Under the pieces are notes generated by a model that saw nothing but the letters and a program-made list of their open reading frames with translations, ran no database searches and was not told the origin of the DNA. Shown here one piece after another: positions 1 through 64,000 of a DNA stretch of 64,000 nt; the first letter of the stretch is position 1, and each line of letters begins with the position of its first letter. This stretch comes from a virus, in the IMG/VR virus record IMGVR_UViG_3300042090_002597, positions 1 to 64,000 of that record. One strand, written 5' to 3'. The position numbers were made by a program, and so were the translations under genes.

Positions 1-1184
1 ACCGAAGTGGCCACAGTGTCGCCGATGTTGGAACCTGTGAAGCCCCGGCGCCACATGCCGTACGGAGCACTGGACGCGGTCTCGCAGTGCTGCGCCATCA
101 AGGCTTGGACCGCGGTGGAGTTGCTGTCGCAGAATACGGTCCATGCGGGAATGGAGAGCGCCGCGGTCAAGCCGCTGGCGTAGCTGGAGTTGGTCGGCGG
201 ACCGCCGGTTGCGCCAGAGAAAAAAGTGGGATTTATGATCGCCAGCGAACCGGAACTCAGACCATTGCCCGGTCCGCCATACGTAGGCACACCGGTGCCG
301 CTGACCGCAGTCACCAGGCCGCCCGTAAAATTGTTAAACCAATAGATTATCTCATTTACATATGCGGTCACCGCTTTTGGAGCACCATATCCGCTCGCCA
401 CAGTGATGTTTCCGGTTGCGGAATCCAGCAAAGTGCACGGAAGAGTACCGTTAGTGGCGGATATGAGCGTGGCGAAATAATTGCCCGTTCCGTTAAGATA
501 TTCGGCCAGAAGCGACACAGTGGAGTATCCACCGGAACCTATGTTCACGGAAATGGATTCACCCTGAACAGGGCTTGTCACCGAGAACGTCGGTGTTGAG
601 CCGGACGCTATGATCGCATACGGAATCGTGGTGCCTGTGTAAGCGCCGGAATACGAAAATTCGAAAGGCCAGTTCAGGTTATTCCCGCTTACCTGATTAC
701 CGCCGTAGTTATCCGTCAGCGTGATATTTCGCAAAAAACCATTGATTACGCTGGACGACGAAAAATTCCCTATGCCGATCTGGCATGTGATCTGATTGGA
801 TGGCGGTCCGTAGAGCGCCGAAGTCAGGTTTATGAGCCCACTGCTCGCCCCGCCTGATCCCGTGCTGTTCAGTGTCAATTGCGATTGCGTGTTGCTGCTC
901 ACGTCCATGAACGTGATCAGCTGCGCTCCGTTTACGGCCGGCGACGGGTTAGCCATGAAAGGCACGTAGGCAGCCGCCGGGCCTCCCCGAAGTGCCGAAA
1001 GCAAATTCTGCGGGTTGACATAGGTGTTTGCCGTAAAGGGTTTCGGTCCCCAACCATAGCCGAGGAACAGCAGCGGCGGAGTGGTCGGAGGCGTGTTGGG
1101 GCCCGCATTCGCCACGTTGTCCGCGTAGTAGGCACCCGGTAGCGAAATATAGGCGCCGTCAAAGGTGATTCCCTGTTGGGGCAT
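1..1184 (-). CDS. Phage tail sheath protein, upstream paralogue (cut by window edge)
   Basis: Contractile-tail sheath subunit, open from its ATG at 1184 to the window edge, so about 394 codons are visible and the C-terminus is missing. The N-terminus (MPQQGITFDGAY...) is almost identical to the complete sheath gene next to it, and the last ~75 visible codons (1-228) match 1880-2106 almost base for base. The middle third (roughly 240-860) is diverged, with different sequence but a shared repeat of SISVNIGSGGYSTVSLL. An AGGGAA-type ribosome site precedes the ATG, 14 bp after the neighbouring stop. A sheath role is inferred from the fold-like pattern and position; confidence in the gene itself is very high. 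Confidence 0.82.
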   Translation of the reverse strand, partial: MPQQGITFDGAYISLPGAYYADNVANAGPNTPPTTPPLLFLGYGWGPKPFTANTYVNPQNLLSALRGGPAAAYVPFMANPSPAVNGAQLITFMDVSSNTQSQLTLNSTGSGGASSGLINLTSALYGPPSNQITCQIGIGNFSSSSVINGFLRNITLTDNYGGNQVSGNNLNWPFEFSYSGAYTGTTIPYAIIASGSTPTFSVTSPVQGESISVNIGSGGYSTVSLLAEYLNGTGNYFATLISATNGTLPCTLLDSATGNITVASGYGAPKAVTAYVNEIIYWFNNFTGGLVTAVSGTGVPTYGGPGNGLSSGSLAIINPTFFSGATGGPPTNSSYASGLTAALSIPAWTVFCDSNSTAVQALMAQHCETASSAPYGMWRRGFTGSNIGDTVATS

Positions 1185-1198
1185 ATCTCAGGGTTCCC

Positions 1199-3019
1199 TT
1201 ACGTCGCCGAGGTGTTGACGATGACAAAAGACAACGGCTCGACCGTTGCGAAGCAGGTGATGTAGCGATTCTGCCCGACCAGCACCACGTTCACGGTGAT
1301 CGAGGCCAGTTGCAGAGTGCCGGTATAGGTCAGCACCAGGGAGCCGGGCTCCCACGAAGCGAGGACCCCGTTGCTGGAGCCGCCGGTGTAGATCAGCGCG
1401 TTGAGGATCCGCTTGACCGCGTTGAGGATGGTCACCTCGGTGGTGGGCGAGGCGATGGTCCCGACGTACTGCCGCAGCACGTTGGTGATCGAGTACGCCA
1501 GCCAGTAGCGGCACGCGACCTGCTGTGAGGATGTGTTCTCGACATTGGCGTCGACCTGCCATGTCGTCACATCGGACAGAATGGTGGGCGGCCCATTGAA
1601 CTGAGCGCCCTGCCAGAGCGCCATGACACCCCCGTTCTCCAGGGTGGTCAATTGCGACGCGGTCAGTTGCGAGCCGCCGGGGTCCTCGACCCCGTTGCCG
1701 TTCAGCACTTTGTTGGTCAGCGGCAGCGCGACGATATTGCCGGTGGCAATCGCGGCCGCTGCGGCCGCTGCGTAGAGTCCGCCGTACAGCTGATTCTGCC
1801 CTGTGGTGGTGTTGGTGCTGTAGATGCCCGGATAGAGATAGGCCATCTGGAGCGAATCGAGGTTCTGCGCATTGGTCACCGAAGTGGCCACAGTGTCGCC
1901 GATGTTGGAACCTGTGAAGCCCCGGCGCCACATGCCGTACGGAGCACTGGACGCGGTCTCGCAGTGCTGCGCCATGAGCGCCTGCACCGCGGTGGAGTTG
2001 CTGTCGCAGAATACGGTCCATGCGGGAATGGAGAGCGCCGCGGTCAAGCCGCTGGCGTAGCTGGAGTTGGTCGGCGGACCGCCGGTTGCGCCAGAGAAAA
2101 AAGTGGCCGTACCCGTTACGGGTATGTTATTGAGCCCTTCCGCAGACCCGCTTGTCGTTGTTGCGGATGCTAGTGTGGACGCGAACTGATTGACCCAAAA
2201 CACGGGATCGTTTTTGATCGCCCTGACGACATTGTATTGAAGCACACCGCCACTCGGCAGTTGCAGTCCTTCGTTAGTTATGGACTGCAAAAGAGTACAA
2301 GGAAGCTGTCCATTAGTGGACGACAGTGGCTGCGCAAAATAAAAACCGGTTCCGTTAAGATACTCCATAAGAAGAGAAACTGTGGAATATCCGCCGGAGC
2401 CTATATTAACCGAAATGGATTCTGACGGCACCGGACTGATCGTGGAGAAAGTAGGCGAAGATCCGCTGGCTATTACGTTTAAGGTGACGACAACAGCGCC
2501 CGTGGCCGCCCCGGAATACGCCATGATGAATGGGATTCCGAGATTGGCACCGACAATCTGAGTTCCTGCGAAATTATCAGTCAGCGTAAGATTATACCCG
2601 CCCAGGCCTGAACTCGGCGGGCTTACCTGATAAGTCAGTTTGTTGGAGGGCGGCCCGTAAAGAGTAGACGTCAGCGCCAACTGAACATTGCCGGTTGCAT
2701 TGAGCAGTGCAGCTTGCGATTGCGTGTTGCTGCTCACGTCCATGAACGTAATCAGCTGCGCTCCATTCACTGCCGGTGAAGGATTCGCCATGAACGGAAC
2801 ATACGCAGCCGCCGGTCCACCTCGGAGAGCGGCAAGCAGGTTTTGCGGATTGACGTAAGTGGTTGGTGTGAAGGGCTTCGGCCCCCAACCATAGCCGAGG
2901 AATAGCAGCGGCGGAGTGGTTGGAGGCGTGTTCGGGCCTGCATTCGCCACGTTGTCCGCGTAGTAGGCACCCGGTAGCGAAATATAGGCGCCGTCAAAGG
3001 TGATTCCCTGTTGGGGCAT
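1199..3019 (-). CDS. Phage tail sheath protein, complete paralogue
   Basis: A 606-residue protein with the usual length and low-complexity Ser/Thr/Gly-rich composition of myovirus tail sheaths. It polymerises around the tail tube and contracts on infection. The N-terminus (GITFDGAYISLPGAYY, then LLFLGYGWGPKPFT) and C-terminal part (VTTWQVDANVEN, NAVKRILNALIY, NRYITCFATVEPLSFVIV) look like the conserved sheath core. The middle (about residues 120-300) is AT-richer and differs from the tandem paralogue. It is read from ATG at 3019 with AGGTAG upstream. The two copies probably arose by tandem duplication followed by domain-wise gene conversion. The family call comes from pattern recognition, not a search. 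Confidence 0.82.
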   Translation of the reverse strand: MPQQGITFDGAYISLPGAYYADNVANAGPNTPPTTPPLLFLGYGWGPKPFTPTTYVNPQNLLAALRGGPAAAYVPFMANPSPAVNGAQLITFMDVSSNTQSQAALLNATGNVQLALTSTLYGPPSNKLTYQVSPPSSGLGGYNLTLTDNFAGTQIVGANLGIPFIMAYSGAATGAVVVTLNVIASGSSPTFSTISPVPSESISVNIGSGGYSTVSLLMEYLNGTGFYFAQPLSSTNGQLPCTLLQSITNEGLQLPSGGVLQYNVVRAIKNDPVFWVNQFASTLASATTTSGSAEGLNNIPVTGTATFFSGATGGPPTNSSYASGLTAALSIPAWTVFCDSNSTAVQALMAQHCETASSAPYGMWRRGFTGSNIGDTVATSVTNAQNLDSLQMAYLYPGIYSTNTTTGQNQLYGGLYAAAAAAAIATGNIVALPLTNKVLNGNGVEDPGGSQLTASQLTTLENGGVMALWQGAQFNGPPTILSDVTTWQVDANVENTSSQQVACRYWLAYSITNVLRQYVGTIASPTTEVTILNAVKRILNALIYTGGSSNGVLASWEPGSLVLTYTGTLQLASITVNVVLVGQNRYITCFATVEPLSFVIVNTSAT

Positions 3020-3031
3020 CTACCTGCTTCC

Positions 3032-3379
3032 TTATGCCAGCCGCGGATCGCTGGGATGGGCGGGCTCATTGCGCATGGCGTCGATCAGCGCTTTCCAGCC
3101 CTGGATGGTGTGTTTCTCTCCGCCGTGCCGGATTTTCAGCAGCTTCAGCCATACTTCGTCCACATGGCCTGGCAGTGCGGTCATGAGCGTACGGCCGTTC
3201 TGTACAACCGGCTTTCCCTGGCGAACCAGGGGCACCCGACGGGGTTTCAGGCCCGCTGCGAACGCCGCGTACGGAACCGGCGGCCCGAAATCAAACTCAC
3301 TCGGCGTCGCGGCGACCGGGTCGGGTGCCTGCGAAACCGGAACAGGCTCGGGGGACGGGGTGAGATCGGTCTCACTCAT
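3032..3379 (-). CDS. Conserved small protein before the tail sheath genes
   Basis: 115 residues with no domain I recognise. The first ~35 residues are Pro/Ser/Glu-rich and probably disordered (TPSPEPVPVSQAPDPV), followed by a basic region and a compact helix-rich end (VDEVWLKLLKIRHGGEKHTIQGWKALIDAM). It lies 12 bp upstream of the sheath gene in the same leftward operon, so a tail-assembly accessory role is plausible but only inferred from position. Confidence 0.75.
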   Translation of the reverse strand: MSETDLTPSPEPVPVSQAPDPVAATPSEFDFGPPVPYAAFAAGLKPRRVPLVRQGKPVVQNGRTLMTALPGHVDEVWLKLLKIRHGGEKHTIQGWKALIDAMRNEPAHPSDPRLA

Positions 3380-3447
3380 GGAAATTCTCTCCGGAACGGC
3401 TGCTCCAGCCTATCCTTGTCGCCCGGCTCTCCATATGGCGCGGAAGC

Positions 3448-5403
3448 CTAGTCGAAACTGACGAAGACGCCTCCCGGCTGTGGCGGTGGGGTCGGAGGCA
3501 CCGGAGGTGCGGGAGGCGGTTCAATGGTGAAATTGACCTGCACTGCCGTGCTCTGGGGGCCTGGTGTCCGAAAGGTGGTGATCGCCGTGACGATGCTCTG
3601 GACGATCCGCACCATCTTGTTGAACTGGCACCCGAGAACGCTGAAAGTTTGGCCCTGGCTGATCTTTATCAGAAGGGGAGTGGTGGGTGCTTTTACGAAG
3701 GCCACCACTACCTGGCCGAGAAGTGCCTTGGCGTACTTGCCCAGCGAATGTGTCACCACCACGGCCTGCCCTGTGACAGTCACTGCCGTTTGCGATCGGA
3801 GCCGAGAAACTTGCACCGTGAACGTCTGTCCGAGTGTGAGCCTGACCGTTTTTCCTGCCATCTTTGCGGCTACAAGAACCTGGCCGAGCGTTGTGGCGAC
3901 AGACACGCCAGCAGTGTGAACCGCCTGTGTCGTAGTTATCGCCTGTGTCAGCAGCAGCGTTACGGTTTTGCGAACCGATTTTCCGACTGCTATGGACTGC
4001 CCTAGCAGCGCTGCCACAGCGACAGAATGAGCAGCCTTGGTCGCCACATTGACAGTCTGCGATAATACCGCGGCCACAATCCTGGCCGCGCGCTTGGTCG
4101 AACTGACTGTCTGGCCTATCCCCATGGAGATTGTCCTACGGGCCTGCTTAACGACTGCTACTGTCTGCGCTAGCGCTGCCGCAACTAATCTATTTGCCGT
4201 TTTCACGATATGCACATTTTGCAGCAGCGACACACTCACAGTTATCCCGTGAAATACTTTCGTTCCGGCAGACAATGTCTGTCCCAGCAGCAGAGGTACC
4301 GCACTGGTCGCCCCGCTGTACAGTTTAGTTACCTTTACAGATTGAGCTATGATAGTTGATTTGGCAGACGTAACCGCAGTAGCCGCACGAGCAAAAGTTT
4401 GCGCGGATGTTATTTTCTTGGTAGCGGACACAGCCGCAGTTGCGCGCTTGAACGTCTGCCCTAGCGTCACCGCACTTGTTTTAAGTCTGTTTCTTATTAT
4501 GGTGGTTGCAACAGTTTCGCCGAGAGTAAACGCATTCGTCTTTACGCGGTTTCTTGTTTCTTTTGTCGTCAGCGTTTCTGCAAGTGTAATTGCCGCTGTT
4601 TTCAAATATTGCGTGAACGCAGACCCTACTATTTCTGCTAAAATGTCATCGTCAGGGAATATCAAAAACTGATATGGATTTTTATCTATCTGCTGCATTT
4701 CGGCAGCGGTCAGAGTGCGGGTCCACATAAAAGCAACAAGAGTTGTCGCCTGCAAATAGCTTCCGGAACTTGATCCATTCCCCATCAAATCCACTTCTGA
4801 AGTTGCGGTAAACGCAACAGTTCCTGAAAGTGTCGTAGAATTTTGAAGAGTTCCTTTCGAATAGCAAGATATGGTAGTCGAAGAAAAAGTCGCACCGAAA
4901 GAATTTACCGGCCCCGCGGTCCACCCTGTTCCTGCGGTTTGATACAGCGTACCTCCGGCACCTGTTCCTGCGTACACCGATCCGGTAGGATTGCCATCTA
5001 GCAGTGAATACACCCAGTACGGAGAGCCGAGCCCGTTCTGGTAAGTCATTCCGAAAAGGATTGTTGCGTTAAAGCCCGATCCTCCCGATATGTTTGTTCC
5101 CCGCCAATATACAGACGCATTGTTGGCCGATTGCATCTGCAACGGCACGTTGCTGGAAAAAGCGCCACTACCATTCACAGCACCCGACAAAAGACCCAAG
5201 CCCTCTGGAGTCATATTTGGAGTGCAACTAACTGGGACCAAATCCGCGCCTTGTCCCGTGAGATTTTTAACCGGCCCGAGCGGTGTAGCACCAGGCACAT
5301 AGCATAGCGACAACCCTGCAGTGATTGGATTTGACCAGTCTATCCGCGGTAAGCCGCCCGGAAGAAAATTTCTTGGTTTTTGCTTTATCCCGGTTGGAAT
5401 CAT
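3448..5403 (-). CDS. Virion surface protein: LamG-like domain plus ~17 degenerate 20-residue repeats
   Basis: 651 residues. Residues ~30-250 look like a concanavalin/LamG-type lectin fold (FMWTRTLTAAEMQQI near its end is the usual LamG closing motif). Residues ~265-610 are a run of about 17 imperfect ~20-residue repeats built on LGQT/LAQTV followed by a K/R-rich stretch and a Thr/Val/Ala beta-strand pattern. A Pro-rich linker and GGVFVSFD close the protein. This suggests a carbohydrate-binding head on a fibrous beta-structured stalk, such as an adsorption fibre or decoration protein. It sits between tail sheath and other virion genes in the same operon. Function is inferred; the repeat architecture is directly visible. 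Confidence 0.8.
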   Translation of the reverse strand: MIPTGIKQKPRNFLPGGLPRIDWSNPITAGLSLCYVPGATPLGPVKNLTGQGADLVPVSCTPNMTPEGLGLLSGAVNGSGAFSSNVPLQMQSANNASVYWRGTNISGGSGFNATILFGMTYQNGLGSPYWVYSLLDGNPTGSVYAGTGAGGTLYQTAGTGWTAGPVNSFGATFSSTTISCYSKGTLQNSTTLSGTVAFTATSEVDLMGNGSSSGSYLQATTLVAFMWTRTLTAAEMQQIDKNPYQFLIFPDDDILAEIVGSAFTQYLKTAAITLAETLTTKETRNRVKTNAFTLGETVATTIIRNRLKTSAVTLGQTFKRATAAVSATKKITSAQTFARAATAVTSAKSTIIAQSVKVTKLYSGATSAVPLLLGQTLSAGTKVFHGITVSVSLLQNVHIVKTANRLVAAALAQTVAVVKQARRTISMGIGQTVSSTKRAARIVAAVLSQTVNVATKAAHSVAVAALLGQSIAVGKSVRKTVTLLLTQAITTTQAVHTAGVSVATTLGQVLVAAKMAGKTVRLTLGQTFTVQVSRLRSQTAVTVTGQAVVVTHSLGKYAKALLGQVVVAFVKAPTTPLLIKISQGQTFSVLGCQFNKMVRIVQSIVTAITTFRTPGPQSTAVQVNFTIEPPPAPPVPPTPPPQPGGVFVSFD

Positions 5404-5415
5404 ATCTGCCGCACC

Positions 5416-5913
5416 TTAGTACTGGGTGGCGACAGGCCCCGCCTTGATGAGATTTCCGCTGGAATACAGCGCGGCTCCCGTAAGATTCTGGATCAAAACT
5501 TTACAGGTAGGCCAGGGATTCTTGAAATAACTCTGGCCCCATTTCTGATTGTTCGCCGCAAGCGCAACAGCGTCAAATGGAATGATGAAATCAGGCGATC
5601 TCGGCAAAGCCATTACCGTCGTGCTTGGTGTCGAGATTGCGGATTCGTAAGTGCTGCCGCCATCCGGAGATTTCAGATACCAGCCAGCGATGAAGCCGCC
5701 TGCGGTCGGCGTGAAAGCACCACCTGCGGTGAAGTATATTTCGGACCAAATCGCATTGGCGAAATTGGTCTGCGTGAAGACGCCGGAAGTGCCGCCGACG
5801 CTGCTGGTGGCAGCGGAGCCATTGGCAAGTGAATTCAGTTCGGTCGACATCAAATTGAACGGAGTCGCTATGAACCCGTTGGTGCCTGCTGATTCAAGAA
5901 AATTTGTAGGCAC
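5416..5913 (-). CDS. Putative virion structural protein
   Basis: 165 residues, Ser/Thr/Ala/Gly-rich with beta-strand character (IWSEIYFTAGGAFTPTAGGFIAGWYLKSPDGG), typical of small phage decoration or tail accessory proteins. No catalytic motif is seen. It lies 12 bp upstream of the LamG-repeat gene and 6 bp downstream of another structural gene, so the three are probably co-translated. Specific role unknown. Confidence 0.75.
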   Translation of the reverse strand: MPTNFLESAGTNGFIATPFNLMSTELNSLANGSAATSSVGGTSGVFTQTNFANAIWSEIYFTAGGAFTPTAGGFIAGWYLKSPDGGSTYESAISTPSTTVMALPRSPDFIIPFDAVALAANNQKWGQSYFKNPWPTCKVLIQNLTGAALYSSGNLIKAGPVATQY

Positions 5914-5919
5914 CGGGGA

Positions 5920-6606
5920 TTATGCTCCCGAGAACTGGTCCGTGACCGTGAACAGGATGCTGTCGCCGGAGTTCAGCGCCAGGCCGGCAAAGTCGGCATG
6001 GGCAAACATATTCCCGCCCAGTGACGCCGGAACGGAAGCGGTCTGACCGCCGACCGTCCACGAAGTATAGGCACCTCCGTCTCCGCCCACGGTCACCGAG
6101 GCACCGGAAGTTTGGATGCCCGACACGGAACCCAGCTGACCGCGGACGATCGTCACCAAAGTGGTGTTCTGACCGCCGGTCACCAGAACCGTCTCGCCGC
6201 CGGTGGTGAGTCCGCCAAGCTCAATGTAGAAGTTGCCGCTGGTCGGCCCGACCGCAGCCGCAAGGGTAATGCTGGTAGCGGAGGCAGTCGCCGAGGCGAA
6301 AAGCGTGGTGGTCGGACTGAGCGTGGTGGTGTCGAACAGCGCCACCTCGGTGATGGTCTTGGCCGCGGTTGCAGTGATCGAGCCGGTGACCTTGTAGGTA
6401 TCCGCCAGGAAGCTGGTGCTGATGCCCGACGATGTGCCAGCGGTGCGTGCTTCGGTGGCGGGCGTGAACATGTTCACATTGGCATTCGACGACCCGGTGA
6501 CGCTGGATGTACCCCAGCCGATGTTCAGCGGCTCGGTCCCAGAACTGCGAAGCCGGTTGACGAGGATCGAGCGCCCCGAAAAACAGACCGATGCGCCGTT
6601 CGCCAT
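5920..6606 (-). CDS. Putative virion structural / decoration protein
   Basis: 228 residues, all-beta composition with repeated TS/AT-rich strands and a conserved-looking C-terminus (GGNMFAHADFAGLALNSGDSILFTVTDQFSG). It looks like a phage tail or capsid decoration protein with one or two Ig-like beta domains. It starts at ATG 6606, 3 bp after the glycosyltransferase stop, so it is tightly coupled to it. The exact virion location cannot be told from sequence. Confidence 0.77.
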   Translation of the reverse strand: MANGASVCFSGRSILVNRLRSSGTEPLNIGWGTSSVTGSSNANVNMFTPATEARTAGTSSGISTSFLADTYKVTGSITATAAKTITEVALFDTTTLSPTTTLFASATASATSITLAAAVGPTSGNFYIELGGLTTGGETVLVTGGQNTTLVTIVRGQLGSVSGIQTSGASVTVGGDGGAYTSWTVGGQTASVPASLGGNMFAHADFAGLALNSGDSILFTVTDQFSGA

Positions 6607-6609
6607 CTC

Positions 6610-8055
6610 TCAAATCTCCTTCAACGCCTCCGACACATCGGAGATCACCTGGTTCCAGTCTCCACGCTTTTTCTGGCGAAACAGCCGTACAGACGGGTAC
6701 CAGGGCGTGGTGTCCGGGTCTTTCCCCCAGAGCCAGTAGGCATCATAGCAGAGCATCACGAAGCATCGCACGCCGAGAGCACCCGCGAGATGGGCGACCA
6801 TGGTGCAGCAAGTCACCACAACATCCATCTGCATCAAGGCGATACCCGTCAGTACAAGGTCGGATTCGATGTGCGGCCGCAAATCTTCCATGACCAGGTA
6901 CGCACCCGTACGCCCGAGATCGTCATGCCCTTCGCCGCATTGGAGCGAGTACAGGACATTCCGGGGGTCGGTGGCGAGATGCAGCATGTGCTCGATCGGC
7001 ACGGACCGTCGGACCTGCGTGGCGTTTTCCGGATTGCCGGTCCAGACCACGCCGATTTTCCGACACCCTTCCCGCGGCGGCAGCGGCATATTCACTTTTG
7101 CCGCGGCGTTCTGAGCCGCTACTCGCTGGCGGATATATCCGGGGTCCGGATAGATGTTGTCCAGCCGCGCGCCTGCGAAGTAGGCGAGGCTGTGCAGATA
7201 CACGCCATAATCATATCGCTCCGGTCCGTCCTGATCCGGCCACAAAATGCCGGAAGGAACGAAGTCGGCGACAGCCCGAAATTCCCAAAAAAGGTTCTGG
7301 TAGGACGTGTGAACATTCAATTTGATTCGAACATCTGGATATTTTTGCTTCACCCAGTGGATGTAGCGAGCGAACGCGATGCTGTCTCCGATCCCTTGCT
7401 CCGTCTGGATGAACAGTGTTTTTCCGTTCAGGTCCGATCCGTCCCAGTACGGCACGCCAAGAGGCGGCAACTTGAATTCCTTCATATTGCCGCCGACACG
7501 GTTTTCGTAAAGACGCAATCCTTCCGCCCAGTCACCTTTGGCCAGTAGCATGAGGGACAAGTGAATGGATTCAGCGCTGGATCGCTCGGGAATATCGGCA
7601 AGTCGGCGCATTTCATATTCTGCGCTGTCGTACTCTCCGAGAATACCCCACACAAGAGCCCGGTTGCTCTTGGCGTTCTCGTATTCCGGGATAATGTTGA
7701 TCGCTCTTTCGAACGCAAACAAGGAATCTTCGAACCTGCCGAGTGCATGCAGCGCGACACCAAGCTCGGCCCACGCCAAGCCGAACCGTGGCGCCAATGC
7801 AATAGCACGGCGCAAAAGTGCAATGGCTACGGCATAGCGTTTTTCCTGGATCGTCTCCACCGCCGTTTTGACAAGCGTAACGGCCTCTTCGCGTATTTTG
7901 GCTTCTTCTTCGGTCTCAGGCCGTCCGCGCAGCGTCTCGGCCGGGTTGACCGATATCACTCCGCCGTCACCCTCCGGTCTCGGAATTTGTGCAACCGTGC
8001 CGTCGAGATACGTTACCGTTATGAGCGCCGAAGGACCGGGACTGACGTCATCCAT
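6610..8055 (-). CDS. TPR-domain glycosyltransferase (GT9/heptosyltransferase-like)
   Basis: 481 residues. Residues ~60-190 are TPR-like helix pairs (AWAELGVALHALGRFEDSLFAFERAI, then ALVWGILGEYDSAEYEM). From ~205 onward it matches the TPR-glycosyltransferase pattern: LNGKTLFIQTEQGIGDSIAFARY, KIGVVWTGNPEN, SVP..HML, YSLQCGEG, HLAGALGV and a final FRQ..RGDW. It should transfer a sugar from an activated donor to a protein or glycan; the acceptor is unknown. Lying between virion structural genes, it may glycosylate a virion protein or modify the host surface. In its usual DTAVAHLAG position it has TCCTMVAHLAG, a noticeable active-site variation. Confidence 0.85.
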   Translation of the reverse strand: MDDVSPGPSALITVTYLDGTVAQIPRPEGDGGVISVNPAETLRGRPETEEEAKIREEAVTLVKTAVETIQEKRYAVAIALLRRAIALAPRFGLAWAELGVALHALGRFEDSLFAFERAINIIPEYENAKSNRALVWGILGEYDSAEYEMRRLADIPERSSAESIHLSLMLLAKGDWAEGLRLYENRVGGNMKEFKLPPLGVPYWDGSDLNGKTLFIQTEQGIGDSIAFARYIHWVKQKYPDVRIKLNVHTSYQNLFWEFRAVADFVPSGILWPDQDGPERYDYGVYLHSLAYFAGARLDNIYPDPGYIRQRVAAQNAAAKVNMPLPPREGCRKIGVVWTGNPENATQVRRSVPIEHMLHLATDPRNVLYSLQCGEGHDDLGRTGAYLVMEDLRPHIESDLVLTGIALMQMDVVVTCCTMVAHLAGALGVRCFVMLCYDAYWLWGKDPDTTPWYPSVRLFRQKKRGDWNQVISDVSEALKEI

Positions 8056-8061
8056 GGGCGA

Positions 8062-8334
8062 TCATGCCGCCGCAGCAGGTTCAGGTTCTGCCGGGGCCGG
8101 GGCAGGCAACGTAAACGTCACCGGCACCGTGTCACCGTCGCTTACGCCGTCCCATGCTTCGCGCTCGGCCTTGCTGAACAGGCGCAACGTAAGCGTGCCG
8201 TGGTACGCACCTGCAACCGGGGTCAATTCGACCTCCAGCACACTGACGTCGGCCTGCGCGTCCTCGCCGTTGATGGTGACGGTGCGCGGGGTCATGTGCG
8301 CGGATTTCCGGTGCACGTTGAACATGATCTGCAT
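8062..8334 (-). CDS. Small hypothetical protein in the virion operon
   Basis: 90 residues; a compact beta-rich body (TVTINGEDAQADVSVLEVELTPVAGAYHGTLTLRLFSKAER) and a low-complexity Ala/Pro/Glu tail. No domain recognised. Located 6 bp upstream of the TPR glycosyltransferase in the same orientation. Confidence 0.7.
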   Translation of the reverse strand: MQIMFNVHRKSAHMTPRTVTINGEDAQADVSVLEVELTPVAGAYHGTLTLRLFSKAEREAWDGVSDGDTVPVTFTLPAPAPAEPEPAAAA

Positions 8335-8346
8335 GATTTCGCCCTT

Positions 8347-8625
8347 TCAACTAAACCCAAAAAGCCAGCCTTTTTTCTTTTTCGCCACATGCTTCGGCCG
8401 CCCGGGCTTCGACCTGGCCGCGCCGCAATTCGGGCATATCTCGCCGACAAACTGCCCGATACGAACGTCGCCCGGGTCCACCTGGACGCCCGGAACACTG
8501 TCCCAGCCACGATCAACGGAAGACTTGTACACCCCCGGCGCCCCACAGCGACCGCACGCACGAATGATCTGCGCCTGGATGCCGATCTTCGGTTTCGTCT
8601 CGGAAATGCTGATCTGCTCGGTCAT
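8347..8625 (-). CDS. Small zinc-ribbon protein
   Basis: 92 residues with two CxxC knuckles (CGRCG near residue 24 and CPNCG near 65) that could bind one zinc, followed by a strongly basic tail (KPGRPKHVAKKKKGW). This architecture fits a nucleic-acid-binding or structural zinc ribbon. It lies between two virion genes with short gaps. No specific function assigned. Confidence 0.75.
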   Translation of the reverse strand: MTEQISISETKPKIGIQAQIIRACGRCGAPGVYKSSVDRGWDSVPGVQVDPGDVRIGQFVGEICPNCGAARSKPGRPKHVAKKKKGWLFGFS

Positions 8626-8628
8626 GCG

Positions 8629-9531
8629 CTACGTATCCGTGATCGTCTCGGTGTCCTGAACCACTTCCAGGTTCACATTGATCCGCTCGATCAGATTGAA
8701 CCCGGTGAGGATTGTTACATCAAACACACCCTCCAGGTCAAACATGACGTCGGCCCAGTAGAAACCCGGCATCTGGCCAGTGAACTCATCGTGGGTGGTG
8801 CCTGATGTCGCCTGGAAAGAATGCCGGATATTCTGTCCAATCTGAGAGAACAAGGTGGCTTTCAGTGCCCGAAAAGCCATGAGCAGCGTGTCGCGATAGA
8901 AGTCCCGCTCATCCGCATTCTGACTGAACACACTGATCCGCCAGACCCGTCTTGCCCAACCCGGCAGCGTCCACAGATTGTCCGGTTTCGTAACCAGGAC
9001 AACATCCTGACCAATCATCGTATCGTTCTGTTGGAACAAATCCAGATTGACGACAATGAACGGTGTCGCTGCCAGACCGCCCTGCGGCATTTTTGTGCTG
9101 ACCTGAACCGGCGCTACCGCTACACCTGCTGGTATAGGAGCGTTATCGCAAGCCGCCTGGAGAAGGCGAATCAACAGCTGCGACAGCCCATCTGGCGTCG
9201 TAACTATTGACCCTGCGGGTGTAATTGGTCCGATTTGAGTAGTGCCAGTCGTATCAGTGGTCCGCCACACATACTGAAGAGTAGAATCCAAAGGCTGCGA
9301 AGACGTGCTTGGCCCGTCGCCAACGTCTGCCCAAATAGGAAGAGGCGTGCCGCTGTATATTTGAGTGAACGTGCCGAGTCCTGTAACGCCGGATACCGCC
9401 CGGGAGAGCGTCATCAAAGTAACCCCAGACGGCGGCGAAAAATTGCCTTGATCAGCGCCATAGAACTGTAGAAGCACGGCTCCGCCTACCGGTAGCGGAC
9501 TCGCAACAACAGGAGGGCCGGACCCACTCAT
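8629..9531 (-). CDS. Putative tail completion / neck protein
   Basis: About 300 residues. Residues ~1-110 are Ig- or FnIII-like beta structure; from ~115 (LSQLLIRLLQAACDNAPIPAGVAVAPV, then FIVVNLDLFQQNDTMIGQDVVLV and VWRISVFSQNADERDFYRDTLL) it resembles phage tail terminator or neck proteins that measure and close the tail. ATG 9531 is chosen; an upstream in-frame TTG at 9543 lies too close to the AAGAGGA ribosome site, while ATG is somewhat far (14 nt), so the start is uncertain. Function is inferred from position near head-completion genes. Confidence 0.72.
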   Translation of the reverse strand: MSGSGPPVVASPLPVGGAVLLQFYGADQGNFSPPSGVTLMTLSRAVSGVTGLGTFTQIYSGTPLPIWADVGDGPSTSSQPLDSTLQYVWRTTDTTGTTQIGPITPAGSIVTTPDGLSQLLIRLLQAACDNAPIPAGVAVAPVQVSTKMPQGGLAATPFIVVNLDLFQQNDTMIGQDVVLVTKPDNLWTLPGWARRVWRISVFSQNADERDFYRDTLLMAFRALKATLFSQIGQNIRHSFQATSGTTHDEFTGQMPGFYWADVMFDLEGVFDVTILTGFNLIERINVNLEVVQDTETITDT

Positions 9532-9655
9532 TTGCTGAACCAAAATCCTCTTGACTTACGAAACACAGAGTAGCACGTTAACAGCATCCGGCGCTGCCAA
9601 GCGTAGTACTGTACGGTAAAGTATGGTCCGGTCAAGCACCGCAAGCCAAGGTTTT

Positions 9656-9874
9656 TCAGGCAGCCGATTTCAGTTTTACGCCGCCTTCCACAAACTCGAC
9701 GCCCGCTCGCTCCAGCGCACTGCGGATTTTTTCAGCAGTGCTAACCCGGGCGTCCCGCGCTCCACCTTCAAATAGTTTTACGGTGATCTCGGCCACACCG
9801 CTCTGCGCGGCGAGGTCCGACTGACGAATCCCCAGCAGCGCCCGAGCAGCTCTGACTTGTCCTGCGGTTAGCAT
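9656..9874 (-). CDS. Small HTH (XRE-like) transcription regulator
   Basis: From ATG 9874, a 72-residue protein with a Cro/CI-type helix-turn-helix (TAGQVRAARALLGIRQSDLAAQSGVAEITVKLFEGG), the classic short XRE form found in Alphaproteobacteria and their phages. A longer in-frame start at 9910 is possible but adds nothing conserved. It is divergent to the rightward moron gene at 10033 and may control it. There is no clear ribosome site before ATG 9874; a TATGTC box lies only 6 bp upstream, so a leaderless mRNA is possible. Confidence 0.75.
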   Translation of the reverse strand: MLTAGQVRAARALLGIRQSDLAAQSGVAEITVKLFEGGARDARVSTAEKIRSALERAGVEFVEGGVKLKSAA

Positions 9875-9929
9875 ATTAGGGACATACCACAGCGGCTCCG
9901 CAAAATACAACTGCGTAGTAAAAACATAC

Positions 9930-9958
9930 TTGACGTATCGTAAATCATTGTCTATAGA
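9930..9958 (+). promoter_or_regulatory. Sigma70-like promoter for the 10033 gene
   Basis: TTGACG, 17-bp spacer, TATAGA. It points rightward into the moron gene 75 bp downstream. The spacer contains ATCATTGTC, close to the ATCATGAC seen at the same place in early promoters further right. Confidence 0.65.
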
Positions 9959-10032
9959 TGTCAGTAGCGCGTCGTGACGCGTTGCTAGGCCATGCAGCGT
10001 GACGCTCTGCTTCGCAAACCAAGGAGTTAGGT

Positions 10033-10620
10033 ATGAAAATCCATGTGACGATTGAGGGCACTACCCCTCTTCTGATGAACCGTTTCACCGAGCAGAATGA
10101 GGTAGCCCTTTCCAGCGGCACTAGTGCCTCATTCAAAGGCAGTCGAGGCACACCGCGGGAGCAGGCAACACCGAAATGCTACGCAGACGAAAATGGCATG
10201 CTGTATATCCCCGGTCCGAACATCTTCGCCACCATTATCGCAGCGGGCACCTTCCACAAGGCGGGTAAGTCGAAGTTGACCACCATGAAGTCCAGTCTCA
10301 TTCCGGCCGGGCTGTTAGTTGAGGACTTGGTCTGTTCGCTCAACACCGACAAGTGGGAGGTGGACAGTCGCTCGGTGGTGATTCCCAGCACCGGCGGTCG
10401 CGTGATGTGCCACCGGCCGCGAGTGGATCACTGGTCATGTTCGTTCACTCCGGATGTCGACGGCACCATGTTTGACCCGTCCCTGATCCGCGCCGTAATT
10501 GACGACGCCGGGAAGAAGGTGGGTCTGGGCGACTACCGTCCGGCACGCAAAGGTCCGTTTGGTCGTTTCGTAGTCAAGACGTGGGCTGTCGAGGATATCA
10601 AGTTGAAGAAGGTTGCATAA
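10033..10620 (+). CDS. Rightward moron protein of unknown function (weak Cas7/RAMP-like look)
   Basis: 195 residues read against the surrounding leftward operon, with its own promoter and a strong AAGGAG site 6 bp before ATG. The start (MKIHVTIEGTTPLLMNRF) and the end (VGLGDYRPARKGPFGRFVVKTW) are motifs I associate with a widespread phage hypothetical family. The glycine-rich end recalls RAMP/Cas7-type beta folds, but that is only a visual resemblance. The gene is flanked by a small HTH regulator and by repeat-rich non-coding DNA, as expected for a horizontally acquired moron. Confidence 0.85.
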   Translation: MKIHVTIEGTTPLLMNRFTEQNEVALSSGTSASFKGSRGTPREQATPKCYADENGMLYIPGPNIFATIIAAGTFHKAGKSKLTTMKSSLIPAGLLVEDLVCSLNTDKWEVDSRSVVIPSTGGRVMCHRPRVDHWSCSFTPDVDGTMFDPSLIRAVIDDAGKKVGLGDYRPARKGPFGRFVVKTWAVEDIKLKKVA

Positions 10621-10882
10621 TATGGCGTGTTGTTCTTCCTAAAGTTGCTGTGCCACGTCAGGCGTCGCACCGTAGGGTTTTGTTAGGCAGTGCAAAGCAA
10701 GGTTTTAGTTTATTACATTTTAGCGCATAGCGAAGTGGTGTATTGTCCTGTTTCGCAACGCACGGTGGTGTAGCGCAAGGTTTTAATTTATAGCAGTATA
10801 CGGCCCTGCGCGGTTACGCGCGGTCCAGTGCAGCGCACTACTGCCTGGCGCTGTATAGCTTGGCGAGGTTTTTAATTGCGTA
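10621..10882. repeat. Non-coding segment with dispersed CAAGGTTTTNATT repeats
   Basis: No gene is seen in these 262 bp. Three related copies occur, at about 10695-10712, 10774-10792 and 10861-10877 (read leftward, TAAAACCTTGC followed by YTRCACY). Further copies lie just past leftward stop codons at about 11536-11552 and 9646-9656. The segment is also rich in short GCGC-type palindromes. The copies could be terminator or processing elements of the leftward genes, or a small mobile repeat; function unknown. Confidence 0.55.
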
Positions 10883-11422
10883 TTAAACTAATCCTTGAGC
10901 CATCCCCCTGGCCATCGCAGCTAATGTTCCGGCTGGAGAATAAGCTGGCATGCTCGGGATGATCCAACTGTCCGCCGGAGAGTTCGGTCCGATCGATGCG
11001 AATCCACTGGACGTACCGGCACGCACTTCCGCCCACATCATCGGCCTGGCCGGACCGCCGCCAACACGCTTCAAACCGGTCATGGAGAGATGCTGCGCGC
11101 TGCCGACCGGCCGGTGTATCGGTATGGAGCGGCCGCGCAGCGCGGCAACGGTCTTCATGTCGAACGAACGGTGGCCTTCCTCCAGAAACAGCGCCTCCGG
11201 TGCCACACTTTCGTCCGCCAGGATTGCGACCGTGTTTTCGTCGACCTGCCTGAAACTCAGCGATGAAGCATAGCGGCCGCTTGGATAGAACAGCCGCTTG
11301 CCGTTCAACATGTCCTTGCCGAGCGCGAAATTCATCCATTTCACGAATATCTCTACACCGATCTCGGTGACGAGTTCGGGTGGAAGGTCCGTCTTGATGA
11401 CGAAGACATGCCCCGTGCTCAT
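10883..11422 (-). CDS. Putative head-tail connector / tail completion protein
   Basis: 179 residues. Features such as EALFLEEGHRSFDMKTVAALRGRSIPI resemble HK97-gp10-type or virion morphogenesis proteins that join head and tail. The body has two beta-rich halves around a Gly/Pro-rich centre. It lies between structural genes but is separated from both neighbours by ~130-260 bp repeat-bearing gaps, unlike the rest of this tight operon. The role is inferred. Confidence 0.68.
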   Translation of the reverse strand: MSTGHVFVIKTDLPPELVTEIGVEIFVKWMNFALGKDMLNGKRLFYPSGRYASSLSFRQVDENTVAILADESVAPEALFLEEGHRSFDMKTVAALRGRSIPIHRPVGSAQHLSMTGLKRVGGGPARPMMWAEVRAGTSSGFASIGPNSPADSWIIPSMPAYSPAGTLAAMARGMAQGLV

Positions 11423-11552
11423 GCTTGAACTCTAGTTCGGGTAGTGCTACTTCTCGCATTGTGTTGCTTGGTGCTGCTGCGCCCGGTGTCGCAGGGTACA
11501 GCGTTGTTAGGCGGAGCCGAGCGCCGCACTGTAGTGCAATGCAAGGTTTTCA

Positions 11553-12428
11553 TTACGGTCCTATTTTAGCACTGCCAACCATTACAGTGTACGGCCGCGC
11601 GGTGCCGCCGACCTGCACCGAGCCCGGCGCCGACTGGGTTACGCCGCGCTGCCTCGTCCAGAAGTCCAGCGACTGCAGCCGCCAGCGCTTCGGCTCATTG
11701 GCCATGCCGCCACCGAAAGCGCGCGTATGCGGCAGGCCGCCCGCGGCGCGGAACACCACATAGATCGGCGATGCCTGAAACTCGACCATGTAGTTGGTGC
11801 CTACCGGATAGCCGCCGATTCTCACCGTCGGACCGTCTGACGAATAGTTCTCGACCGGTACCACTGCGTTGCTGACCGGATCCCATACCGTCACCGCACC
11901 CTGCGGCTCGATCTGCAAATTCTGCTGGTACGGCAGGTTCTCTTTCACACCCACCTGCAGCACTGCGGTGTAGCGGATCAGCGAATCGACCGGCACAAAT
12001 TGATCATTGGTGGATGCGTTCTGCCAAATATTCGTCGGCTGGCCAGGATCGCCGACCGGCAGAGTGGGGTTCCAGTAAGGCACCGTCAACGAGGGTTCGG
12101 CGGTCTGCCACATGCCGTACGATTCGTTCATCCGCACACCCGGCTCGTCGGGGGTGGGCGAGACGTGCATGAAGGTAATTAGCACCTTGGCCGGAATGGA
12201 AGGCGGATCCCAGTAAGTGCCAACACCACCGCACTGGGTGCAGTTGCGCTGCGCCGAGCCCAGTTGCGGTAGTTGTCCGTTGGCGCCGCTGCCGGCGTAC
12301 ACGCACGGGCATGTGTGCGATTTCAGCCAGGAGCAGCGTTGCCCATGGGTCGCGATCAATGCCTCGAATGCCCCCGGCGGAAGGGCTTTCAGAGTCGGCG
12401 GAATGAATGAACCTGCGAACGCGCTCAT
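11553..12428 (-). CDS. Head-completion protein with N-terminal zinc-knuckle motif
   Basis: 291 residues. Near the N-terminus a cysteine set (HTCPCVYAG... then NCTQCGGVGTYW) forms a CxC...CxxC knuckle typical of a phage head-to-tail adaptor family. The rest is beta-rich (VTVWDPVSNAVVPVENYSSDGPTVRIGGYPVGTNYMVEFQ). The ATG overlaps the stop of the upstream gene (TGATG at 12428), so the two are translationally coupled. Probably part of the portal-neck connector; exact position unknown. Confidence 0.72.
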   Translation of the reverse strand: MSAFAGSFIPPTLKALPPGAFEALIATHGQRCSWLKSHTCPCVYAGSGANGQLPQLGSAQRNCTQCGGVGTYWDPPSIPAKVLITFMHVSPTPDEPGVRMNESYGMWQTAEPSLTVPYWNPTLPVGDPGQPTNIWQNASTNDQFVPVDSLIRYTAVLQVGVKENLPYQQNLQIEPQGAVTVWDPVSNAVVPVENYSSDGPTVRIGGYPVGTNYMVEFQASPIYVVFRAAGGLPHTRAFGGGMANEPKRWRLQSLDFWTRQRGVTQSAPGSVQVGGTARPYTVMVGSAKIGP

Positions 12429-13519
12429 CAGAGATTGCCCAGATGCACACCGCCGCCCATGGTTTTCGCCCGTCGCGTCAGACGCTTCACTTCATCGCTG
12501 AATGCCTCGATGGCGCCGGCAAACGCGCCTTTCGGATCGTATCGGCTGCGGAAAAGCAAGCCATCCACCTGCGTGGTGGTTTCGAGCGCACCGAAATTCA
12601 CCGATAACTGCATGCTTTTCAGCGCCGTCACCGCAGACCGTGCCAACACGAGTTGTTTCATGAAAGCCCACGATCCCGCGTAGTCGGATCGGGTTAGCCC
12701 TGCGGTGTACTGAAACCACATGCCTTGCGGAACATTCTCGGCAAATCCCATGAAAGCCAACTGCATGGCGAACAGCGGCAGCATCTGCACCGAAGTGGCT
12801 GGCACAAAACGCACCAGTCCGCGGTTCTGATCTTCCACCACCCAGCTTTGCGGCATGCGAAAGTATTCGTTCAGCAGCGGATAGATGAAAGCCACATTTT
12901 TCGTGCCGTTCAGATTCGCGGCACTCACGATCCCGGCGGGATCAACGTAGTCGACACCCTTGACCGGACGCCAACGCAGCCGTTGATATATCCAGCCTTC
13001 GTCACGCGCACGTTCGAAGAAAAAATCGTAGCCAGGCTCTGCGTAGTCGTAGTCCAGGCCGAGCTGCTGGTAATTGTATACCGTGTTCAGCCCGAGCAGT
13101 TGGCTCTCTTGCTGGGTCTTCGCCGGCGGGGCCGCAATAGCGGTCTGGCAGAGTCGGATATTGGTCTCGGTTTCGATCTCATCTTCCGCTTCACGTATCC
13201 AGCCGAAAATCGTGTCGTCGCTGATCGGGATCGGCGGATTGCTGTACTGCTGGAGCGGGATTTGAACGTATGCCCGCAGATCGTTCGGCTGCAAACCAGA
13301 TTTGGTTTTGGCGCCGGACGAGAAAGTGATGATGGTCGGTTCCAGAAGGGGACCGGTGACATAGGAGCCGCCAATACCAGCCGGACCACCAATTGGGCTT
13401 TCTCCAATAGTGAAGCCGCTGGTGGGAACCAAAGTGGGCACCGCCGAAACAGTGTTCCAGTTCCATAGCGCCCGGGTAGTGACGGGCGAATATGTGGTTG
13501 GCAGAGTGGTCTCAGACAT
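12428..13519 (-). CDS. Putative head-tail adaptor / structural protein
   Basis: 363 residues, ending in a helical region (LVLARSAVTALKSMQLSVNFGALETTTQVDGLLFRSRYDPKGAFAGAIEAFSDEVKRL). The acidic helix IFGWIREAEDEIETETNIRLC near residue 110 recalls gp6-type head-tail adaptors. The N-terminal ~70 residues are Pro/Thr/Gly-rich. It sits between the capsid genes and other neck genes, with an 8-bp overlap with the preceding gene. The function is inferred from position and helical pattern. Confidence 0.72.
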   Translation of the reverse strand: MSETTLPTTYSPVTTRALWNWNTVSAVPTLVPTSGFTIGESPIGGPAGIGGSYVTGPLLEPTIITFSSGAKTKSGLQPNDLRAYVQIPLQQYSNPPIPISDDTIFGWIREAEDEIETETNIRLCQTAIAAPPAKTQQESQLLGLNTVYNYQQLGLDYDYAEPGYDFFFERARDEGWIYQRLRWRPVKGVDYVDPAGIVSAANLNGTKNVAFIYPLLNEYFRMPQSWVVEDQNRGLVRFVPATSVQMLPLFAMQLAFMGFAENVPQGMWFQYTAGLTRSDYAGSWAFMKQLVLARSAVTALKSMQLSVNFGALETTTQVDGLLFRSRYDPKGAFAGAIEAFSDEVKRLTRRAKTMGGGVHLGNL

Positions 13520-13982
13520 GCGGATTTCCCGCCTGTTGCTGACGCAACATCCGGCGCTCGCGCTTGGAAAGGTGCTGGTGCTGCGGCGGGGTAGAGGTTG
13601 CGATGTCCTGTACGTGCTTGTCTAGCTCGGCCGCTACTTCAGCTATGGATCGGCATATGTCCGTTGCGTCGTCATCCATCTCTTCCGGCTCGACCGGTGG
13701 CGCCGCGGCCACCACATCGTCGTGGCCATGCCCCTCCAGGACCACTCCGTTCGCACCGCGGAGCGCGGTGATCTGCTCCAGGGTAAGCGCCTCGGTCACA
13801 TAGTCATTCCCGGCCGCCCAGCGAAACTGGACACCCATGACATCGCCGCCCGTACGTGCGTGTTCGCGCCACAGCCGCCAGATCGGAGAACCCCGGAGCA
13901 GCTTCGCGGTGAAGACCATGTAACGGACCTGCGCTGTCAGTGACGTCTTTGGCAGCATAGGCGGTTTCGGTAGCGATGTCAC
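13512..13982 (-). CDS. Hypothetical protein downstream of the capsid region
   Basis: 156 residues with a folded-looking first half (TAQVRYMVFTAKLLRGSPIWRLWREHARTGGDVMGVQFRW) and an acidic second half (PVEPEEMDDDATDICRSIAEVAAELDKHV) with a basic tail. The start is GTG 13982 without a good ribosome site. The better ribosome site (AAAGAG, 6 nt from GTG 14001) opens another frame, MKHFIGGDIATETAYAAKD, which could mean a frameshift between the two. The rightward homing endonuclease gene begins ~100 bp away, so insertion may have disturbed this 5' end. Confidence 0.65.
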   Translation of the reverse strand: MTSLPKPPMLPKTSLTAQVRYMVFTAKLLRGSPIWRLWREHARTGGDVMGVQFRWAAGNDYVTEALTLEQITALRGANGVVLEGHGHDDVVAAAPPVEPEEMDDDATDICRSIAEVAAELDKHVQDIATSTPPQHQHLSKRERRMLRQQQAGNPHV

Positions 13983-14027
13983 CGCCGATGAAGTGTTTCA
14001 CATGAAACTCTTTTTGAAAAAATCTTA

Positions 14028-14056
14028 TTGTAGTTTTTTGCAAAAAGTTGTATAGC
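14028..14056 (+). promoter_or_regulatory. Promoter for the homing endonuclease gene
   Basis: TTGTAG, 17-bp spacer, TATAGC, pointing rightward. The spacer holds the symmetric TTTTTGCAAAAA, a possible operator. The GTG start at 14083 lies 27 bp further on. Confidence 0.5.
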
Positions 14057-14082
14057 GGATGCTCCCCTTCAAGGAGTGTTTC

Positions 14083-15642
14083 GTGAAAGCAAACCCGATC
14101 AAATCCTGCCGCGGCTGCACCGACGCCGCTGTGCGAGCGAAGATGCCGCACGAGGAGCAGTGTAACGCCTGCCGAAAGAAAGAATTGAACCGAAAATGGC
14201 GGCTGGCCAACCCAGGTGCGATGGCTGCGAACGCCAGGAAATGGCGCGAGGCCGGCAACAAGACCGTCCGCCCCGAAGGTTACGAGGAGCAGCAGCGCCT
14301 CAAAAAACTGGAAAAATACAGAAACGATCCGGAACATCGCGAGAAAGCCAAGGCGGCCGCCAAACAGCGCCGTCTGGAAAAACCGGATATCGTGAAGGCA
14401 GAAACGAAGTCCTGGATGGAGCGTAATCGTCCGGCAGTCCGGCGGTACCAAAGCGATTATCAGCGCGAGCGGCGCGCGTCAGATCCAGAATTCCACCAGC
14501 GGCTGCTCACCGCGCAGAGCATGTGGCGCATCCGGCACTGGGCGAAAGACCCGCAGAGCAACAGCTGGATACGGCACCTGGAAAACCAATCAATCGACCC
14601 TGTGTGGCGCCAGAGACTGCACGTTTGGCAGGACAACCGATGCTACATGTGCAACAAAAAAGACAACAACATGACGATCGAACACATCATTCCGCGCAGC
14701 CGCAGTGGGCCGACTGTGAAACAAAATATCGTCTATACTTGTTCGTCCTGCAACTATTCCCGCAGGGCTTTGATATGGGGTACCGAGTGGCAACCTCGAA
14801 ATGTCGACACCAGCCTGACCGACCTGACGGTCACTTACAAAACGATCTCGCACGCACTTAGAGAGGCCGGACTAGAAGCTGCTGAAAACGGCCGCGGCGG
14901 TTTCCGCATCCACAGCGATAAGCGCGCATCGTCCCGCGATCTGTACATCCTGTCCACCTTTGCCGCCAGCGAGCGAAACGTGTCGTCTCGTGATGGCCGG
15001 TTCGCGTGCATTCTGCGAGACGCTGACCCGAATGCGATCATTCTGTTCGACTACGAATGGTACGCCCGGGCAAAAGCGGTGCTGAACATGCTTCGGTCGA
15101 AAATGGGCATCGCCGAGAAAGGGATCGGCGCCCGGGAACTGTCAGTGGTCGAAGTGTCCGCCGAGGACGCGACCGTCTTCCTGCGCGATCACCATGTTAT
15201 GGGTGCCGTGGACGCCCCGTTCCGAATCGGGCTGGCCAACGGCGAAATGCTCTGCGGTGTTGGGCTGTTCGCGGACCATGGCGATAGCTACGAATGCGTC
15301 CGGCTCGCCTTCCGCGGACATGTGCCTGGCGGCATGACCCGGATCATCCAAGGTCTGCGGCGCCTGCACGGCAACCGGCCGGTGACCTCGTTCATCGACA
15401 CCCGCTATGCCACTGGAGCCGGGCACGGGACAGTCGGCTTCACTTACGAAGGGAGGACCGAGGAAACCTACCTCTGGGTTTTGCCCGATCGGGTGCAGCA
15501 CCAGCGGTACTTGTCGAACGACAACAAGATGTCGCGCAATCTGCTCTATTTCAACCCGGACCTGCCGCGAGAAAAAAACATTCGTGCGAACGGTATTTTC
15601 AAAGTATGGGTTCCGCCGCGAGCCAAAATGCTACTGGCTTGA
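14083..15642 (+). CDS. Free-standing HNH homing endonuclease (Hef-like C-terminus)
   Basis: 519 residues from GTG 14083, chosen because AAGGAG lies 6 nt upstream. The N-terminal part has zinc pairs (CRGC, CNAC) and charged repeats. The centre holds an HNH nuclease (CYMCNKKDNNMTIEHIIPRS, then NIVYTCSSCN) with two CxxC zinc pairs. The C-terminal 200 residues (DHHVMGA, FRIGLANGEMLCGVGLF, FIDTRYATG, GFTYEGRTEETYLWVLPDR, LSNDNKMSRNLL) match the domain shared by Hef-like phage mobile endonucleases. Such enzymes cut uninfected alleles and spread by repair. It runs against the head operon between the capsid gene and head-completion genes, with its own promoter and terminator. Confidence 0.9.
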   Translation: MKANPIKSCRGCTDAAVRAKMPHEEQCNACRKKELNRKWRLANPGAMAANARKWREAGNKTVRPEGYEEQQRLKKLEKYRNDPEHREKAKAAAKQRRLEKPDIVKAETKSWMERNRPAVRRYQSDYQRERRASDPEFHQRLLTAQSMWRIRHWAKDPQSNSWIRHLENQSIDPVWRQRLHVWQDNRCYMCNKKDNNMTIEHIIPRSRSGPTVKQNIVYTCSSCNYSRRALIWGTEWQPRNVDTSLTDLTVTYKTISHALREAGLEAAENGRGGFRIHSDKRASSRDLYILSTFAASERNVSSRDGRFACILRDADPNAIILFDYEWYARAKAVLNMLRSKMGIAEKGIGARELSVVEVSAEDATVFLRDHHVMGAVDAPFRIGLANGEMLCGVGLFADHGDSYECVRLAFRGHVPGGMTRIIQGLRRLHGNRPVTSFIDTRYATGAGHGTVGFTYEGRTEETYLWVLPDRVQHQRYLSNDNKMSRNLLYFNPDLPREKNIRANGIFKVWVPPRAKMLLA

Positions 15643-15648
15643 GACAAC

Positions 15649-15677
15649 AAAAAAGGCCCCTTTCGGGGCCTTTTTCT
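15649..15677. terminator. Bidirectional rho-independent terminator
   Basis: An A-run, then GGCCCC, TTTC loop, GGGGCC and a T-rich run. It lies between the convergent ends of the homing endonuclease gene (stop 15642) and the major capsid gene (stop 15694), so it can stop both. Confidence 0.9.
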
Positions 15678-15693
15678 TTTGGATTTCAACGCT

Positions 15694-17634
15694 TTAGGCG
15701 TTGGCACCCAACGGGTTCCATTGCGGATTATCAACCACAATGTTTTTTATGTACGCGTGGAACTTGGGGATTCTATTCCTAAGAGCCCCGATTGCGGCCA
15801 CACACCACGGCATATACAGGTTAGCAGCGAACAAATTGATCCTGGTCAGCGGCAGCAGGTAGCGGTAATCCATCGCGCCGTCTTCCTCGCGGAGGTCCAG
15901 CAGGTAGACCGATTCCGAACCCGGGATCAGGTAGTTGTAGTCCACGAAGGTAACCGTGCCAGAACCCGAAGCCGCGATCTGCCCGACATAGCGGAAAGCG
16001 GTCGGCGAACCCGAGGCGTTCAGATAACCACCGGCGCCCGAGCGGAACACACGGAAGTTGGTGGCATCCGCCGCCGCCGGCCCGGCGATGGCGACGTTGA
16101 CCGCGCCCGAAGTGGTGACGGACGAGCCGACCACATAGGACGAAGAGAAGGTCAGGGTCGACTCGTTCATGTTCACGTCGGTGGACGCGACCGCGTAGTA
16201 GTACTTGGTCGAGCCGGACGCATACGGCGAACCGGCGCCGACACCCCAGTTGCTGCCGCTGTAGGCGGCACCCGAGACGGTCATCACCACGCCGGTGGGC
16301 GGGGTGGGACCGGTCGTGGTGGTGGGCGTCGTGCCGTTCGACCGCGGCTGGCCCTGAGCGGGGATATCGCGGGCCGTGATGACGATATCGAGCGGGAACT
16401 GGATCGGTCCGAACCGGGTCCGCATGCCCTGGAGATCGCCGTCGACCACGATACCCTGGCGATCCGCGAAGAACGCATTCGCGAGGTTGTTCAGGTTGGT
16501 GGTGATCAGCGATTGCAGCGAGCCGGCCGTGATCGGCGTCATGAAGGCGTGCGTGGTGCGGCCGAACTTGGTCCACGAAGCGACGTTGCCGGCCACCTCG
16601 TAGATCATGTTGTAGAGGGTCTGCGCCGTCGACCAGCCATTCGCCACCGCGTTCGCGGAGTAGAATGCCTGGTAGTCGAAGATGTTGCCCGACGGGGTGG
16701 TTGCCTCGATGCCGTTGAACTGGTTCGGGAAGGCCGTCGAATTGCCCTTGTAGCAGAGCCAGTCAGCGGTCTGCAGCACGGTCAGCGCCGAGTTGGCGTT
16801 TTCCTGCTCGTTCACCGACACGAAGTTGTTCTGCGCCATCAAGGCGAGCGTGACGGCGCGGCCGTCCAGCATCAGCTTCAGGTTGACCGACTGCAGGGTG
16901 TAGATACCCGCATTGGTGGTCAGCGTGCCGCTGGAGACGTTGGAAAAGCCGCTGGTCGCCGAACCCGGCAGCGCACCGCCCGGATCATCGATGTAGGCGA
17001 AGTAGTCGACCACCTGGAAGGCCGGCGATTTGCTCAGCGCCTGGTAGAGCGTGAAGCTGTCCGGCCGCACGGTGCCGCGGGCGAGGCGCGTGTCGAGCGA
17101 CACGTAGCCGAGCGACTGACCGCCGGTGATGGAGGTGAAGTTGGTCTGGGTGCCGACATCGAGCACCGCTTTGGCCAGCGGATCGCCCGGGTAAGATTTC
17201 GCCACCTCGATCGGATCGATTTCCAGCAGACGCCCGCGGCTGGAGCCGGGGACCGGGCCGGGCGCATTGGTCTGATAGTAGCGCGGCGTGTCGCGCCAGA
17301 CCCGGGCGAATGCGTTCGCCGGCTCGGCGGCCTTGGCCAGCTCGGTCCGCATCTTGACCGTGTCGACCACATGGTTGTTGCCGAGATGCGCGGGCTGGCC
17401 AACCGCGAGACCGGCGAACAGCGGCCGCAGCGGGCCGAGATCGCTGTTGTGCGCCGGCAGCGAGTTCTCGAAAGCGCGGATGGCGCTCACCGAACGATAC
17501 TGTTTCTCCTCGTTCGGTGTGTCGCCGTTCGCGAGAACGGGATCGACATACTCGCCGTCGGGGCGCCGCTCAATCGACTTCAGGATGATTGCGGGCGGCA
17601 CCTTCGGGCCGGCGGACGAGATCTGTTCGGACAT
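15694..17634 (-). CDS. Major capsid protein with inserted Ig/FnIII-like domain
   Basis: 646 residues in the expected place, directly after the scaffold-like gene and protease. The sequence pattern of a phage major capsid protein is seen at both ends (GNNHVVDTVKMRTELAKAAEPANAF, YNMIYEVAGNVASW, FGRTTHAFMTPI, FGPIQFPLDIVI; then REEDGAMDYRYLLPLTRINLFAANLYMPW). Residues ~440-570 are a Thr/Pro linker plus a beta-sandwich-like insert (TPPTGVVMTV ... TNFRVFRSGAGGYL ... GTVTFVDYNYLIPG) of FnIII character, probably displayed on the capsid surface. HK97-fold capsid identity is inferred. Confidence 0.85.
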   Translation of the reverse strand: MSEQISSAGPKVPPAIILKSIERRPDGEYVDPVLANGDTPNEEKQYRSVSAIRAFENSLPAHNSDLGPLRPLFAGLAVGQPAHLGNNHVVDTVKMRTELAKAAEPANAFARVWRDTPRYYQTNAPGPVPGSSRGRLLEIDPIEVAKSYPGDPLAKAVLDVGTQTNFTSITGGQSLGYVSLDTRLARGTVRPDSFTLYQALSKSPAFQVVDYFAYIDDPGGALPGSATSGFSNVSSGTLTTNAGIYTLQSVNLKLMLDGRAVTLALMAQNNFVSVNEQENANSALTVLQTADWLCYKGNSTAFPNQFNGIEATTPSGNIFDYQAFYSANAVANGWSTAQTLYNMIYEVAGNVASWTKFGRTTHAFMTPITAGSLQSLITTNLNNLANAFFADRQGIVVDGDLQGMRTRFGPIQFPLDIVITARDIPAQGQPRSNGTTPTTTTGPTPPTGVVMTVSGAAYSGSNWGVGAGSPYASGSTKYYYAVASTDVNMNESTLTFSSSYVVGSSVTTSGAVNVAIAGPAAADATNFRVFRSGAGGYLNASGSPTAFRYVGQIAASGSGTVTFVDYNYLIPGSESVYLLDLREEDGAMDYRYLLPLTRINLFAANLYMPWCVAAIGALRNRIPKFHAYIKNIVVDNPQWNPLGANA

Positions 17635-17658
17635 GTCGATGTTCCCTTTCTGCCCGGT

Positions 17659-19839
17659 TTACGCCGCGGCCCGTAGAATATCCTGCGCCGCCGGGGCAAG
17701 GCCCGCGATGGCCGTGTCGACGATGTTCTGCGGCAGGCCCATACTGAGCATGCCGAGCGCATCCATAGCCTTGTCGCGATCGTGCGCGCTGATCCGGCCT
17801 TCCTGCACGCCGAGGTTCAGCAGACCTTCCTTCGACACCGCCTGGCCCTTGAACAGAGCCGCCACCGGCGGCTGCGCGTTCGGCGTGCCATCGTCGCGGC
17901 TCTGGTTGCCGACGATGCTGAGCAGCTTCTGCACATCCGCCGTCAGCAGCGCATAGCCGCTGTTGGCCTTCTCCAGCGCCGAAGCCATCTCCTGCGCCGC
18001 TTTCGCAAGCTGCGCCTGATCCGGCGAGGCGGCAGCGGCCGCCGGGGTGGCGGATTTGCCGGAGCCTTCCTTCATCTGCTTGTGGTCCGGCCACTTGTCC
18101 TGGTTCTTGGCCTTGTTCTCTTTCAGGGCCTTGGACACCGTGCCGAGGGTCTTCTCGATCGCGAGGCTGCTCGGACCGGTCTTGCCACCGCGCAGCGACT
18201 TCGCCACCGCGTAGTGCGCGCGGGCCTTGGCCAGCCGGGCCGACGCGAGCTTGTGCTGGCGGACGCCGGCGTTCATCAGACCATCGGCCATGGCGTCCTG
18301 CGCTTTGCGCACCGCGTCGCGGGCGAGCTTGATCAGGCCCTTGGCGATCAGACGCTCGCGTGCCGCGGCCTTGCGGACGGCCTTCGCAGCGTCGTCGTCC
18401 TCGTCTTCGTCGTCATCCTCGTCTTCGTTTTCGTTGACGATTTCGATATCGGTGCCGCCGCCGGACTCGGTCTGCTCGGCCTCGTCATCTTCCTCGTCTT
18501 CGTCTTCCTCGTCGTCCTTGCCCGATTCGGATTCCTTGTCGTCGTCCTTATCGTCTTCCTTGTCCGCCTTGGCGATCTTGCCGCCCGCGGCCTTCAGGAT
18601 GGCGGGGATCGCGCCGGCCATGGCTTTCGCCACCGCCGCCGAAACCGCCTTGTCGATCGCCTTCGTGTCCATGGCCGGCATCGCGGCGGTGGACAGTGCG
18701 AGTTCCATCGTGCTCATGCGCGTGTCCTGCGCCTTCAGCACCGCACCCATCTGGCGCAGCGACTTCATCATGTGCTTGTGCGCGGAAACCATGCGGCCCA
18801 GCATCTCGGTGGCGCGCTCGACACCGGCCTGCGGCGCATGCTCGGAATACTCGCCTTCCATCTTCTCGGCGCCGAAACCGGCCGCGTCCTGCGGCGGACC
18901 GACGTTCACCTTGCCCGGAGGCGTGTGGCTTTTCGGACCGTGCGCGCGGACGGTTTCCAGCTTGTCGGTGCGGTCGCCGTCGAAAATGTCCTCGACCTTG
19001 CCGATCTGCTCGTGATCGTCGCCCTCGTGCAGCAGATCCACGGCCTTGCCGAGTTCCGCGCTTGCCTGGAGACCGGCTTCCTTCAGCATCTCGGCTCGCT
19101 CGGCGGGAGTGGACGCACCCCAGGCCTTGGAGAGCCAGCGGTTGAGCATGCCCGGCGCCTTGGGCGATGCGACGTCGGTCTGCTGAATGGTCATGGAACC
19201 TCCGGAGGCATTTGACGACTTGATGGAATGGCAAGTGCACGGATTATGATCCGTGGTACAGCCGCACAGCGATGCCGTAAATTTAACGGAACGTGCGTAC
19301 GCAAGCGGTTGTTTTTTGGCTTTTTCACTGAAAAGCCATTTCTTGAATTCCTCGAAAGACATCTGTACCGAGGCGCCCGCGCGCTCGTGGCCGCGGCCGT
19401 CGGAAAATCCGTCCAGATAGGCTTGCGCCGCTGTCCGCGAATCCGGAAATCCGAGCAAGGTCTTGTGCTCGTCGAATTTCCGGCTGTCCGCGTCCACCTG
19501 GTCGACCACCCATACGGGAAGCAGATGCGCCTGGTGCGCTTCGGGTCCGATGTAGCAATCCACATGGTCGCCGTCGGCACCTTCTGTCCGCTTCACATAG
19601 CCGTAATGGGCAGGCATCTGTACGGACCAGGGCGTGCCGTCCGGCGCCGTGCCGGAGCGGGTGCGGCCTTGCGGGGTTTCGATGGTAATGTCCAGACCGC
19701 CGATGATGACGTGCGCTTTCTGGTAGTTCCCGGCTTCGGCCTGCTCGGGAGACGGATCCCAGATGCGCCGCGCCGCGCGGTCCAGATCGCCCGGCGCGGT
19801 TACTTCTACGGGATTATCGCGATGGCCGGGGTGCGCCAT
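17659..19839 (-). CDS. Scaffold-like head protein fused to N-terminal InPase-like domain
   Basis: 726 residues. Residues ~35-175 match the InPase (inorganic-pyrophosphatase-like) domain known from phage polyvalent proteins: GNYQKAHVIIGGLDITIETPQG, HYGYVKRTEGADGDHVDCYIGP, VVDQVDADSRKFDEHKTLLGF, then a closing FEEFKKWLF. A Cys-rich linker (CGCTTDHNPCTC) follows. The remaining 500 residues are Ala/Lys-rich helices with a highly acidic stretch at ~425-490, typical of scaffolding or head-internal proteins. It lies between protease and major capsid genes, the usual scaffold place. A strong internal ribosome site before ATG 19194 suggests that the C-terminal 511 residues are also made alone. Confidence 0.8.
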   Translation of the reverse strand: MAHPGHRDNPVEVTAPGDLDRAARRIWDPSPEQAEAGNYQKAHVIIGGLDITIETPQGRTRSGTAPDGTPWSVQMPAHYGYVKRTEGADGDHVDCYIGPEAHQAHLLPVWVVDQVDADSRKFDEHKTLLGFPDSRTAAQAYLDGFSDGRGHERAGASVQMSFEEFKKWLFSEKAKKQPLAYARSVKFTASLCGCTTDHNPCTCHSIKSSNASGGSMTIQQTDVASPKAPGMLNRWLSKAWGASTPAERAEMLKEAGLQASAELGKAVDLLHEGDDHEQIGKVEDIFDGDRTDKLETVRAHGPKSHTPPGKVNVGPPQDAAGFGAEKMEGEYSEHAPQAGVERATEMLGRMVSAHKHMMKSLRQMGAVLKAQDTRMSTMELALSTAAMPAMDTKAIDKAVSAAVAKAMAGAIPAILKAAGGKIAKADKEDDKDDDKESESGKDDEEDEDEEDDEAEQTESGGGTDIEIVNENEDEDDDEDEDDDAAKAVRKAAARERLIAKGLIKLARDAVRKAQDAMADGLMNAGVRQHKLASARLAKARAHYAVAKSLRGGKTGPSSLAIEKTLGTVSKALKENKAKNQDKWPDHKQMKEGSGKSATPAAAAASPDQAQLAKAAQEMASALEKANSGYALLTADVQKLLSIVGNQSRDDGTPNAQPPVAALFKGQAVSKEGLLNLGVQEGRISAHDRDKAMDALGMLSMGLPQNIVDTAIAGLAPAAQDILRAAA
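19192..19210 (-). promoter_or_regulatory. Internal ribosome binding site within the InPase-scaffold gene
   Basis: CCGGAGG followed by TTCC and an in-frame ATG (codon 216 of the long protein). It would give a nested protein starting MTIQQTDVASPKAP that lacks the InPase domain, like nested protease/scaffold pairs in other phages. Confidence 0.55.
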
Positions 19840-19840
19840 T

Positions 19841-20767
19841 TCAGGCTGCGATGCATTTCAGTACACCGTCCAACGTACGCTTGTACATCAGCGCATGCGC
19901 GGACAGATCGGCAATACCGGGGGCCATCCCAAGGCATTTGGCAAAGTGGCGCCGATAGCCGCCGAGCGAAGGCATGCCATCGACGCCGCAACAGCATTTG
20001 GTGCAGTCCGCGGCCGCGTACACGTCGTCCATGGTGCACGGCACCGCGAGGAGACTGGAGAGCGGCGGACCGTGTTTCGGATCCGGAGTGGTGTTTCCCG
20101 CCGCGGAGACCGGACCGGTGGCGGGCGCGAAGAACATTCCCCGACTGGCCGCTTTTTCCGCAATCATTTCCGCCAACAGAGATTTCGCCGTGACAATACG
20201 CGCGGGCGAGGTCAGCGCGGTATTTTTCGGCGTGCGGGTGAAAGCCAGGCTGCGCCAGTCGATTGCCTTGATCACCAGCCGCGTCGCACGGGTACTGGAG
20301 CACTCGGCTTTGGTGCAATCGTCGAAATCCAGCGGAAAACCGTAGATCGAGGCGAACCATTGCACCGGCGGATCGCTGCGCAAGGATTTCCAGAGTTCGT
20401 CATAGCGGTTGCGCACCGGATCTTCCGCACCGTCCAGGCTGCGCCGGATTTCACCCTCCACGAAGGTGCGCCGGTACGGCATCGCCTTCACGTCCAAAGG
20501 CCGGCCGACAATGTACGAGGAAGGGTCGGGAATGCCCATTCGGGCGCCGAATTCGCTGAGATGGTCGATGTCCAGGTGGCCGGTGGCGATGAAACTGGCT
20601 GCGCTGTTGATCAGCGCGGACTGCAGGACCACGTCTCCATCGAGATCGACTTCCTCGGTGCTGGCCTCTGTTTCGACTATGCGACGACCTGACCGTTCCG
20701 GTTCCCGTGCTTTTATCAGTACAGGAATCTGGGCGATAATCGCGCGATCAAGAAGGTCTGTGCTCAT
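19841..20767 (-). CDS. Prohead protease
   Basis: 308 residues in front of the scaffold and capsid genes. The first 150 residues follow the herpesvirus/HK97-type prohead protease pattern: TEASTEEVDLDGDVV, GHLDIDH (candidate catalytic His 64 or 69), a TFVEGEI strand and WFASIYGFP (candidate Ser 140). It should cleave scaffold and capsid N-termini during head maturation. The C-terminal half is unusual and ends in a Cys-rich cluster (CTMDDVYAAADCTKCCCG) that may bind zinc. The stop is followed at once by the ATG of the InPase-scaffold gene. Confidence 0.78.
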   Translation of the reverse strand: MSTDLLDRAIIAQIPVLIKAREPERSGRRIVETEASTEEVDLDGDVVLQSALINSAASFIATGHLDIDHLSEFGARMGIPDPSSYIVGRPLDVKAMPYRRTFVEGEIRRSLDGAEDPVRNRYDELWKSLRSDPPVQWFASIYGFPLDFDDCTKAECSSTRATRLVIKAIDWRSLAFTRTPKNTALTSPARIVTAKSLLAEMIAEKAASRGMFFAPATGPVSAAGNTTPDPKHGPPLSSLLAVPCTMDDVYAAADCTKCCCGVDGMPSLGGYRRHFAKCLGMAPGIADLSAHALMYKRTLDGVLKCIAA

Positions 20768-20800
20768 GCCTCGGAGCGTAGCGCGATCAGATCGCTCAAC

Positions 20801-21565
20801 CTATGAGGTCTCAGGCGTCCACTTGGCGCTTTTCTTCCGGTTATCTGCGCCCCACAGCGGCTGCAAATTGGTGTAGTGGCATGCGGCTCTGTTCTGTTCC
20901 TCGTCGATCAACTTGAAAGACGCTACCGGTCGTATGTGGTCGACGTGCCACTCACCATAGTTATCCCACGTCATGCCAGGCAGAAACTGTCGTTCTAGGT
21001 GAGCCAGAAAGCCGGCGCGGTCTGTTCCTAGAAGATCAAGTATTTTATGTTGTCTGTCCGCGCGTGTTTTATGTCGGATTATGCGCCAGATAGAAACGCG
21101 CATCGCGCGAGTAAGCCGATAAATAGGATCGCGCTTCATGCGCTTATCGCGATACTTCTTACGATACGCTCGGTATCGTGCTTTTCTTTCTTCTTCCGTT
21201 TCGACATGCTTCATAGATCGCGCTATGTCGCGACGTTCTTTTACCTTGGCTGCGTAACGAGCAAGAGTAGCTTTACGGCCTTCAGTTTTCCGCTTAACTT
21301 TTTCTTTTTCGAGTATCGCCGCCCGGTGTTTTTCGTACCAGCGCTTGTTACGTTCTGCGGCACCTTTAGCGTTGGACTCTTTTGCCTTCTCCGGATGCGC
21401 CAGTTTGTATCTTTTATTAGCTTCTCGTCTGCGCTGTTTTTGCACTTCCGGATCAAAAGATTTTGGCAGTATTTGTTTCACAGGCATAGGTATGCCAAGT
21501 GCTTTGCACCGTTTCCTTTCCGCACGGTACCATATCAAATAATCTTCTCGCCCAAGCCGTATCAT
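20801..21565 (-). CDS. HNH endonuclease (free-standing homing type)
   Basis: 254 residues. The first ~150 residues are a very basic, coiled-coil-like DNA-binding stretch (RRREANKRYKLAHPEKAKESNAKGAAERNKRW). The HNH nuclease is C-terminal: MTWDNYGEWHVDHIRPVASF followed by CHYTNLQPLWGADNRKKSAKW. This is a common phage family of homing-type nickases. It lies between the protease gene and small accessory genes and is AT-richer than its neighbours, consistent with horizontal spread. Confidence 0.9.
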   Translation of the reverse strand: MIRLGREDYLIWYRAERKRCKALGIPMPVKQILPKSFDPEVQKQRRREANKRYKLAHPEKAKESNAKGAAERNKRWYEKHRAAILEKEKVKRKTEGRKATLARYAAKVKERRDIARSMKHVETEEERKARYRAYRKKYRDKRMKRDPIYRLTRAMRVSIWRIIRHKTRADRQHKILDLLGTDRAGFLAHLERQFLPGMTWDNYGEWHVDHIRPVASFKLIDEEQNRAACHYTNLQPLWGADNRKKSAKWTPETS

Positions 21566-21719
21566 GCTCAGGATAATACAATATCACCGTCCAGGTCGTC
21601 AATACGGCGCGCAGCCGATTTTACGGTTGACTTATGCCGCCGAAACTGCTTGAAATTACACAGCGGCTGGTTCATCGCCCTGCCGCGCCCTGCGCTGCGC
21701 AGCCCCCTGCGCGCCGCTT

Positions 21720-21759
21720 AACCGCCACCGGGTCCGCGCCTTGGTGGCGGTTTTGTTTT
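21720..21759 (+). terminator. Terminator-like hairpin, rightward T-run
   Basis: AACCGCCACC, 13-nt loop, GGTGGCGGTT and then TTGTTTT. The T-run is on the rightward strand although flanking genes are leftward. A weak TTGACT box at ~21629 points at it, so a short rightward RNA is possible; the stem may also slow leftward transcription at the end of the 21759 gene. Confidence 0.55.
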
Positions 21760-22424
21760 CAGGCAGCCCACATCGGAGCGGAAGCGCTGGCATCGCCAAG
21801 CTGCGAAGGCTGCCATTCCTCCAAGGCTACGCGCCTACCTTCACCCATCATGAACACCGCTCCCGACAAGATCGGGGACAACTGGGTCTCACACTTTTTC
21901 AACCACTCATCTACCGGCCGCCGGCCAATTTCATAGGCGCACCAGCGCACCGTATAGTGCGGCGAGCGCAGTTCATTCTCCAGCCACTGCATCACCAGCG
22001 GGCCGTGCTTGGAGTGCCAGTTCGCGTGGAAGGCCATCTCGATCACGAGGTCTCGCACATTTGAAGCCGCAACATAATTGAGGTGGATGCGCCCGGCGAA
22101 GCGGCAATCCGGGCAAGCGCAGATGCTCCACTGATGTCCTTTAGGAACCAGTTTCATCGCTGCCTCGCACTCGTTCTGGCGCAAGCGCCATTCGACACAG
22201 ATTGCGCAGTTACATGTCTGGTCATTCATCATGTTCGCATGTTCCAGCATGGCAACATGCGTGGCACCGGATGCAGGCAGGGAAGGCGTCTGCGCATAGG
22301 CGTGGAAGAATGCTTCCAGGCTCACCACCTCGCAGCGCAAGCGTTCCCGCTTCTCCGCCAATTGTCTTATGGCGGGATCAGGCGAGCTAAGCGCCTGGAT
22401 CGGGGTCGGAACTTGGTAGGACAT
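21759..22424 (-). CDS. Hypothetical protein, paralogous N-terminus with next gene
   Basis: 221 residues from ATG 22424. The first ~40 residues (TPIQALSSPDPAIRQLAEKRERLRCEVVSLEAFFHAY) are clearly related to the N-terminus of the adjacent gene. The centre holds Cys/His pairs (CNCAIC, CACPDC) that may bind zinc. The C-terminal half (MAFHANWHSKHGPLVMQWLENELRSPHYTVRWCAYEIGRRPVDEWL) looks globular. Function unknown. The start overlaps the end of the upstream gene by ~38 bp. Confidence 0.72.
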   Translation of the reverse strand: MSYQVPTPIQALSSPDPAIRQLAEKRERLRCEVVSLEAFFHAYAQTPSLPASGATHVAMLEHANMMNDQTCNCAICVEWRLRQNECEAAMKLVPKGHQWSICACPDCRFAGRIHLNYVAASNVRDLVIEMAFHANWHSKHGPLVMQWLENELRSPHYTVRWCAYEIGRRPVDEWLKKCETQLSPILSGAVFMMGEGRRVALEEWQPSQLGDASASAPMWAA

Positions 22425-22848
22425 AGTACCGTTTGTCGTTGTCTGGTTCACGTCCGATTCTGCCCTTTGCATTGAAAGCGGCCACCCGGATAGCCTCGCT
22501 GGTTTTCAGATCATCCGGGTGCCGCCGATGATACTCCGCAGTCATATCGGCCAGGCTGAGCGGTCCGGCGGAAAGAATGTCGACCAGTTCCTTGATGATC
22601 TTCCGCTCCCGTTTCACGGGAGGTTCGGCGGTCGCCGGAAGCGAGATCGGCGGCAGTTTCATTGCTGCCTGCTTCGCTGGCGCAGCGGACGCGCCATTGA
22701 TCTGCATGGCGTAGAAACCGAAGAATACCTCCAGCGAATCAAGCTCAGCTTTCATCGCCTTGAATTTCAGGGCGATGGCCCGGATAACCGGGTCAGGAGA
22801 CGCCGCGGCTATCTCAATCGGGTCTTTGACGCGGGTCAGATCAGCCAT
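22387..22848 (-). CDS. Hypothetical protein with C-terminal winged-helix-like region
   Basis: 153 residues. The N-terminus (DPIEIAAASPDPVIRAIALKFKAMKAELDSLEVFFGFYA) is paralogous to that of the 21759 gene. After a basic linker, IIKELVDILSAGPLSLADMTAEYHRRHPDDLKTSEAIRVAAFNAKGRI... reads as a winged helix-turn-helix. A DNA-binding or oligomerising role is possible. It overlaps neighbours on both sides, so it is translationally coupled. Confidence 0.72.
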   Translation of the reverse strand: MADLTRVKDPIEIAAASPDPVIRAIALKFKAMKAELDSLEVFFGFYAMQINGASAAPAKQAAMKLPPISLPATAEPPVKRERKIIKELVDILSAGPLSLADMTAEYHRRHPDDLKTSEAIRVAAFNAKGRIGREPDNDKRYYVLPSSDPDPGA

Positions 22849-23039
22849 CTAATAATCGCTCCAAACACGACCCCGTAGATGAGCCACATCAGCAAACCGA
22901 CAATACAGCCACCGATAAGACCAGATTGCGGCATCCAGAACTGCCACCACTCAGCATCGCGAAGCCACCATACGTCTTCGTCTTCATCTGCGTCTTCTTC
23001 GTCTTGACACGTCCGAAACATGTGCGGATGCCCCATCAT
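22836..23039 (-). CDS. Small membrane protein
   Basis: 67 residues: an acidic N-terminus (CQDEEDADEDEDVWW) and one C-terminal hydrophobic segment (LIGGCIVGLLMWLIYGVVFGAII). The start codon shares its A with the stop of the giant glycosyltransferase (TGATG). Function unknown. Confidence 0.7.
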   Translation of the reverse strand: MMGHPHMFRTCQDEEDADEDEDVWWLRDAEWWQFWMPQSGLIGGCIVGLLMWLIYGVVFGAIIRWLI

Positions 23040-26000
23040 CAGTCCGCGGCCTCCGCTGTTTCCGCTGGCGCTCCGAAAAGGGTTTCGTACGCCGCTTTCC
23101 AGTCGGAAGCGCCAATCGCGCCGAACACCGGAAGCACGCCCTTGTCCGACAACCAGGGCGTCAGCAGCGCGGGGTCAATCGGATCCGCCTCCACCGGAAT
23201 GCCGGTTGCGGCAAGACAGCGCAGAACCTCCACCGGAGCAGCCGCGCCACCGGAACCAACCAGCGAGCGCAGCACAATCTTGGTGATGCCAAGATGTTTC
23301 AGGTCCGACGCCATGTCGGCGGCATTGCGCACATCCCAGCCGCCGAGATTGGCGGGGATCGGAGCCACAAGCCTGAGCACAAGCCCACTGGCGTCGGCCC
23401 CGAGCGGGATCGCTCCTTTCTTGACGTACTCCAGCGCCCGGCCGGCCTGACCTGGCATGTCATTGATGAGCAAGACCCGTTCAGCAGCCGGATCGGCGGC
23501 TTTCGGCGGCCAGTTCAACTGGGTCCGATCCAGTCCGGGAATGGCCATTCCGCCTTGGGCGAGCCCGAGCGCGAGATCGGGATGCCAGTACGGATCCGGA
23601 TCGGGCCACTTCGCCGCAAACCGTGCGTTGTCCGCCTGCAACCGCCGGACCATGCCTTCCTGATCCGCCGGATTGGACCGGGAAGTGCCTTCCGGATGCA
23701 GCAGCTCGGCGGTCATTTCAACCACATTGCGCAGCCCGATTTTCCGCAGTTTCAGGCAGAAATCGGTGTCGCTGTAGTTGAGCGGGAAATTCTCCTCGTC
23801 GAACCCGTCCACCCGATCAAAAGCCGCCCGCGAAACCATCATGCAGGCCGCGGTCACCGCGTTCATTTCATGCGTCAATGCGGCCAGCCAGCCATTGCCG
23901 GGATTGCCGTTCTGCGAACCCTTGTAGAGATGCCCGGCGATGCCTTTGTGCGCGATCACCCCGACATGCTGAACAAAACCGGCCGGATGGATCAGCCGTG
24001 CGCCTACGGCGCCAACATCCGGGCGCACCGCGTGGCCGAGCATGTTGTCCAGCCAGTCCTCCGAGCCGTTGGCGATATCGTCATTGACGAAGCAGAGATA
24101 TTCGCCTTTCGCGTGTTCCCGTACTGCCCAGTTGTTGATCGCTGACCAGTTGAACGGCCCTGACGCATCATACCGAACCACCCGCACCCGCGGATCATCC
24201 AGCGATTCCTGGTTCAATTCCGGCTCCGCGCGCGGTCCATTTTGGACAACGAGAATTTCGAAATTCGGATATTTGGTGTGCTGGCGGATCGTATTCACGC
24301 ACGGCTGGATAAGTCTTCCACCCCCGAGAGTGGGTACGACGATGGAAATCAACGGCGCTTCGGCAGAACCATCGTGCATCAAAAGCGGCTGCCATTTCCG
24401 CACCACCGACAGCGCACCGGGAATGTGATGCGCCCTCACCGCTACATTCCCCTGATAGTATTCCTCGACCACCATCTGCCGGCCGATCGCATCAACCGCC
24501 AATTCCTCCGGCGACGAAATCTCCGGCACCGTCACCAAAAACATCGGCAAATGCTGGATCGCGCCGCGCGGGCTTTCTTCCGCAATGCGCAGTATCTCCG
24601 CGTAGAGACTGTGCTTGTCCGTCACGTCATGCAGCAGCGACTTGATCCGCACCGCACAGATGGGCGTGATATAGTCGCGAGCCAGAAACATTTCTAGATC
24701 GAAATCCGGTTTCATGTCCGGATAGCGGCCGCCGTCAGCCGAGCGAATGTCGTGGTCCGCGTAGATCACTTCCACATGTTCGGCCGCGTCTTGGCATGCT
24801 TTCTCCAGTTGGCGGAAACCGTTCGCTTTCCACTCGACCGTATCGTCCGTGAAAACCACCCATTCGTACTGCGTGCCGGTGAAGTTCACTCGACCGGTGA
24901 AGTCAGCAGGGAACAGAATGGATTTTCCGGTCAGAACCGGCGCCGGGAGATCGCCTTTCAGATCAGCCCATGCCGCATAGTCGTGTCCGAAACCCATGGT
25001 GCCGGGCTGGGGGCCCGCCCACTGCAATTTCAGGAATTCCATCTCCGCAGTCACACGCTCCCGGTCGGACAGCGCCTCGCCCGGACCACCTTGTAGCAAC
25101 TGCATGTAGCCGCGAATTTGCAGCCGCTGTCCCGCCTTCTGCGTCGGCACCATCGGCGGCATCACCGCCGAAGCAAAGGCGTCCGCAGCCTGCATAACCC
25201 GGAAGCCCTTCATGCCTGCCCGCAGGCTCCATTCAAACAGAGCTTGCTCCTCGTTGCCATCGCAGCCATCGACATCGGGCAGTCCCATCAGCGCAAGCGC
25301 CCGAGCCCCAAGAAGCGCGACCGGCCCCGACAGCGCTGCCACCGACAGCCGCCGGTTGCGCATCTGCTTCGCCAGCACTTCGTTCATGGCCGAAGTGGTC
25401 TCGGCGGACACCAGGGTCCAGTGATCCTTGCGCGGGAAAGCATTCGGACCGTCACTCGCCAAAGGCAGCGCAGCTGCGATACCGTCCGCCTGCGCCAATG
25501 CAGCACGGAGCGCGTCCCAACTGCCCTGGTTCAGCGTCGTTCCCGGCCGCAACCAGAGCAGATCCGCACCGGTGCTGACTGCACGCTTGGCGGCGTCAAC
25601 AAGCCCGAACTTGCGGGTCATGTTCCGGGCCCAACGAGGCGGCTCCACATCCTTGGCCAGCGAAAGCACGACATCTTCTTTTCGCGGCGAAACCGCTGGT
25701 CGAGGTTCGAATATATCCTCGTCGACCTTCAGCCAGCCCTCGACTCGCTCTTTCAGCCGCTTTTCCAGGGTGTGGTTGTTCATCACCCAGTTCTGCAGCC
25801 GCGCCGCCGCATCCGTCCGCTCGGCCTGCGTGGTCGCCATGAACGAACGAATCGCTGCGGTCCACTCATCCGGCGCATCCGCAAAAGCGAAAGCGGGCGG
25901 CTTACCCTGCGTGTACGGCTCCAGCCTCTGAGCAATGACCGAGGCGCCGATCATGCCCGCCTCGATCAACCGCAGATTGGATTTGCAGCGGTTGAAGCGG

Positions 26001-26731
26001 TTGTCCTCCAGCGGCGCCAGCACCAGATCAAGATCCAGCTTCATCATGTGTGCCTGGTATTCGCTCGGCGGAACGCCGGGATGAAATTCAACCCGGACCG
26101 GCGGATTTTTCGGCTGCGTGCCGAAGAACACCCACTCCACTTCCTCTCCGATCGCCTGCATGGCTGGACGGATAATCTCCAGGTCACCCGCATGCGATAT
26201 GCCGCCAGCAAAGCCAACCCGCAGCCGCCCGCCGTCCTTCGCGCGTCCCTCGCGCGGCCGGATAGCCGCCATCGGCACCGCATTGCCGATGACCCGGACA
26301 TCCTTCGCGCCGAGATCGTCGCGAAACCACTCCGCCAGCGGTTCCGTCGAGACAGTAACCCGATCGCACAGCGCCATCGCAGTCTTGATGCGCTCGGACA
26401 GATTGGGAGGCATGAAACCCGCATGGAACGACGCCTTCGGAATTTCACCGAGATAGTCGTCCAGTTCGAACACGAACAGCGCATCCGGCATCGCCTTGCG
26501 GGCGTTCTTGATCGCCTCGATCTGACCATCTTCAACGTAGCGCTGGAACACGATCACATCCGGCGCCGCGGCCTGGATCATATCCGCCGGCCATTGCGCC
26601 AAATCTAGCCGTCCTTCCGCCATACCATTCTGCACCAGCGACACAAGCGGGATGGCACAGCGATGAAAGCCGCATCCCTGGAGATCGGACGCAAAGACCA
26701 GAACGAAAGGCGGACGAACATGTTCAGCCAT
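23039..26731 (-). CDS. Giant two-domain glycosyltransferase
   Basis: About 1230 residues from ATG 26731. Residues ~10-360 form a GT-B fold domain (DVIVFQRYVEDGQ, FELDDYLGEIP, RVTVSTEPLAEWF, VRVIGNAVP, LRVGFAGGISHAGDLEII). The middle is partly unassigned. Residues ~790-1050 form a GT2/GT-A domain (ISIVVPTLGGG, FEILVVQNG, CFVNDDIANGS with its DD metal site, FDEENFPLNYSDTDFCLKL). It should build or extend a glycan with two transfer activities. Lying between portal and protease genes, it may glycosylate virion proteins or DNA, or remodel host surface sugars; the acceptor is unknown. This is far longer than single-domain glycosyltransferases. Confidence 0.87.
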   Translation of the reverse strand: MAEHVRPPFVLVFASDLQGCGFHRCAIPLVSLVQNGMAEGRLDLAQWPADMIQAAAPDVIVFQRYVEDGQIEAIKNARKAMPDALFVFELDDYLGEIPKASFHAGFMPPNLSERIKTAMALCDRVTVSTEPLAEWFRDDLGAKDVRVIGNAVPMAAIRPREGRAKDGGRLRVGFAGGISHAGDLEIIRPAMQAIGEEVEWVFFGTQPKNPPVRVEFHPGVPPSEYQAHMMKLDLDLVLAPLEDNRFNRCKSNLRLIEAGMIGASVIAQRLEPYTQGKPPAFAFADAPDEWTAAIRSFMATTQAERTDAAARLQNWVMNNHTLEKRLKERVEGWLKVDEDIFEPRPAVSPRKEDVVLSLAKDVEPPRWARNMTRKFGLVDAAKRAVSTGADLLWLRPGTTLNQGSWDALRAALAQADGIAAALPLASDGPNAFPRKDHWTLVSAETTSAMNEVLAKQMRNRRLSVAALSGPVALLGARALALMGLPDVDGCDGNEEQALFEWSLRAGMKGFRVMQAADAFASAVMPPMVPTQKAGQRLQIRGYMQLLQGGPGEALSDRERVTAEMEFLKLQWAGPQPGTMGFGHDYAAWADLKGDLPAPVLTGKSILFPADFTGRVNFTGTQYEWVVFTDDTVEWKANGFRQLEKACQDAAEHVEVIYADHDIRSADGGRYPDMKPDFDLEMFLARDYITPICAVRIKSLLHDVTDKHSLYAEILRIAEESPRGAIQHLPMFLVTVPEISSPEELAVDAIGRQMVVEEYYQGNVAVRAHHIPGALSVVRKWQPLLMHDGSAEAPLISIVVPTLGGGRLIQPCVNTIRQHTKYPNFEILVVQNGPRAEPELNQESLDDPRVRVVRYDASGPFNWSAINNWAVREHAKGEYLCFVNDDIANGSEDWLDNMLGHAVRPDVGAVGARLIHPAGFVQHVGVIAHKGIAGHLYKGSQNGNPGNGWLAALTHEMNAVTAACMMVSRAAFDRVDGFDEENFPLNYSDTDFCLKLRKIGLRNVVEMTAELLHPEGTSRSNPADQEGMVRRLQADNARFAAKWPDPDPYWHPDLALGLAQGGMAIPGLDRTQLNWPPKAADPAAERVLLINDMPGQAGRALEYVKKGAIPLGADASGLVLRLVAPIPANLGGWDVRNAADMASDLKHLGITKIVLRSLVGSGGAAAPVEVLRCLAATGIPVEADPIDPALLTPWLSDKGVLPVFGAIGASDWKAAYETLFGAPAETAEAAD

Positions 26732-27305
26732 TGGGTGGACCACCTGTGTATCGTGATTGGATTTGATCGATGATTTCAGCCAGCGGATTATCTTCGTAAG
26801 TATTCCGGCTGATACCGAGAAAACGCATCTCCTCGGCGGTCAGGCTGGGCAGCGCATCGAAAAAATCGGCCAGCACTTTTTCGCGGGGTGGCTGCACCTG
26901 AAGGGGCATGCGGGAAGTGGTGTTCACTTTTTCCCACAGAGTTTTCAACTCTTGGATCTGCTCCGGTGTCATTTCACCTGCGGAAAGCATGGTCTCCTCG
27001 ATCCGATGCACACCGATCTCGGCAAGATCGTCTTCGCTCATAAACGAGATCATGTTCCGGGCGAACTCGCGCGCATCCTTCGCTTTCAGAGTCCGGAACG
27101 ACCACCCGGCGCCGAGCACCAGGAGATGGGCATCCGGATTAACCGCTTTTATCTGGCGCGTGATCGGCGACAGAACAGATGCGAAAGCACCCGGTTCGGC
27201 TCCTTCGGGAAGCCTCACCAGCACGAACACCAGCCCCTCGTCAGGAATCGGCATCAACTCGCCAGTTAGCTCACTGGCGAGAGGCTGGCGTTCACCTTCG
27301 CTCAT
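26724..27305 (-). CDS. Hypothetical protein downstream of the portal
   Basis: 193 residues, soluble, mixed alpha/beta (LVFVLVRLPEGAEPGAF, HLLVLGAGWSFRTLKAKDAREFARNMI, ADFFDALPSLTAEEMRFLGIS). The start overlaps the portal stop (ATGA). A role in head assembly is inferred only from position. No catalytic motif recognised. Confidence 0.72.
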   Translation of the reverse strand: MSEGERQPLASELTGELMPIPDEGLVFVLVRLPEGAEPGAFASVLSPITRQIKAVNPDAHLLVLGAGWSFRTLKAKDAREFARNMISFMSEDDLAEIGVHRIEETMLSAGEMTPEQIQELKTLWEKVNTTSRMPLQVQPPREKVLADFFDALPSLTAEEMRFLGISRNTYEDNPLAEIIDQIQSRYTGGPPNG

Positions 27306-29056
27306 ACTGCCGGCTCCTTCGCCTGCTGCTTTTCCTTGACCCCGTCCCGGCGAACACCGCCGCGATGACCGTGCGCAAGCGACCGCGCGGGGTCGGTCTT
27401 GCTCGGAAACGGTGCGCCGACCTTGTTGGTATCTTTCGCTCCGTCAGGTCCGCCTTCGGCATCACCTTCGCCGCCGCCCGCCTGCATCTCCAGCCATTTT
27501 GTCGCAAGTGTCTGGAACACGCCTGCTTTCGCCGGATCCTCCGGGCAGAGGCTCATGATCTCCATCAGCGGTCGGTTTTCTTCCGGCACACCGGTGGTCA
27601 GTTTCGGAAGATCAACCTCGACCCGCGTTTCGCCCCAGGTGCGGGCCAGTTTCCGGGCTTCGTACTCCCGTGCATCTTGTTTCGGATTTGCACCGTTGAA
27701 ACGGAACCGCAGCCGGGACCAGTTCGGCCAGAGCAGATATTCGTTGATCCGGTTGGCGCAGAAGCCGAGCAGGGCAGGGAGACCGTTGTCGTCGACGCCG
27801 GCGATCTCGGTGGACTCGTTCGGCATCGGCTTGTTGTCGCGATGCTGACCGGACGCGAAAATGCCGAGCCGCGAAGGCGGAAAATTGTTGATGACGCAGT
27901 ACAGACCGCCCATCAGATTGATGTGGTCCTTGTAGCGTATCTCCTCGCCCTTCAGGTCCATGAAGTTGAGAATGTCAACCTCGGACTCTTCGGGAATGGA
28001 CATCACTGGCATGCCCCAGCTTTTGCTGATGCCACGTTTCATGTTGGTCCATTCGCGCATCAAAGCGTCGATCTGGTCCTGATTGAAGAAATCGCCTTTC
28101 AGCAGCAGCATACCATTCGGAATGGAATTGCGGCTGAAGGTGTCGGCGTTCAGTTGAATGGCGTTCTGAAACGCCTGAACCATCGTGACAGCAATTTCGA
28201 TTTCCGACCAGCCATATCCCCAGGTGTTCGGATCCGTGCGGGGATTTCGGACAGACCAGGTGAGGGTGTTTCGGGTGAAGGGGCGGACAGGGTTGCCGGT
28301 ATCGTCGACAAGGGCTGCGAAATACTTGGGATCTCCCCCATATCCACGGCCAGGAATGGCCAGCCGTATGTTACCTGCGGGAAGGTTGGCGAAAGCGCGT
28401 ATCCGCCCCATTCGGTCCATATCCGTCCAGATAGCCCAGCCATCGTATTTGTGGGTATCATCTCCAAACTGTCGCAGGAACATATCGAAGGGGTGCAGCA
28501 AATTCTGGTCGCGCTGACGTGCATCCTCGTTGGTTTCCCGGTTGCAATTCCATATGAAGCGTTCCGCGGCTTTGATGTCTTCCTTGTCCTGCGTGTTCGG
28601 CCGCTCTTTCGGATCGCGCATGCCGATCGACCAGCCGGGCTCCCACAACTGGGTAGAAAGACCGCTGTAGCGGGCGAGGTCGGCCACCCGGCTACGGATG
28701 ACCAGCTGCGGTGCAATATTCTCCCGTGCGATCTTCTGCAAACTCTCGGGCGCGATCCCAGGCCAAGGCAATAGCCCGGCGTTGGCTGGATCAGGCATAA
28801 AACTTAGCGTGGAATAGCTAAAAGCCTGCGGCGGAATGCCGAGAGCTTTCACTACTTCAGTGAGTGAACTCTCCACTGCTTTGCCGACCTCACCCATCGA
28901 GGCTTTCATGGCCTCCAGATAGGTGGCCATTCCCAAAACATACGGCTGGAAAACCTGATCCGGAAGAGGCAAGCGCGCGTGTGGCGCTCCTTCACGTACA
29001 GGTGCGTTGATATCGAATACGCCTGACGCAGCGGGTGGGACGTGAAGGTTCAACAC
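27302..29056 (-). CDS. Portal protein
   Basis: 584 residues in the expected place, two kilobases after the terminase. Portal-like features: a long helical N-terminal half, WELGWSIG-like segment (LWEPGWSIGMRDPKER), FIWNCNRET, YDGWAIWTDMDRMGRIRAF, SVRNPRTDPNTWGYGWSEIE, and IPEESEVDILNFMDLKGEEIRYKDHINLMGGLYCVINNFPPSRLGIFASGQ typical of large myovirus portals. It forms the dodecameric DNA gate. It starts at GTG 29056 (GGGAG 8 nt upstream) and overlaps the stop of an HNH gene. The C-terminus is Gly-rich and basic. Confidence 0.8.
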   Translation of the reverse strand: MLNLHVPPAASGVFDINAPVREGAPHARLPLPDQVFQPYVLGMATYLEAMKASMGEVGKAVESSLTEVVKALGIPPQAFSYSTLSFMPDPANAGLLPWPGIAPESLQKIARENIAPQLVIRSRVADLARYSGLSTQLWEPGWSIGMRDPKERPNTQDKEDIKAAERFIWNCNRETNEDARQRDQNLLHPFDMFLRQFGDDTHKYDGWAIWTDMDRMGRIRAFANLPAGNIRLAIPGRGYGGDPKYFAALVDDTGNPVRPFTRNTLTWSVRNPRTDPNTWGYGWSEIEIAVTMVQAFQNAIQLNADTFSRNSIPNGMLLLKGDFFNQDQIDALMREWTNMKRGISKSWGMPVMSIPEESEVDILNFMDLKGEEIRYKDHINLMGGLYCVINNFPPSRLGIFASGQHRDNKPMPNESTEIAGVDDNGLPALLGFCANRINEYLLWPNWSRLRFRFNGANPKQDAREYEARKLARTWGETRVEVDLPKLTTGVPEENRPLMEIMSLCPEDPAKAGVFQTLATKWLEMQAGGGEGDAEGGPDGAKDTNKVGAPFPSKTDPARSLAHGHRGGVRRDGVKEKQQAKEPAV

Positions 29057-29856
29057 TGTCTGAACTCCCTAACCATGGCTTCCGTTATGCCATGCTCCGC
29101 CAGGAAGTCTGCTGGATGCTTTGATCCTTTCGACAAATTACAAACCGGACACAAAATCTGGAGATTATCCCGTTCATTTGAGCCGCCAAGTTTGAGCGGC
29201 ATGATGTGGTCAACATGTCTCCGTTCACGAACACTTTCACTACACCAAAGCGACGCGCAGACACCACTCTGCTGCTCCATCAAGAAAGCTATGTCGCCTT
29301 TACGAATTCGACCTCCGGATTTGGCTTCCCGCATGCGCCGCAAATACTTTTTAATCAGCGCCTTCTCCGGATTTACTGCATGCCATGCAGCGTTCGTTTT
29401 CCGGACACGTTCTTTGTTCGCGTGTTTCCACGCTTTTATAGTCGCTTTGAACTGCTCTTGGTTGGCTTTAGTCCAGGCGAGCGTCATGGCGCGACAACGT
29501 TCGAGATTCTTCGCCCGCCACTTTGCGCTGCGTGCTCGCGCTTTGTCCGGGTTATTTCTCAACCATAAACGGTTAGTTTCACGCGCTTTGTCTTTGTTTT
29601 CGGCGTACCATTTTGCATTTGCAGCGTTTATGGACTCTTTGTTTTTCGCGTAATAGCGTGCTTTTGCGGCTTTTTCCTCGGCAGGATTTGCTGCTCTCCA
29701 CGCCGCTGCTTGCAAACGATTCTTTTCCGCGTTCTCTTTTTTGGATCTCCATTTTGCCGCAATTGCTTTGACTTTATCCGGGTTAGCGGCGCGCCAAGCT
29801 CTCATTCTGGCAGCTTCTTTCGCGCGCTGTTCGGCTGTTTTGACCTTCTTGGCCAT
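29050..29856 (-). CDS. HNH endonuclease with basic helical repeats
   Basis: 268 residues. Residues 1-190 contain at least seven imperfect repeats of the type AKWRAKN-x-E-K-A, a lysine/arginine-rich DNA-binding stretch. The C-terminal HNH (VCASLWCSESVRERRHVDHIMPLKLGGSNERDNLQILCPVCNLSKG) has paired cysteines and the DH and N catalytic residues. It is inserted immediately in front of the portal gene, overlapping its start by 7 bp. Probably a free-standing homing element. Confidence 0.9.
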   Translation of the reverse strand: MAKKVKTAEQRAKEAARMRAWRAANPDKVKAIAAKWRSKKENAEKNRLQAAAWRAANPAEEKAAKARYYAKNKESINAANAKWYAENKDKARETNRLWLRNNPDKARARSAKWRAKNLERCRAMTLAWTKANQEQFKATIKAWKHANKERVRKTNAAWHAVNPEKALIKKYLRRMREAKSGGRIRKGDIAFLMEQQSGVCASLWCSESVRERRHVDHIMPLKLGGSNERDNLQILCPVCNLSKGSKHPADFLAEHGITEAMVREFRQC

Positions 29857-30071
29857 CAGCCGAATCCTCTCGTGGTCGGTTTCTTGGGAAGAAACCCCGA
29901 GTGTGTATGGATTCCCTTCGGCTGGCTCTGCCGCTTCAAATTATCCTCGATTTCCTCCAGCACGGACGCGCGAAGTGCCGCCATGTACTCCGGCTTCGGG
30001 TGATGCTGAGTGATGTACTGCTTCAGACAGTTGCCGTAGTGGTCGGTTGGCGGGGTGCGATCATCCCGCAT
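29856..30071 (-). CDS. Small hypothetical protein
   Basis: 71 residues from ATG 30071 (AAGGT upstream): RDDRTPPTDHYGNCLKQYITQHHPKPEYMAALRASVLEEIEDNL..., soluble and charged. The stop and the ATG of the HNH gene overlap (TGATG). No function recognised. Confidence 0.62.
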   Translation of the reverse strand: MRDDRTPPTDHYGNCLKQYITQHHPKPEYMAALRASVLEEIEDNLKRQSQPKGIHTHSGFLPKKPTTRGFG

Positions 30072-30222
30072 GTTCGGACCTTGCCGGCGCCGGCTGTTCA
30101 GAGCGAAACACGTATGTATTGCCATCCAGCACATAAACCGTGACCGTTTCTTTCTTGGTCACGGCTTTCACCATGCCTCCAGTCTCGCCAAGCGCCTTGA
30201 TAAGAAGTTTGGTGTCAGCCAC
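30061..30222 (-). CDS. Very small hypothetical protein
   Basis: 53 residues from GTG 30222 with GGAG upstream inside the preceding gene's end: MADTKLLIKALGETGGMVKAVTKKETVTVYVLDGNTYVFRSEQ. One helix and three strands, like a small nucleic-acid-binding or protein-binding module. It overlaps both neighbours by about 10 bp. Confidence 0.6.
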   Translation of the reverse strand: MADTKLLIKALGETGGMVKAVTKKETVTVYVLDGNTYVFRSEQPAPARSEHAG

Positions 30223-30844
30223 CAACCGCTTCTCCAACGTCGATCGTCTCCTTGGGGAGAATGGTGACGTAGCCCTCGTCCTGGTATTGGAAATTGGTGA
30301 GGTATTTGCCCTCGGTGAGTGTGGTGAAGAAATCGCCGTTCCTGTCCTGCGGACAGTACGGACGCACATTCGCGGGAAGATTGCCGGAAGTGAACGGACC
30401 GTCAATCCAAATGCGCAGATCATCGACCAGAATCACATCCTTGCACTGCGGCCGCTGTGTGACGATGGCCTCGATTTCCGCCGGCAGCGGCAATCTGACC
30501 AGATCATCCGGTTCGGAACCGTACCCGCGAAGCTGATAGTCGGCGCCGGGGAAATGCGCGTCCAGCCAAAACAGGATCGGTTCATCTTGTGGTGTATCCC
30601 GGCAGACATCATCCAGAAACACCAGACTGATGTCGCAACTGATCTTGATCCGATCGTCCGTAAAAAACGCGGCTGTTGCCGCGTTAGCGAGAGTGGGTTC
30701 GATCTCGCATGATCGAAGTGTCTTGAACGGAAGCCGCGCAGCCAGGGCGAGTGACTGGCCATGTCCGGTGCCGGTCTCGACGAAATGCTTGATCCCATAG
30801 AAGTGCATCAACTTCGGCAGATCAAAACGCGCAAGCGAACCCAT
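30215..30844 (-). CDS. SAM-dependent methyltransferase-like protein
   Basis: 209 residues. The glycine-rich motif HFVETGTGHGQSLALAARLPFKTLRSCEIEP matches motif I and the acidic end of strand 2 of class I methyltransferases. FWLDAHFPGADYQLRG and VILVDDLRIW mark the later strands. The family often acts with glycosyltransferases on sugars. In this operon with two glycosyltransferases, glycan methylation is a possible role, by inference only. The stop overlaps the start of the next small gene. Confidence 0.72.
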   Translation of the reverse strand: MGSLARFDLPKLMHFYGIKHFVETGTGHGQSLALAARLPFKTLRSCEIEPTLANAATAAFFTDDRIKISCDISLVFLDDVCRDTPQDEPILFWLDAHFPGADYQLRGYGSEPDDLVRLPLPAEIEAIVTQRPQCKDVILVDDLRIWIDGPFTSGNLPANVRPYCPQDRNGDFFTTLTEGKYLTNFQYQDEGYVTILPKETIDVGEAVGG

Positions 30845-31134
30845 CAGGAAGCGTCCTTCTTCGCAGAAGACCTAAACAGATTTATTTTTGTTACAGGCAG
30901 GTCGTAACTAAAATCAAGTTCTTCAGCACTTGTTTTAGCCGGGCCAGTTTCACCAGGAGCGACATCGCCGATGTAGGCTCCGGAAGGACTGTAGACAGAT
31001 ACTGGTTTGTCGCTGAGATTCCTGACCCCGTAATTCTCGGGAGGCAGAATGAAACCACTGCCGTGCGCGCACACTATTTCCGGCTGCGCGGGTGGTTTAT
31101 CCAACCATCTTTTCAAGAAAGAAAACCAGGCCAC
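30844..31134 (-). CDS. Small hypothetical protein between terminase and methyltransferase-like genes
   Basis: 96 residues; first helix hydrophobic/aromatic (AWFSFLKRWLDKPPAQPE), then a small beta domain (GFILPPENYGVRNLSDKPVSVYSPSGAYIGDVAPGETG) like a head-decoration or cement protein. It is separated from the terminase stop by ~100 bp holding no gene. Confidence 0.65.
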   Translation of the reverse strand: MAWFSFLKRWLDKPPAQPEIVCAHGSGFILPPENYGVRNLSDKPVSVYSPSGAYIGDVAPGETGPAKTSAEELDFSYDLPVTKINLFRSSAKKDAS

Positions 31135-31236
31135 CCATCACTCCCGGCGCTGCATCAACTCGGACACCATAACAATGCCGGAAAAAACGCGCAAGAGCCT
31201 TCTGAGTAGAAATACTCGGAAGCGGGGCTGGACTAC

Positions 31237-33705
31237 CTAGTTTGACGCCAGTTTAACGCTTCCATGCGCGGCCCAGTCGCCGCAGCCTGATAGTGCGCGC
31301 ACGGTCTTCAGGTGCTGCGGATGCTTGCACCTCTCCGCATTGTCGAACACGCCGTAGTAGGCGCAAGGAGCGCCGCACATGCCCTGGAACGGGCTGTCCG
31401 CCAACTGGCTTGCTTCGCCCGCGGCTGCCGCCGCGCCAGCTTCCGCCACCGCCTGGAAGGCAGCCATGGCATCCATCCGGGGATCGCCTTCGAACAGTCC
31501 GCCCAAGCCACTCGGCACTCCAGCCGTGGCTGGCAGACCAGGCACGTACGCCACCTGCCGGCTGAGCGCTATCGCCCGGGTGACGATATGGACCAGAACG
31601 TCAAACTCATCCGACGCCTTCACCCCGCCGGCAAAGCCGCACACCTTCTGCATGAATCCCTGCAGCGCATCCCCATGCGGATTGCGAAGCCACTCCGCGC
31701 CCTCCGGCACCAGCACCCGGCCCATCTTCGCCCAGCCTTGCACGGACGCCGCGCCGCCAGGGATCGGCAGCCCGCCGTCGCCAGTGAGGATAGGATTGAT
31801 GGCGCGCTCGACCTTGCCCTGCTGCACCATCTGCCCGTAGATCGGAATGTGCGTGCCCTTGAAGGTGCTCAACAGCCCGACGCCGGACTGCTTCTCTTCC
31901 ACGATCACCCGCCGCGGATGCCACACGCCGAAGCGGCTGCGCAGCGCCATGGCCAATTCCTGGAAATTCAGGTGCCGCACCATGAGATCAAGCAGATAAA
32001 CGTCGTAGTGGAAGTCGCACTTGCCGACGATCTCGGGATCCTCGCCCCGGTGCCACTGGTTGCAGGGCACGAAAAGCGCTGTGAGTGCGGCTGTGAGGCT
32101 CGACGATTGCGGCTGGCCCAGCGCGGTATCCCAGGCTTCCTCGATGACCCCCTTCATGCTGTCCGTCCAGCCGCGCACATTCGGCGCCTGAATGCCCAGC
32201 GAGAGGTCTTCCGGCGGTATGTACGGCCGGAAATCCTCTTCCTTGAACACACCCTCCCCGCCGCCGGACATGTCCCCGTCATAGTTCACCGCCGCCGTAC
32301 GGGGCTGGCGTCGCTTGACGGTCAGGTAGTTCCGGCGCTGGAGCTTGCTGTCCGGCCAGTAGAAGCCCATGCCGGTCTTGTCGATCGCCGCGTAGTAGAC
32401 CCGGTATTTCAGATAAAGCGAGTTGTTCTGCTCCTCCGGCGGGGCCAGTTCGCCGGTCTCCGAAAACACGCACTGGAGCACCCGGCCGGTCTCGGGATCC
32501 ATCGGCACATAGACGTCGAACCAGAGCCGCCGGCTGCCGCCTCGCCGCGTAGCGGGCAGTTCCATTACCACCCAATCGCCGGACTTGCGCCACTCCTGGT
32601 ACAGGTCGTCCTCGGCCCACCAGCGCCCCACCGCCACGCGCCTGCAGCCGCGAGGGTCCGCCCGGCTCATGAGCGTGCGGTAGTACTTGCCCACCACCGT
32701 GGCGCGGCTCTCCGGCGTATTGGAGTTCTCCTCGTCGTGGAGATCGTCCAGGATCATCAGGCGGGTGTGCAGACCGGTCAGGGCCTTCGAACCCAGGCCC
32801 GCACAGAAATAGGACGGGTTCTCGTCGCCGCGGTGCCGGCCGGTCACGTACAAGCCGCGTTCCAGACTCCAGCCGACACCCGCGTCCGGCCGCACGTCGG
32901 GGAAGTATTTTTTGAATGTGGGATCATCCTTGATGATCTGCATCGAGGCCTGAAGGAACGTCTGAGGGAGCCTTTCTCCCGCGGAGACGGACAGGATGGC
33001 CAGGGTCGGATCGTGGCCGAGTTCCCAGGTCGGGTAGACAATATCGAATAAGTTACTATTGTGTGTAACAACCCCGTCAGTAGTTATATAGAGCCCGTCT
33101 ACTACGCCTACCTGTATGCACACACTGCGCTGTTCCTCGGTCTCCTGGCTGGCGTGCTCCAGTCTTACTGTGCCGATCTCATTATTGCTCGGTTCATGGT
33201 GGAGCGGCACGAACCAGTCTATGTCGTCGAGCGTGCTCACAATGTCTTTTGTTTTTACGGTGGACCACTCCCACCCTTCCCATCCAGGTGTTCCGTACCG
33301 GTGCTGCGCCGCCACCCACAGGTGATCTTCGTGACAGGTGACAAGCCTGTTTCCTGCAAAAAACAAATTCCATAATTTACTCTCAGGAACATCAACACGA
33401 GCGACAACGTAGGCGTCGCCGCCCCTCGGATGACTGACTTTGCTGCCCAGTCGGATGAAATCAATCGGTACCCAGCCATCAGGGGTGAGCACCGGCATGT
33501 CTGGTGCTAGTGCCTTCCCCGCCCCTGCACTCACGAGCGCGAGAAGATTCTGGATTCGCTTGTCTTCCAGTCCGGCCACCAGCGGATAGTGGTGCGGTGC
33601 CAGATTGAAGCCCCTACGGCCCTGAACCAGATTGTAGTACTCGGCCAGACCGATCTTGAGTTTGGGTCCTGGATCAGGCGCCGGTGCGGGTTCCGACTTA
33701 CGCAT
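31237..33705 (-). CDS. terL: Terminase large subunit, interrupted by an intein
   Basis: 822-residue precursor. The ATPase Walker A is split: SAGAGK at residues 59-64, then after the intein S217 NLFDIVYPTWELG. Walker B with the catalytic acid is at ~320 (LMILDDLHDEEN). The nuclease half has acidic positions at ~570 (DVYLLDLMV) and ~603 (VIVEEKQSGVG). After splicing the enzyme would be 670 residues and would cut and package phage DNA through the portal. A C-terminal Cys-rich extension (MCGAPCAYYGVFDNAERCKHP) resembles a zinc knuckle. The start ATG overlaps the stop of the radical SAM gene. Confidence 0.9.
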   Translation of the reverse strand: MRKSEPAPAPDPGPKLKIGLAEYYNLVQGRRGFNLAPHHYPLVAGLEDKRIQNLLALVSAGAGKALAPDMPVLTPDGWVPIDFIRLGSKVSHPRGGDAYVVARVDVPESKLWNLFFAGNRLVTCHEDHLWVAAQHRYGTPGWEGWEWSTVKTKDIVSTLDDIDWFVPLHHEPSNNEIGTVRLEHASQETEEQRSVCIQVGVVDGLYITTDGVVTHNSNLFDIVYPTWELGHDPTLAILSVSAGERLPQTFLQASMQIIKDDPTFKKYFPDVRPDAGVGWSLERGLYVTGRHRGDENPSYFCAGLGSKALTGLHTRLMILDDLHDEENSNTPESRATVVGKYYRTLMSRADPRGCRRVAVGRWWAEDDLYQEWRKSGDWVVMELPATRRGGSRRLWFDVYVPMDPETGRVLQCVFSETGELAPPEEQNNSLYLKYRVYYAAIDKTGMGFYWPDSKLQRRNYLTVKRRQPRTAAVNYDGDMSGGGEGVFKEEDFRPYIPPEDLSLGIQAPNVRGWTDSMKGVIEEAWDTALGQPQSSSLTAALTALFVPCNQWHRGEDPEIVGKCDFHYDVYLLDLMVRHLNFQELAMALRSRFGVWHPRRVIVEEKQSGVGLLSTFKGTHIPIYGQMVQQGKVERAINPILTGDGGLPIPGGAASVQGWAKMGRVLVPEGAEWLRNPHGDALQGFMQKVCGFAGGVKASDEFDVLVHIVTRAIALSRQVAYVPGLPATAGVPSGLGGLFEGDPRMDAMAAFQAVAEAGAAAAAGEASQLADSPFQGMCGAPCAYYGVFDNAERCKHPQHLKTVRALSGCGDWAAHGSVKLASN
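33058..33513 (-). other. Class 3-like mini-intein inside the terminase
   Basis: Residues 65-216 (152 residues) of the terminase. It begins with Ala instead of Cys/Ser (ALAPDMPVLTPDGW) and ends VVTHN followed by Ser. Block B is RLVTCHEDHLWV and block F SVCIQV with Cys at the position usually Asp, then YITTDG. Ala at position 1 plus the Trp-Cys-Thr set is the mark of class 3 inteins, which start splicing from the block F Cys. No homing endonuclease domain is present. It is inserted between K and S of the Walker A motif, so splicing is needed for an active ATPase. The DNA is AT-richer than its flanks. Confidence 0.85.
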
Positions 33706-34609
33706 ACGCTGGCACTTCTATTCCTGCAGGTGCCATCTTCGCCAAAGGCTTTGATCTAATAGATGCGTCGTACCCAGCAAAATCCGTGTAGCGCCAAAAC
33801 CGACCGTTGATCCACCTCTGCACCCGTTTTAGTTGATGCAGAGTCCAGTCAAAACGGACATTTGGCTCTTTCACCAGCGCATTCAGTTTCACGTACGGTT
33901 GCACATAGGGCTCGCCGCCCCAGCCGATAACCTGCTGTATTCTGTCCATACAAGCGTCGAACGGCTCATTGCCGACAAGCACATAGACTTGCTTGCGCCT
34001 TGGTGAGAAGTCTTTCAGCATCCGCATAACCCGCTCTACATGCGGACCGTCTGCGGCGTCATCGTAAGCAAAACGCCACGGGCCTTTGTTCACGATCGAC
34101 CAGAGCGCCAGCACATCTTCATTGAAAGTGCGCGGCTCAAAGCCGCTGTTGGCGTCCAGCAGAGGCACCCGTGCCTGCAAATAGCGCCGCACTATATGTT
34201 GCTGGTAGTCCATGGAAAGCGCCGACAAATTGTTGTCACACAGGACTGGCCGCACGGGGAAATCAGGCAGCAAAGTGAAATCGCGCCCCTCCATTTTCGG
34301 CACAATGCAGAACCAACAGCCAACTGAGCAGCCTCGGCTGGCGATCGTCGCCATGGGATTATGTCGCGCAACCGCATCCGGGATATCGCCGCCAACTTCG
34401 TCGACCACATCATCTAGGTAATGTTTGCGGGTGAATAGTCCGGGACCGCCCGCGCGCACTTTATATCCCTGCGCCCGGTAGTACTTTGCTCGTTCACGGG
34501 CCTCGTCTAGTCTCCAGGTGAACACAATCGACAGATAGGCCGTGTCGCCGTCGGTCCACTCCACCAGACCGCTGGACGCCCATTTTCCTTTGTTGTACGG
34601 ACTTACCAA
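33698..34609 (-). CDS. Radical SAM-like protein
   Basis: About 304 residues. IASRGCSVGCWFCIVP at residues ~90-105 holds the CxxxCxxC motif for a 4Fe-4S cluster with an aromatic before the last Cys, as in radical SAM enzymes. The flanking beta/alpha pattern (LCDNNLSAL, VPLLDANSGFEPR, WRFAYDDAADGPHVERVMRML, QVYVLVGNEPFDAC) fits a partial TIM barrel. The TTG start at 34609 is chosen because GGAAGGA lies 7 nt upstream and it overlaps the stop of the upstream small gene (TTGGTAA). The substrate is unknown. It is unusual to find it directly next to the terminase. Confidence 0.82.
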   Translation of the reverse strand: MVSPYNKGKWASSGLVEWTDGDTAYLSIVFTWRLDEARERAKYYRAQGYKVRAGGPGLFTRKHYLDDVVDEVGGDIPDAVARHNPMATIASRGCSVGCWFCIVPKMEGRDFTLLPDFPVRPVLCDNNLSALSMDYQQHIVRRYLQARVPLLDANSGFEPRTFNEDVLALWSIVNKGPWRFAYDDAADGPHVERVMRMLKDFSPRRKQVYVLVGNEPFDACMDRIQQVIGWGGEPYVQPYVKLNALVKEPNVRFDWTLHQLKRVQRWINGRFWRYTDFAGYDASIRSKPLAKMAPAGIEVPAYA

Positions 34610-34743
34610 AACTGCATCCTTCCGCCCGTATTCGACAAGCCCGAATGACCTTCCGGCGGTGGTCGACCCCAGGTTCCCCGGATCAACACAAAACCGACCA
34701 GTACCGTCACCGTCGCCAATCGAGTAATTGCCCAGAAAGTCAT
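34603..34743 (-). CDS. Tiny single-span membrane protein
   Basis: 46 residues with one hydrophobic segment (FWAITRLATVTVLVGFVLI) and a hydrophilic tail. Its ATG overlaps the stop of the 34740 gene (ATGA) and its stop overlaps the TTG start of the radical SAM gene (TTGGTAA), strong support for a real, coupled gene. Confidence 0.65.
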   Translation of the reverse strand: MTFWAITRLATVTVLVGFVLIRGTWGRPPPEGHSGLSNTGGRMQFW

Positions 34744-35006
34744 GGTGTTGCCTTCGGGCCCCACACCGGGCTGAGATCAATCACATTCAGCGGCTGTACC
34801 GCTGCATCATGCTCCGCATTCACCATCGGAATCTCGATATCCGATTTGCTGGCCGGCTTCTTCTCTTTCCCCTCGCCCTTCAACTTGTTCGCCTCATCCG
34901 CCAGTTTACCGGCCTCGCGGCCGGACATTCCGTGTTCCGCCGCAATGTCCTTGTCGTGCGCGGCCGCATTGAACAGGCGTCTCTGGGCGGGAGTAAAAGG
35001 TGCCAT
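34740..35006 (-). CDS. Small helical hypothetical protein
   Basis: 88 residues. MAPFTPAQRRLFNAAAHDKDIAAEHGMSGREAGKLADEAN looks like a short helical domain of the type seen in phage proteins of unknown role; the middle is lysine-rich. Its ATG directly follows the HNH gene's TAG stop with no gap. Confidence 0.7.
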   Translation of the reverse strand: MAPFTPAQRRLFNAAAHDKDIAAEHGMSGREAGKLADEANKLKGEGKEKKPASKSDIEIPMVNAEHDAAVQPLNVIDLSPVWGPKATP

Positions 35007-35546
35007 CTATTTTCTCCATCTAGCATCTGCTGCCATTTTTGCTAGCGGCGCTATTCGCGCCGCTTTCATCGGAGCCATAGCGTCGTACGCACATTTTCTA
35101 CCGCAGTATTTTGTTTTGCTTTTCATTTTTTCCGCAGTGCCTGATACCGTTACACCACAGTGAGCACAAGTCAAGCTAACTATCTTAACACGAGCAGCAT
35201 CTTTGCACACAGCAGAACAAAATCGTTTTGTTTTGTCTTTATGTATCCTAGATTTTGGTTTTAAGTCTACTTTCCCGCACCACACACACCGCACAGGTAT
35301 CCGCGGATGATGCAGTTGCTGGTGGCACCGCGCACAGAGCCACCGGACAACAAGCGGTTTACTGTAATCATCGTGGTGAGCTTGTGTCGGTTCAGCGCCG
35401 CATTTCTCACAAGAAAGTGTAGTTAATCGTCCGTCGCGAACTGCGCGAGATAGTTTCATTCTCGCAGCTTGGCGCATATTGCTTTCGGGCTTTGCACGCT
35501 GGCGGCGGTTATACTCAGCACGTTTTGCGGGGTCTATTTTTGTCAT
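35007..35546 (-). CDS. HNH/zinc-finger nuclease-like protein
   Basis: 179 residues. The N-terminal third has CEKCGAEPTQAHHDDYSKPLVVRWLCARCHQQLHH, a zinc-stabilised HNH-type motif common in phage homing enzymes. Two further zinc modules follow (CVWCGK ... FCSAVC; CAHCGV ... YCGRKC). The basic N-terminus should bind DNA. It lies in front of the radical SAM-terminase cluster. Whether it cuts DNA or only binds it cannot be told. Confidence 0.8.
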   Translation of the reverse strand: MTKIDPAKRAEYNRRQRAKPESNMRQAARMKLSRAVRDGRLTTLSCEKCGAEPTQAHHDDYSKPLVVRWLCARCHQQLHHPRIPVRCVWCGKVDLKPKSRIHKDKTKRFCSAVCKDAARVKIVSLTCAHCGVTVSGTAEKMKSKTKYCGRKCAYDAMAPMKAARIAPLAKMAADARWRK

Positions 35547-35548
35547 CT

Positions 35549-35584
35549 AACTTGCGTAGCACAGCGTGCCTTGCCACGCAAGTT
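35549..35584. repeat. Inverted repeat next to the HNH start codon
   Basis: Arms AACTTGCGT (35549-35557) and ACGCAAGTT (35576-35584). The hairpin would end 2 nt before ATG 35546 and could hide the start or end the upstream transcript. The following 35585-35675 holds no gene. Confidence 0.55.
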
Positions 35585-35675
35585 AAATGTTTACTATAAC
35601 TAAGACTGTTTCTCGGTCCAGGGCACGGCACAATCCTCCGCTATGGAAAGGCATAGCCTACCCCGGAAGCCGCTG

Positions 35676-35810
35676 TCAGGTAAAGGCGAAGTTCGCCGCA
35701 GTCAGCTTTTCGCCAATGAAGACAGCGCCCCCGCTACTGGTTATGGTTCGCTGATTCCGCGAATACTGACACCAAAGAACGGTGTTATCTCCGCATGCCT
35801 GCCAAATATC
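35676..35810 (-). pseudogene. Out-of-frame remnant resembling the C-terminus of the glycine-rich repeat protein
   Basis: In the -1 frame relative to the 35741 gene, the stretch read leftward to the TGA at 35676 ends GGAVFIGEKLTAANFAFT. The 36136 gene ends GGDIVFIGEKPTAANFSFT. The two tails are plainly related, yet this copy is not in frame with any long open reading frame. It is either the remnant of a second copy or the true end of the 35741 product after a frameshift. Confidence 0.5.
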
Positions 35811-36139
35811 TTAGCAGTCGCCAAACTATCCTTGATACTCAATTTGTGCGCGAAAAAACTTTGTGCGGATCCGTCGTATCTGACTTTCTGCATTTCCATT
35901 TTGCAGTAAGGGTTCGGTGTGTCAGAGACAGAGTTGATCGAAGTCAGCGCATAGATTCCTTCGAAAACAAGCGGAGCCGCAACAGATGGGCTCATTGTCT
36001 CGACGCACTGGCGCACTGTCTCAGCGTGCCCGGCAGCATTGGTGAGACCAATACCAACACAATGATGCAGAAATACGATCGCCGCTTCCAGCTTTTCCTT
36101 TAGCTTGTCCTCGGCCGATCTTGGAGCGTACGCGCTCAT
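35741..36139 (-). CDS. Hypothetical protein, possibly frameshifted at its end
   Basis: 132 residues starting ATG 36139, overlapping the stop of the upstream gene (ATGA). The N-terminal half is helical (SAEDKLKEKLEAAIVFLHHCVGIGLTNAAGHAETVRQCVETM). The end runs out of frame shortly before a conserved-looking tail (see the 35676 entry), so the natural C-terminus may be longer. No domain recognised. Confidence 0.62.
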   Translation of the reverse strand: MSAYAPRSAEDKLKEKLEAAIVFLHHCVGIGLTNAAGHAETVRQCVETMSPSVAAPLVFEGIYALTSINSVSDTPNPYCKMEMQKVRYDGSAQSFFAHKLSIKDSLATAKIFGRHAEITPFFGVSIRGISEP

Positions 36140-37170
36140 GTGAAACTGAAATTCGCTGCGGTCGGTTTTTCACCGATAAAGACAATGTCCCCGCCGCCGG
36201 GGATAGGCAATTTCCAGTTGCCGCCCGCATGCACCAGCGCCGCCTTCACCTCCGTGAAAGTGCCGAGCCCGGTGATCTGGTGCAGATCAACCACATTGGT
36301 TCCGAGATCATTGATGTCCGCCTGTCCGCCGTAATCTCCGGCGGTGCCGTCCACAATGACCGTGTTGCCGGCCAGACCCATCCCGATCGCGGCGGAGCCG
36401 TTATCGGTGAGAAACACCCGGTTGAGAATTCCCGCTTCGGAAATGGTGGTGTAGAGCGTGTGCCCGGACACATAGACGCTGCTGCCGTCATCAACAAAGA
36501 CATCCGCCTTTGCCGGCGTTCCGTCATCATCGCCACCAACACTGATCGTGTCCGCCCACCCCAACGCCACCACATTGGAGTAGCCGGCGTTGATCGAGAT
36601 GTGATCGTAGGCACCCCCCGCCACTATGGTGCTGTCGCCACCGGCGCTGACGATGGTGTCGATGCGCCCATTGGCGACAATCACATCGGACTTGCCGCCG
36701 AGTGCCGCCACATTGATCAGATCATTGTCGCCGCGGGCCTGGATGGTGTTGCGGCCCGAACCGGCCACGATCACATCACTGTTGCCGCTGGCGGAGATAT
36801 CGTTGTTGCCGTCGCCGACCGATATGTAGGCGCCCGCGCCAGCGTCGTGGATGACCGTGTTGCCGTTCCCGGCGACGATGGCGCCCTGGGCCATCTGCCC
36901 CGCGTCGACCACGTCAGTATTGCCCTTGACGGACTGCAGGATGACCAGATCATTGGTGCTGACGCCGGTCAACGTGACCGTGCTGTTGCCAGGTCCGAGC
37001 GTGACCCCGCCGTCCTTGACATGATCTACTTGAGCTGTGTCATTGCCGGGGCCCATGGCTACGAACAGGCCCTCGCCGGTACCTGTGCCGGTCACGGTGA
37101 TGTCGAAATTTCCTGCGCCGACGGTGAGGTATGCATTACTGCCGGCGATGGAGAGCGGAATTTGTTTCAT
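36136..37170 (-). CDS. Glycine-rich beta-helix / RTX-like repeat protein
   Basis: 344 residues made of repeated short units of the form GxGNxxITxxG and G-N/D-x-D-x-I (VGAGNFDITVTG, MGPGNDTAQV, VAGNGNTVIHDAGAGAYISVGDGNNDISASG, GSGRNTIQARGDNDLINV). This pattern gives calcium-binding RTX or parallel beta-helix folds, as in adhesins and tail spikes. There is no signal peptide. The last 30 residues (GGDIVFIGEKPTAANFSFT) form a distinct tail. Likely a structural or adhesion protein of the virion; function inferred. Confidence 0.78.
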   Translation of the reverse strand: MKQIPLSIAGSNAYLTVGAGNFDITVTGTGTGEGLFVAMGPGNDTAQVDHVKDGGVTLGPGNSTVTLTGVSTNDLVILQSVKGNTDVVDAGQMAQGAIVAGNGNTVIHDAGAGAYISVGDGNNDISASGNSDVIVAGSGRNTIQARGDNDLINVAALGGKSDVIVANGRIDTIVSAGGDSTIVAGGAYDHISINAGYSNVVALGWADTISVGGDDDGTPAKADVFVDDGSSVYVSGHTLYTTISEAGILNRVFLTDNGSAAIGMGLAGNTVIVDGTAGDYGGQADINDLGTNVVDLHQITGLGTFTEVKAALVHAGGNWKLPIPGGGDIVFIGEKPTAANFSFT

Positions 37171-37505
37171 TGTGGTGGAAAGTCCTTTTCCATGAGTTCA
37201 GCATTGAGCCGCGCATTTTCGAGTTCAAGATCGACCACTTTGCGCTGAAGTGCGCGGATGATCGTGTGGTTGTTCTTGATCGTGTCCGTGGCTTCTTCCA
37301 GGTCTTTGAGACACGACCGGGCGAGTTCCTGCGCTTCCTCGGTGATGATAGCCCGCCTTTTGCTGCTGGAAACAGGCATGACTCCGGACCGCCGCATGGC
37401 TCTAATTCCTGCGATCAGGCTGAACGCCGCCACTGTCAAGAAACCACAACCGAGAACTCCGAGGCACACTATTATAGTTGTGAAAATCCAGTCAGATGAC
37501 ATCAT
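37167..37505 (-). CDS. Membrane-anchored coiled-coil protein
   Basis: 112 residues from ATG 37505, which overlaps the stop of the upstream gene. N-terminal transmembrane segment (IFTTIIVCLGVLGCGFLTVAAFSLIAGI), then a long coiled coil (EEAQELARSCLKDLEEATDTIKNNHTIIRALQRKVVDLELENARLNAEL). The layout resembles an i-spanin or another envelope anchor but the lysis cassette is elsewhere. Its stop overlaps the next ATG. Confidence 0.7.
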   Translation of the reverse strand: MMSSDWIFTTIIVCLGVLGCGFLTVAAFSLIAGIRAMRRSGVMPVSSSKRRAIITEEAQELARSCLKDLEEATDTIKNNHTIIRALQRKVVDLELENARLNAELMEKDFPPQ

Positions 37506-37654
37506 GGCTGGCCGCCGCGCAGCAGCATCGCGAACGAGACGAATGCCCACAGCCCGCACGCAGCCATCAGCATGGTGGTGCGCGGCGGGTAGACGTTCCG
37601 CCTGCCGCCGAAGATGATGACGTAGCCGACGAAAAACAGAAAGAAGAGGTGCAT
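37502..37654 (-). CDS. Small two-span membrane protein
   Basis: 50 residues with two hydrophobic segments (HLFFLFFVGYVIIFGG and LMAACGLWAFVSFAMLL) separated by a short basic loop. Start and stop overlap both neighbours (TGATG and ATGA), which supports coding. Function unknown; holin-like in size. Confidence 0.65.
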   Translation of the reverse strand: MHLFFLFFVGYVIIFGGRRNVYPPRTTMLMAACGLWAFVSFAMLLRGGQP

Positions 37655-37890
37655 CAGTTACGTTCCACTTTGAACACTGCCACGTAAAATTCGCGGCGAA
37701 AATTCTTTTCGAACTCCACTTTTACAAGCGATATTGAGTGGCCCCAGTTTTCGCCGTCGTCTTCGACAAACTTGTTGATAGCCATCTCGTACGCTTGCGG
37801 AAGCTGAGCGATGTGGTCAAGCTCGATGCGTATCGTCGCAGGTAGGCTAGTGTGCATCACCATGCCTGACGCAGCCGTGTTTTCCGTCAT
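37654..37890 (-). CDS. Small hypothetical protein
   Basis: 78 residues from ATG 37890, which overlaps the upstream stop (ATGA). Soluble: SLPATIRIELDHIAQLPQAYEMAINKFVEDDGENWGHSISLVKVEFEKNFRREFYVAVFKV, alternating strands and helices. No function recognised. Confidence 0.65.
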   Translation of the reverse strand: MTENTAASGMVMHTSLPATIRIELDHIAQLPQAYEMAINKFVEDDGENWGHSISLVKVEFEKNFRREFYVAVFKVERN

Positions 37891-38075
37891 CTGACGATCC
37901 TGAACGCTGGCGTTGTCTGATTGGGGTCGCCGGGTAGCACGATGCAACTCAGCGCCGCAAAAGCGGTGCAGAAAGCGGCGACGTAGGCTGCGGTGCGCAG
38001 CAGCGGGCGGCGGTAGTGCCAGGCCGCTGTGAGCGCGGCTCCAAGCAGAAAAAAGCGGATGAAGGTGCGTTCCAT
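37887..38075 (-). CDS. Small membrane protein, first gene of the leftward operon
   Basis: 62 residues from ATG 38075: ERTFIRFFLLGAALTAAWHYRRPLLRTAAYVAAFCTAFAALSCIVLPGD, two hydrophobic segments with basic residues between. A promoter ends only 7 bp upstream, so translation may be leaderless. Confidence 0.65.
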   Translation of the reverse strand: MERTFIRFFLLGAALTAAWHYRRPLLRTAAYVAAFCTAFAALSCIVLPGDPNQTTPAFRIVR

Positions 38076-38082
38076 GACCGCT

Positions 38083-38111
38083 GCCATAGCCTGTTGTGTT
38101 ATTACGGTCAA
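38083..38111 (-). promoter_or_regulatory. Leftward promoter of the virion operon
   Basis: TTGACC, 17-bp spacer, TATGGC, reading leftward. The ATG at 38075 is 7 bp beyond the -10 box, where the transcript would be expected to begin. Confidence 0.5.
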
Positions 38112-38186
38112 GTGAATAATTTTCAGCGGCTATGGTATTTTCTGGCGGGCGAGTGACTGAGGTGGCTGTTACGTTACATATTACGT

Positions 38187-38353
38187 ATTACATTTGAAAT
38201 AGATTCTATTTTTTCTCTAAACAACAGCATCATAGGCTGGTTTTGCTACAAAAATACTATTACATTAAAAAGGCTCGTCATATTTTTTCTTGGAGCAACT
38301 CATTGATGTTGTTACAAAAACCATTACATTAAAAAGTGCTACTGTATTTTTCC
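38187..38353. repeat. Three direct repeats ATTACATT-N(16-18)-TATTTTTYC
   Basis: Copies begin at 38187, 38259 and 38323 (72 and 64 bp apart). The second and third share a longer core, TACAAAAA-N-ATTACATTAAAAAG. The segment 38112-38521 holds no gene; it is AT-rich on the left and GC-rich with short palindromes on the right. The repeats sit between the leftward virion promoter and the early control region, so regulator or replication-protein binding sites are likely. Confidence 0.6.
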
Positions 38354-38357
38354 GAGA

Positions 38358-38416
38358 AGCCAGGCCGGGTAGCCGAACCAAAACTGAATACTTTCCCCAC
38401 CTCCCCCGGCCTGGCT
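38358..38416. repeat. Perfect 12-bp inverted repeat
   Basis: AGCCAGGCCGGG (38358-38369) and CCCGGCCTGGCT (38405-38416) with a 35-bp loop. No T-run follows on either strand, so it is not a standard terminator. It lies after the end of the leftward 38522 gene. Confidence 0.55.
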
Positions 38417-38521
38417 AGGACTGGAATCCTTAGCATGCTTCGCCTGCCTAGGCTGGCGCAGCTGCGGCCGCGGTTTCTCAGGCCGCGCCGCTGTGTGCTG
38501 TGCTGCAGTCTCTTGATTGTG

Positions 38522-38689
38522 TCAGTGTGTAACCTCGCTTTCATACTCGATCCACGCCGCGAATCCGCTCACATATTGCAGCAACTCTGCCGCAGTACGC
38601 ATTGCTGCGTTATTGTGGATGAGAGCGCCGCGCGTAAGAGAATGAGCCTTGCCGTTAGCGTCTATCCAGTGAAGGCGGGTTGCGGTCAT
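38522..38689 (-). CDS. Small hypothetical protein, leftward from the divergent promoter
   Basis: 55 residues from ATG 38689 (CCGGAG 8 nt upstream): TATRLHWIDANGKAHSLTRGALIHNNAAMRTAAELLQYVSGFAAWIEYES. Soluble, no known domain. A leftward TAGACA/TATATA promoter lies 25 bp upstream. Confidence 0.65.
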   Translation of the reverse strand: MTATRLHWIDANGKAHSLTRGALIHNNAAMRTAAELLQYVSGFAAWIEYESEVTH

Positions 38690-38703
38690 GTGATTAACTC
38701 CGG

Positions 38704-38744
38704 TTGACATTGACTATATAGCGTCGCTATACACAGTTTGTCTA
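38704..38744. promoter_or_regulatory. Overlapping divergent promoters around a 15-bp palindrome
   Basis: Rightward: TTGACA (38704-38709), 18 bp, TATACA (38728-38733). Leftward: TAGACA (38744-38739), 18 bp, TATATA (38720-38715). Both -10 boxes overlap the palindrome TATAGCGTCGCTATA at 38717-38731, a likely operator that could switch between the two directions. Confidence 0.65.
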
Positions 38745-38781
38745 ATGCTTAAAGCGCATATCAGAATTGCAATTCTTGCAT

Positions 38782-38810
38782 TTGACAGTGCTATACCATG
38801 ACGCTACATA
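38782..38810 (+). promoter_or_regulatory. Early promoter
   Basis: TTGACA, 17-bp spacer, TACATA, with CATGAC two bases before the -10 box. It drives the 38844 gene. Confidence 0.75.
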
Positions 38811-38843
38811 GGACATACCGAAATTGATTGAAGGAGAAAACCA

Positions 38844-39287
38844 GTGAGTGACGCAACTGCGGAGAGGATCCGCCCGCTCTATGTGGCTATTGCTACAGCT
38901 CTAGAAGCGCTGCAGGGTTGCCGCCGTGACAACGCCAACGAATCTCAGCGATCGTGGGAGAGTAAATGGGAGGCATTCATTGTGCGCGCATCATGCGAAT
39001 TGCCGCGCGGTAGTGGCTTTGACTCCTACCCTGCGATTGATACCGACGACATCAAGGCAAACAGGATCACCATTACGGGGTCTTATCACTGCATGGACGC
39101 TGATGGTTACTATTGCGGATGGACTGACTACACTGTCACTGTGAAGCCTAGCCTGACAAATGGTTTCACTATGCGAATCGTCGGCGGAGATTCAGACTTT
39201 AAGGATTATGTTCACGAATGCTTTGACATTGCGTTGCGACAAGAATTCCCGGAGTCCGCATTTTACGAATTGCCAGTCAAGGCCTAG
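38844..39287 (+). CDS. Early hypothetical protein
   Basis: 147 residues from GTG 38844 (GAAGGAG upstream). Mixed alpha/beta, with a conserved-looking centre (DDIKANRITITGSYHCMDADGYYCGWTDYTVTVKPSL). First gene of the early operon. No domain recognised. Confidence 0.8.
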   Translation: MSDATAERIRPLYVAIATALEALQGCRRDNANESQRSWESKWEAFIVRASCELPRGSGFDSYPAIDTDDIKANRITITGSYHCMDADGYYCGWTDYTVTVKPSLTNGFTMRIVGGDSDFKDYVHECFDIALRQEFPESAFYELPVKA

Positions 39288-39337
39288 CCTTTACACCTAG
39301 CAGCCTCGCGAGGCTGCTAGAGTAAAGCCTAGAAACA
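39284..39337 (+). ncRNA. Structured intergenic element, copy 1
   Basis: CTAGCCTTTACAC on the left pairs with GTAAAGCCTAG on the right, enclosing a perfect 24-bp palindrome (39297-39320). The same flanks with a completely different but still pairing stem recur at 39860-39923. It overlaps the stop of the 38844 gene and ends 16 bp before the next ATG. Likely an RNA structure for processing, termination control or translation control. Confidence 0.6.
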
Positions 39338-39353
39338 ATATGGAGATAGTAAC

Positions 39354-39854
39354 ATGTTCGAAACTACAGAAATCTTTTTGCATGGATTCGGCGAGGGCGC
39401 GAAAACGCTGCGCCAGCGCTTTGAGATGCGCAAGACATGCGGACCGTACCGCCGTGTTGTGCCGTCACTGGTTAGTGGCCGCCGCACTGAAAAACAAAAC
39501 GGTACAGGGTTTTATTTTGACCGGCATGGCCAGATGAACAGTGCCGACTCCGCATTCCGGCTTCGTGTGTATGACGCACTCCCACAAGGGCACGGCATGG
39601 TGACAGGGTATTACGCCGACGAATTCGGAGATACGATCATTCGGCCGTATGTCTTGGCGCTACCGCACGGCCGTGGGTTTCTCGCGGCATATGGCGAGGG
39701 CGCGGGAATGTGGGGGAGCGTAGAATTCAACATTTACGACTCGCTTGAAGAGGCGGGATATGTTGCGCACTCTCTTGCTGAAAATGCTGCAGAGCGCGAG
39801 CGTGATTACCGCGAAAACGAGCAATTAGAAGAAGAGGAAGAAAACGCAGAATAG
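39354..39854 (+). CDS. Early hypothetical protein with acidic tail
   Basis: 166 residues, GGAG before the ATG. The middle (HGMVTGYYADEFGDTIIRPYVLALPHGRGFLAAYGEGAGMWGSVEFNIYDS) looks folded, the end is a Glu-rich tail (QLEEEEENAE). Placed between the two structured intergenic elements. Function unknown. Confidence 0.78.
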   Translation: MFETTEIFLHGFGEGAKTLRQRFEMRKTCGPYRRVVPSLVSGRRTEKQNGTGFYFDRHGQMNSADSAFRLRVYDALPQGHGMVTGYYADEFGDTIIRPYVLALPHGRGFLAAYGEGAGMWGSVEFNIYDSLEEAGYVAHSLAENAAERERDYRENEQLEEEEENAE

Positions 39855-39859
39855 CTAAT

Positions 39860-39923
39860 CTAGCCTTTACACCTAGTATCACGCTATGCTGTAGCTGTGA
39901 TACTAGAGCAAAGCCTAGAAACA
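39860..39923 (+). ncRNA. Structured intergenic element, copy 2
   Basis: Same flanks as copy 1 (CTAGCCTTTACAC ... GCAAAGCCTAGAAACA), but the inner stem is CTAGTATCAC (39873-39882) pairing with GTGATACTAG (39897-39906), extended by GCTA/TAGC. Different sequence with kept pairing is strong evidence for a conserved structure. Confidence 0.6.
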
Positions 39924-39933
39924 GGAGTCTGTT

Positions 39934-40134
39934 ATGGCGCTATATGTTGTTACTGCGACTCGACTCGTGCGGCAATTCACGCAGGCTGTAGTTGAAATCG
40001 AGGCGGACTCGTCTGAGATTGCCTGCAGCATGGCCGAGGGTATGGAGTCGGATGGTGATCTTGAATTCAAGGTAATAGGTCCGACGGATGGCGATGACGT
40101 CGAATATAGCGCAGTAGAAACGGAGTCAATCTGA
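39934..40134 (+). CDS. Small acidic early protein
   Basis: 66 residues (AGGAG upstream): ALYVVTATRLVRQFTQAVVEIEADSSEIACSMAEGMESDGDLEFKV, very acidic. Small acidic early phage proteins often bind and inhibit host proteins, but nothing here proves it. Stop and next ATG overlap (TGATG). Confidence 0.72.
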   Translation: MALYVVTATRLVRQFTQAVVEIEADSSEIACSMAEGMESDGDLEFKVIGPTDGDDVEYSAVETESI

Positions 40135-40430
40135 TGACAAAGCACCCCGCCGGACCGTTCCGCGTGTCTGTCACATGCTACCGCATAGCACCACTGGTAG
40201 ACACACGCGACACAGCGCAAATTTACTCTTCTTTTCATCGCTCGCCGCATGCAGCTGGTCGCCGTCTCGCAAGCATCATTCGTGAAAAAACGAATCTTGC
40301 ACGTGATGTGCGGCGCTGTATGCCGCGCGATTATGCCGGAAAATACATGATCGAAACAGGATCCGGCACAAAGTACGCGCTTAACGATTTTCGCGCAAAA
40401 TTTTGCAGTGAGGAATCGTCCGATGCGTAA
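40134..40430 (+). CDS. Small basic early protein
   Basis: 98 residues, basic: FHRSPHAAGRRLASIIREKTNLARDVRRCMPRDYAGKYMIETGSG. Coupled to the gene before it. No domain recognised. Confidence 0.7.
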   Translation: MTKHPAGPFRVSVTCYRIAPLVDTRDTAQIYSSFHRSPHAAGRRLASIIREKTNLARDVRRCMPRDYAGKYMIETGSGTKYALNDFRAKFCSEESSDA

Positions 40431-40638
40431 AATCATTCCCGCGAATCCGACCGGCGGCGCAGCTGCCTCGCCAGCGTCATGGGTCATCGTGCGAGTCGCT
40501 ACCGGCGAGGCAATCGCCGAGACGTATCTGCAGCATGTCGCCGAGGCAATCAATCGAGACAAATACAAGGCGGTGCCGGTCGGCGAATATCTCGGCCAGT
40601 TAAACAGGCGAATCAAAGCCGGCGAAATCGGTCAATAG
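40423..40638 (+). CDS. Small early protein
   Basis: 71 residues from ATG 40423, overlapping the previous gene by 8 bp: MRKIIPANPTGGAAASPASWVIVRVATGEAIAETYLQHVAEAIN. A strand-helix pattern; function unknown. Confidence 0.68.
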   Translation: MRKIIPANPTGGAAASPASWVIVRVATGEAIAETYLQHVAEAINRDKYKAVPVGEYLGQLNRRIKAGEIGQ

Positions 40639-40677
40639 AGCCGCGGCCTGGCCAATTTAGGATTTAATACTTATCGC

Positions 40678-40779
40678 AATCTGCAATGATTATGGATCAT
40701 AATCATTGCAGATTGCTGATAGTTTGATATTGAATGGTTATGGCTCATAATTATCATATAGAATAGTTATGTTTCATAA
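40678..40779 (+). promoter_or_regulatory. Array of three TTATGNNNCATAA sites
   Basis: Identical half-sites at 40690-40702, 40738-40750 and 40767-40779 with spacers GAT, GCT and TTT. The first is the centre of a perfect 17-bp inverted repeat (40678-40714). No gene lies in 40639-40909. The array is upstream of the early promoter at 40848 and looks like an operator cluster for a dimeric regulator; the first could also be a transcription-stopping hairpin. Confidence 0.65.
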
Positions 40780-40847
40780 TTATGTGTTGGCGCTGCAAAT
40801 TCAGGAAAAAATTAAATAAAATTTGAATTATTTTTGCCCGATTAGCC

Positions 40848-40876
40848 TTGACAAACTGCACCATGACAGTATATAA
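40848..40876 (+). promoter_or_regulatory. Early promoter
   Basis: TTGACA, 16-17 bp spacer, TATATAA, with the CATGAC motif two bases before the -10 box as at 38782 and 42567. Drives the 40910 operon. Confidence 0.78.
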
Positions 40877-40909
40877 CTAGCACATTGAAAAACAAGAGGA
40901 ATGCAACAC

Positions 40910-41167
40910 ATGACAGACTTCGACAAAGCTATGGCCGCACTCAACTGCGCCGCCGCGCTACATCGCGTCAGCCTGAGACGTCACCGCCTGGATTCAGGCG
41001 GATATGACTCTTCGGATTGTTACTATGGAAACGATGAGCCGCGTTCGCGACTATGGTCCGCGCAAGCCGAGGATGGCAGTTATTCGGATATCATCCGCGC
41101 CAGCTCGCGCGATGATGCGAAAGCACAAGTGCGCAAAGCTTATCCGGCCGCAACGTTTTACCGATAA
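40910..41167 (+). CDS. Small early protein
   Basis: 85 residues from ATG 40910; AAGAGGA is 9 nt upstream, whereas the earlier ATG at 40901 touches the ribosome site. TDFDKAMAALNCAAALHRVSLRRHRLDSGGYDSSDCYYG... then IIRASSRDDAKAQVRKAYPAATFYR, ending like a small phage protein family with a DDAKAQ helix. Function unknown. Confidence 0.72.
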   Translation: MTDFDKAMAALNCAAALHRVSLRRHRLDSGGYDSSDCYYGNDEPRSRLWSAQAEDGSYSDIIRASSRDDAKAQVRKAYPAATFYR

Positions 41168-41179
41168 GGAGCGCAAACC

Positions 41180-41506
41180 ATGCCCGCACTGTTCAACGTG
41201 ACTTATGAAATTGTCACTCCGGAATCCGCCGCCGATGGTGACGCGGACGAACGCGGATTCGTAGCCGAGAATATCCCGCTTAGGGAAGCACTGCAGGAAT
41301 TGCATGCAACCCGTACAAGTCATGTGAGCGGGGTGGAATACATCGAGTGCGACTCCTGGTCATGCAAGTCGCCGCGCTGGATTACTGTGCTAAATGATCC
41401 GGAATATCTGACAGGTGCGCAAGAGTCGCGCTCGCTTCACATCCCCGACGGAGTCAGCTGCGCCAGTCGCCGGCGAATTGCCAAGCTTGCAGGCGTACGC
41501 TTTTAG
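41180..41506 (+). CDS. Small early protein
   Basis: 108 residues (AAGGAG upstream): NVTYEIVTPESAADGDADERGFVAENIPLREALQELHATRTSHVSGVEYIECDSW, an ACT- or ferredoxin-like small fold by look. No function recognised. Confidence 0.72.
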   Translation: MPALFNVTYEIVTPESAADGDADERGFVAENIPLREALQELHATRTSHVSGVEYIECDSWSCKSPRWITVLNDPEYLTGAQESRSLHIPDGVSCASRRRIAKLAGVRF

Positions 41507-41508
41507 AC

Positions 41509-41537
41509 TTGACAACGCTATATCATGCCGCGCATTG
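41509..41537 (+). promoter_or_regulatory. Possible weak early promoter
   Basis: TTGACA followed at 17 bp by a poor -10 (GCATTG); ATCATGCC in the spacer resembles the CATGAC motif of the other early promoters. Confidence 0.35.
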
Positions 41538-41574
41538 TGCGCGGGTTGAAATAACCAAACCGGAATTAAAGACA

Positions 41575-41952
41575 ATGGTCTATGTGCAAACCGAATCGGG
41601 CCCGATCATCGCAACCGAGAATCCTGAATTCTGGCCGGAGGCAAAGCGCTTGACCGCCAAGGCCGGCCGCAACGCATTGCGCGAGCAATCGCTCGCCGCG
41701 CTGCATAAAGTGCCGCAGCCCGGAGATACCGTGCATACCATCCTGCGTCATGTTAGCCACTCCGGCATGCGTCGCCGGATTGACTTCTACGCCATCAAAA
41801 ACGGCGAAATGGTATGTCTATCCGGCCACGTCGCCAATGTTCTTGACAGCGTATCCCGTGGCTCCGGTCCACGCTCCGAGGGTCTTATCGTCGATGGTTG
41901 CGGGCAGGATATGGGTTATTCCGTTGTCTATGCCCTTGGATACGCAATGTAG
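41575..41952 (+). CDS. Conserved phage protein interrupted by an in-frame TAG
   Basis: 125 residues from ATG 41575 (the upstream in-frame TTG lies inside the putative promoter). Conserved-looking motifs: VHTILRHVSHSGMRRRIDFYAIKNGEM and VDGCGQDMGYSVVYALGYAM, a common early phage family. Right after the TAG stop the same frame stays open for 28 more codons ending EPDSDGGYALKHKWI and TGA at 42039, which looks like the family's natural C-terminus. Either a nonsense mutation (TGG to TAG is one change) or readthrough is likely. Confidence 0.8.
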   Translation: MVYVQTESGPIIATENPEFWPEAKRLTAKAGRNALREQSLAALHKVPQPGDTVHTILRHVSHSGMRRRIDFYAIKNGEMVCLSGHVANVLDSVSRGSGPRSEGLIVDGCGQDMGYSVVYALGYAM

Positions 41953-42043
41953 CCCAAGGGCACACCGGAGCCGCACAGCGTGCGCAACGGCGAGCCCGAC
42001 TCGGATGGCGGGTACGCTCTCAAACATAAGTGGATATGAAACA

Positions 42044-42226
42044 ATGGCGCGCATTGTCGAATGCTCGGCCGTCGGACGACTCGTCGTCCGGCACCGCTGC
42101 TCCGAACGGTTGACGGATAATGAGGTAATAGAGCGTTTCGGCATATCCGCTCGTTTCACCGTTGTCGCATATCCCGAAGGCCGCCCGGACTTGTCCGAAA
42201 CAATCCAAACGGAGCGCAGCCCATGA
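42044..42226 (+). CDS. Small early protein
   Basis: 60 residues from ATG 42044: ARIVECSAVGRLVVRHRCSERLTDNEVIERFGISARFTVVAYPEG. It overlaps the start of the double-HTH regulator (ATGA), so it is probably its co-translated partner. Confidence 0.65.
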   Translation: MARIVECSAVGRLVVRHRCSERLTDNEVIERFGISARFTVVAYPEGRPDLSETIQTERSP

Positions 42227-42564
42227 CCCCGCATCAAATCACAAGCGCGCATCGCATGCGGCTCAAGGGCCGCTCCGACTCGGATATCGCCGCACACCTG
42301 GGGGTTACGCGGCAGCGCATACACCAGTTGCTGGGCAAGCATCCACCTCGCCCTGCCAAGGTGAAGCCGCCGCGCGAAACCGTGGCGCCCTCCGACTTCG
42401 CCGCTGCTCTGCGTGGCTGGCGCACCGCCCGCGGGCTGTCTCAGTCGCAAGCCGCCCGGTTGCTTTGCGTCACCACGCACACCGTCGCATCGTGGGAGCA
42501 GGGTGTGAACGGCTGCAGCCTGGCCGGTGCAATACTCAAATTGATGGACCTCATACCGGAATAG
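42223..42564 (+). CDS. Transcription regulator with two helix-turn-helix motifs
   Basis: 113 residues. The N-terminal HTH (SDSDIAAHLGVTRQRIHQLLGKH) resembles a sigma-region-4 or resolvase-type motif. The C-terminal half is a Cro/CI-type HTH (FAAALRGWRTARGLSQSQAARLLCVTTHTVASWEQGVNG). It should bind DNA and may act on the TTATGNNNCATAA array or the CATGAC promoters nearby, an inference. It is followed directly by one of those promoters. Confidence 0.83.
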   Translation: MTPHQITSAHRMRLKGRSDSDIAAHLGVTRQRIHQLLGKHPPRPAKVKPPRETVAPSDFAAALRGWRTARGLSQSQAARLLCVTTHTVASWEQGVNGCSLAGAILKLMDLIPE

Positions 42565-42566
42565 AC

Positions 42567-42595
42567 TTGACAAACTAGGATCATGACACTATACA
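42567..42595 (+). promoter_or_regulatory. Early promoter
   Basis: TTGACA, 17-bp spacer, TATACA, with CATGAC two bases before the -10 box. Drives the 42633 operon. Confidence 0.8.
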
Positions 42596-42632
42596 GTGCA
42601 TGTCTTTAACCGCTAACAGGAAAGCAAAACAC

Positions 42633-43040
42633 ATGAGCCAATTCACCGCCGCTAGCCTCGCCGCCCCGGTCGCCCCCGGCTTGCTGAAGCTGGACCCGCG
42701 CGCTTGGGGCGACAAGATCCGCAAGTTCGCCATTCTCGCCGCCGAAAAGCGCCGTCTCGACGCCGAAGCGCGCGCGGCCGATGGTGTATTCAAGACCGCC
42801 CGGGACGAACTGCTGGGCCAGCTGGGCGACGCCCCGGCCGCGCTCTGCGGAGAGATGGTGCTCACCCGCAAAGCTACCAAGCCCGCACCCGCTTCGCTCA
42901 CTTTGGCCAGTGGTCAGGTTGTGCCCTGGTCAACCGTCTCCGGGCTCACCATCGGCAACGCCTATGTGGCGTCAAGCGAGGTGATGAAGATTTACGGCGG
43001 GCGCGACGGCTCGGTTTCTGTGGAAATCGCCGGCGCCTGA
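42633..43040 (+). CDS. Early hypothetical protein
   Basis: 135 residues from ATG 42633; the transcript would begin near 42601, which rules out the upstream ATG. LLKLDPRAWGDKIRKFAILAAEKRRLDAEARAADGVFKTARDELLGQ is helical, then a small strand-rich half. A recombination or replication accessory role is possible but unproven. Confidence 0.72.
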   Translation: MSQFTAASLAAPVAPGLLKLDPRAWGDKIRKFAILAAEKRRLDAEARAADGVFKTARDELLGQLGDAPAALCGEMVLTRKATKPAPASLTLASGQVVPWSTVSGLTIGNAYVASSEVMKIYGGRDGSVSVEIAGA

Positions 43041-43094
43041 AAACTCAATAGCGGCTCGGGGAAACCCGGCCGCATCCTTTCCGGAGTGCAGACA

Positions 43095-43298
43095 ATGGAA
43101 ACCGTCGGATTATTCACCATTCGGGATGACGGAATGTATAGCGATTCATGCCCGCTCACGCTTTACGATCAATCGGGCACCGCTGTCGCCGCTATTCCCG
43201 GCCAGACCCCTCAGTGGGACGTCGACGACGATACCGACCCGCAGACATGGGCGCTCGCGCGACACATCGCCCGCCTGCTTTCGGCCAATCCGCTATGA
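43095..43298 (+). CDS. Small early protein
   Basis: 67 residues from ATG 43095 (GGAG 8 nt upstream): ETVGLFTIRDDGMYSDSCPLTLYDQSGTAVAAIPGQTPQWDVDDDTDPQTWALARHIARLL. Acidic, no domain recognised. Confidence 0.68.
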   Translation: METVGLFTIRDDGMYSDSCPLTLYDQSGTAVAAIPGQTPQWDVDDDTDPQTWALARHIARLLSANPL

Positions 43299-43624
43299 CC
43301 CGGCACACCGTCGAAATCACATACTGCGCCGGCACAGTCCGCTTCACCCCTGCGGAACGTGCCGCCTTGCTCGGGCTGCTGGTCTCCACACTCCGGCAGC
43401 CGGATGGGTGTGGCGTCAATCTCGCCCCGCTGCAGTCCGCGTATGGTCGGATCCTGGGCGGGGACTACATGACCACCGCCGAAAGCATGGAACGCCTGCC
43501 CGAAGGCTGGGGCCTGTCGCCGGGTACTGCTCGACCGATCAACCAAACCGCGTACGATCTCGCAACCCTGGCCGCTCTCCGCGCTCGCGGGAAGGCCGTA
43601 ACCGGAAAGCACACCGCACCATGA
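43295..43624 (+). CDS. Early hypothetical protein
   Basis: 109 residues, ATG overlapping the previous stop (ATGA). RHTVEITYCAGTVRFTPAERAALLGLLVSTLRQPDGCGVNLAPLQSAYGRILGG; function unknown. Confidence 0.68.
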   Translation: MTRHTVEITYCAGTVRFTPAERAALLGLLVSTLRQPDGCGVNLAPLQSAYGRILGGDYMTTAESMERLPEGWGLSPGTARPINQTAYDLATLAALRARGKAVTGKHTAP

Positions 43625-43821
43625 AAACCAAGATCACCGCCGCCGGTCACCGCGTCACCATTACCCGCGCCCCGGATGGCCTGTGGCGTTGGGAAAGCGA
43701 CAGGCCGCACCGCCTGTGCGCTGGCCTGGCCAGCCTGACGGACGCAATCGAAGGCGCGCAACGCATGCTCGGCCGGGATGTCACCATCTGTCACTCGCCC
43801 GAAGCGGGCGCTGTGCCGTGA
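43621..43821 (+). CDS. Small early protein
   Basis: 66 residues, coupled by ATGA: KTKITAAGHRVTITRAPDGLWRWESDRPHRLCAGLASLTDAIEGAQRML. Small strand-rich fold; function unknown. Confidence 0.66.
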   Translation: MKTKITAAGHRVTITRAPDGLWRWESDRPHRLCAGLASLTDAIEGAQRMLGRDVTICHSPEAGAVP

Positions 43822-44099
43822 AAATAAAACTCTCCCGCAGCAAGGTCGACCACGCCGCCCTGTACGAGATCGCTATGGATAATGTGCAGGACGCTTGGTC
43901 TGCTTTTGCCTTGCTGCGGGAGACACTCGAAACCCTGTGCCCGGTTGGTGCGATGCGGTCAGGCGAACATGTCGCATGCCACGTCGCACCGACATTTCAC
44001 GCCGAGGCCATGGAGTTGATCGCCGGAATTCAGGCGCTCGCCGGCAATGCAAGTGCTCCGGTCTCTACTTCCTCCTCACCTTCATCCGCAAAGGCCTGA
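43818..44099 (+). CDS. Early protein, last of the rightward operon
   Basis: 93 residues from GTG 43818 overlapping the previous stop (GTGA). DHAALYEIAMDNVQDAWSAFALLRETLETLCPVGAM is helical; the tail is Ser-rich. Its end overlaps the convergent 44030 gene by 70 bp. Confidence 0.62.
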   Translation: MKIKLSRSKVDHAALYEIAMDNVQDAWSAFALLRETLETLCPVGAMRSGEHVACHVAPTFHAEAMELIAGIQALAGNASAPVSTSSSPSSAKA

Positions 44100-44524
44100 G
44101 CCTCCGCCATGTTCCGTACACGCTCCGGCCATTCTCTGTACGGAATATTGGCTCGTACAAGCCGATCCATCTCCCCGTACAGTTCCGCTGCTGCTTTCGC
44201 TGCATTGATTTCATCGCCTACAGTGGCGCCGATCGTCCCCGGCGCCTCCGGGTTGATGGTCTCCCCCGTATGCGCCCAGTCCCGCGGCTTGCCCCGCGCC
44301 CAGGTCACGATCCGGTCGGCGCATTCAAGCCGCACCGCCAGCGGCACATCATCCGCGTAAATGCAGCTGTTGACAAATTTCACCGCCTCTTCTTCAAAGC
44401 GTTGCGCCGTGAACTGGACCATGTTCACATGCGGCATCGCATTGAGGGCCTGAAACTTGACCCGCAGCCGCTCCACCATCTCCTTGGGGGTCAACATGAC
44501 ATCCTTGCTTGACCGCCGTCCCAT
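44030..44524 (-). CDS. Hypothetical helical protein (possible small terminase)
   Basis: 164 residues from ATG 44524. Helices dominate (TPKEMVERLRVKFQALNAM, VNMVQFTAQRFEEEAVKFVNSCIYADDVPLAVRLECADRIVTWARGKP). The ADRIVTWARGKP ending of the helical part recalls small-terminase-like proteins, but the gene is 10 kb from terL, so this is only a suggestion. The tail is acidic. Confidence 0.68.
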   Translation of the reverse strand: MGRRSSKDVMLTPKEMVERLRVKFQALNAMPHVNMVQFTAQRFEEEAVKFVNSCIYADDVPLAVRLECADRIVTWARGKPRDWAHTGETINPEAPGTIGATVGDEINAAKAAAELYGEMDRLVRANIPYREWPERVRNMAEAQAFADEGEEEVETGALALPASA

Positions 44525-44545
44525 CTCTCTGCCTCGTCTACCTAG

Positions 44546-44842
44546 TTGAAAACAAACACACTTGAACTCGCCGCGAAGCTGTTGCAGGACGATCCGTGCC
44601 TGAGCGTCAAGCATGCTGCCACATATCTGGACGTGTCTCCTGTGGCGCTCGACCATTGGCGCAGCCGCGGAATAGGCCCGCCTTACGTGCGCCTGCACAC
44701 CGGCGGCATCCGCTACCGGCTGTCCGATCTGAATGCTTTCCTGATCGCTCGCGCTGTCCAGACCACCCGCATCCCCGCGCCTACCGCCGGCGGACCGCTG
44801 ACCCCGCGCATGAAACGCGATCTTGCCCTGACCCGGGACTAA
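44546..44842 (+). CDS. MerR/excisionase-type helix-turn-helix protein
   Basis: 98 residues from TTG 44546 (no good ribosome site, start uncertain). LSVKHAATYLDVSPVALDHWRSRGIGPPYVRLHTGGIRYRLSDLNAFLIARAV is the HTH_17/excisionase pattern used by phage DNA-bending and control proteins. It is divergent from the 44030 gene by 21 bp and convergent with the baseplate gene. Confidence 0.75.
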   Translation: MKTNTLELAAKLLQDDPCLSVKHAATYLDVSPVALDHWRSRGIGPPYVRLHTGGIRYRLSDLNAFLIARAVQTTRIPAPTAGGPLTPRMKRDLALTRD

Positions 44843-45693
44843 CTCGGCTTGTTCGGGGCCGTGTTGAACGCCGGGTGCCCGTGCGTCTGCAGCCCCACCG
44901 CGGACCCGGTTCCGTATTTCGAGATCACATCGCCGGCGACATGCAGATCGCCCGTGCTCGCCCCGGCGCCCGCCGTCAGGTTTCCGGTAATCACCAGGTC
45001 CCCCATAACCGTCACCGGATGGCCGCTCGGGGCAATGGTGACCGACCCATCCGCATTCAGCGTCAACGAGGCGCCTGACGCCACCTGAATGCTCGCCGAC
45101 TGTCCAGCTGCCGCGGTCGCCGAAACCGCCCCAGCCGCGTTCGCTGACAGGCTGGCGCCGTTATTCAGGCTGATCGACACCCCGTAGGCCTTCGCGCTGC
45201 CCGTGGGGTTGCGCTGGGCCGCCGTAAAGGGCGTCCTGACCCGCGCCCCCTGGGCATTGACCGTATGCCGCGTGGGGGCTGGCATGACCGCCCCTGACGG
45301 GGCAACCATGATCGAACTTCCATCGGGCAGCCCGGTTGCCATGGTCCCGTCCGGGCCGGTCCAGTGCCAGAGCCCGGCGTACTCCGCCGTATAGCGCGCA
45401 TTGCCCGAACTCGGAGAGAGTGCCGAACTATCCGGCAGCGCCGGCGATTGCGCCCCGATCCACCGCCCCGTCCGATCATCCCCCCGGGTGAACGCGACCA
45501 GGCCCCTCGTTCCCGGCGTCGGAAGCGGGGGGTAGGTGCCGCGCACTGCATCTCTCGGCCCGTGGGTCAAAACGTCCACGGGTACGAAGGGAACTTGACC
45601 GCCGAAGGCGTCAATCGAGACCCAGACCCGATATCCGTCGGGGTCCTGCTGCACCACGGTCGCATCGACCAGCGGGGGAAGGTTTCGGCTCAT
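44839..45693 (-). CDS. Baseplate assembly/spike protein (gpV-like)
   Basis: 284 residues from ATG 45693. The N-terminal half is an OB-fold-like region (LVDATVVQQDPDGYRVWVSIDAFGGQVPFVPVDVLTH, GTRGLVAFTRGDDRTGRWIGA). The C-terminal half is a triple-beta spike (SISLNNGASLSANAAGAVSATAAAGQSASIQVASGASLTLNADGSVTIAPSG) and closes with DLVITGNLTAGAGASTGDLHVAGDVIS...THGHPAFN, as in phage baseplate assembly protein V. It pierces the outer membrane. It stands alone between early genes, away from the other tail genes. Confidence 0.83.
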   Translation of the reverse strand: MSRNLPPLVDATVVQQDPDGYRVWVSIDAFGGQVPFVPVDVLTHGPRDAVRGTYPPLPTPGTRGLVAFTRGDDRTGRWIGAQSPALPDSSALSPSSGNARYTAEYAGLWHWTGPDGTMATGLPDGSSIMVAPSGAVMPAPTRHTVNAQGARVRTPFTAAQRNPTGSAKAYGVSISLNNGASLSANAAGAVSATAAAGQSASIQVASGASLTLNADGSVTIAPSGHPVTVMGDLVITGNLTAGAGASTGDLHVAGDVISKYGTGSAVGLQTHGHPAFNTAPNKPS

Positions 45694-45737
45694 GGCCACA
45701 CCCTAGCCGCTCCGGAGCGAAGCGTGGATGGCGGAAA

Positions 45738-45951
45738 CGGAGAACTATTATAGTATCTTTATACCTTTTGGTATGATTGATGGTTTGGATAGAAACCCAC
45801 TCCCTGCCCTATATAATGTCAATGTGTATATGTAATAATTACAAATAAATATACATTACATATACACATTGACAGTTTCCCCTTATTGTTTACAGACCAA
45901 TCCAAGATATCGATCATACCAAAATACATAAAGATTGACTAAGATTCTCCG
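45738..45951. promoter_or_regulatory. Divergent promoter region made of a 214-bp inverted duplication
   Basis: Nested inverted repeats share one axis at ~45845: TTCTCCG (45738-45744 and 45945-45951), ATCATACCAAAA (45766-45777 and 45913-45924) and a perfect 20-bp pair (45817-45836 and 45855-45874). A TATAAT box at 45752-45747 faces left toward the baseplate gene. TTGACA at 45869 with TACAGA 16 bp on faces right. Confidence 0.75.
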
Positions 45952-45963
45952 ACCTGCTACAGT
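45935..45963 (+). promoter_or_regulatory. Rightward promoter of the second early operon
   Basis: TTGACT, 17-bp spacer, TACAGT; a second TTGACA/TACAGA pair lies at 45869-45896. The GTG start of the next gene is 34 bp downstream. Confidence 0.6.
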
Positions 45964-45997
45964 CTTACTTAACGTATTGATTGATAAGGATTTGTCT

Positions 45998-46567
45998 GTG
46001 ATACTGACAAAAAGCGATCTCCCGCCTCCGGTGTCGAGCAGGATGAAAGCACTCATGTACCCATTTAAGTACATGAATGTAGGCGACAGCTTTTTTGTTG
46101 CTGCGATTACACCGAAATTGCGCCGGCGCGTGTCCACAGCTGCCGGAATTTACAAAATGAAGCATCCGGGCTGGAACTACACTTGTCGTGTCGATACAGA
46201 AAATGGTGAGGAAGGCATCCGCGTATGGTGCTTGTCTCTTCAGAGAATTCCCGTCGCGTGGCGCATCACCGCTGAGTATGAAGCGGATCCGGCCAATGAT
46301 TATCCCGGCGGGTGGGACGACTGGAAAAGTGAGGTAACGCTCAAGAGCCCGGATGAGGTATTGGCTGATTTCAAGACGCTATGTCAGCCGCGACCGAATC
46401 GGTTCCGTCTATACATCAGCGATGTCTGTGTGGCTGAAACGGATGGCAAGGGTAAAGTGACTGTCTACGCCCCCACCCTCCCATCCAATGCCAAACAACC
46501 TGAACAACGTCCGCTTACCATCCTGGCCAAGCCAGCCAGTCCGTCCAATCAAGGCCGTACGTCATGA
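45998..46567 (+). CDS. Conserved early phage protein
   Basis: 189 residues from GTG 45998, chosen because AAGGA is 7 nt upstream and earlier starts fall in the promoter. YPFKYMNVGDSFFV ... RVSTAAGIYKMKHPGWNYTCRV is the signature of a widespread small early phage family (YPF..M.VGDSFFV) of unknown function; the second half is variable. Confidence 0.8.
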   Translation: MILTKSDLPPPVSSRMKALMYPFKYMNVGDSFFVAAITPKLRRRVSTAAGIYKMKHPGWNYTCRVDTENGEEGIRVWCLSLQRIPVAWRITAEYEADPANDYPGGWDDWKSEVTLKSPDEVLADFKTLCQPRPNRFRLYISDVCVAETDGKGKVTVYAPTLPSNAKQPEQRPLTILAKPASPSNQGRTS

Positions 46568-46890
46568 GCCGCGCTCCTGTTCCCGTGCCGCCAGCCAGGT
46601 TTTACGTGTTCCGTGTACGCACTGCGCGAGAATTAAAGGAGACGTGGTCCGATCAGTACCCCCCGATTGTGATGCCGCAGGACCGCAATCTGTGGGCTGT
46701 CGAAATGCGGACCGAGAAAGGGACCGCGCGTTTCGGCGAACCTTCGACACGCGCAACGGCGGGCTGGCATCTCAAATATATCCATCAATGTGCTGGTCTG
46801 ACCCACTCCATGCCGGATGAATTATTGCAAGATCGTGCACGGGAATGGTGGGCGCAACAGCGCGATTACGTTTGCGAGACCGCGCCATGA
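46564..46890 (+). CDS. Hypothetical protein
   Basis: 108 residues, ATGA-coupled. YVFRVRTARELKETWSDQYPPIVMPQDRNLWAVEMRTEKGTARFGEPS and a helical, Trp-rich end (DRAREWWAQQRDYVC). No domain recognised. Confidence 0.68.
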   Translation: MSRAPVPVPPARFYVFRVRTARELKETWSDQYPPIVMPQDRNLWAVEMRTEKGTARFGEPSTRATAGWHLKYIHQCAGLTHSMPDELLQDRAREWWAQQRDYVCETAP

Positions 46891-47240
46891 GATACCACCA
46901 GAATACCGAAGGCGCCGGTCTGTCTGGCCGTTTCACCGCGCCCAAGCCTGTGACGCGGACTGACGCGCTGGTCGCCACAGCCAATCTTGATCCGCACCGC
47001 CGCCCGCGGTCCACCAGGGACTGGCATACCGCCCGCACCCCCGCGGAGCCCCGCTGCGGTGCCGACCAGTGGCGCACCCGCGACCGCCAAGTCATCGTCT
47101 ACATGCGCGAGATGACCCCGTCCCACCTGCGCCACTGCATCCGCTTCGCCTCGACCAAGCCGCAGCACGCAAGCCGCCTGGCCTCTCTGCTGGATGAACA
47201 ACTCCGCCGCACCACCAGCCGGCCCGCGGCCCCACCGTGA
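46887..47240 (+). CDS. Basic hypothetical protein
   Basis: 117 residues, ATGA-coupled, Arg-rich: LDPHRRPRSTRDWHTARTPAEPRCGADQWRTRDRQVIVYMREM then a helix (TPSHLRHCIRFASTKPQHASRLASLLDEQLRR). A nucleic-acid-binding protein is plausible. Confidence 0.66.
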   Translation: MRYHQNTEGAGLSGRFTAPKPVTRTDALVATANLDPHRRPRSTRDWHTARTPAEPRCGADQWRTRDRQVIVYMREMTPSHLRHCIRFASTKPQHASRLASLLDEQLRRTTSRPAAPP

Positions 47241-47374
47241 CCCCACGGGCGGCACTGGCTTTCCTGGCCGCTCTCGCCGCCGCCTACACCGCGATCGCCG
47301 TGCTTGCCTTCCTTGCGTTCCGCAATGCTCCGAAACACCGAACTCAAACCTGGAAAAGCAGAAAACCACCATGA
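47237..47374 (+). CDS. Tiny membrane protein
   Basis: 45 residues from GTG 47237 overlapping the previous stop (GTGA) and ending in ATGA with the next gene. One hydrophobic segment (ALAFLAALAAAYTAIAVLAFLAF) and a basic tail. The double overlap supports coding. Confidence 0.6.
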   Translation: MTPRAALAFLAALAAAYTAIAVLAFLAFRNAPKHRTQTWKSRKPP

Positions 47375-47661
47375 GCCCGACCCAGAACACCACCTTGCTC
47401 GTCTACCGGCTTGCCCCTCAGTCTGCGCTATGGATGTGGAGCCTCCAGAATCCGGATCACACCGCGGCGGCGCATTCGCTGACCCACGGCGCCAAGCCAT
47501 GGTTCACCGGCCGCATCGAAGCCCTCGATGATGCGCGCAGGGTCCGCGAAACGCTTCTCGAAAATCATCATATCGCAGCGCTGACCGTAGCGGCGGCGGT
47601 TGAGGTGCTGTTCGGCTACAGCACGGAGATACAGAATTATGTGAAGGAAACTGCGGAATGA
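47371..47661 (+). CDS. Hypothetical protein
   Basis: 96 residues, coupled at both ends. NTTLLVYRLAPQSALWMWSLQNPDHTAAAHSLTHGAKPWFTGRIEALDDARRVRETLLENHHIAALTVAAAVEVLF; function unknown. Confidence 0.68.
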   Translation: MSPTQNTTLLVYRLAPQSALWMWSLQNPDHTAAAHSLTHGAKPWFTGRIEALDDARRVRETLLENHHIAALTVAAAVEVLFGYSTEIQNYVKETAE

Positions 47662-47951
47662 ACTATATAATTGCTAGTTCGCAAACAACACCGATGCCGG
47701 TGGATTGTGTCCGTATTCGCTTGCAGACTAATGGTGGAATAGAAATACATCTGAAGTCCAAGGGAAGGTGGCACATTGTAGCGGCGGTACCATTAAATGG
47801 CATACCGGCAAAGGGTTTGGAGTTTGAAGTGTTCGGCACGAAAACATACACGGACGAACACGGGATTACCTGGTCGAATGACGGAAACGGATGGGCCAAA
47901 TGCAAGATTGTTGCGGGTATTACCCGAAAACCTTGGGGGTTTATAAAATAA
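47658..47951 (+). CDS. Hypothetical protein
   Basis: 97 residues; beta-rich (DCVRIRLQTNGGIEIHLKSKGRWHIVAAVPLNG, TKTYTDEHGITWSNDGNGW). AT-richer than its neighbours. Function unknown. Confidence 0.66.
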   Translation: MNYIIASSQTTPMPVDCVRIRLQTNGGIEIHLKSKGRWHIVAAVPLNGIPAKGLEFEVFGTKTYTDEHGITWSNDGNGWAKCKIVAGITRKPWGFIK

Positions 47952-47997
47952 GCCAGTTTCTTACTCTTAACAGCGATGAAAAGGAAAATGTAACGCC

Positions 47998-48300
47998 ATG
48001 AATGACATCCAGACTATCGATCCAAGCCTTCCATGGAAAGTTCGCAAAGCATGGGCGAACGATGACGAGTGCGAGATTTATCCAACCTACAAGGGCAAGC
48101 GTCCTCAGTTCGGGCGATGGTCCGAAATAGCAGTTGTGAAAGGCAACAGCGCTAAAGAGGCGCGCAAGCGAGCACGATTGATGGCAGCAGCGCCTGATCT
48201 TTTGAACGCACTGAAAGGTGTCTTGCGCGTCGCTGATCGACAGACGGTAGAATTTGACGCGGCACGCGCCGCAATCGCCAAAGCGGAGAGCAGCAAATGA
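47998..48300 (+). CDS. Conserved early phage protein
   Basis: 100 residues (AAGGA upstream). The end (EARKRARLMAAAPDLLNALKGVLRVA) is a motif repeated in many phage hypothetical proteins. It overlaps the start of the Tas-like gene (ATGA), so both are on one mRNA. Confidence 0.72.
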   Translation: MNDIQTIDPSLPWKVRKAWANDDECEIYPTYKGKRPQFGRWSEIAVVKGNSAKEARKRARLMAAAPDLLNALKGVLRVADRQTVEFDAARAAIAKAESSK

Positions 48301-49109
48301 GCGACACTTCTACTCTCAATCCGATCTCCCGGCTCACCCGCGATCTCGCTTCGGCTGCGGCAACGCTGTCCGATGATGAGGCGCGCTTTCTAGTTTCCGC
48401 CTATTACATGATGCAGGAAGATCGGAAGCGCGCGTATAATCAGGAAAGAGCCCTGGAGACCGCGGAGAAACCGCACGCCATTGTCTCGTGGCTGGCGGAG
48501 CAGTCCGAGACGCTGGAGAACCAGATCAAGCGAGCACTGGACAAGTACACCGACTCGCATCCGATGGGTGCGTGGATGCGCGCGACGGTCGGCATCGGTC
48601 CGGTGATCTTCGCCGGTCTGCTAGCACACATAGATATATCCAAATGCCCCACGGTCGGGCATATCTGGTCCTTCGCCGGCATTGCCGGCACCGGGCAGAA
48701 GAAGTGGGTGAAGGGAGAGAAGCGGCCGTTCAACGCCAGTTTGAAGACGCTGTGCTGGAAGGCCGGTCAGAGTTTCATGAAGTTCTCAGGCAATGAGAAT
48801 TGCTACTATGGCCAGGTCTACCGCAAGCGCAAGGAACTGGAGGTGGAGCGCAACGAAGCGGGCTTGTTCGCAGAGCAGGCCGCAGCTGGCACAGCAAGGG
48901 TGAGCAAGAGCACCGAGGCGTACAAGCACTACGCTGCTGGCAAGCTACCTCCTGGTCATATTGATGCGCGGGCGCGGAGGTATGCGGTTAAATTATTTCT
49001 TGCGCACATGCACGGACACTGGCATCAATTGCACTTCGGAACACCGGCGCCGCTGCCGTATCCGGTGGCCCACATGGGCCATGTTCATGTTATTCCGCCA
49101 CCGCATTAG
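48297..49109 (+). CDS. Nuclease-less Tas-like protein (Nop / IS110 C-terminal-type domain)
   Basis: 270 residues. Residues ~15-90 are helical, coiled-coil-like. Residues ~95-185 carry the helix-hairpin-helix/Nop-type core seen in IS110 transposase C-termini: VGIGPVIFAGLLAHIDISKCPTVGHIWSFAGIAGTG, then KRPFNASLKTLCWKAGQSFMKF and YGQVYRKRKELE. ARARRYAVKLFLAHMHGHWHQL closes the fold. The RuvC-like DEDD domain of IS110 and any HNH domain are absent. Published TIGR-Tas systems pair such Nop-domain proteins with an array giving 36-nt guide RNAs. The 18/36-bp array begins 11 bp after this stop, so a guide-RNA-binding, DNA-targeting protein is the best reading. A stray transposase fragment is the alternative. 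Confidence 0.82.
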   Translation: MSDTSTLNPISRLTRDLASAAATLSDDEARFLVSAYYMMQEDRKRAYNQERALETAEKPHAIVSWLAEQSETLENQIKRALDKYTDSHPMGAWMRATVGIGPVIFAGLLAHIDISKCPTVGHIWSFAGIAGTGQKKWVKGEKRPFNASLKTLCWKAGQSFMKFSGNENCYYGQVYRKRKELEVERNEAGLFAEQAAAGTARVSKSTEAYKHYAAGKLPPGHIDARARRYAVKLFLAHMHGHWHQLHFGTPAPLPYPVAHMGHVHVIPPPH

Positions 49110-49120
49110 CCAAGCCACTT

Positions 49121-49694
49121 GAGAGAGTCATAAAGGTCGAGCGAGTCTTGTTGGCAGACAGTTCCATGCGGCTAGAGCGAGTCAGTTGAATAGAGAGCAC
49201 CATTAGCGGCGAACGAGTCAGACTGCGCGACAGAACCACAAGCTACGAACGAGCCTAGAGTCACGAGAGGTCCATGCGACTAGAGCGAGTCATTCCTATC
49301 GACAGTGCCATGAGAAGTGAGCGAATCATGAGGCCTGAGAGCACCAGATTAGCTGAATGAACCAAACGTCTTGAGCGCACCAGACTGGCTGAATGAGTCA
49401 TGGCTTCCGATAGCATCAAAGTGGTTGAACGAATCAAAAGGTGAGACAGCGCCAACCGTCCAGAATGAGTCACAATCAAAGATAGCATCATCCGGCTGGA
49501 GCGAATCAACACAAATGAGAGTACCATTTATCCGGAATGAGCCACCACGTCTGACAGAACCAAAGTTTCGTAGCGAGCCATATGCCACGAGAGAACCAAT
49601 CCTGCAGTGCGAGCCATATGCCAGGAAAGAACCAAAGTACGAGAACGAGCCAAATACCAAGAGAGAACCAAATGTCGTGAGTGCCGTCCGCGCC
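49121..49694 (+). repeat. TIGR-like array: 31 units of 18 bp, 36-bp higher-order period
   Basis: 31 contiguous 18-bp units without a single indel (49121-49678) plus a partial unit. Each unit is a conserved 9-10 bp part and an 8-9 bp variable part. Two conserved types alternate from unit 2 on: even units GARYGARYCA, odd units GANAGNRCCA. The true repeat is therefore 36 bp with two variable segments, the size of tigRNAs. It lies on the same strand just after the Tas-like gene, with no gap for another promoter, so it is probably read as that gene's 3' end. No reading frame on either strand is open through the whole array. It ends at the stop codon of the convergent GcrA-like gene. Confidence 0.85.
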
Positions 49695-50164
49695 TAGGCT
49701 GCTTGCTTCGTCAGTTGCTGTCGATCGCGTCGGATAAACCCAACAGCATGGTGTTCGGGGCAATAGACCGAGCCATCCGCCCGGATAGCACCACAGAACC
49801 GGAACGCCGGAGTTCCGGGCTCGCCGATGGGCCAGCAGCAGGACACCCAGCCACTGCCCGTCGCATCCGCCGCAAGCAATCGCGACTCTGATGACAGCGG
49901 CATTTCCACCGGCGGCAACGACACAGCTGGTTCCGGATCAATCGCCACATCAACCGCAAGCACTTCCGGCTTTAACCGCCGCGGCGGGATCGGTGACGGG
50001 CGCCCGGGCAGTTTCAGTTGTTTGCGCTTGCTGTTGATCGAGTTCTTTGACCGGTTCATCCGCCGGCCGATATCCAGTTCGGAAAGCACAGGCGAAGTCT
50101 GGTCCCACAGCATGCGCAGTAACTCGGCTTCGTCCTTGCTCCAGCGGTGTTCGTTGAAATTCAT
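49694..50164 (-). CDS. GcrA-like cell-cycle regulator
   Basis: 156 residues. The N-terminus RWSKDEAELLRMLWDQTSPVLSELDIGRRMNRSKNSINSKRKQLKL matches the GcrA DNA-binding region. The C-terminus CCWPIGEPGTPAFRFCGAIRADGSVYCPEHHAVGF matches the GcrA sigma70-binding region with its Cys/His zinc-like set. In Alphaproteobacteria GcrA activates promoters with methylated GANTC. A phage copy could redirect host transcription. It sits convergent to the TIGR-like array and overlaps the methyltransferase-gene start region (ATGA). Confidence 0.88.
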   Translation of the reverse strand: MNFNEHRWSKDEAELLRMLWDQTSPVLSELDIGRRMNRSKNSINSKRKQLKLPGRPSPIPPRRLKPEVLAVDVAIDPEPAVSLPPVEMPLSSESRLLAADATGSGWVSCCWPIGEPGTPAFRFCGAIRADGSVYCPEHHAVGFIRRDRQQLTKQAA

Positions 50165-51306
50165 TTGGCCAGATGCCCCATCCAGGCTGTGATCACCGCA
50201 GCCGCGGCTTCCACATTGATAGCATTTCCGAAGGCGCGCAGTTTCTGTACGTCTCCCGGAACCCTTAATTTCAGCGGCGAGAGCATCATTTTTTCCTGGT
50301 TGCTCGGCCAGACCGCTTCGGTGCCAACATATCCCAGATCGGCGGATAGCCCTGGAGCCAACTCGAAAAGCGGGGATTCAGTAGGCCTTTGCCGCCCGTC
50401 GCTGCAGGCGATCCATTCAAGCTCGCGCCATGGGGGCCTTGGCCCGGCTTGTTGTTCAGCTGCTCGCCTTTCTTGCCACCACCGCGCTCCTCGTAGGTGC
50501 GATGTGTCGGAGTGCGGTAATCCCTCGCCGCTGGAGAGGCCCAGCCGCCCAGATATATCGCCAGCAGCGACTGCGAGTGCAGATTGTCCGGTATCTTCCC
50601 CGCCGCCAAGCGCGCCGCCGAGAAGCCGGTGCTCTGCGCGTCCTCCGCTTTCGGCGTCGACCAGCCCGCTGTCTGTGCCGCCACTTGCAAAGAGGTGATG
50701 GATGTGCGGTTGCTGAACGAGCCGTCCCGCTCGCCCATGCGTTTCTTCATCGCCAAGTGCGCCTCGACGGTCTTGTTGTCGTCCTGCGCCACCGGAGACG
50801 GCCAACCGGTCTGCGCACCACCAGATCCGATGCCGGATGTTCGGCGCACCGACGCCCGCAGAAGGAAAAACAATCGCCCCGCAGGCGTAGCCTGCATTTT
50901 CCAGGTCAGAGCATACAAGGTCGAGCCAGACGAGCCCGTCTCGGCTGCTAACCTGCTCCCCAATGAGTCGGTCAGGCTGGCACTGGTTGATGTGCCAGAA
51001 GACGGCGGGCCAAAGGTGCCGCTCGTCAGCAAACCCTTCTCTCTTGCCACTCTGGGAGAATGGCTGGCAAGGACAACTGACTGTCCAGACTGGTCTGTCA
51101 TCGACCCACCCCGCTCGCCGGAGCGCCGCCGGCCATCCGCCTAGCCCCGCGCATAGATGCACCTGATCGTAACCCATGAGGTCCAGTGGCTCGACATCCC
51201 ACAAATCACGGTCATCAATTCTCCCAGCCGGTATTTCCCCGGCGTCCATCAGATTGCTCAGCCAGTCGCAACAATAGCGTTCTATTTCGTTGTAGTAGGC
51301 TACCAT
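50161..51306 (-). CDS. DNA cytosine-5 methyltransferase
   Basis: 381 residues from ATG 51306. Motifs in order: DQVHLCAGLGGWPAALRRAGW (motif I, ~48-67), VSCPCQPFSQSGKREGF (motif IV with catalytic Cys 80), GEQV (motif VI, usually ENV), GAPNIRHRIWW (motif VIII), then a long variable target-recognition part and FGNAINVEAAAAVITAWM (motif X). It methylates cytosine at an unknown site, probably to protect phage DNA from restriction. The N-terminal YYNEIERYCCDWLSNLMDAGEIPAGRIDD is typical of phage versions. Confidence 0.9.
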   Translation of the reverse strand: MVAYYNEIERYCCDWLSNLMDAGEIPAGRIDDRDLWDVEPLDLMGYDQVHLCAGLGGWPAALRRAGWVDDRPVWTVSCPCQPFSQSGKREGFADERHLWPAVFWHINQCQPDRLIGEQVSSRDGLVWLDLVCSDLENAGYACGAIVFPSAGVGAPNIRHRIWWCADRLAVSGGAGRQQDRRGALGDEETHGRAGRLVQQPHIHHLFASGGTDSGLVDAESGGRAEHRLLGGALGGGEDTGQSALAVAAGDISGRLGLSSGEGLPHSDTSHLRGARWWQERRAAEQQAGPRPPWRELEWIACSDGRQRPTESPLFELAPGLSADLGYVGTEAVWPSNQEKMMLSPLKLRVPGDVQKLRAFGNAINVEAAAAVITAWMGHLAK

Positions 51307-51470
51307 CCAAAAAACACTTTCGCCAACAGACCAGCACAGGCGGCCAGGCACAACCACGCCAGAATGCCGCCGATGACCCCGTTCCGAATTCCTCTGGGGG
51401 ACAGCACATAGTCGCCTTCGTCATCGTACAGGTCGAACGGAGGCGGCGGGATGTCAAGTTCTCCTGGCAC
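51300..51470 (-). CDS. Small membrane protein
   Basis: 56 residues from GTG 51470 (AAGGAG 7 nt upstream inside the previous gene): acidic N-terminus (DIPPPPFDLYDDEGDYVLSPRG) and one hydrophobic segment (VIGGILAWLCLAACAGLLAKVFF). The stop overlaps the methyltransferase start. Confidence 0.65.
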   Translation of the reverse strand: MPGELDIPPPPFDLYDDEGDYVLSPRGIRNGVIGGILAWLCLAACAGLLAKVFFGW

Positions 51471-51651
51471 GGCTGAACTCCTTCATCGCTACCTCTATTT
51501 TCCGTACGACATGCATGGTCGGCGAGCGTCCCGCCCGCAGCTGCCGGACCAGATTGCAGTCCCCAATAGCGCGTACGCCGAAGGCGCTGGCGGATTCACC
51601 AGTCTTTAACAGGTACGCTTCTATCATAGCCAGCAATTCGGTTTCGTTCAT
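51454..51651 (-). CDS. Small HTH repressor-like protein
   Basis: 65 residues from ATG 51651: NETELLAMIEAYLLKTGESASAFGVRAIGDCNLVRQLRAGRSPTMHVVRKIEVAMKEF, the short helix-turn-helix family common in Alphaproteobacteria and their phages. Its -10 box lies 7 bp before the ATG and its promoter overlaps a perfect palindrome, which suggests self-regulation. Confidence 0.75.
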   Translation of the reverse strand: MNETELLAMIEAYLLKTGESASAFGVRAIGDCNLVRQLRAGRSPTMHVVRKIEVAMKEFSRARRT

Positions 51652-51658
51652 GCGGCAA

Positions 51659-51687
51659 CATATAAAAGGAAATTTCCTTGACAGCAA
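51659..51687 (-). promoter_or_regulatory. Leftward promoter with palindromic operator
   Basis: TTGCTG, 17-bp spacer, TATATG reading leftward; the spacer contains the 14-bp palindrome AAGGAAATTTCCTT (51666-51679). On the other strand the palindrome overlaps a TTGACA box (51678-51683) facing the 51743 gene. Confidence 0.6.
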
Positions 51688-51742
51688 GAAAAATAAAGCG
51701 CAGTTTGCACACAGACAGAAACATCCAACAGGAGAGCAGATC

Positions 51743-52078
51743 ATGCACTATCTTGATGCCCACCCTCGCAGTTCCAGCCCCGCAGCGAACATCGTTCATT
51801 TGCGGCAGGACCATGAGCGGCACATCATTCCGCGTGAAGAGAAGATCGAACAGCAGCACCTTTGGGCTACTGTCGACGGCGCGCTTTACCTCGCCAATCA
51901 GGTGACACTTGAGCAGCACATGCTTCTGTTGCGGCGTATGATTGCGGATCGGAAGCCTCGGCCGCGCACGGGCGATCCGCTGCTGCAGGCGATCACGCTT
52001 ACCGCAGCAGCGCCCGCGTGGTCGGATCTCCGACAGCAATGCCGGATTATCCGGGCGATTCGGAGTGTGCTGCGGTGA
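51743..52078 (+). CDS. Hypothetical protein
   Basis: 111 residues from ATG 51743 (GGAGAG upstream). NIVHLRQDHERHIIPREEKIEQQHLWATVDGALYLANQVTLEQHMLLLRRMIADRK; helical. It is divergent from the HTH repressor and probably under its control. Confidence 0.7.
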   Translation: MHYLDAHPRSSSPAANIVHLRQDHERHIIPREEKIEQQHLWATVDGALYLANQVTLEQHMLLLRRMIADRKPRPRTGDPLLQAITLTAAAPAWSDLRQQCRIIRAIRSVLR

Positions 52079-52254
52079 GCGACGGAAAACTGACTGAGGC
52101 GCAGAAGCGTGCGCGCGATTGGCTGCCGGCGGACGGCTCCTGGCGCACCGATCCGGGTCGCCTGACAGCGGCGCTGAGCAGTCTTTCGATTGCATGGCCT
52201 CGCTGCGTTGAGCGCGGTGTGGAAGTGAAAGCGATGGCGGCGAATGCCCGCTGA
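52075..52254 (+). CDS. Small hypothetical protein
   Basis: 59 residues from GTG 52075 overlapping the previous stop (GTGA): SDGKLTEAQKRARDWLPADGSWRTDPGRLTAALSSLSIAWP. This looks like a short DNA-binding helix bundle; function unknown. Confidence 0.66.
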   Translation: MSDGKLTEAQKRARDWLPADGSWRTDPGRLTAALSSLSIAWPRCVERGVEVKAMAANAR

Positions 52255-52756
52255 ACCAGCGCCGAAGCCAGTGATGCCCGGCAAATGGTTTCACGCCAGT
52301 TCATTGGCGTCTCCGGTATGCCAAATGTTTGGCAGGAGCAGCGACCATCTGCGTCCGCTCGGTGCCGGCGAACGTCTGCTCGGGGCGTTTATTTTGCCGC
52401 CGTTCCAGCGGCCACCAGTTTGGACTCGCGCGCAGCAAATCCGACTGATCGAGAGCATGTGGGCGGGTCTGCCGATCGGCAGTTATGTCTACAATCAGAC
52501 GCGGACCTACCAGCATCCGTGTGATTTCTGGCTGATTGATGGGCAGCAGCGCGTGACCGCTATTCTGGCGTACGTGGCGGACAAGTTCCCGGTGCACGGG
52601 TATTTATGGAGCCAGATCACCAGACCCGAGCAACTTGGATTTGAGTTGTCCCCCGTCCCAGCTTTTCAGATGGCGAGCGAAAGTGAGCAGGAGTGCCGGG
52701 ACATTTACGAACGTCTTGCTTATGGCGGGACTGCGCATGTCAGGAGACAAAAATGA
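52244..52756 (+). CDS. DUF262-type (ParB-like fold) protein
   Basis: 170 residues. LLGAFILPPFQRPPVWTRAQQIRLIESMWAGLPIGSYVYNQ ... FWLIDGQQRVTAILAYV is the DUF262 signature (FQR..VW and DGQQR), the nucleotide-binding part of GmrSD-type restriction enzymes and ParB-like NTPases. Only the short N-terminal domain is present, without the HNH DUF1524 nuclease, so a restriction role is unlikely; it may act as a decoy or NTP-dependent DNA-binding protein. Confidence 0.8.
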   Translation: MPAEPAPKPVMPGKWFHASSLASPVCQMFGRSSDHLRPLGAGERLLGAFILPPFQRPPVWTRAQQIRLIESMWAGLPIGSYVYNQTRTYQHPCDFWLIDGQQRVTAILAYVADKFPVHGYLWSQITRPEQLGFELSPVPAFQMASESEQECRDIYERLAYGGTAHVRRQK

Positions 52757-52947
52757 GCGAAATTCTCATCAAACACTACGCATGGAGCCGGTATGTCGAG
52801 GAGCGGTCGAAGATCGGCGGGGATCCGGAGTATCTGTATTCGGTGGAAACCATTCTGCTGACCGATACCGGACTGCCGCTGCGTGCCATCCGCAACAAGG
52901 CCGACCTTGCCATTGATGTGCGGCAGGCTATACTGGAAACCATCTGA
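52753..52947 (+). CDS. Small hypothetical protein
   Basis: 64 residues from ATG 52753 (CAGGAG upstream, overlapping the previous stop): ILIKHYAWSRYVEERSKIGGDPEYLYSVETILLTDTGLPLRAIRNKADL. Function unknown. The following 52948-53123 holds no gene I can support. Confidence 0.66.
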   Translation: MSEILIKHYAWSRYVEERSKIGGDPEYLYSVETILLTDTGLPLRAIRNKADLAIDVRQAILETI

Positions 52948-53123
52948 CGGATTGGGGTGTCGGGCTATTCACCATGATGCGGCGGCCGCACGCAGCCACA
53001 TGCGCTATCTCTCTACCATCGGGTGCGCCCCTCGCCACACATGCGTCTGATGGATGGGCAAACCCTGACCCGACCGCAAGAACTGCCGGGTAAGATAGCG
53101 CGCGGCCAACACTGGAGAATGAG

Positions 53124-53369
53124 ATGAAGTATTTCGCGATCGGTGTCGTAATGGGTTTTCTCGGTGCTGCCAGTTTCGCAACAGCGCAAAGCGTGTACAA
53201 AAACGGTGTTGGCTGGAGCATGTTGGCGGTGCACACCAAGGGCGGTGATATCGCTATGACCTCGCATCTCACATCGGCGGAATGCGGCTACTGGGCGGAA
53301 CGCCTGACTCCGCACCCGAAATCCAACATCGAGAACTACACCATTGTTTCGGGCGAATGCTTTCAGTGA
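53124..53369 (+). CDS. Small exported protein
   Basis: 81 residues with a signal peptide (KYFAIGVVMGFLGAASFATAQS, cleavage likely after AQS or ATA). The mature part has two Cys (CGYW, GECF) that could form a disulphide. Probably periplasmic; function unknown. Confidence 0.72.
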   Translation: MKYFAIGVVMGFLGAASFATAQSVYKNGVGWSMLAVHTKGGDIAMTSHLTSAECGYWAERLTPHPKSNIENYTIVSGECFQ

Positions 53370-53761
53370 AGCGGAAAGTCTATCCGCGGATGCGCTTCGG
53401 GCGGTTGGTCACGATCGACCTGAGCGGCGGGTTCCGGGATGGCCGCAAGCGCTGGCTTTGCCAGTGTGATTGTGGAAAAACCACAGTCGCGCACGGCTAC
53501 CATTTACTTTCCGGTCTGGTCAAGTCCTGTGGCTGCCGCATGCGCTCCGCAGCGATGGAGAATGCGCTGCGGCTGAATTCCGAGATCAAGGCCATGGATC
53601 CGGAGGAACGCCAGCGCTACTATGCACACATCAAACGGAAGATACGGCAGACCCGGAAAGGTCAGGCGGTCGCCAGCAAGGCCAGCGCTTCGGTCCTGCA
53701 ATCCTCTGCCCGTCTGTCCCAGCCTTTCAGGAAGAACCTGGCCGACGGGATCGAGGCATAG
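53366..53761 (+). CDS. Zinc-ribbon phage protein
   Basis: 131 residues from GTG 53366 (GTGA overlap). FGRLVTIDLSGGFRDGRKRWLCQCDCGKTTVAHGYHLLSGLVKSCGCRM is a conserved zinc-ribbon motif (CxCxCG...SCGC) common in phage proteins near nucleases; the rest is basic. It probably binds DNA. The end overlaps the convergent endolysin by 100 bp. Confidence 0.75.
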   Translation: MKRKVYPRMRFGRLVTIDLSGGFRDGRKRWLCQCDCGKTTVAHGYHLLSGLVKSCGCRMRSAAMENALRLNSEIKAMDPEERQRYYAHIKRKIRQTRKGQAVASKASASVLQSSARLSQPFRKNLADGIEA

Positions 53762-54192
53762 AAGGTCTCCTCGCTGGCGGTGAAAGAGCGGATCAGCGAG
53801 TCCGAGGACATTTTCGCGGCCGCGGCCAGGGTGCGCGGACCGACCTGCCCATCCACCACTGCACCGACAGTGGACTGCAACACCCGGGCGGCGCGCCCAG
53901 GTCCGCCTACCATGGCCAGGTTGAACACAGCCATGTCCACTCCGACAGCAAGCCGATCGCAACCGGCTGCGTTCCAGAAGTTGGTTTTCAGGACCAGTGC
54001 GAGATCGTCCTGGCTGGCTTCGGCGAGCGGAACATCCGCAACCAGGCCGTGCTCGACAGCTGCGGCCCAGGTGGTGTGCGTGACGCCCATGCTGGTGGCA
54101 CCGCCGTAGTCATTGGTGTCTGTGTGCAAGGCTTGCCCGTCGTTTTCCGGGCGCCACACGAATATCAGGGAGAAAGGCCAGGAACTGTTCAC
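53662..54192 (-). CDS. Endolysin, glycosyl hydrolase 108-like
   Basis: 176 residues. The N-terminus resembles GH108 muramidases: a Glu (PENDG) followed by DTNDYGGATSMGVTHTTW, then helices; the last 45 residues (FTASEETFYASIPSARFFLKGWDRRAEDCRTEALAL) match the peptidoglycan-binding domain usually fused to it. It would degrade the host wall at lysis. The start is GTG 54192. The usual EGG at the active Glu is changed to END, so activity is not certain. Confidence 0.78.
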   Translation of the reverse strand: MNSSWPFSLIFVWRPENDGQALHTDTNDYGGATSMGVTHTTWAAAVEHGLVADVPLAEASQDDLALVLKTNFWNAAGCDRLAVGVDMAVFNLAMVGGPGRAARVLQSTVGAVVDGQVGPRTLAAAAKMSSDSLIRSFTASEETFYASIPSARFFLKGWDRRAEDCRTEALALLATA

Positions 54193-54213
54193 CTCATTTG
54201 CTCCATGGTGGTT

Positions 54214-55209
54214 TTAGTCATGACAGGTGCTCCTGATAACTGCCCTGTAGGTATCCGCCACAAGGGCGTCGATGAATTCTTGATCTGGCACAGCCGGAAG
54301 GCACGATGTCGCCTGAGCGGCTTCTACGGCTTCGAGTAGGCCTTCGATTTCGTCTGCCACTTTGGCATACGGCACGGTGCCCTGTTTGATCGCCAGGATG
54401 TGCTCCGCGTTCGGGAGCGGGAAAGTGATCCATGCAGTGGACATGAATTCGAGCGCCTCGCTGCCGACGCGCACGGCATGCGAAAGCGCCTTCCAGTCCG
54501 CGCCCTCGTTGCGCTCGGCCTGAAGCGAGCGGTCGCCATATTCGGCTAGCAGTCGCGCATAGATGGCACGAGCATCCTTTAGACTGTTGAAGAACGGCGT
54601 TTTCCGATTGCAGCATTCGAGGTGAGCGACCGGCTTGCTTTGGTTTGGGTGCTGGATATCTATGATTTGGGTGTGGTCAAGCTGTCGCGCCTTGATGAAT
54701 TCCGGCAGCCCGTCAGCGGCCTCGAACATCTTGGCAAGGTGCCCGCGCTCTGCAATGGCGGCGTCGAACCATTCGACGATGTTGCGCACCGCATGAACGC
54801 GGGAACCTCGGATACCGTATTTGTTGGCCTGCGTTCTACAGTAGCCAACGAACGCTGCGGCTTTGCTGCTGACCAGATGTCGGCGGTTTTCCACGATGGT
54901 GCGCCAGAGCGGCGCGGGCGGTTCGACCATCGCCCAGTCAGGGGCAAACAGCATGTCGAGTGCGACAGTCTGCCCCTCGGCCAAGAGACTGAGATAGCGG
55001 TGCAGCGCAAAAGCCTCCCGGTCCACATCGCCCGGCTTGTTCTTTTCGCCGGCCGATTTTTCTTTATGGTTCTGGATCGTTGGCTTGATCCGCTGCAACA
55101 GGATGTCGCGCGCCTGGGGGAGAAACACGCTTTTGTAATCCAGATCCGACCCAGGAGTGGACGTGCCGTACAGGTGCGATCCGAATTTGATTGTGCAGAT
55201 GGAATTCAC
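54214..55209 (-). CDS. Nucleotidyltransferase (Pol beta-type, RlaP/YcgL-like)
   Basis: 331 residues from GTG 55209 (GTGA overlap). GSHLYGTSTPGSDLDYKSVFLP at residues ~10-31 is the GS...SDxD nucleotidyltransferase signature of the RlaP-type predicted nucleotidyltransferases. Helical body with several Cys/His positions. It should transfer a nucleotide to RNA or protein; phages such as T4 carry relatives linked to RNA repair. The exact substrate is unknown. Confidence 0.83.
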   Translation of the reverse strand: MNSICTIKFGSHLYGTSTPGSDLDYKSVFLPQARDILLQRIKPTIQNHKEKSAGEKNKPGDVDREAFALHRYLSLLAEGQTVALDMLFAPDWAMVEPPAPLWRTIVENRRHLVSSKAAAFVGYCRTQANKYGIRGSRVHAVRNIVEWFDAAIAERGHLAKMFEAADGLPEFIKARQLDHTQIIDIQHPNQSKPVAHLECCNRKTPFFNSLKDARAIYARLLAEYGDRSLQAERNEGADWKALSHAVRVGSEALEFMSTAWITFPLPNAEHILAIKQGTVPYAKVADEIEGLLEAVEAAQATSCLPAVPDQEFIDALVADTYRAVIRSTCHD

Positions 55210-55511
55210 AGGAACACCGCAGCGCGCTGGGTGCGATCAACCGCCCGCTCCCATGTGAAGGAGCCGGCAGCAAGCATCACCGCAATCTCGTCACCGCGTT
55301 TGTCTGCATCGAGTTTGGTGACGATGTGATCGCCGTCGCACGAAAGCAGAACGTGCGTGCGGCCATTCCGATCCTCTAGTGTCATGGCGGTGGTCGGTGT
55401 TTGCACGCGCGTCCAGCGACAAAAGCCCTTGTCGTCGCCGCCTTTGCAATAATCTTCCGATTTGGCTCCGCAGTAATAGCACGGGCTCAGGGTGGTTTCA
55501 GTTTTCGTCAT
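55206..55511 (-). CDS. Small zinc-binding protein
   Basis: 101 residues. CYYCGAKSEDYCKGGDDKGFC has four cysteines for one zinc; GDHIVTKLDADKRGDEIAVMLAAGS follows. It is coupled at both ends to neighbours. Function unknown. Confidence 0.7.
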   Translation of the reverse strand: MTKTETTLSPCYYCGAKSEDYCKGGDDKGFCRWTRVQTPTTAMTLEDRNGRTHVLLSCDGDHIVTKLDADKRGDEIAVMLAAGSFTWERAVDRTQRAAVFL

Positions 55512-55755
55512 TGGTGACAGTCTCCGTCATTTTCACCGAACCGCTTTTGATGAGGTCCCCGCACCGAATACAAAGTTCGCCGTCGCCGGGACCGCCCATG
55601 CCGTCGATAATTAATCCGCATAGCGCACACGACCAAACCGCCGCCGTCGAGATGCGAAACTCCCCAGGGCTGGGGGGAAGTATCTTCCGGCGCACCAACT
55701 CATAAAACTCAGTGGCTGGCGCGGTGGTCACGGGATGCTCAGGTGCTTTTGACAT
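55498..55755 (-). CDS. Small zinc-ribbon protein
   Basis: 85 residues with CALCG ... CIRCG, a four-Cys zinc ribbon. The end overlaps the next start by 14 bp. Function unknown. Confidence 0.7.
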   Translation of the reverse strand: MSKAPEHPVTTAPATEFYELVRRKILPPSPGEFRISTAAVWSCALCGLIIDGMGGPGDGELCIRCGDLIKSGSVKMTETVTNDEN

Positions 55756-55948
55756 TAGCGGCCTCCATTAACCGTTTGATCGCCTCGTATGGCCCATCAT
55801 CGTCAAGGTCGAATTCTTTCTCCGCCTGATACCAAGAATGCGCGACGGATTGCATGGCGCCGCAGATCGCGTCGCAACCACGTTCCCGTTGCCGTAGGCG
55901 CTTTAGCTCGGCGGCGTCCGATTTAGTCAGCCAGTTACGAAAACTCAT
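55739..55948 (-). CDS. Small hypothetical protein
   Basis: 69 residues from ATG 55948 (GGAGG 8 nt upstream): SFRNWLTKSDAAELKRLRQRERGCDAICGAMQSVAHSWYQAEKEF, helical. Function unknown. Upstream 55949-56063 holds no gene. Confidence 0.65.
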   Translation of the reverse strand: MSFRNWLTKSDAAELKRLRQRERGCDAICGAMQSVAHSWYQAEKEFDLDDDGPYEAIKRLMEAANVKST

Positions 55949-56063
55949 GGTGCCTGCCTCCATGGCGGAATCGGATATTCGAGCAACGGGACAATGGCGA
56001 TCCGGGTCGCGTTGGACTGCGATTACACGCCCCGCGCCACCTGACACTCAAAACCCCGGCAGA

Positions 56064-56831
56064 CTAAATGGTTAGCGAAGCGATATCCGTTTCAAGAGCG
56101 TCCCAGTCTAAACCAGATGGTGCCAACCCGGTTGAACGCATCCATTGACGCGACAATGTGACGTCCACCGCCAACACATAGCGCGACCACCACTCGGGGT
56201 GCACGACAATGTCGATACCCCAGGTGCGGACAGTGAAAATGTCACCGTCGTACTTGCCGGACATGACCTGATGTCCGCCACCAGAACCCGGCTCCCAACC
56301 CGCCCCAGTGCCCGGAGCGACGGACCAAGTGGACAGATCCTCCCATGTGGCCGGCATCGTCAAAGTGACCTGCACCGGACCTGTGTGGCCGATCGCGAGC
56401 TTGGTTTCGACCAGATTGAGATGGTCAACGCCAGCCCACAGGATGACGTCCATGGTGGCGGGATTGGCGGGATCCCGAAGCAGTCCGGTCCGGGCCCAGG
56501 CCGCCAAAGCGTCGTCGGTATTGGTACCAATATCCGGTTTGCCAGTCACCGGATCATAGCCGGTGAGTTCGGAATAGCGGGCGATGACCTGGTCCTTTAC
56601 CGGCTTCCAGAAATCATTGCCGATCGTGTTGGCCCAGCGCATTTCCATGGCGCGGAACTCAGCTGCGGGTACGCACACCCCGAGTCTGTCATTGCCGAGC
56701 GGATCGCCATCTGCTGGTGCTGCCTTGTGCCAGTCCACCGCCGGAAGCGGTTCATGCGCCGACAACCGCGCCCGGGCGGCCAGCATGGCGATCTGCTTCG
56801 GGCGCGGCCGTGGAATGGCACCGAGACGCAT
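56064..56831 (-). CDS. Putative papain-like cysteine peptidase fold protein
   Basis: 255 residues. DPLGNDRLGVCVPAAEFRAMEMRW has the Cys-containing helix of papain-like folds. GGGHQVMSGKYDGDIFTVRTWG places the His strand and the WG pair expected for this family. It is related by look to phage proteins near lysis genes. The peptide or wall substrate is unknown. Function is inferred from motif order only. Confidence 0.66.
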   Translation of the reverse strand: MRLGAIPRPRPKQIAMLAARARLSAHEPLPAVDWHKAAPADGDPLGNDRLGVCVPAAEFRAMEMRWANTIGNDFWKPVKDQVIARYSELTGYDPVTGKPDIGTNTDDALAAWARTGLLRDPANPATMDVILWAGVDHLNLVETKLAIGHTGPVQVTLTMPATWEDLSTWSVAPGTGAGWEPGSGGGHQVMSGKYDGDIFTVRTWGIDIVVHPEWWSRYVLAVDVTLSRQWMRSTGLAPSGLDWDALETDIASLTI

Positions 56832-56835
56832 CGGC

Positions 56836-57372
56836 TTACTTTACGGTCGGAATGCCGAGAACCTTGCGGGCAACCACCGGATCCATACCTCCGGCAGCAG
56901 ATGCTTTGGCCATATGCACCGCGGATGCTGCGGGGACGTAGGTGTTCACGAAGGCCTCGATCACCGGCAGCAGCGCGTTCACGGCGGCGATGATCGGCAG
57001 GGCGGCGGCAAGCGGCGGGTAGGCGGCTGCCACGGCCGGTGTGATCGCGGTCAGGCCGGCGAGCGCCTGATTGATGAAACCTTCGACCTGCGCCAGCGTA
57101 CTGGCTCCTGCGGCTGCGGGAGTGGCGGAGGACAGCGCAAGGACCAAGGTCCTGGCGCTGGTGAGGTAGCCGATCACTTGCCCGGCGAGAGCGGGGGTGA
57201 CGACAGCGGGTGCGGTGGCGGCAAGCAGTGGCACTTCGGATAGCAGGGAGTTTACGATGCCGGTGGCGTCAGCGAGCACCTGCGCGTCGGTGGTGGCGCC
57301 ACCGGCGCAGGCGTCGAGCAGCGCGGCGGTTGAAAAAGAAGTGGCACAGACAAGCAGATGACGACGGCGCAT
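56836..57372 (-). CDS. Putative lipoprotein of the lysis region
   Basis: 178 residues from ATG 57372 (GGAGG 5 nt upstream). The start (RRRHLLVCATSFSTAALLDACAGG) has a twin-arginine-like signal and a lipobox LDAC, so the mature protein would be lipid-anchored. The rest is Ala/Val-rich helices. Possibly an o-spanin-like or host-surface protein; unproven. Confidence 0.72.
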   Translation of the reverse strand: MRRRHLLVCATSFSTAALLDACAGGATTDAQVLADATGIVNSLLSEVPLLAATAPAVVTPALAGQVIGYLTSARTLVLALSSATPAAAGASTLAQVEGFINQALAGLTAITPAVAAAYPPLAAALPIIAAVNALLPVIEAFVNTYVPAASAVHMAKASAAGGMDPVVARKVLGIPTVK

Positions 57373-57387
57373 GAAAACCTCCAGAAA

Positions 57388-57425
57388 TGAAAAAGCGGAC
57401 CGGTTGACCGCCGATCCGCTTTTGG
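57388..57425. terminator. Rho-independent terminator
   Basis: AAAAGCGGA (57391-57399) pairs with TCCGCTTTT (57415-57423). On the leftward strand a T-run follows. It separates the 57428 gene from the lipoprotein gene and works in both directions. Confidence 0.8.
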
Positions 57426-57427
57426 GA

Positions 57428-57793
57428 TCAGGCGGGAGTGGAAGTGCCGCCCGAAGTGACGGTGCTGCCGCCGGACGAAACCACCGGCGAACTCTCTGCC
57501 GCCACTGCCGCTGCCAGAGCAGTGGCATTGGCGGTGATGGTGCTGGACAGGCTGGCCAGACTGGCCAGTTGCGCCGGGGTGGCACCAGCCGCAGTCGCCG
57601 CTGCGACCGCGGCTTCAAGCTGAGCGGAGAAGCCGTTGATCAGGGTGAGCGCCGAGGTGTTGGCGGTGGTCTCGGCCGCCACGGCGGCGGTGAGGCTGGC
57701 GATTTCGGCGGAAACGGAGTCGGACATGATTTTGAAATCCCTTCTGAGTTCGAGGAGCAGTTCGTAGATTCGGTCAAGTACGTGTTCGTTCAA
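57428..57793 (-). CDS. Coiled-coil protein of the lysis region
   Basis: 121 residues from TTG 57793, which overlaps the holin-like stop (TTGA); a second start is ATG 57727 (AAGGGA upstream). HVLDRIYELLLELRRDFKIM and then long Ala/Thr-rich helix (IASLTAAVAAETTANTSALTLINGFSAQLEAAVAAATAAG) form a coiled coil. Function unknown, perhaps a structural or lysis helper. Confidence 0.66.
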   Translation of the reverse strand: MNEHVLDRIYELLLELRRDFKIMSDSVSAEIASLTAAVAAETTANTSALTLINGFSAQLEAAVAAATAAGATPAQLASLASLSSTITANATALAAAVAAESSPVVSSGGSTVTSGGTSTPA

Positions 57794-58128
57794 GGGGCGG
57801 GTGCCACTGTCGGAGCAGGTGCCGGAATTGGAGCAACCGGGGTTGGTACTGTCGGCGCGGCCACGACAATCGGAGCGGCGGAAGGCAGAGCAGCCGATTT
57901 GTCAGCAGATCCCTTGCTGCTGCCAAGCCAGTAACCGAGCGCGATCATCACGCCTTGTTTCGGCAGTTCCGAAAGAGAACTGTACAGACTGTCCAGTTTG
58001 AGCAGGTAGGCGATTGCCACCCATGCGAAATAAGCGGCGAAAATCAAGAGCGTGACCGTCATCGCGCCCCATGTGGTGGCGGCCGGTGGCGTCGGCGCTG
58101 CTGTCGGTGTCGGAGTGGAACCGCTCAT
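57790..58128 (-). CDS. Putative holin
   Basis: 112 residues. Hydrophobic segments VTLLIFAAYFAWVAIAYLL and a second near MIALGYWLGSS with an amphipathic turn between them, flanked by Pro/Ala-rich termini, match phage holin-like proteins (GYWLGSS..G motif). It would permeabilise the inner membrane for the endolysin. It lies in the lysis cassette. Confidence 0.7.
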   Translation of the reverse strand: MSGSTPTPTAAPTPPAATTWGAMTVTLLIFAAYFAWVAIAYLLKLDSLYSSLSELPKQGVMIALGYWLGSSKGSADKSAALPSAAPIVVAAPTVPTPVAPIPAPAPTVAPAP

Positions 58129-58151
58129 GTGCCTACCTCAAAGTGCGGGGA

Positions 58152-58412
58152 TCAGGGGGCTTTTGCTGTGGCAGGTGTTTCGGCGGTTTTTGCAGGCGGC
58201 ACAGCGGCCGCTGCTTGTAGCGAAGCGACCTGGCTCTGCAGAACAAAAACCTGGGCCCGCAACTGGAGAATGGTCTGAAGCTGATTCATCACCTCTTGCC
58301 CGAGCGCCTGCTTATCCGCATCCGCTGGCGCAGTCTGGGCGGGGGCGGTTTGTGCGAGAACGGCAGGCGCGGACAGCAAAGCGATTGCCGCCACGAGAGG
58401 GAAAAGACGCAT
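58152..58412 (-). CDS. Small exported coiled-coil protein (spanin-like)
   Basis: 86 residues with a signal peptide (RLFPLVAAIALLSAPAVLAQ) and a coiled coil (ALGQEVMNQLQTILQLRAQVFVLQSQVASLQ). It could be a periplasmic spanin component. It precedes the holin gene in the leftward lysis cassette. Confidence 0.7.
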   Translation of the reverse strand: MRLFPLVAAIALLSAPAVLAQTAPAQTAPADADKQALGQEVMNQLQTILQLRAQVFVLQSQVASLQAAAAVPPAKTAETPATAKAP

Positions 58413-58475
58413 ATTACATACCTCAATTTGAACGGGTGCCGGTAATATTACTCTCTCCTGAATGATTTCGTCAAG

Positions 58476-60044
58476 TCACATGCATTCATAGGCCCACGAA
58501 GTGGAGGCGAGCACCGAGCCCGCCAGGGTGAAGCCGCTGGCGGATTTTGTGGACAGATAAGGCAGTGTGGTTCCGATCGCCGCGGCGGTGCTGTTCGCAG
58601 GGAAAAAGACACAGGCTTTCGGCGCGGAATTCCAGGAAGCCGCGAAGGACACCGCGCACGAAGTGGTACTGGCCGAACTGATATTGATGACACCCGCCAT
58701 GTCGTTGGACCCGGCGGCTATCGACCCGTTCGTGCCGGTGCCACAGGCTCCGCTGGCGATCGTGGGCGCAGCAGTCGAGCCAAGCGTGATATGGCCAGTG
58801 GTATCCGCCGAAAGAGAGACCGCGCCTGCGGGTGCCAACTCCCAACCTGCGCCTCCGGACACATATCCCATCCAGGACGAACCGAGCGCAACACCGTTAG
58901 GCAGATAATTGGGGTCCGTATTGGTGGAGGCGCCATAGATGCGCTGCCCGGCTGCCATGGCGATAGCGCCGTTATTGGACCCGAAATTGGCAGTGGAGAA
59001 ATCAAGGCCGACTTTGGAATTGCCGAACCCGCTGAAAAATGCGTCTATCGGTGCGGTCGAGCCCGACGCCTGGATACGAACACCCGCCCAGAACTGACCA
59101 AGCGCAGCGGCACCATTTGTGCGCGTAAAATTGAACACGGCGCCAACGGCTGCGGTGTCGTATCCATTGTCCGCGAAATTATATTCCAATGCCTGAAGAT
59201 ATGTTCCCGTTTGATATGAATTTACATCGCCATTATTGGCGATGCAGGCAGGACCAGCCAGAAAATTTGTGGCGTTGACGTTGGTGGAGTTACAGAACAA
59301 TTCTGCGTTATAGCCCACTACGTCGCCTTGTCCTTTGTTGCGGGCGTAGGTTTTGAAAACGGCCACGCCGGTGCGTCCGCTATTAGTCGAATTGGACGCA
59401 TTGTAGCCGGAGGTATTGGTGAAAAGAGTTACGAAAGGCGATGCTTCTGGCGTCCACAAATAGCCCGACGACGGCTGGCCCAACGAAGCGGCGCCACTGA
59501 TCGTGGTCTCGGTGCCGGTGACGATGCGAGATATGTCGTCGTTCCAGATCGCCCCGTAGGGACCGCCACTGCCGACACTGGTTGTTGGTGCTGTAATGGT
59601 CAACACCGCGCGCGGCGCGTATTTGACTCCGGTGCCGTCAATAAGTTGGCCCGGTCCGGTGACTTTGTAAGCGGACGGAAAAGTAACAACCAGACAGGTT
59701 CCGGTGGCGACAGGTCCGCCTCCGGCAGTTTCGAACGAACCGAAAGGCACGCTGTCGTCGGTGCTGCCATTGCATGCGGCACCATAGTCTTTCAGGTTGA
59801 GCACATCGGTGAAATGAGAATTGACCGAACGCGGTGTCGGCAATCCGGAGCCAGTGACCAGTGTGCCGGTCATGGAGCCGCCGGACAGAACACCGCCAAC
59901 AGTATCGACTTTTGCCGCGAAAAAGGAATTCCACTGCGCGGCGCTCAGCACCTGGCCTGTCTGCACACCGGGACTCGACTGCGCCAGTACCGCACCGGCA
60001 GCAAAAAGCGTGTACGCAAAAGCGATCAGCAAGCGCGCTTTCAT
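58476..60044 (-). CDS. Tail fibre / spike-like protein
   Basis: 522 residues. It starts with a hydrophobic leader-like segment (ARLLIAFAYTLFAAGAVLAQ), then VQTGQVLSAAQWNSFFAAKVD ... VLSGGSMTGTLVT, the adapter seen in alphaproteobacterial phage fibres. A long beta-helix-like shaft with Ser/Thr/Asn-rich strands and a C-terminal ACVFFPANSTAAAIGT part follow. It should bind the host surface. An N-terminal secretion-like signal is unusual for a virion fibre. Confidence 0.75.
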   Translation of the reverse strand: MKARLLIAFAYTLFAAGAVLAQSSPGVQTGQVLSAAQWNSFFAAKVDTVGGVLSGGSMTGTLVTGSGLPTPRSVNSHFTDVLNLKDYGAACNGSTDDSVPFGSFETAGGGPVATGTCLVVTFPSAYKVTGPGQLIDGTGVKYAPRAVLTITAPTTSVGSGGPYGAIWNDDISRIVTGTETTISGAASLGQPSSGYLWTPEASPFVTLFTNTSGYNASNSTNSGRTGVAVFKTYARNKGQGDVVGYNAELFCNSTNVNATNFLAGPACIANNGDVNSYQTGTYLQALEYNFADNGYDTAAVGAVFNFTRTNGAAALGQFWAGVRIQASGSTAPIDAFFSGFGNSKVGLDFSTANFGSNNGAIAMAAGQRIYGASTNTDPNYLPNGVALGSSWMGYVSGGAGWELAPAGAVSLSADTTGHITLGSTAAPTIASGACGTGTNGSIAAGSNDMAGVINISSASTTSCAVSFAASWNSAPKACVFFPANSTAAAIGTTLPYLSTKSASGFTLAGSVLASTSWAYECM

Positions 60045-60088
60045 GGGGCGACTCCGGTCAGAACGGCGGCATTCTATCGGCCCTGGGC

Positions 60089-62755
60089 CTAGTTCACGAT
60101 GCGGAGGTCCGGGCGGACACGCTCAATACGCCATTTCGTAACATGCGTATCGCCTCCGCCGCTCTTGGTGCCGCCATCCTTGACGAACCGAAGGCCGCCG
60201 GTGATCCGCCCGGAGTGTCGTCCAAGCCAGTTGCTGAGCCGCTGGGGGTCGACAATTCCGCGGTAGCCGGCGGCCCGGAGCATGATGTCGAGCAATTCAC
60301 CGCGCTCGACCACGCTCTCTGCTGGCCCCCCGACAACCTGGAGGCTATGTGCCGGCACGCCGAAACCTGCCTGCATAGCGGTGTCGGCGGCTTCCTTGGC
60401 GGTGTACGCCTTGTCGGAACCAAGACGACTGTTCCACGCCACCAGCATGTCCCGCAGGTTTTTCAGGTCTGGATCGTCCGCCCGGGCCCGGTCCATGGCC
60501 AGCACCGGATCCGGCCAGCCGAGCCAGATCAGGGCACCCCGGACATGGCGGGACCACGCCTCGTACGAGCCGAGCGGCCGCAAATTCTTGGACCCCGGAA
60601 AACCGGCTGCCGCGTGCGCCCGGAGAATGTCCAGTACTGCTGCCACATACGACCCCCGGTCGTTCTCTACCATTTTGAGCGGATCGAAGCGGAATGTACG
60701 GGTTTCCGGCTGTTCCACCCCGGCGTCCAGCCGGATCGGCAGGTTCCTTCGTACCATGTCTCCAGATACCTGCAGCCCGTTGCCGTTTGCGGTGAAAGTG
60801 GCGCAGCTCTCTACCTCGATGATGCTGCTGGCTCCGAGCAACCGGATCCGGATGCGCTCGCGCTCGACTGCCTGGTTCAGCACATCCGATCGCAGGACGC
60901 CGTTCACATTGTCCAGAGAGATCATCGGATAGCCAGCGGCGATCAGGCCATGCAACCGCTTGTCCAGTTCCTGGGGATTGTCGCTCGCGCTTGCCACAGG
61001 ACACCTTTGCCCGGTTGCTATAAGTGAAGCCAGATCAATGAGATGGCTTTTGCCTGTCCCGGCGTCGGTGGCGGATACGGAGAACATGGGTGCCAGCGAA
61101 ACGGCGCTGCGACAGACTGCGGTGAAGATCAGCGCGAGAGCGACGGAGCGGTCAACCTCGTCGACAAAGGGAAATCCCTCCAGCAGAGCGTTCACATGTC
61201 CTAGCCCCGTCGCGGCGTCCGACATAACGGCGTGCCGTGTGCCCCAGTTTTCGGGCATGCGGAGGTACGGATCGATTACCCGATGCACGCGCAAATCGGG
61301 GTCGTAGCCGACTCCGGTCGACAACCTCCCGTCTGGAAGCAAACCGGGTACGGCGACAACTCCGGCGATCTCGGGAAACGGGCGCGCGGTCGCTCTTTCG
61401 AGCAGGACCATCACCACATCGTTCGGAGGGTCGATAGTGACCAGTTTCTGCGCGCGGCCGTCGTAGCGCACCCAGGTGGCGACCTTGGACAGCACGTCAC
61501 GCAGCCCGGCCAGGGTGAAGGTGTGCAGGCCCACAGTGGTGGTGGTCAGGCCTTGGCTGCGCACCGTACGGGAGACCGGTGTGACCAACTGGCCGCCCCG
61601 TACATAGATCGCTTGCTGGGTGGCCAGGAGCGCCTGTTCCGCCTCGTCCGCGGCGCCGGAGAGGTTGCCGGGGTGCACCTGGATGGTGGGCCGCTGGACG
61701 GCTTGGACGATCTGCTGGGCTGGATTTGTTCTGTCCGGTATGACGATCGGCGTAAAACCAGATTCTCGAATTTTCCACTGTTGCCACGCTGTTCCGCCTT
61801 TCCAGGTCCGGCCGGCTGCGGCTTCGTGGCGCTGGGCTTCCCGGTGCAGCGAGGCGTAGCCGGAGTTCCGGGTTGGGGGCGAGACCCGCATCCGGTCCCA
61901 TTCTTCTTCGCAGGTGACCGATTCGCCGTACGCCGGGCTGCGGCGAGACCATTCGTCCCAGGCGGCGAAACCCTCGTCGGAGCCATCGGTGGCGGCAAAA
62001 ATTGCCATGCCGATGGTTTCTTTCCAGTAGGTCCAGTTACTGTCCGGGTTCGGTATCAGGGAGAGGGCTTCCCGGATGACGTCCACCGGCGCCTGTACGG
62101 GCGGTGTGTCCGGGTTCAGCGGCGCGGCCGGTTTCAGGCTGGCGGAAGCACGGGCGGCCAAGCGGTTGGCGGCTTCTCCGATCGGGGATAACTGGTCCGG
62201 TGTGCCCGAGAGGCGGTCGAAGGTAATGGTGACGTAGTTTGAGCCGAGGTAGATTTCGCCTTTGGCTGGCGCGCCGTTGGCGGTGAAGGAGTACGGGGTC
62301 TTTGTTGATTTTCCGGCCCATCCATCTGCCAGTCCGATGATCCGAATGCCGGTGAGGGACGGCGATATCTCGGTGTACGAGTTGCAGTCCGCGATCACCT
62401 CTTGCGCCCACGGTGCTATCGCTCCGGTGTCTTTGTCCCGGCAGTCGTCCAGATCCAGGAAGAGAAATCCGTCGTCTGGCCGAGGTGCAAATCCGGCACC
62501 GCGTAGAGGGTTCTGTGTTTGCGCCGAGGCAAAAAGTGCAGCGGCCGCTGTTGCATAGTCGCAGAGATCGTTGTCGTCATCTGTGTGCGCCGCGCGCCCG
62601 TCGGCGGTGAGCGGCGGCTTGTCCCAGGACGATTTCTTGTTGGGGTCCCGGAGGTTTCCCTTGCGGTCGTATTTCTGCACGTAGCGCCAGACCACCCAGC
62701 GCTTCATTTCGGCCAGAGGCAGAAGGGCTTGCGGAAATTGGCGGGGCTCGGTCAC
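60089..62755 (-). CDS. Bifunctional primase-polymerase with helicase domain
   Basis: 888 residues from GTG 62755 (GTGA overlap). N-terminal PrimPol-type region (FLFLDLDDCRD ... TEISPSLTGIRIIGLADG ... GEIYLGSNYVTITFDRL), PriCT-2 at ~235-300 (NWTYWKETIGMAIFAATDGSDEGFAAWDEWSRRS), then a superfamily-3-like ATPase with Walker A SATDAGTGKSHL (~565) and Walker B MISLDNVNG (~615). It should make primers and unwind DNA for phage replication. No separate DNA polymerase is in this window. Confidence 0.88.
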   Translation of the reverse strand: MTEPRQFPQALLPLAEMKRWVVWRYVQKYDRKGNLRDPNKKSSWDKPPLTADGRAAHTDDDNDLCDYATAAAALFASAQTQNPLRGAGFAPRPDDGFLFLDLDDCRDKDTGAIAPWAQEVIADCNSYTEISPSLTGIRIIGLADGWAGKSTKTPYSFTANGAPAKGEIYLGSNYVTITFDRLSGTPDQLSPIGEAANRLAARASASLKPAAPLNPDTPPVQAPVDVIREALSLIPNPDSNWTYWKETIGMAIFAATDGSDEGFAAWDEWSRRSPAYGESVTCEEEWDRMRVSPPTRNSGYASLHREAQRHEAAAGRTWKGGTAWQQWKIRESGFTPIVIPDRTNPAQQIVQAVQRPTIQVHPGNLSGAADEAEQALLATQQAIYVRGGQLVTPVSRTVRSQGLTTTTVGLHTFTLAGLRDVLSKVATWVRYDGRAQKLVTIDPPNDVVMVLLERATARPFPEIAGVVAVPGLLPDGRLSTGVGYDPDLRVHRVIDPYLRMPENWGTRHAVMSDAATGLGHVNALLEGFPFVDEVDRSVALALIFTAVCRSAVSLAPMFSVSATDAGTGKSHLIDLASLIATGQRCPVASASDNPQELDKRLHGLIAAGYPMISLDNVNGVLRSDVLNQAVERERIRIRLLGASSIIEVESCATFTANGNGLQVSGDMVRRNLPIRLDAGVEQPETRTFRFDPLKMVENDRGSYVAAVLDILRAHAAAGFPGSKNLRPLGSYEAWSRHVRGALIWLGWPDPVLAMDRARADDPDLKNLRDMLVAWNSRLGSDKAYTAKEAADTAMQAGFGVPAHSLQVVGGPAESVVERGELLDIMLRAAGYRGIVDPQRLSNWLGRHSGRITGGLRFVKDGGTKSGGGDTHVTKWRIERVRPDLRIVN

Positions 62756-64000
62756 GACTTGACCCGCTTGGCGCGATCTTCCTGGATTCGTTTCAGACCC
62801 ATTTTGGCGTAATCAGGATTGAGTTCAATACCGATCGAGTTGCGGCCCAGGCGGTCGGCGACCATCAATGTGGTGCAGGCACCGGCAAACGGATCAAGGA
62901 CGGTGCACGGCACTGGATCGGGTGGAGGAAAGCAGGTGCAGGTGAATTTCCAGCCTGTGGTTTTGTCGGCTTTTGGTGTCCAAACTGTCTCGTCACCGCG
63001 TTCGCCGAAATGCGTTCGTTCAAGACGTTTGAAACCGTTCCCCGCGCTTCTGCCAGCGGCGGGGACTTTCTCGGATATGCGCTCAATCTGCGACCCGCAT
63101 TGCGGGCAACAACCTTTTTCACTGGTGGCGGCGAGGATCAGCGGTTCGACGTTCAAGCATGAGCAGCACGGCTCCCACCGCAGAGTTTCTATCCCGATGG
63201 GTTCTTTGTAGCTCGCGCCCTGACTGCCTCGCGAATGCCGAGCGTCTTGTTTATCGCCAAACCAATTTTCGTGAACTTTGTATTTCGTTTCTGCAATTCG
63301 CCGCCACGGTGTCCCGCAATTCGCGCAGCAGCCTTTCTCGCTTGTCGCCGCCGTAATAAGCGGCTCAACTAGTTTCACTGGAAATGTTGCGAAGTGGGCA
63401 CCCTTGAACGGGTATGGGTTCACGTCCAGTGCCAGCGGTTGGCCGTCCAGGTCAGTGATGAGGTTGTGCGGTTTTTCGAGTGAGGTGAAGAACAGGTCGG
63501 TGTTGCGGAAGTTTCGCGTTGCGCAAGAAGTCATTCCAGATGCTTGCCTGTGGGGCGCATAGCCTGCAGATTTTGGACCGCGCCCGTCTGTAAATCTGTT
63601 TTGCGGCTTCATCGTACCGGGCTGTTGCACCGCAACATGATCGTAGAAATAGTCGGTGCTTTTGGTGAACATGTAGACGTATTCGATGGCGCTGGTCGGG
63701 CGGTCCTTCACGCTCTCTGGCATGCATGAGCGTTTGATCCACGGAATCTGGGATCGAAGAATCCAGCCGTCCGCCTGCATAGCCAGGGCGAGCCGGGCGG
63801 GAACCATCATCGGGTCTTTTTCTTGCAGACCGTCAGGTATGCAGCAATTGGCGGCTTTTCCGCCACCACGTTCAATTATGTAGTTTTGTTTTCCAGAATC
63901 GCCGGGTTTGTGTTGGCCTTTTCCTGGCGGCCGCGAGTACCCGTCTCCGATGTTCAGCCAGAAGATGCCATCGTCCCGCAGCACTCGCCGCAGTTCACGA
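62752..64000 (-). CDS. N4/N6-type DNA methyltransferase with duplicated zinc module (N-terminus cut off)
   Basis: Open from beyond the window edge; 415 codons visible. LRDDGIFWLNIGDGYS, PARLALAMQADGWILRSQIPWIKRSCMPESVKDRPTSAIEYVYMFTKS and the C-terminal DPFAGACTTLMVADRLGRNSIGIELNPDYAKM (motif I) are the beta-class pattern; the DPPY motif must lie outside the window. The centre holds two copies of VEPLI-x-AATSEKGCC..CG, each a zinc knuckle, an internal duplication. It methylates A or C in an unknown site. Coupled to the primase gene by GTGA. Confidence 0.88.
   Translation of the reverse strand, partial: RELRRVLRDDGIFWLNIGDGYSRPPGKGQHKPGDSGKQNYIIERGGGKAANCCIPDGLQEKDPMMVPARLALAMQADGWILRSQIPWIKRSCMPESVKDRPTSAIEYVYMFTKSTDYFYDHVAVQQPGTMKPQNRFTDGRGPKSAGYAPHRQASGMTSCATRNFRNTDLFFTSLEKPHNLITDLDGQPLALDVNPYPFKGAHFATFPVKLVEPLITAATSEKGCCANCGTPWRRIAETKYKVHENWFGDKQDARHSRGSQGASYKEPIGIETLRWEPCCSCLNVEPLILAATSEKGCCPQCGSQIERISEKVPAAGRSAGNGFKRLERTHFGERGDETVWTPKADKTTGWKFTCTCFPPPDPVPCTVLDPFAGACTTLMVADRLGRNSIGIELNPDYAKMGLKRIQEDRAKRVKS

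Follow-up and report, generated by a model that had tools for sequence, protein, structure and literature searches.

A class 3 mini-intein, predicted to self-splice, within the Walker A motif of a phage terminase large subunit

A 152-residue insert separates two adjacent residues of the Walker A motif in the terminase large subunit (TerL) encoded by the IMG/VR virus record IMGVR_UViG_3300042090_002597. We consider it very probable that this insert excises itself from the phage TerL after translation, as a class 3 mini-intein. Our analysis establishes where the insert lies, which gene carries it, its catalytic residue set, its predicted fold, its family placement, and its lack of an endonuclease. 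The source record is a viral contig of 105,740 bases, and its first 64,000 bases are the stretch of DNA analyzed here (referred to as the window).

Results

The interrupted gene lies on the minus strand and is made up as follows.

31237-33705, minus strand: TerL precursor ORF, 822 amino acids with the intein and 670 once spliced (phrog_38, NF033889, and T7 gp19 matches)
33514-33705, minus strand: N-extein, 64 amino acids, ending in LVSAGAGK (Walker A through the Lys), delimited by alignment to uninterrupted orthologs
33058-33513, minus strand: class 3 mini-intein, 152 amino acids, without a homing endonuclease domain, recognized from its WCT triplet and flanks, a class 3 profile, and a HINT-fold model
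31240-33057, minus strand: C-extein, 606 amino acids, beginning at the Walker A Ser (+1 nucleophile), delimited by alignment to the orthologs L005 and L006

By sequence homology, the ORF is a phage terminase large subunit of the T7-like type, with a predicted role as packaging ATPase and nuclease. The part following the insert matches phrog_38 (terminase large subunit; E = 3e-35) and NF033889 (T7-type TerL; E = 5e-11, under the curated cutoff of that model). A TerL profile built from orthologs matched T7 gp19 (“DNA maturase B,” 4bij; E = 1.5e-6), aligning Walker A on Walker A and pairing ILDDLHD with IIADDVE in the Walker B region, such that the homology runs across the ATPase motifs. The same matches confirm the terminase named as host gene in the first-pass annotation. 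An AlphaFold model of the terminase had a pLDDT of 33 and was set aside, and the identification is that given by the sequence profiles.

Translation of 33058-33513 yields 152 stop-free residues in frame within the 822-residue ORF, so the coordinates originally assigned to the insert are exact. The insert begins with ALAPDMPVLTPDGW (ALAPDMPVL...) and ends with GVVTHN, and it is flanked by ...SAGAGK on one side and SNLFDIVYP on the other. The insertion point thus falls between K64 and the Ser of Walker A (SAGAGK/S). Two IMG/VR orthologs without the insert (L005 and L006; 669 and 642 residues, ~69% and ~61% identity) align with a gap that spans exactly the 152 columns of the insert between K and S, which bears out the position first proposed. 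Two further uninterrupted orthologs, L014 and L015, read PPGTGKSGI and PPGTGKSTL; in all, the four orthologous terminases are roughly 60 to 70% identical to the window TerL. Because all four read straight through the K-S junction, the empty site is fixed to the residue. Among the five members known for this terminase group, the insert is therefore present in one, an occurrence that, judged from these sequences, appears sporadic, as is typical of inteins. Its GC content is 54% (GC3, 58%) versus 65% (GC3, 82%) for the C-extein. This lower value fits an acquired segment but is a weak argument by itself, because genes upstream also have a GC content of ~55%.

Class 3 inteins have no nucleophile at position 1 and instead carry a WCT triplet at positions B:12, F:4, and G:5 (PMC5050341). 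The corresponding residues of the insert, with others relevant to splicing, are listed below.

33322-33324, minus strand: His64, block B:10; invariant in class 3 alignments
33316-33318, minus strand: Trp66, block B:12, the W of WCT; invariant in alignment A1, with two relatives reading HLF
33118-33120, minus strand: Cys132, block F:4, the C of WCT and predicted initiating nucleophile; invariant
33064-33066, minus strand: Thr150, block G:5, the T of WCT as defined in PMC5050341; invariant
33058-33063, minus strand: His151-Asn152, block G:6-7, the C-terminal cleavage pair; invariant
33055-33057, minus strand: Ser+1, second splicing nucleophile and Walker A Ser of the spliced TerL; Ser in L005, L006, L014, and L015
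33334-33336, minus strand: Cys60, the only Cys of the intein besides Cys132; speculatively, a redox partner of Cys132

Position 1 of the insert is Ala1, which is neither the Cys or Ser of a class 1 intein nor any other Cys/Ser/Thr nucleophile. When we aligned the insert with eight phage relatives (alignment A1), the invariant columns included H64, L65, W66, C132, T150, H151, and N152. W66 sits two residues past H64, at B:12, and the triplet is completed by C132 at F:4 and by T150, the Thr of the terminal THN, at G:5. The block B His, the penultimate His, the terminal Asn, and the +1 nucleophile (H64, H151, N152, and S+1) are all present. Most of this set had been read correctly in the first-pass annotation, including the Ala start, the THN end followed by Ser, DHLW in block B, and SVCIQV in block F. 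The exception was the Thr of WCT, which had been mistakenly taken from YITT; the diagnostic residue is T150, at block G:5 (PMC5050341).

Aligned to endonuclease-bearing relatives, the insert is empty in the endonuclease columns between blocks B and F, in keeping with its initial description as a compact 152-residue unit. Two of its features are unusual. Its block B motif is HEDH, and the His at B:7 is replaced in relatives mostly by Cys and also by Asn, Ser, or Thr. At +1 the insert is followed by Ser, whereas Thr occupies this position in nearly all IMG/VR relatives.

When the eight relatives alone, without the window row, were made into a class 3 profile, the insert scored 81 bits against it (E = 4e-21; Z = 1e6), although this test is not fully independent since the eight relatives were found using the window as the query. 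The best of 1,000 shuffled sequences scored 7.9 bits, and none of the other frames of the window scored against the profile. As an outside check, the family profile A5 (19 rows, the window being one of them) was searched against the PDB. The class 3 inteins 6rix, 6riy, and 6bs8, the solved DnaB1 inteins of M. chimaera and M. smegmatis, ranked first (E = 2e-26 to 2e-24), and 6bs8 was also the top match when the insert was searched as a single sequence (E = 0.003). An AlphaFold model of the insert confidently adopted a HINT fold (pLDDT, 91.4; pTM, 0.83), and the leading Foldseek matches to this model were inteins, with class 3 DnaB inteins within the first eleven (E of about 1e-7 to 1e-6). Together with the WCT set, these results uphold the original assignment to class 3.

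The phylogeny proposed as a check in the first-pass annotation gave the same placement. In a maximum-likelihood tree, the insert grouped with 29 class 3 sequences and was split from three class 1 inteins with a support of 100. Within the class 3 part it formed a single long branch without a fixed place, the inner branching being unreliable in an alignment of only 140 columns. A search of viral contigs turned up no close relative of the insert, and no stretch of alignment A1 was sufficiently conserved to be used for scanning. Neither Pfam nor NCBIfam returned an intein match for the insert, and profiles of class 3 relatives were needed; that these collections miss the insert entirely suggests that divergent phage inteins are undercounted.

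The long and isolated branch, the unusual His at B:7, and the prior loss of the endonuclease might be taken to indicate a decayed class 3 intein, which folds but no longer splices, so that the phage, itself defective or decaying, would have a nonfunctional terminase. We consider this unlikely, given that every catalytic position is intact, the frame is open across both exteins, and TerL is an essential gene whose motifs here are conserved with its orthologs. It is more doubtful still that the insert belongs to class 1 or class 2, or to another kind of HINT domain (BIL or hedgehog type), and merely resembles class 3. All HINT folds are structural neighbors, the top two Foldseek matches were Prp8 inteins, and the same phage has a class 1 intein that also contains a block F Cys. 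However, position 1 lacks a nucleophile, W at B:12 and T at G:5 occur together with C at F:4, class 3 structures rank first by sequence profile, and the tree separates the insert from class 1 with full support. The absence of the insert from all four orthologs would also suit an intron, an assembly artifact, or a terminase insertion domain other than an intein, but the chance of this is negligible, as an Rfam scan for an intron gave no match, the reading frame is continuous, a HINT fold and intein motifs are present, and a permanent 152-residue domain between two P-loop residues would be expected to abolish ATP binding.

For a splicing-competent class 3 intein, a route can be proposed by analogy with the chemistry of other members of the class (PMC5050341, PMC5222942, PMC6195587, and PMC7664689). 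Cys132 in block F would attack the Lys(−1)-Ala1 bond and accept the N-extein, with His64 assisting and Trp66 and Thr150 holding Cys132 in place. The N-extein would then pass to Ser+1, and cyclization of Asn152, aided by His151, would release the intein. Finally, rearrangement of the ester (an acyl shift) would restore a peptide bond, giving a 670-residue TerL with an intact GAGKS Walker A motif. Before splicing, the P-loop Lys and Ser would be 152 residues apart, and the packaging ATPase should be inactive. An inactive precursor is plausible because the insert parts two neighboring P-loop residues, and there is a parallel in the P-loop intein of P. horikoshii RadA, which disrupts ATPase function according to a citation in PMC6195587.

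In the M. smegmatis intein DnaBi1, a disulfide between Cys48 and Cys118 stops splicing under oxidation (PMC6195587). Cys60 in block B and Cys132 are the sole cysteines of the insert, and by analogy a disulfide between them could halt splicing under oxidizing conditions, which would let the intein gate DNA packaging according to timing or stress. If so, the packaging motor would be turned on only in a reducing cell. We regard this as improbable. A Cys near position 60 is common among phage class 3 inteins and is thus not peculiar to this insert.

We also looked at the surroundings of terL and at other elements of the record, for which the following features are relevant.

33698-34780, minus strand: radical SAM protein (phrog_9298), directly upstream of terL
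35007-35546, minus strand: HNH/zinc-finger endonuclease ORF (phrog_2340), about 1.3 kb upstream of terL
G000:C1:95187-97454 (L108:1188-3455), plus strand: second intein, class 1, in a baseplate J-like gene (PF04865), outside the window

An ORF of 70 to 90 residues upstream of terL is common to the orthologs and corresponds here to the small ORF at 34740-35006. The neighboring cargo differs: in this record it consists of the radical SAM protein and the HNH-type endonuclease, whereas L006 has a Mom-family DNA-modification protein and L005 a PAPS-reductase-like protein. The region adjoining terL appears to be a variable cargo site. The HNH endonuclease at 35007-35546 was not found in the records of the four inteinless relatives, some of which are fragmentary. 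It is possibly a free-standing homing endonuclease and a candidate helper for the mini-intein, although with a single carrier this is only a lead.

The baseplate J intein, at about 96 kb in the same record, has Cys1, a LAGLIDADG endonuclease (PF14528), and the end WNGQ/C, with Gln replacing the terminal Asn. It is most closely related to actinophage inteins in ThyX and in nucleotidyltransferases.

Four other ORFs in the window were noted. A 527-residue ORF at 14059-15642 (plus strand, opposite to its neighbors) has an HNH domain (PF14279/PF01844) and resembles a free-standing homing endonuclease. The 1,234-residue ORF at 23039-26743 (minus strand), lying among virion genes, has two glycosyltransferase domains (PF13524 and PF00535), and a repetitive 344-residue ORF at 36136-37170 (minus strand) shows weak similarity to RTX-type calcium-binding repeats (PF00353, below cutoff). 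At 62752-63984 (minus strand) is a DNA N6/N4 methyltransferase with an extra stretch in which an EKGCCxxCG zinc-ribbon-like unit occurs twice. Its alignment to the profile showed a gap that had raised the possibility of an intein in this gene, which we rejected on the grounds that the extra residues resemble paired zinc-ribbon units.

Discussion

The insert is a further class 3 intein in a phage terminase, one that is compact and divergent and whose empty site is known. It supports the view that phages commonly carry class 3 inteins and that the P-loop K/S or K/T junction is a favored site, and its divergent splicing domain (HEDH in block B, Ser at +1) may help to test the residue needs of class 3 splicing. 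It leaves the understanding of inteins unchanged. The arrangement itself is not new, since class 3 inteins are found at the Walker A K/T junction of TerL in Klebsiella jumbo phages and in the P-loop of mycobacterial DnaB.

Inteins in the TerL proteins of RaK2-like Klebsiella jumbo phages (Muenster and fENko-Kae01) share with the insert the class 3 residues and the site after the Walker A Lys, and Hint plus LAGLIDADG in the TerL proteins of RaK2 and K64-1 was noted in PMC5259590. They differ in having a LAGLIDADG endonuclease region, a total length of 329 to 342 residues, and Thr at +1, and their splicing domains are only about 23 to 25% identical to that of the insert. M. smegmatis DnaBi1 (6bs8; PMC6195587), the closest solved structure by single-sequence search, is likewise a class 3 mini-intein without an endonuclease, located in a P-loop and followed by Ser+1. 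In contrast to the insert, it is 139 residues long, its host is the replicative helicase DnaB, its block B motif is DxxH (Asp at B:7; PMC6195587) rather than HxxH, and the N-side Cys of its redox pair, Cys48/Cys118, is at another position. Among mycobacteriophages, the TerL1-a intein also lies between the P-loop Lys and Thr (PMC5050341). TerL1-e (Gaia gp2) is a class 3 intein for which splicing has been demonstrated, but it occupies the Walker B site (PMC5050341), and the TerL intein of Nebkiss (Gaiavirus) is, unlike the insert, endonuclease sized at 339 residues.

Scanning IMG/VR with three related inteins returned more than 500 matching stretches, of which we retained 80 loci; another 8 came from a second scan. 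Among 67 distinct inteins delimited there, all but one (66) end in THN, and 63 lie between K and S, T, or C; the set is biased by the query inteins, which themselves sit at K/T. True mini-inteins in this set are L016 (in a DnaB-like host), L017 (probable primase/helicase), L018 and L038 (TerL), and L035/L037, whose hosts were called terminase-like by eye, with no family model behind the call. A 164-residue candidate, L067, proved to be an endonuclease-bearing intein with a misset end.

L018 and L038 are 140-residue mini-inteins that, like the insert, have the block F Cys and THN and interrupt a terminase Walker A motif, at K/T (the host of L018 matches phrog_38 at E = 4e-54). They differ in reading HLF for HLW in block B and Thr at +1, and their hosts show no match to this TerL group. 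With Phe at B:12, these class 3-like elements (L018:2501-2920 and L038:2501-2920) are a natural departure from the WCT triplet. The combination of class 3 residues, mini-intein size, Walker A site, and terminase host therefore already has near-equivalents in these two, and the insert, though genuine and unambiguous, belongs to a type already described in other phages and in bacteria.
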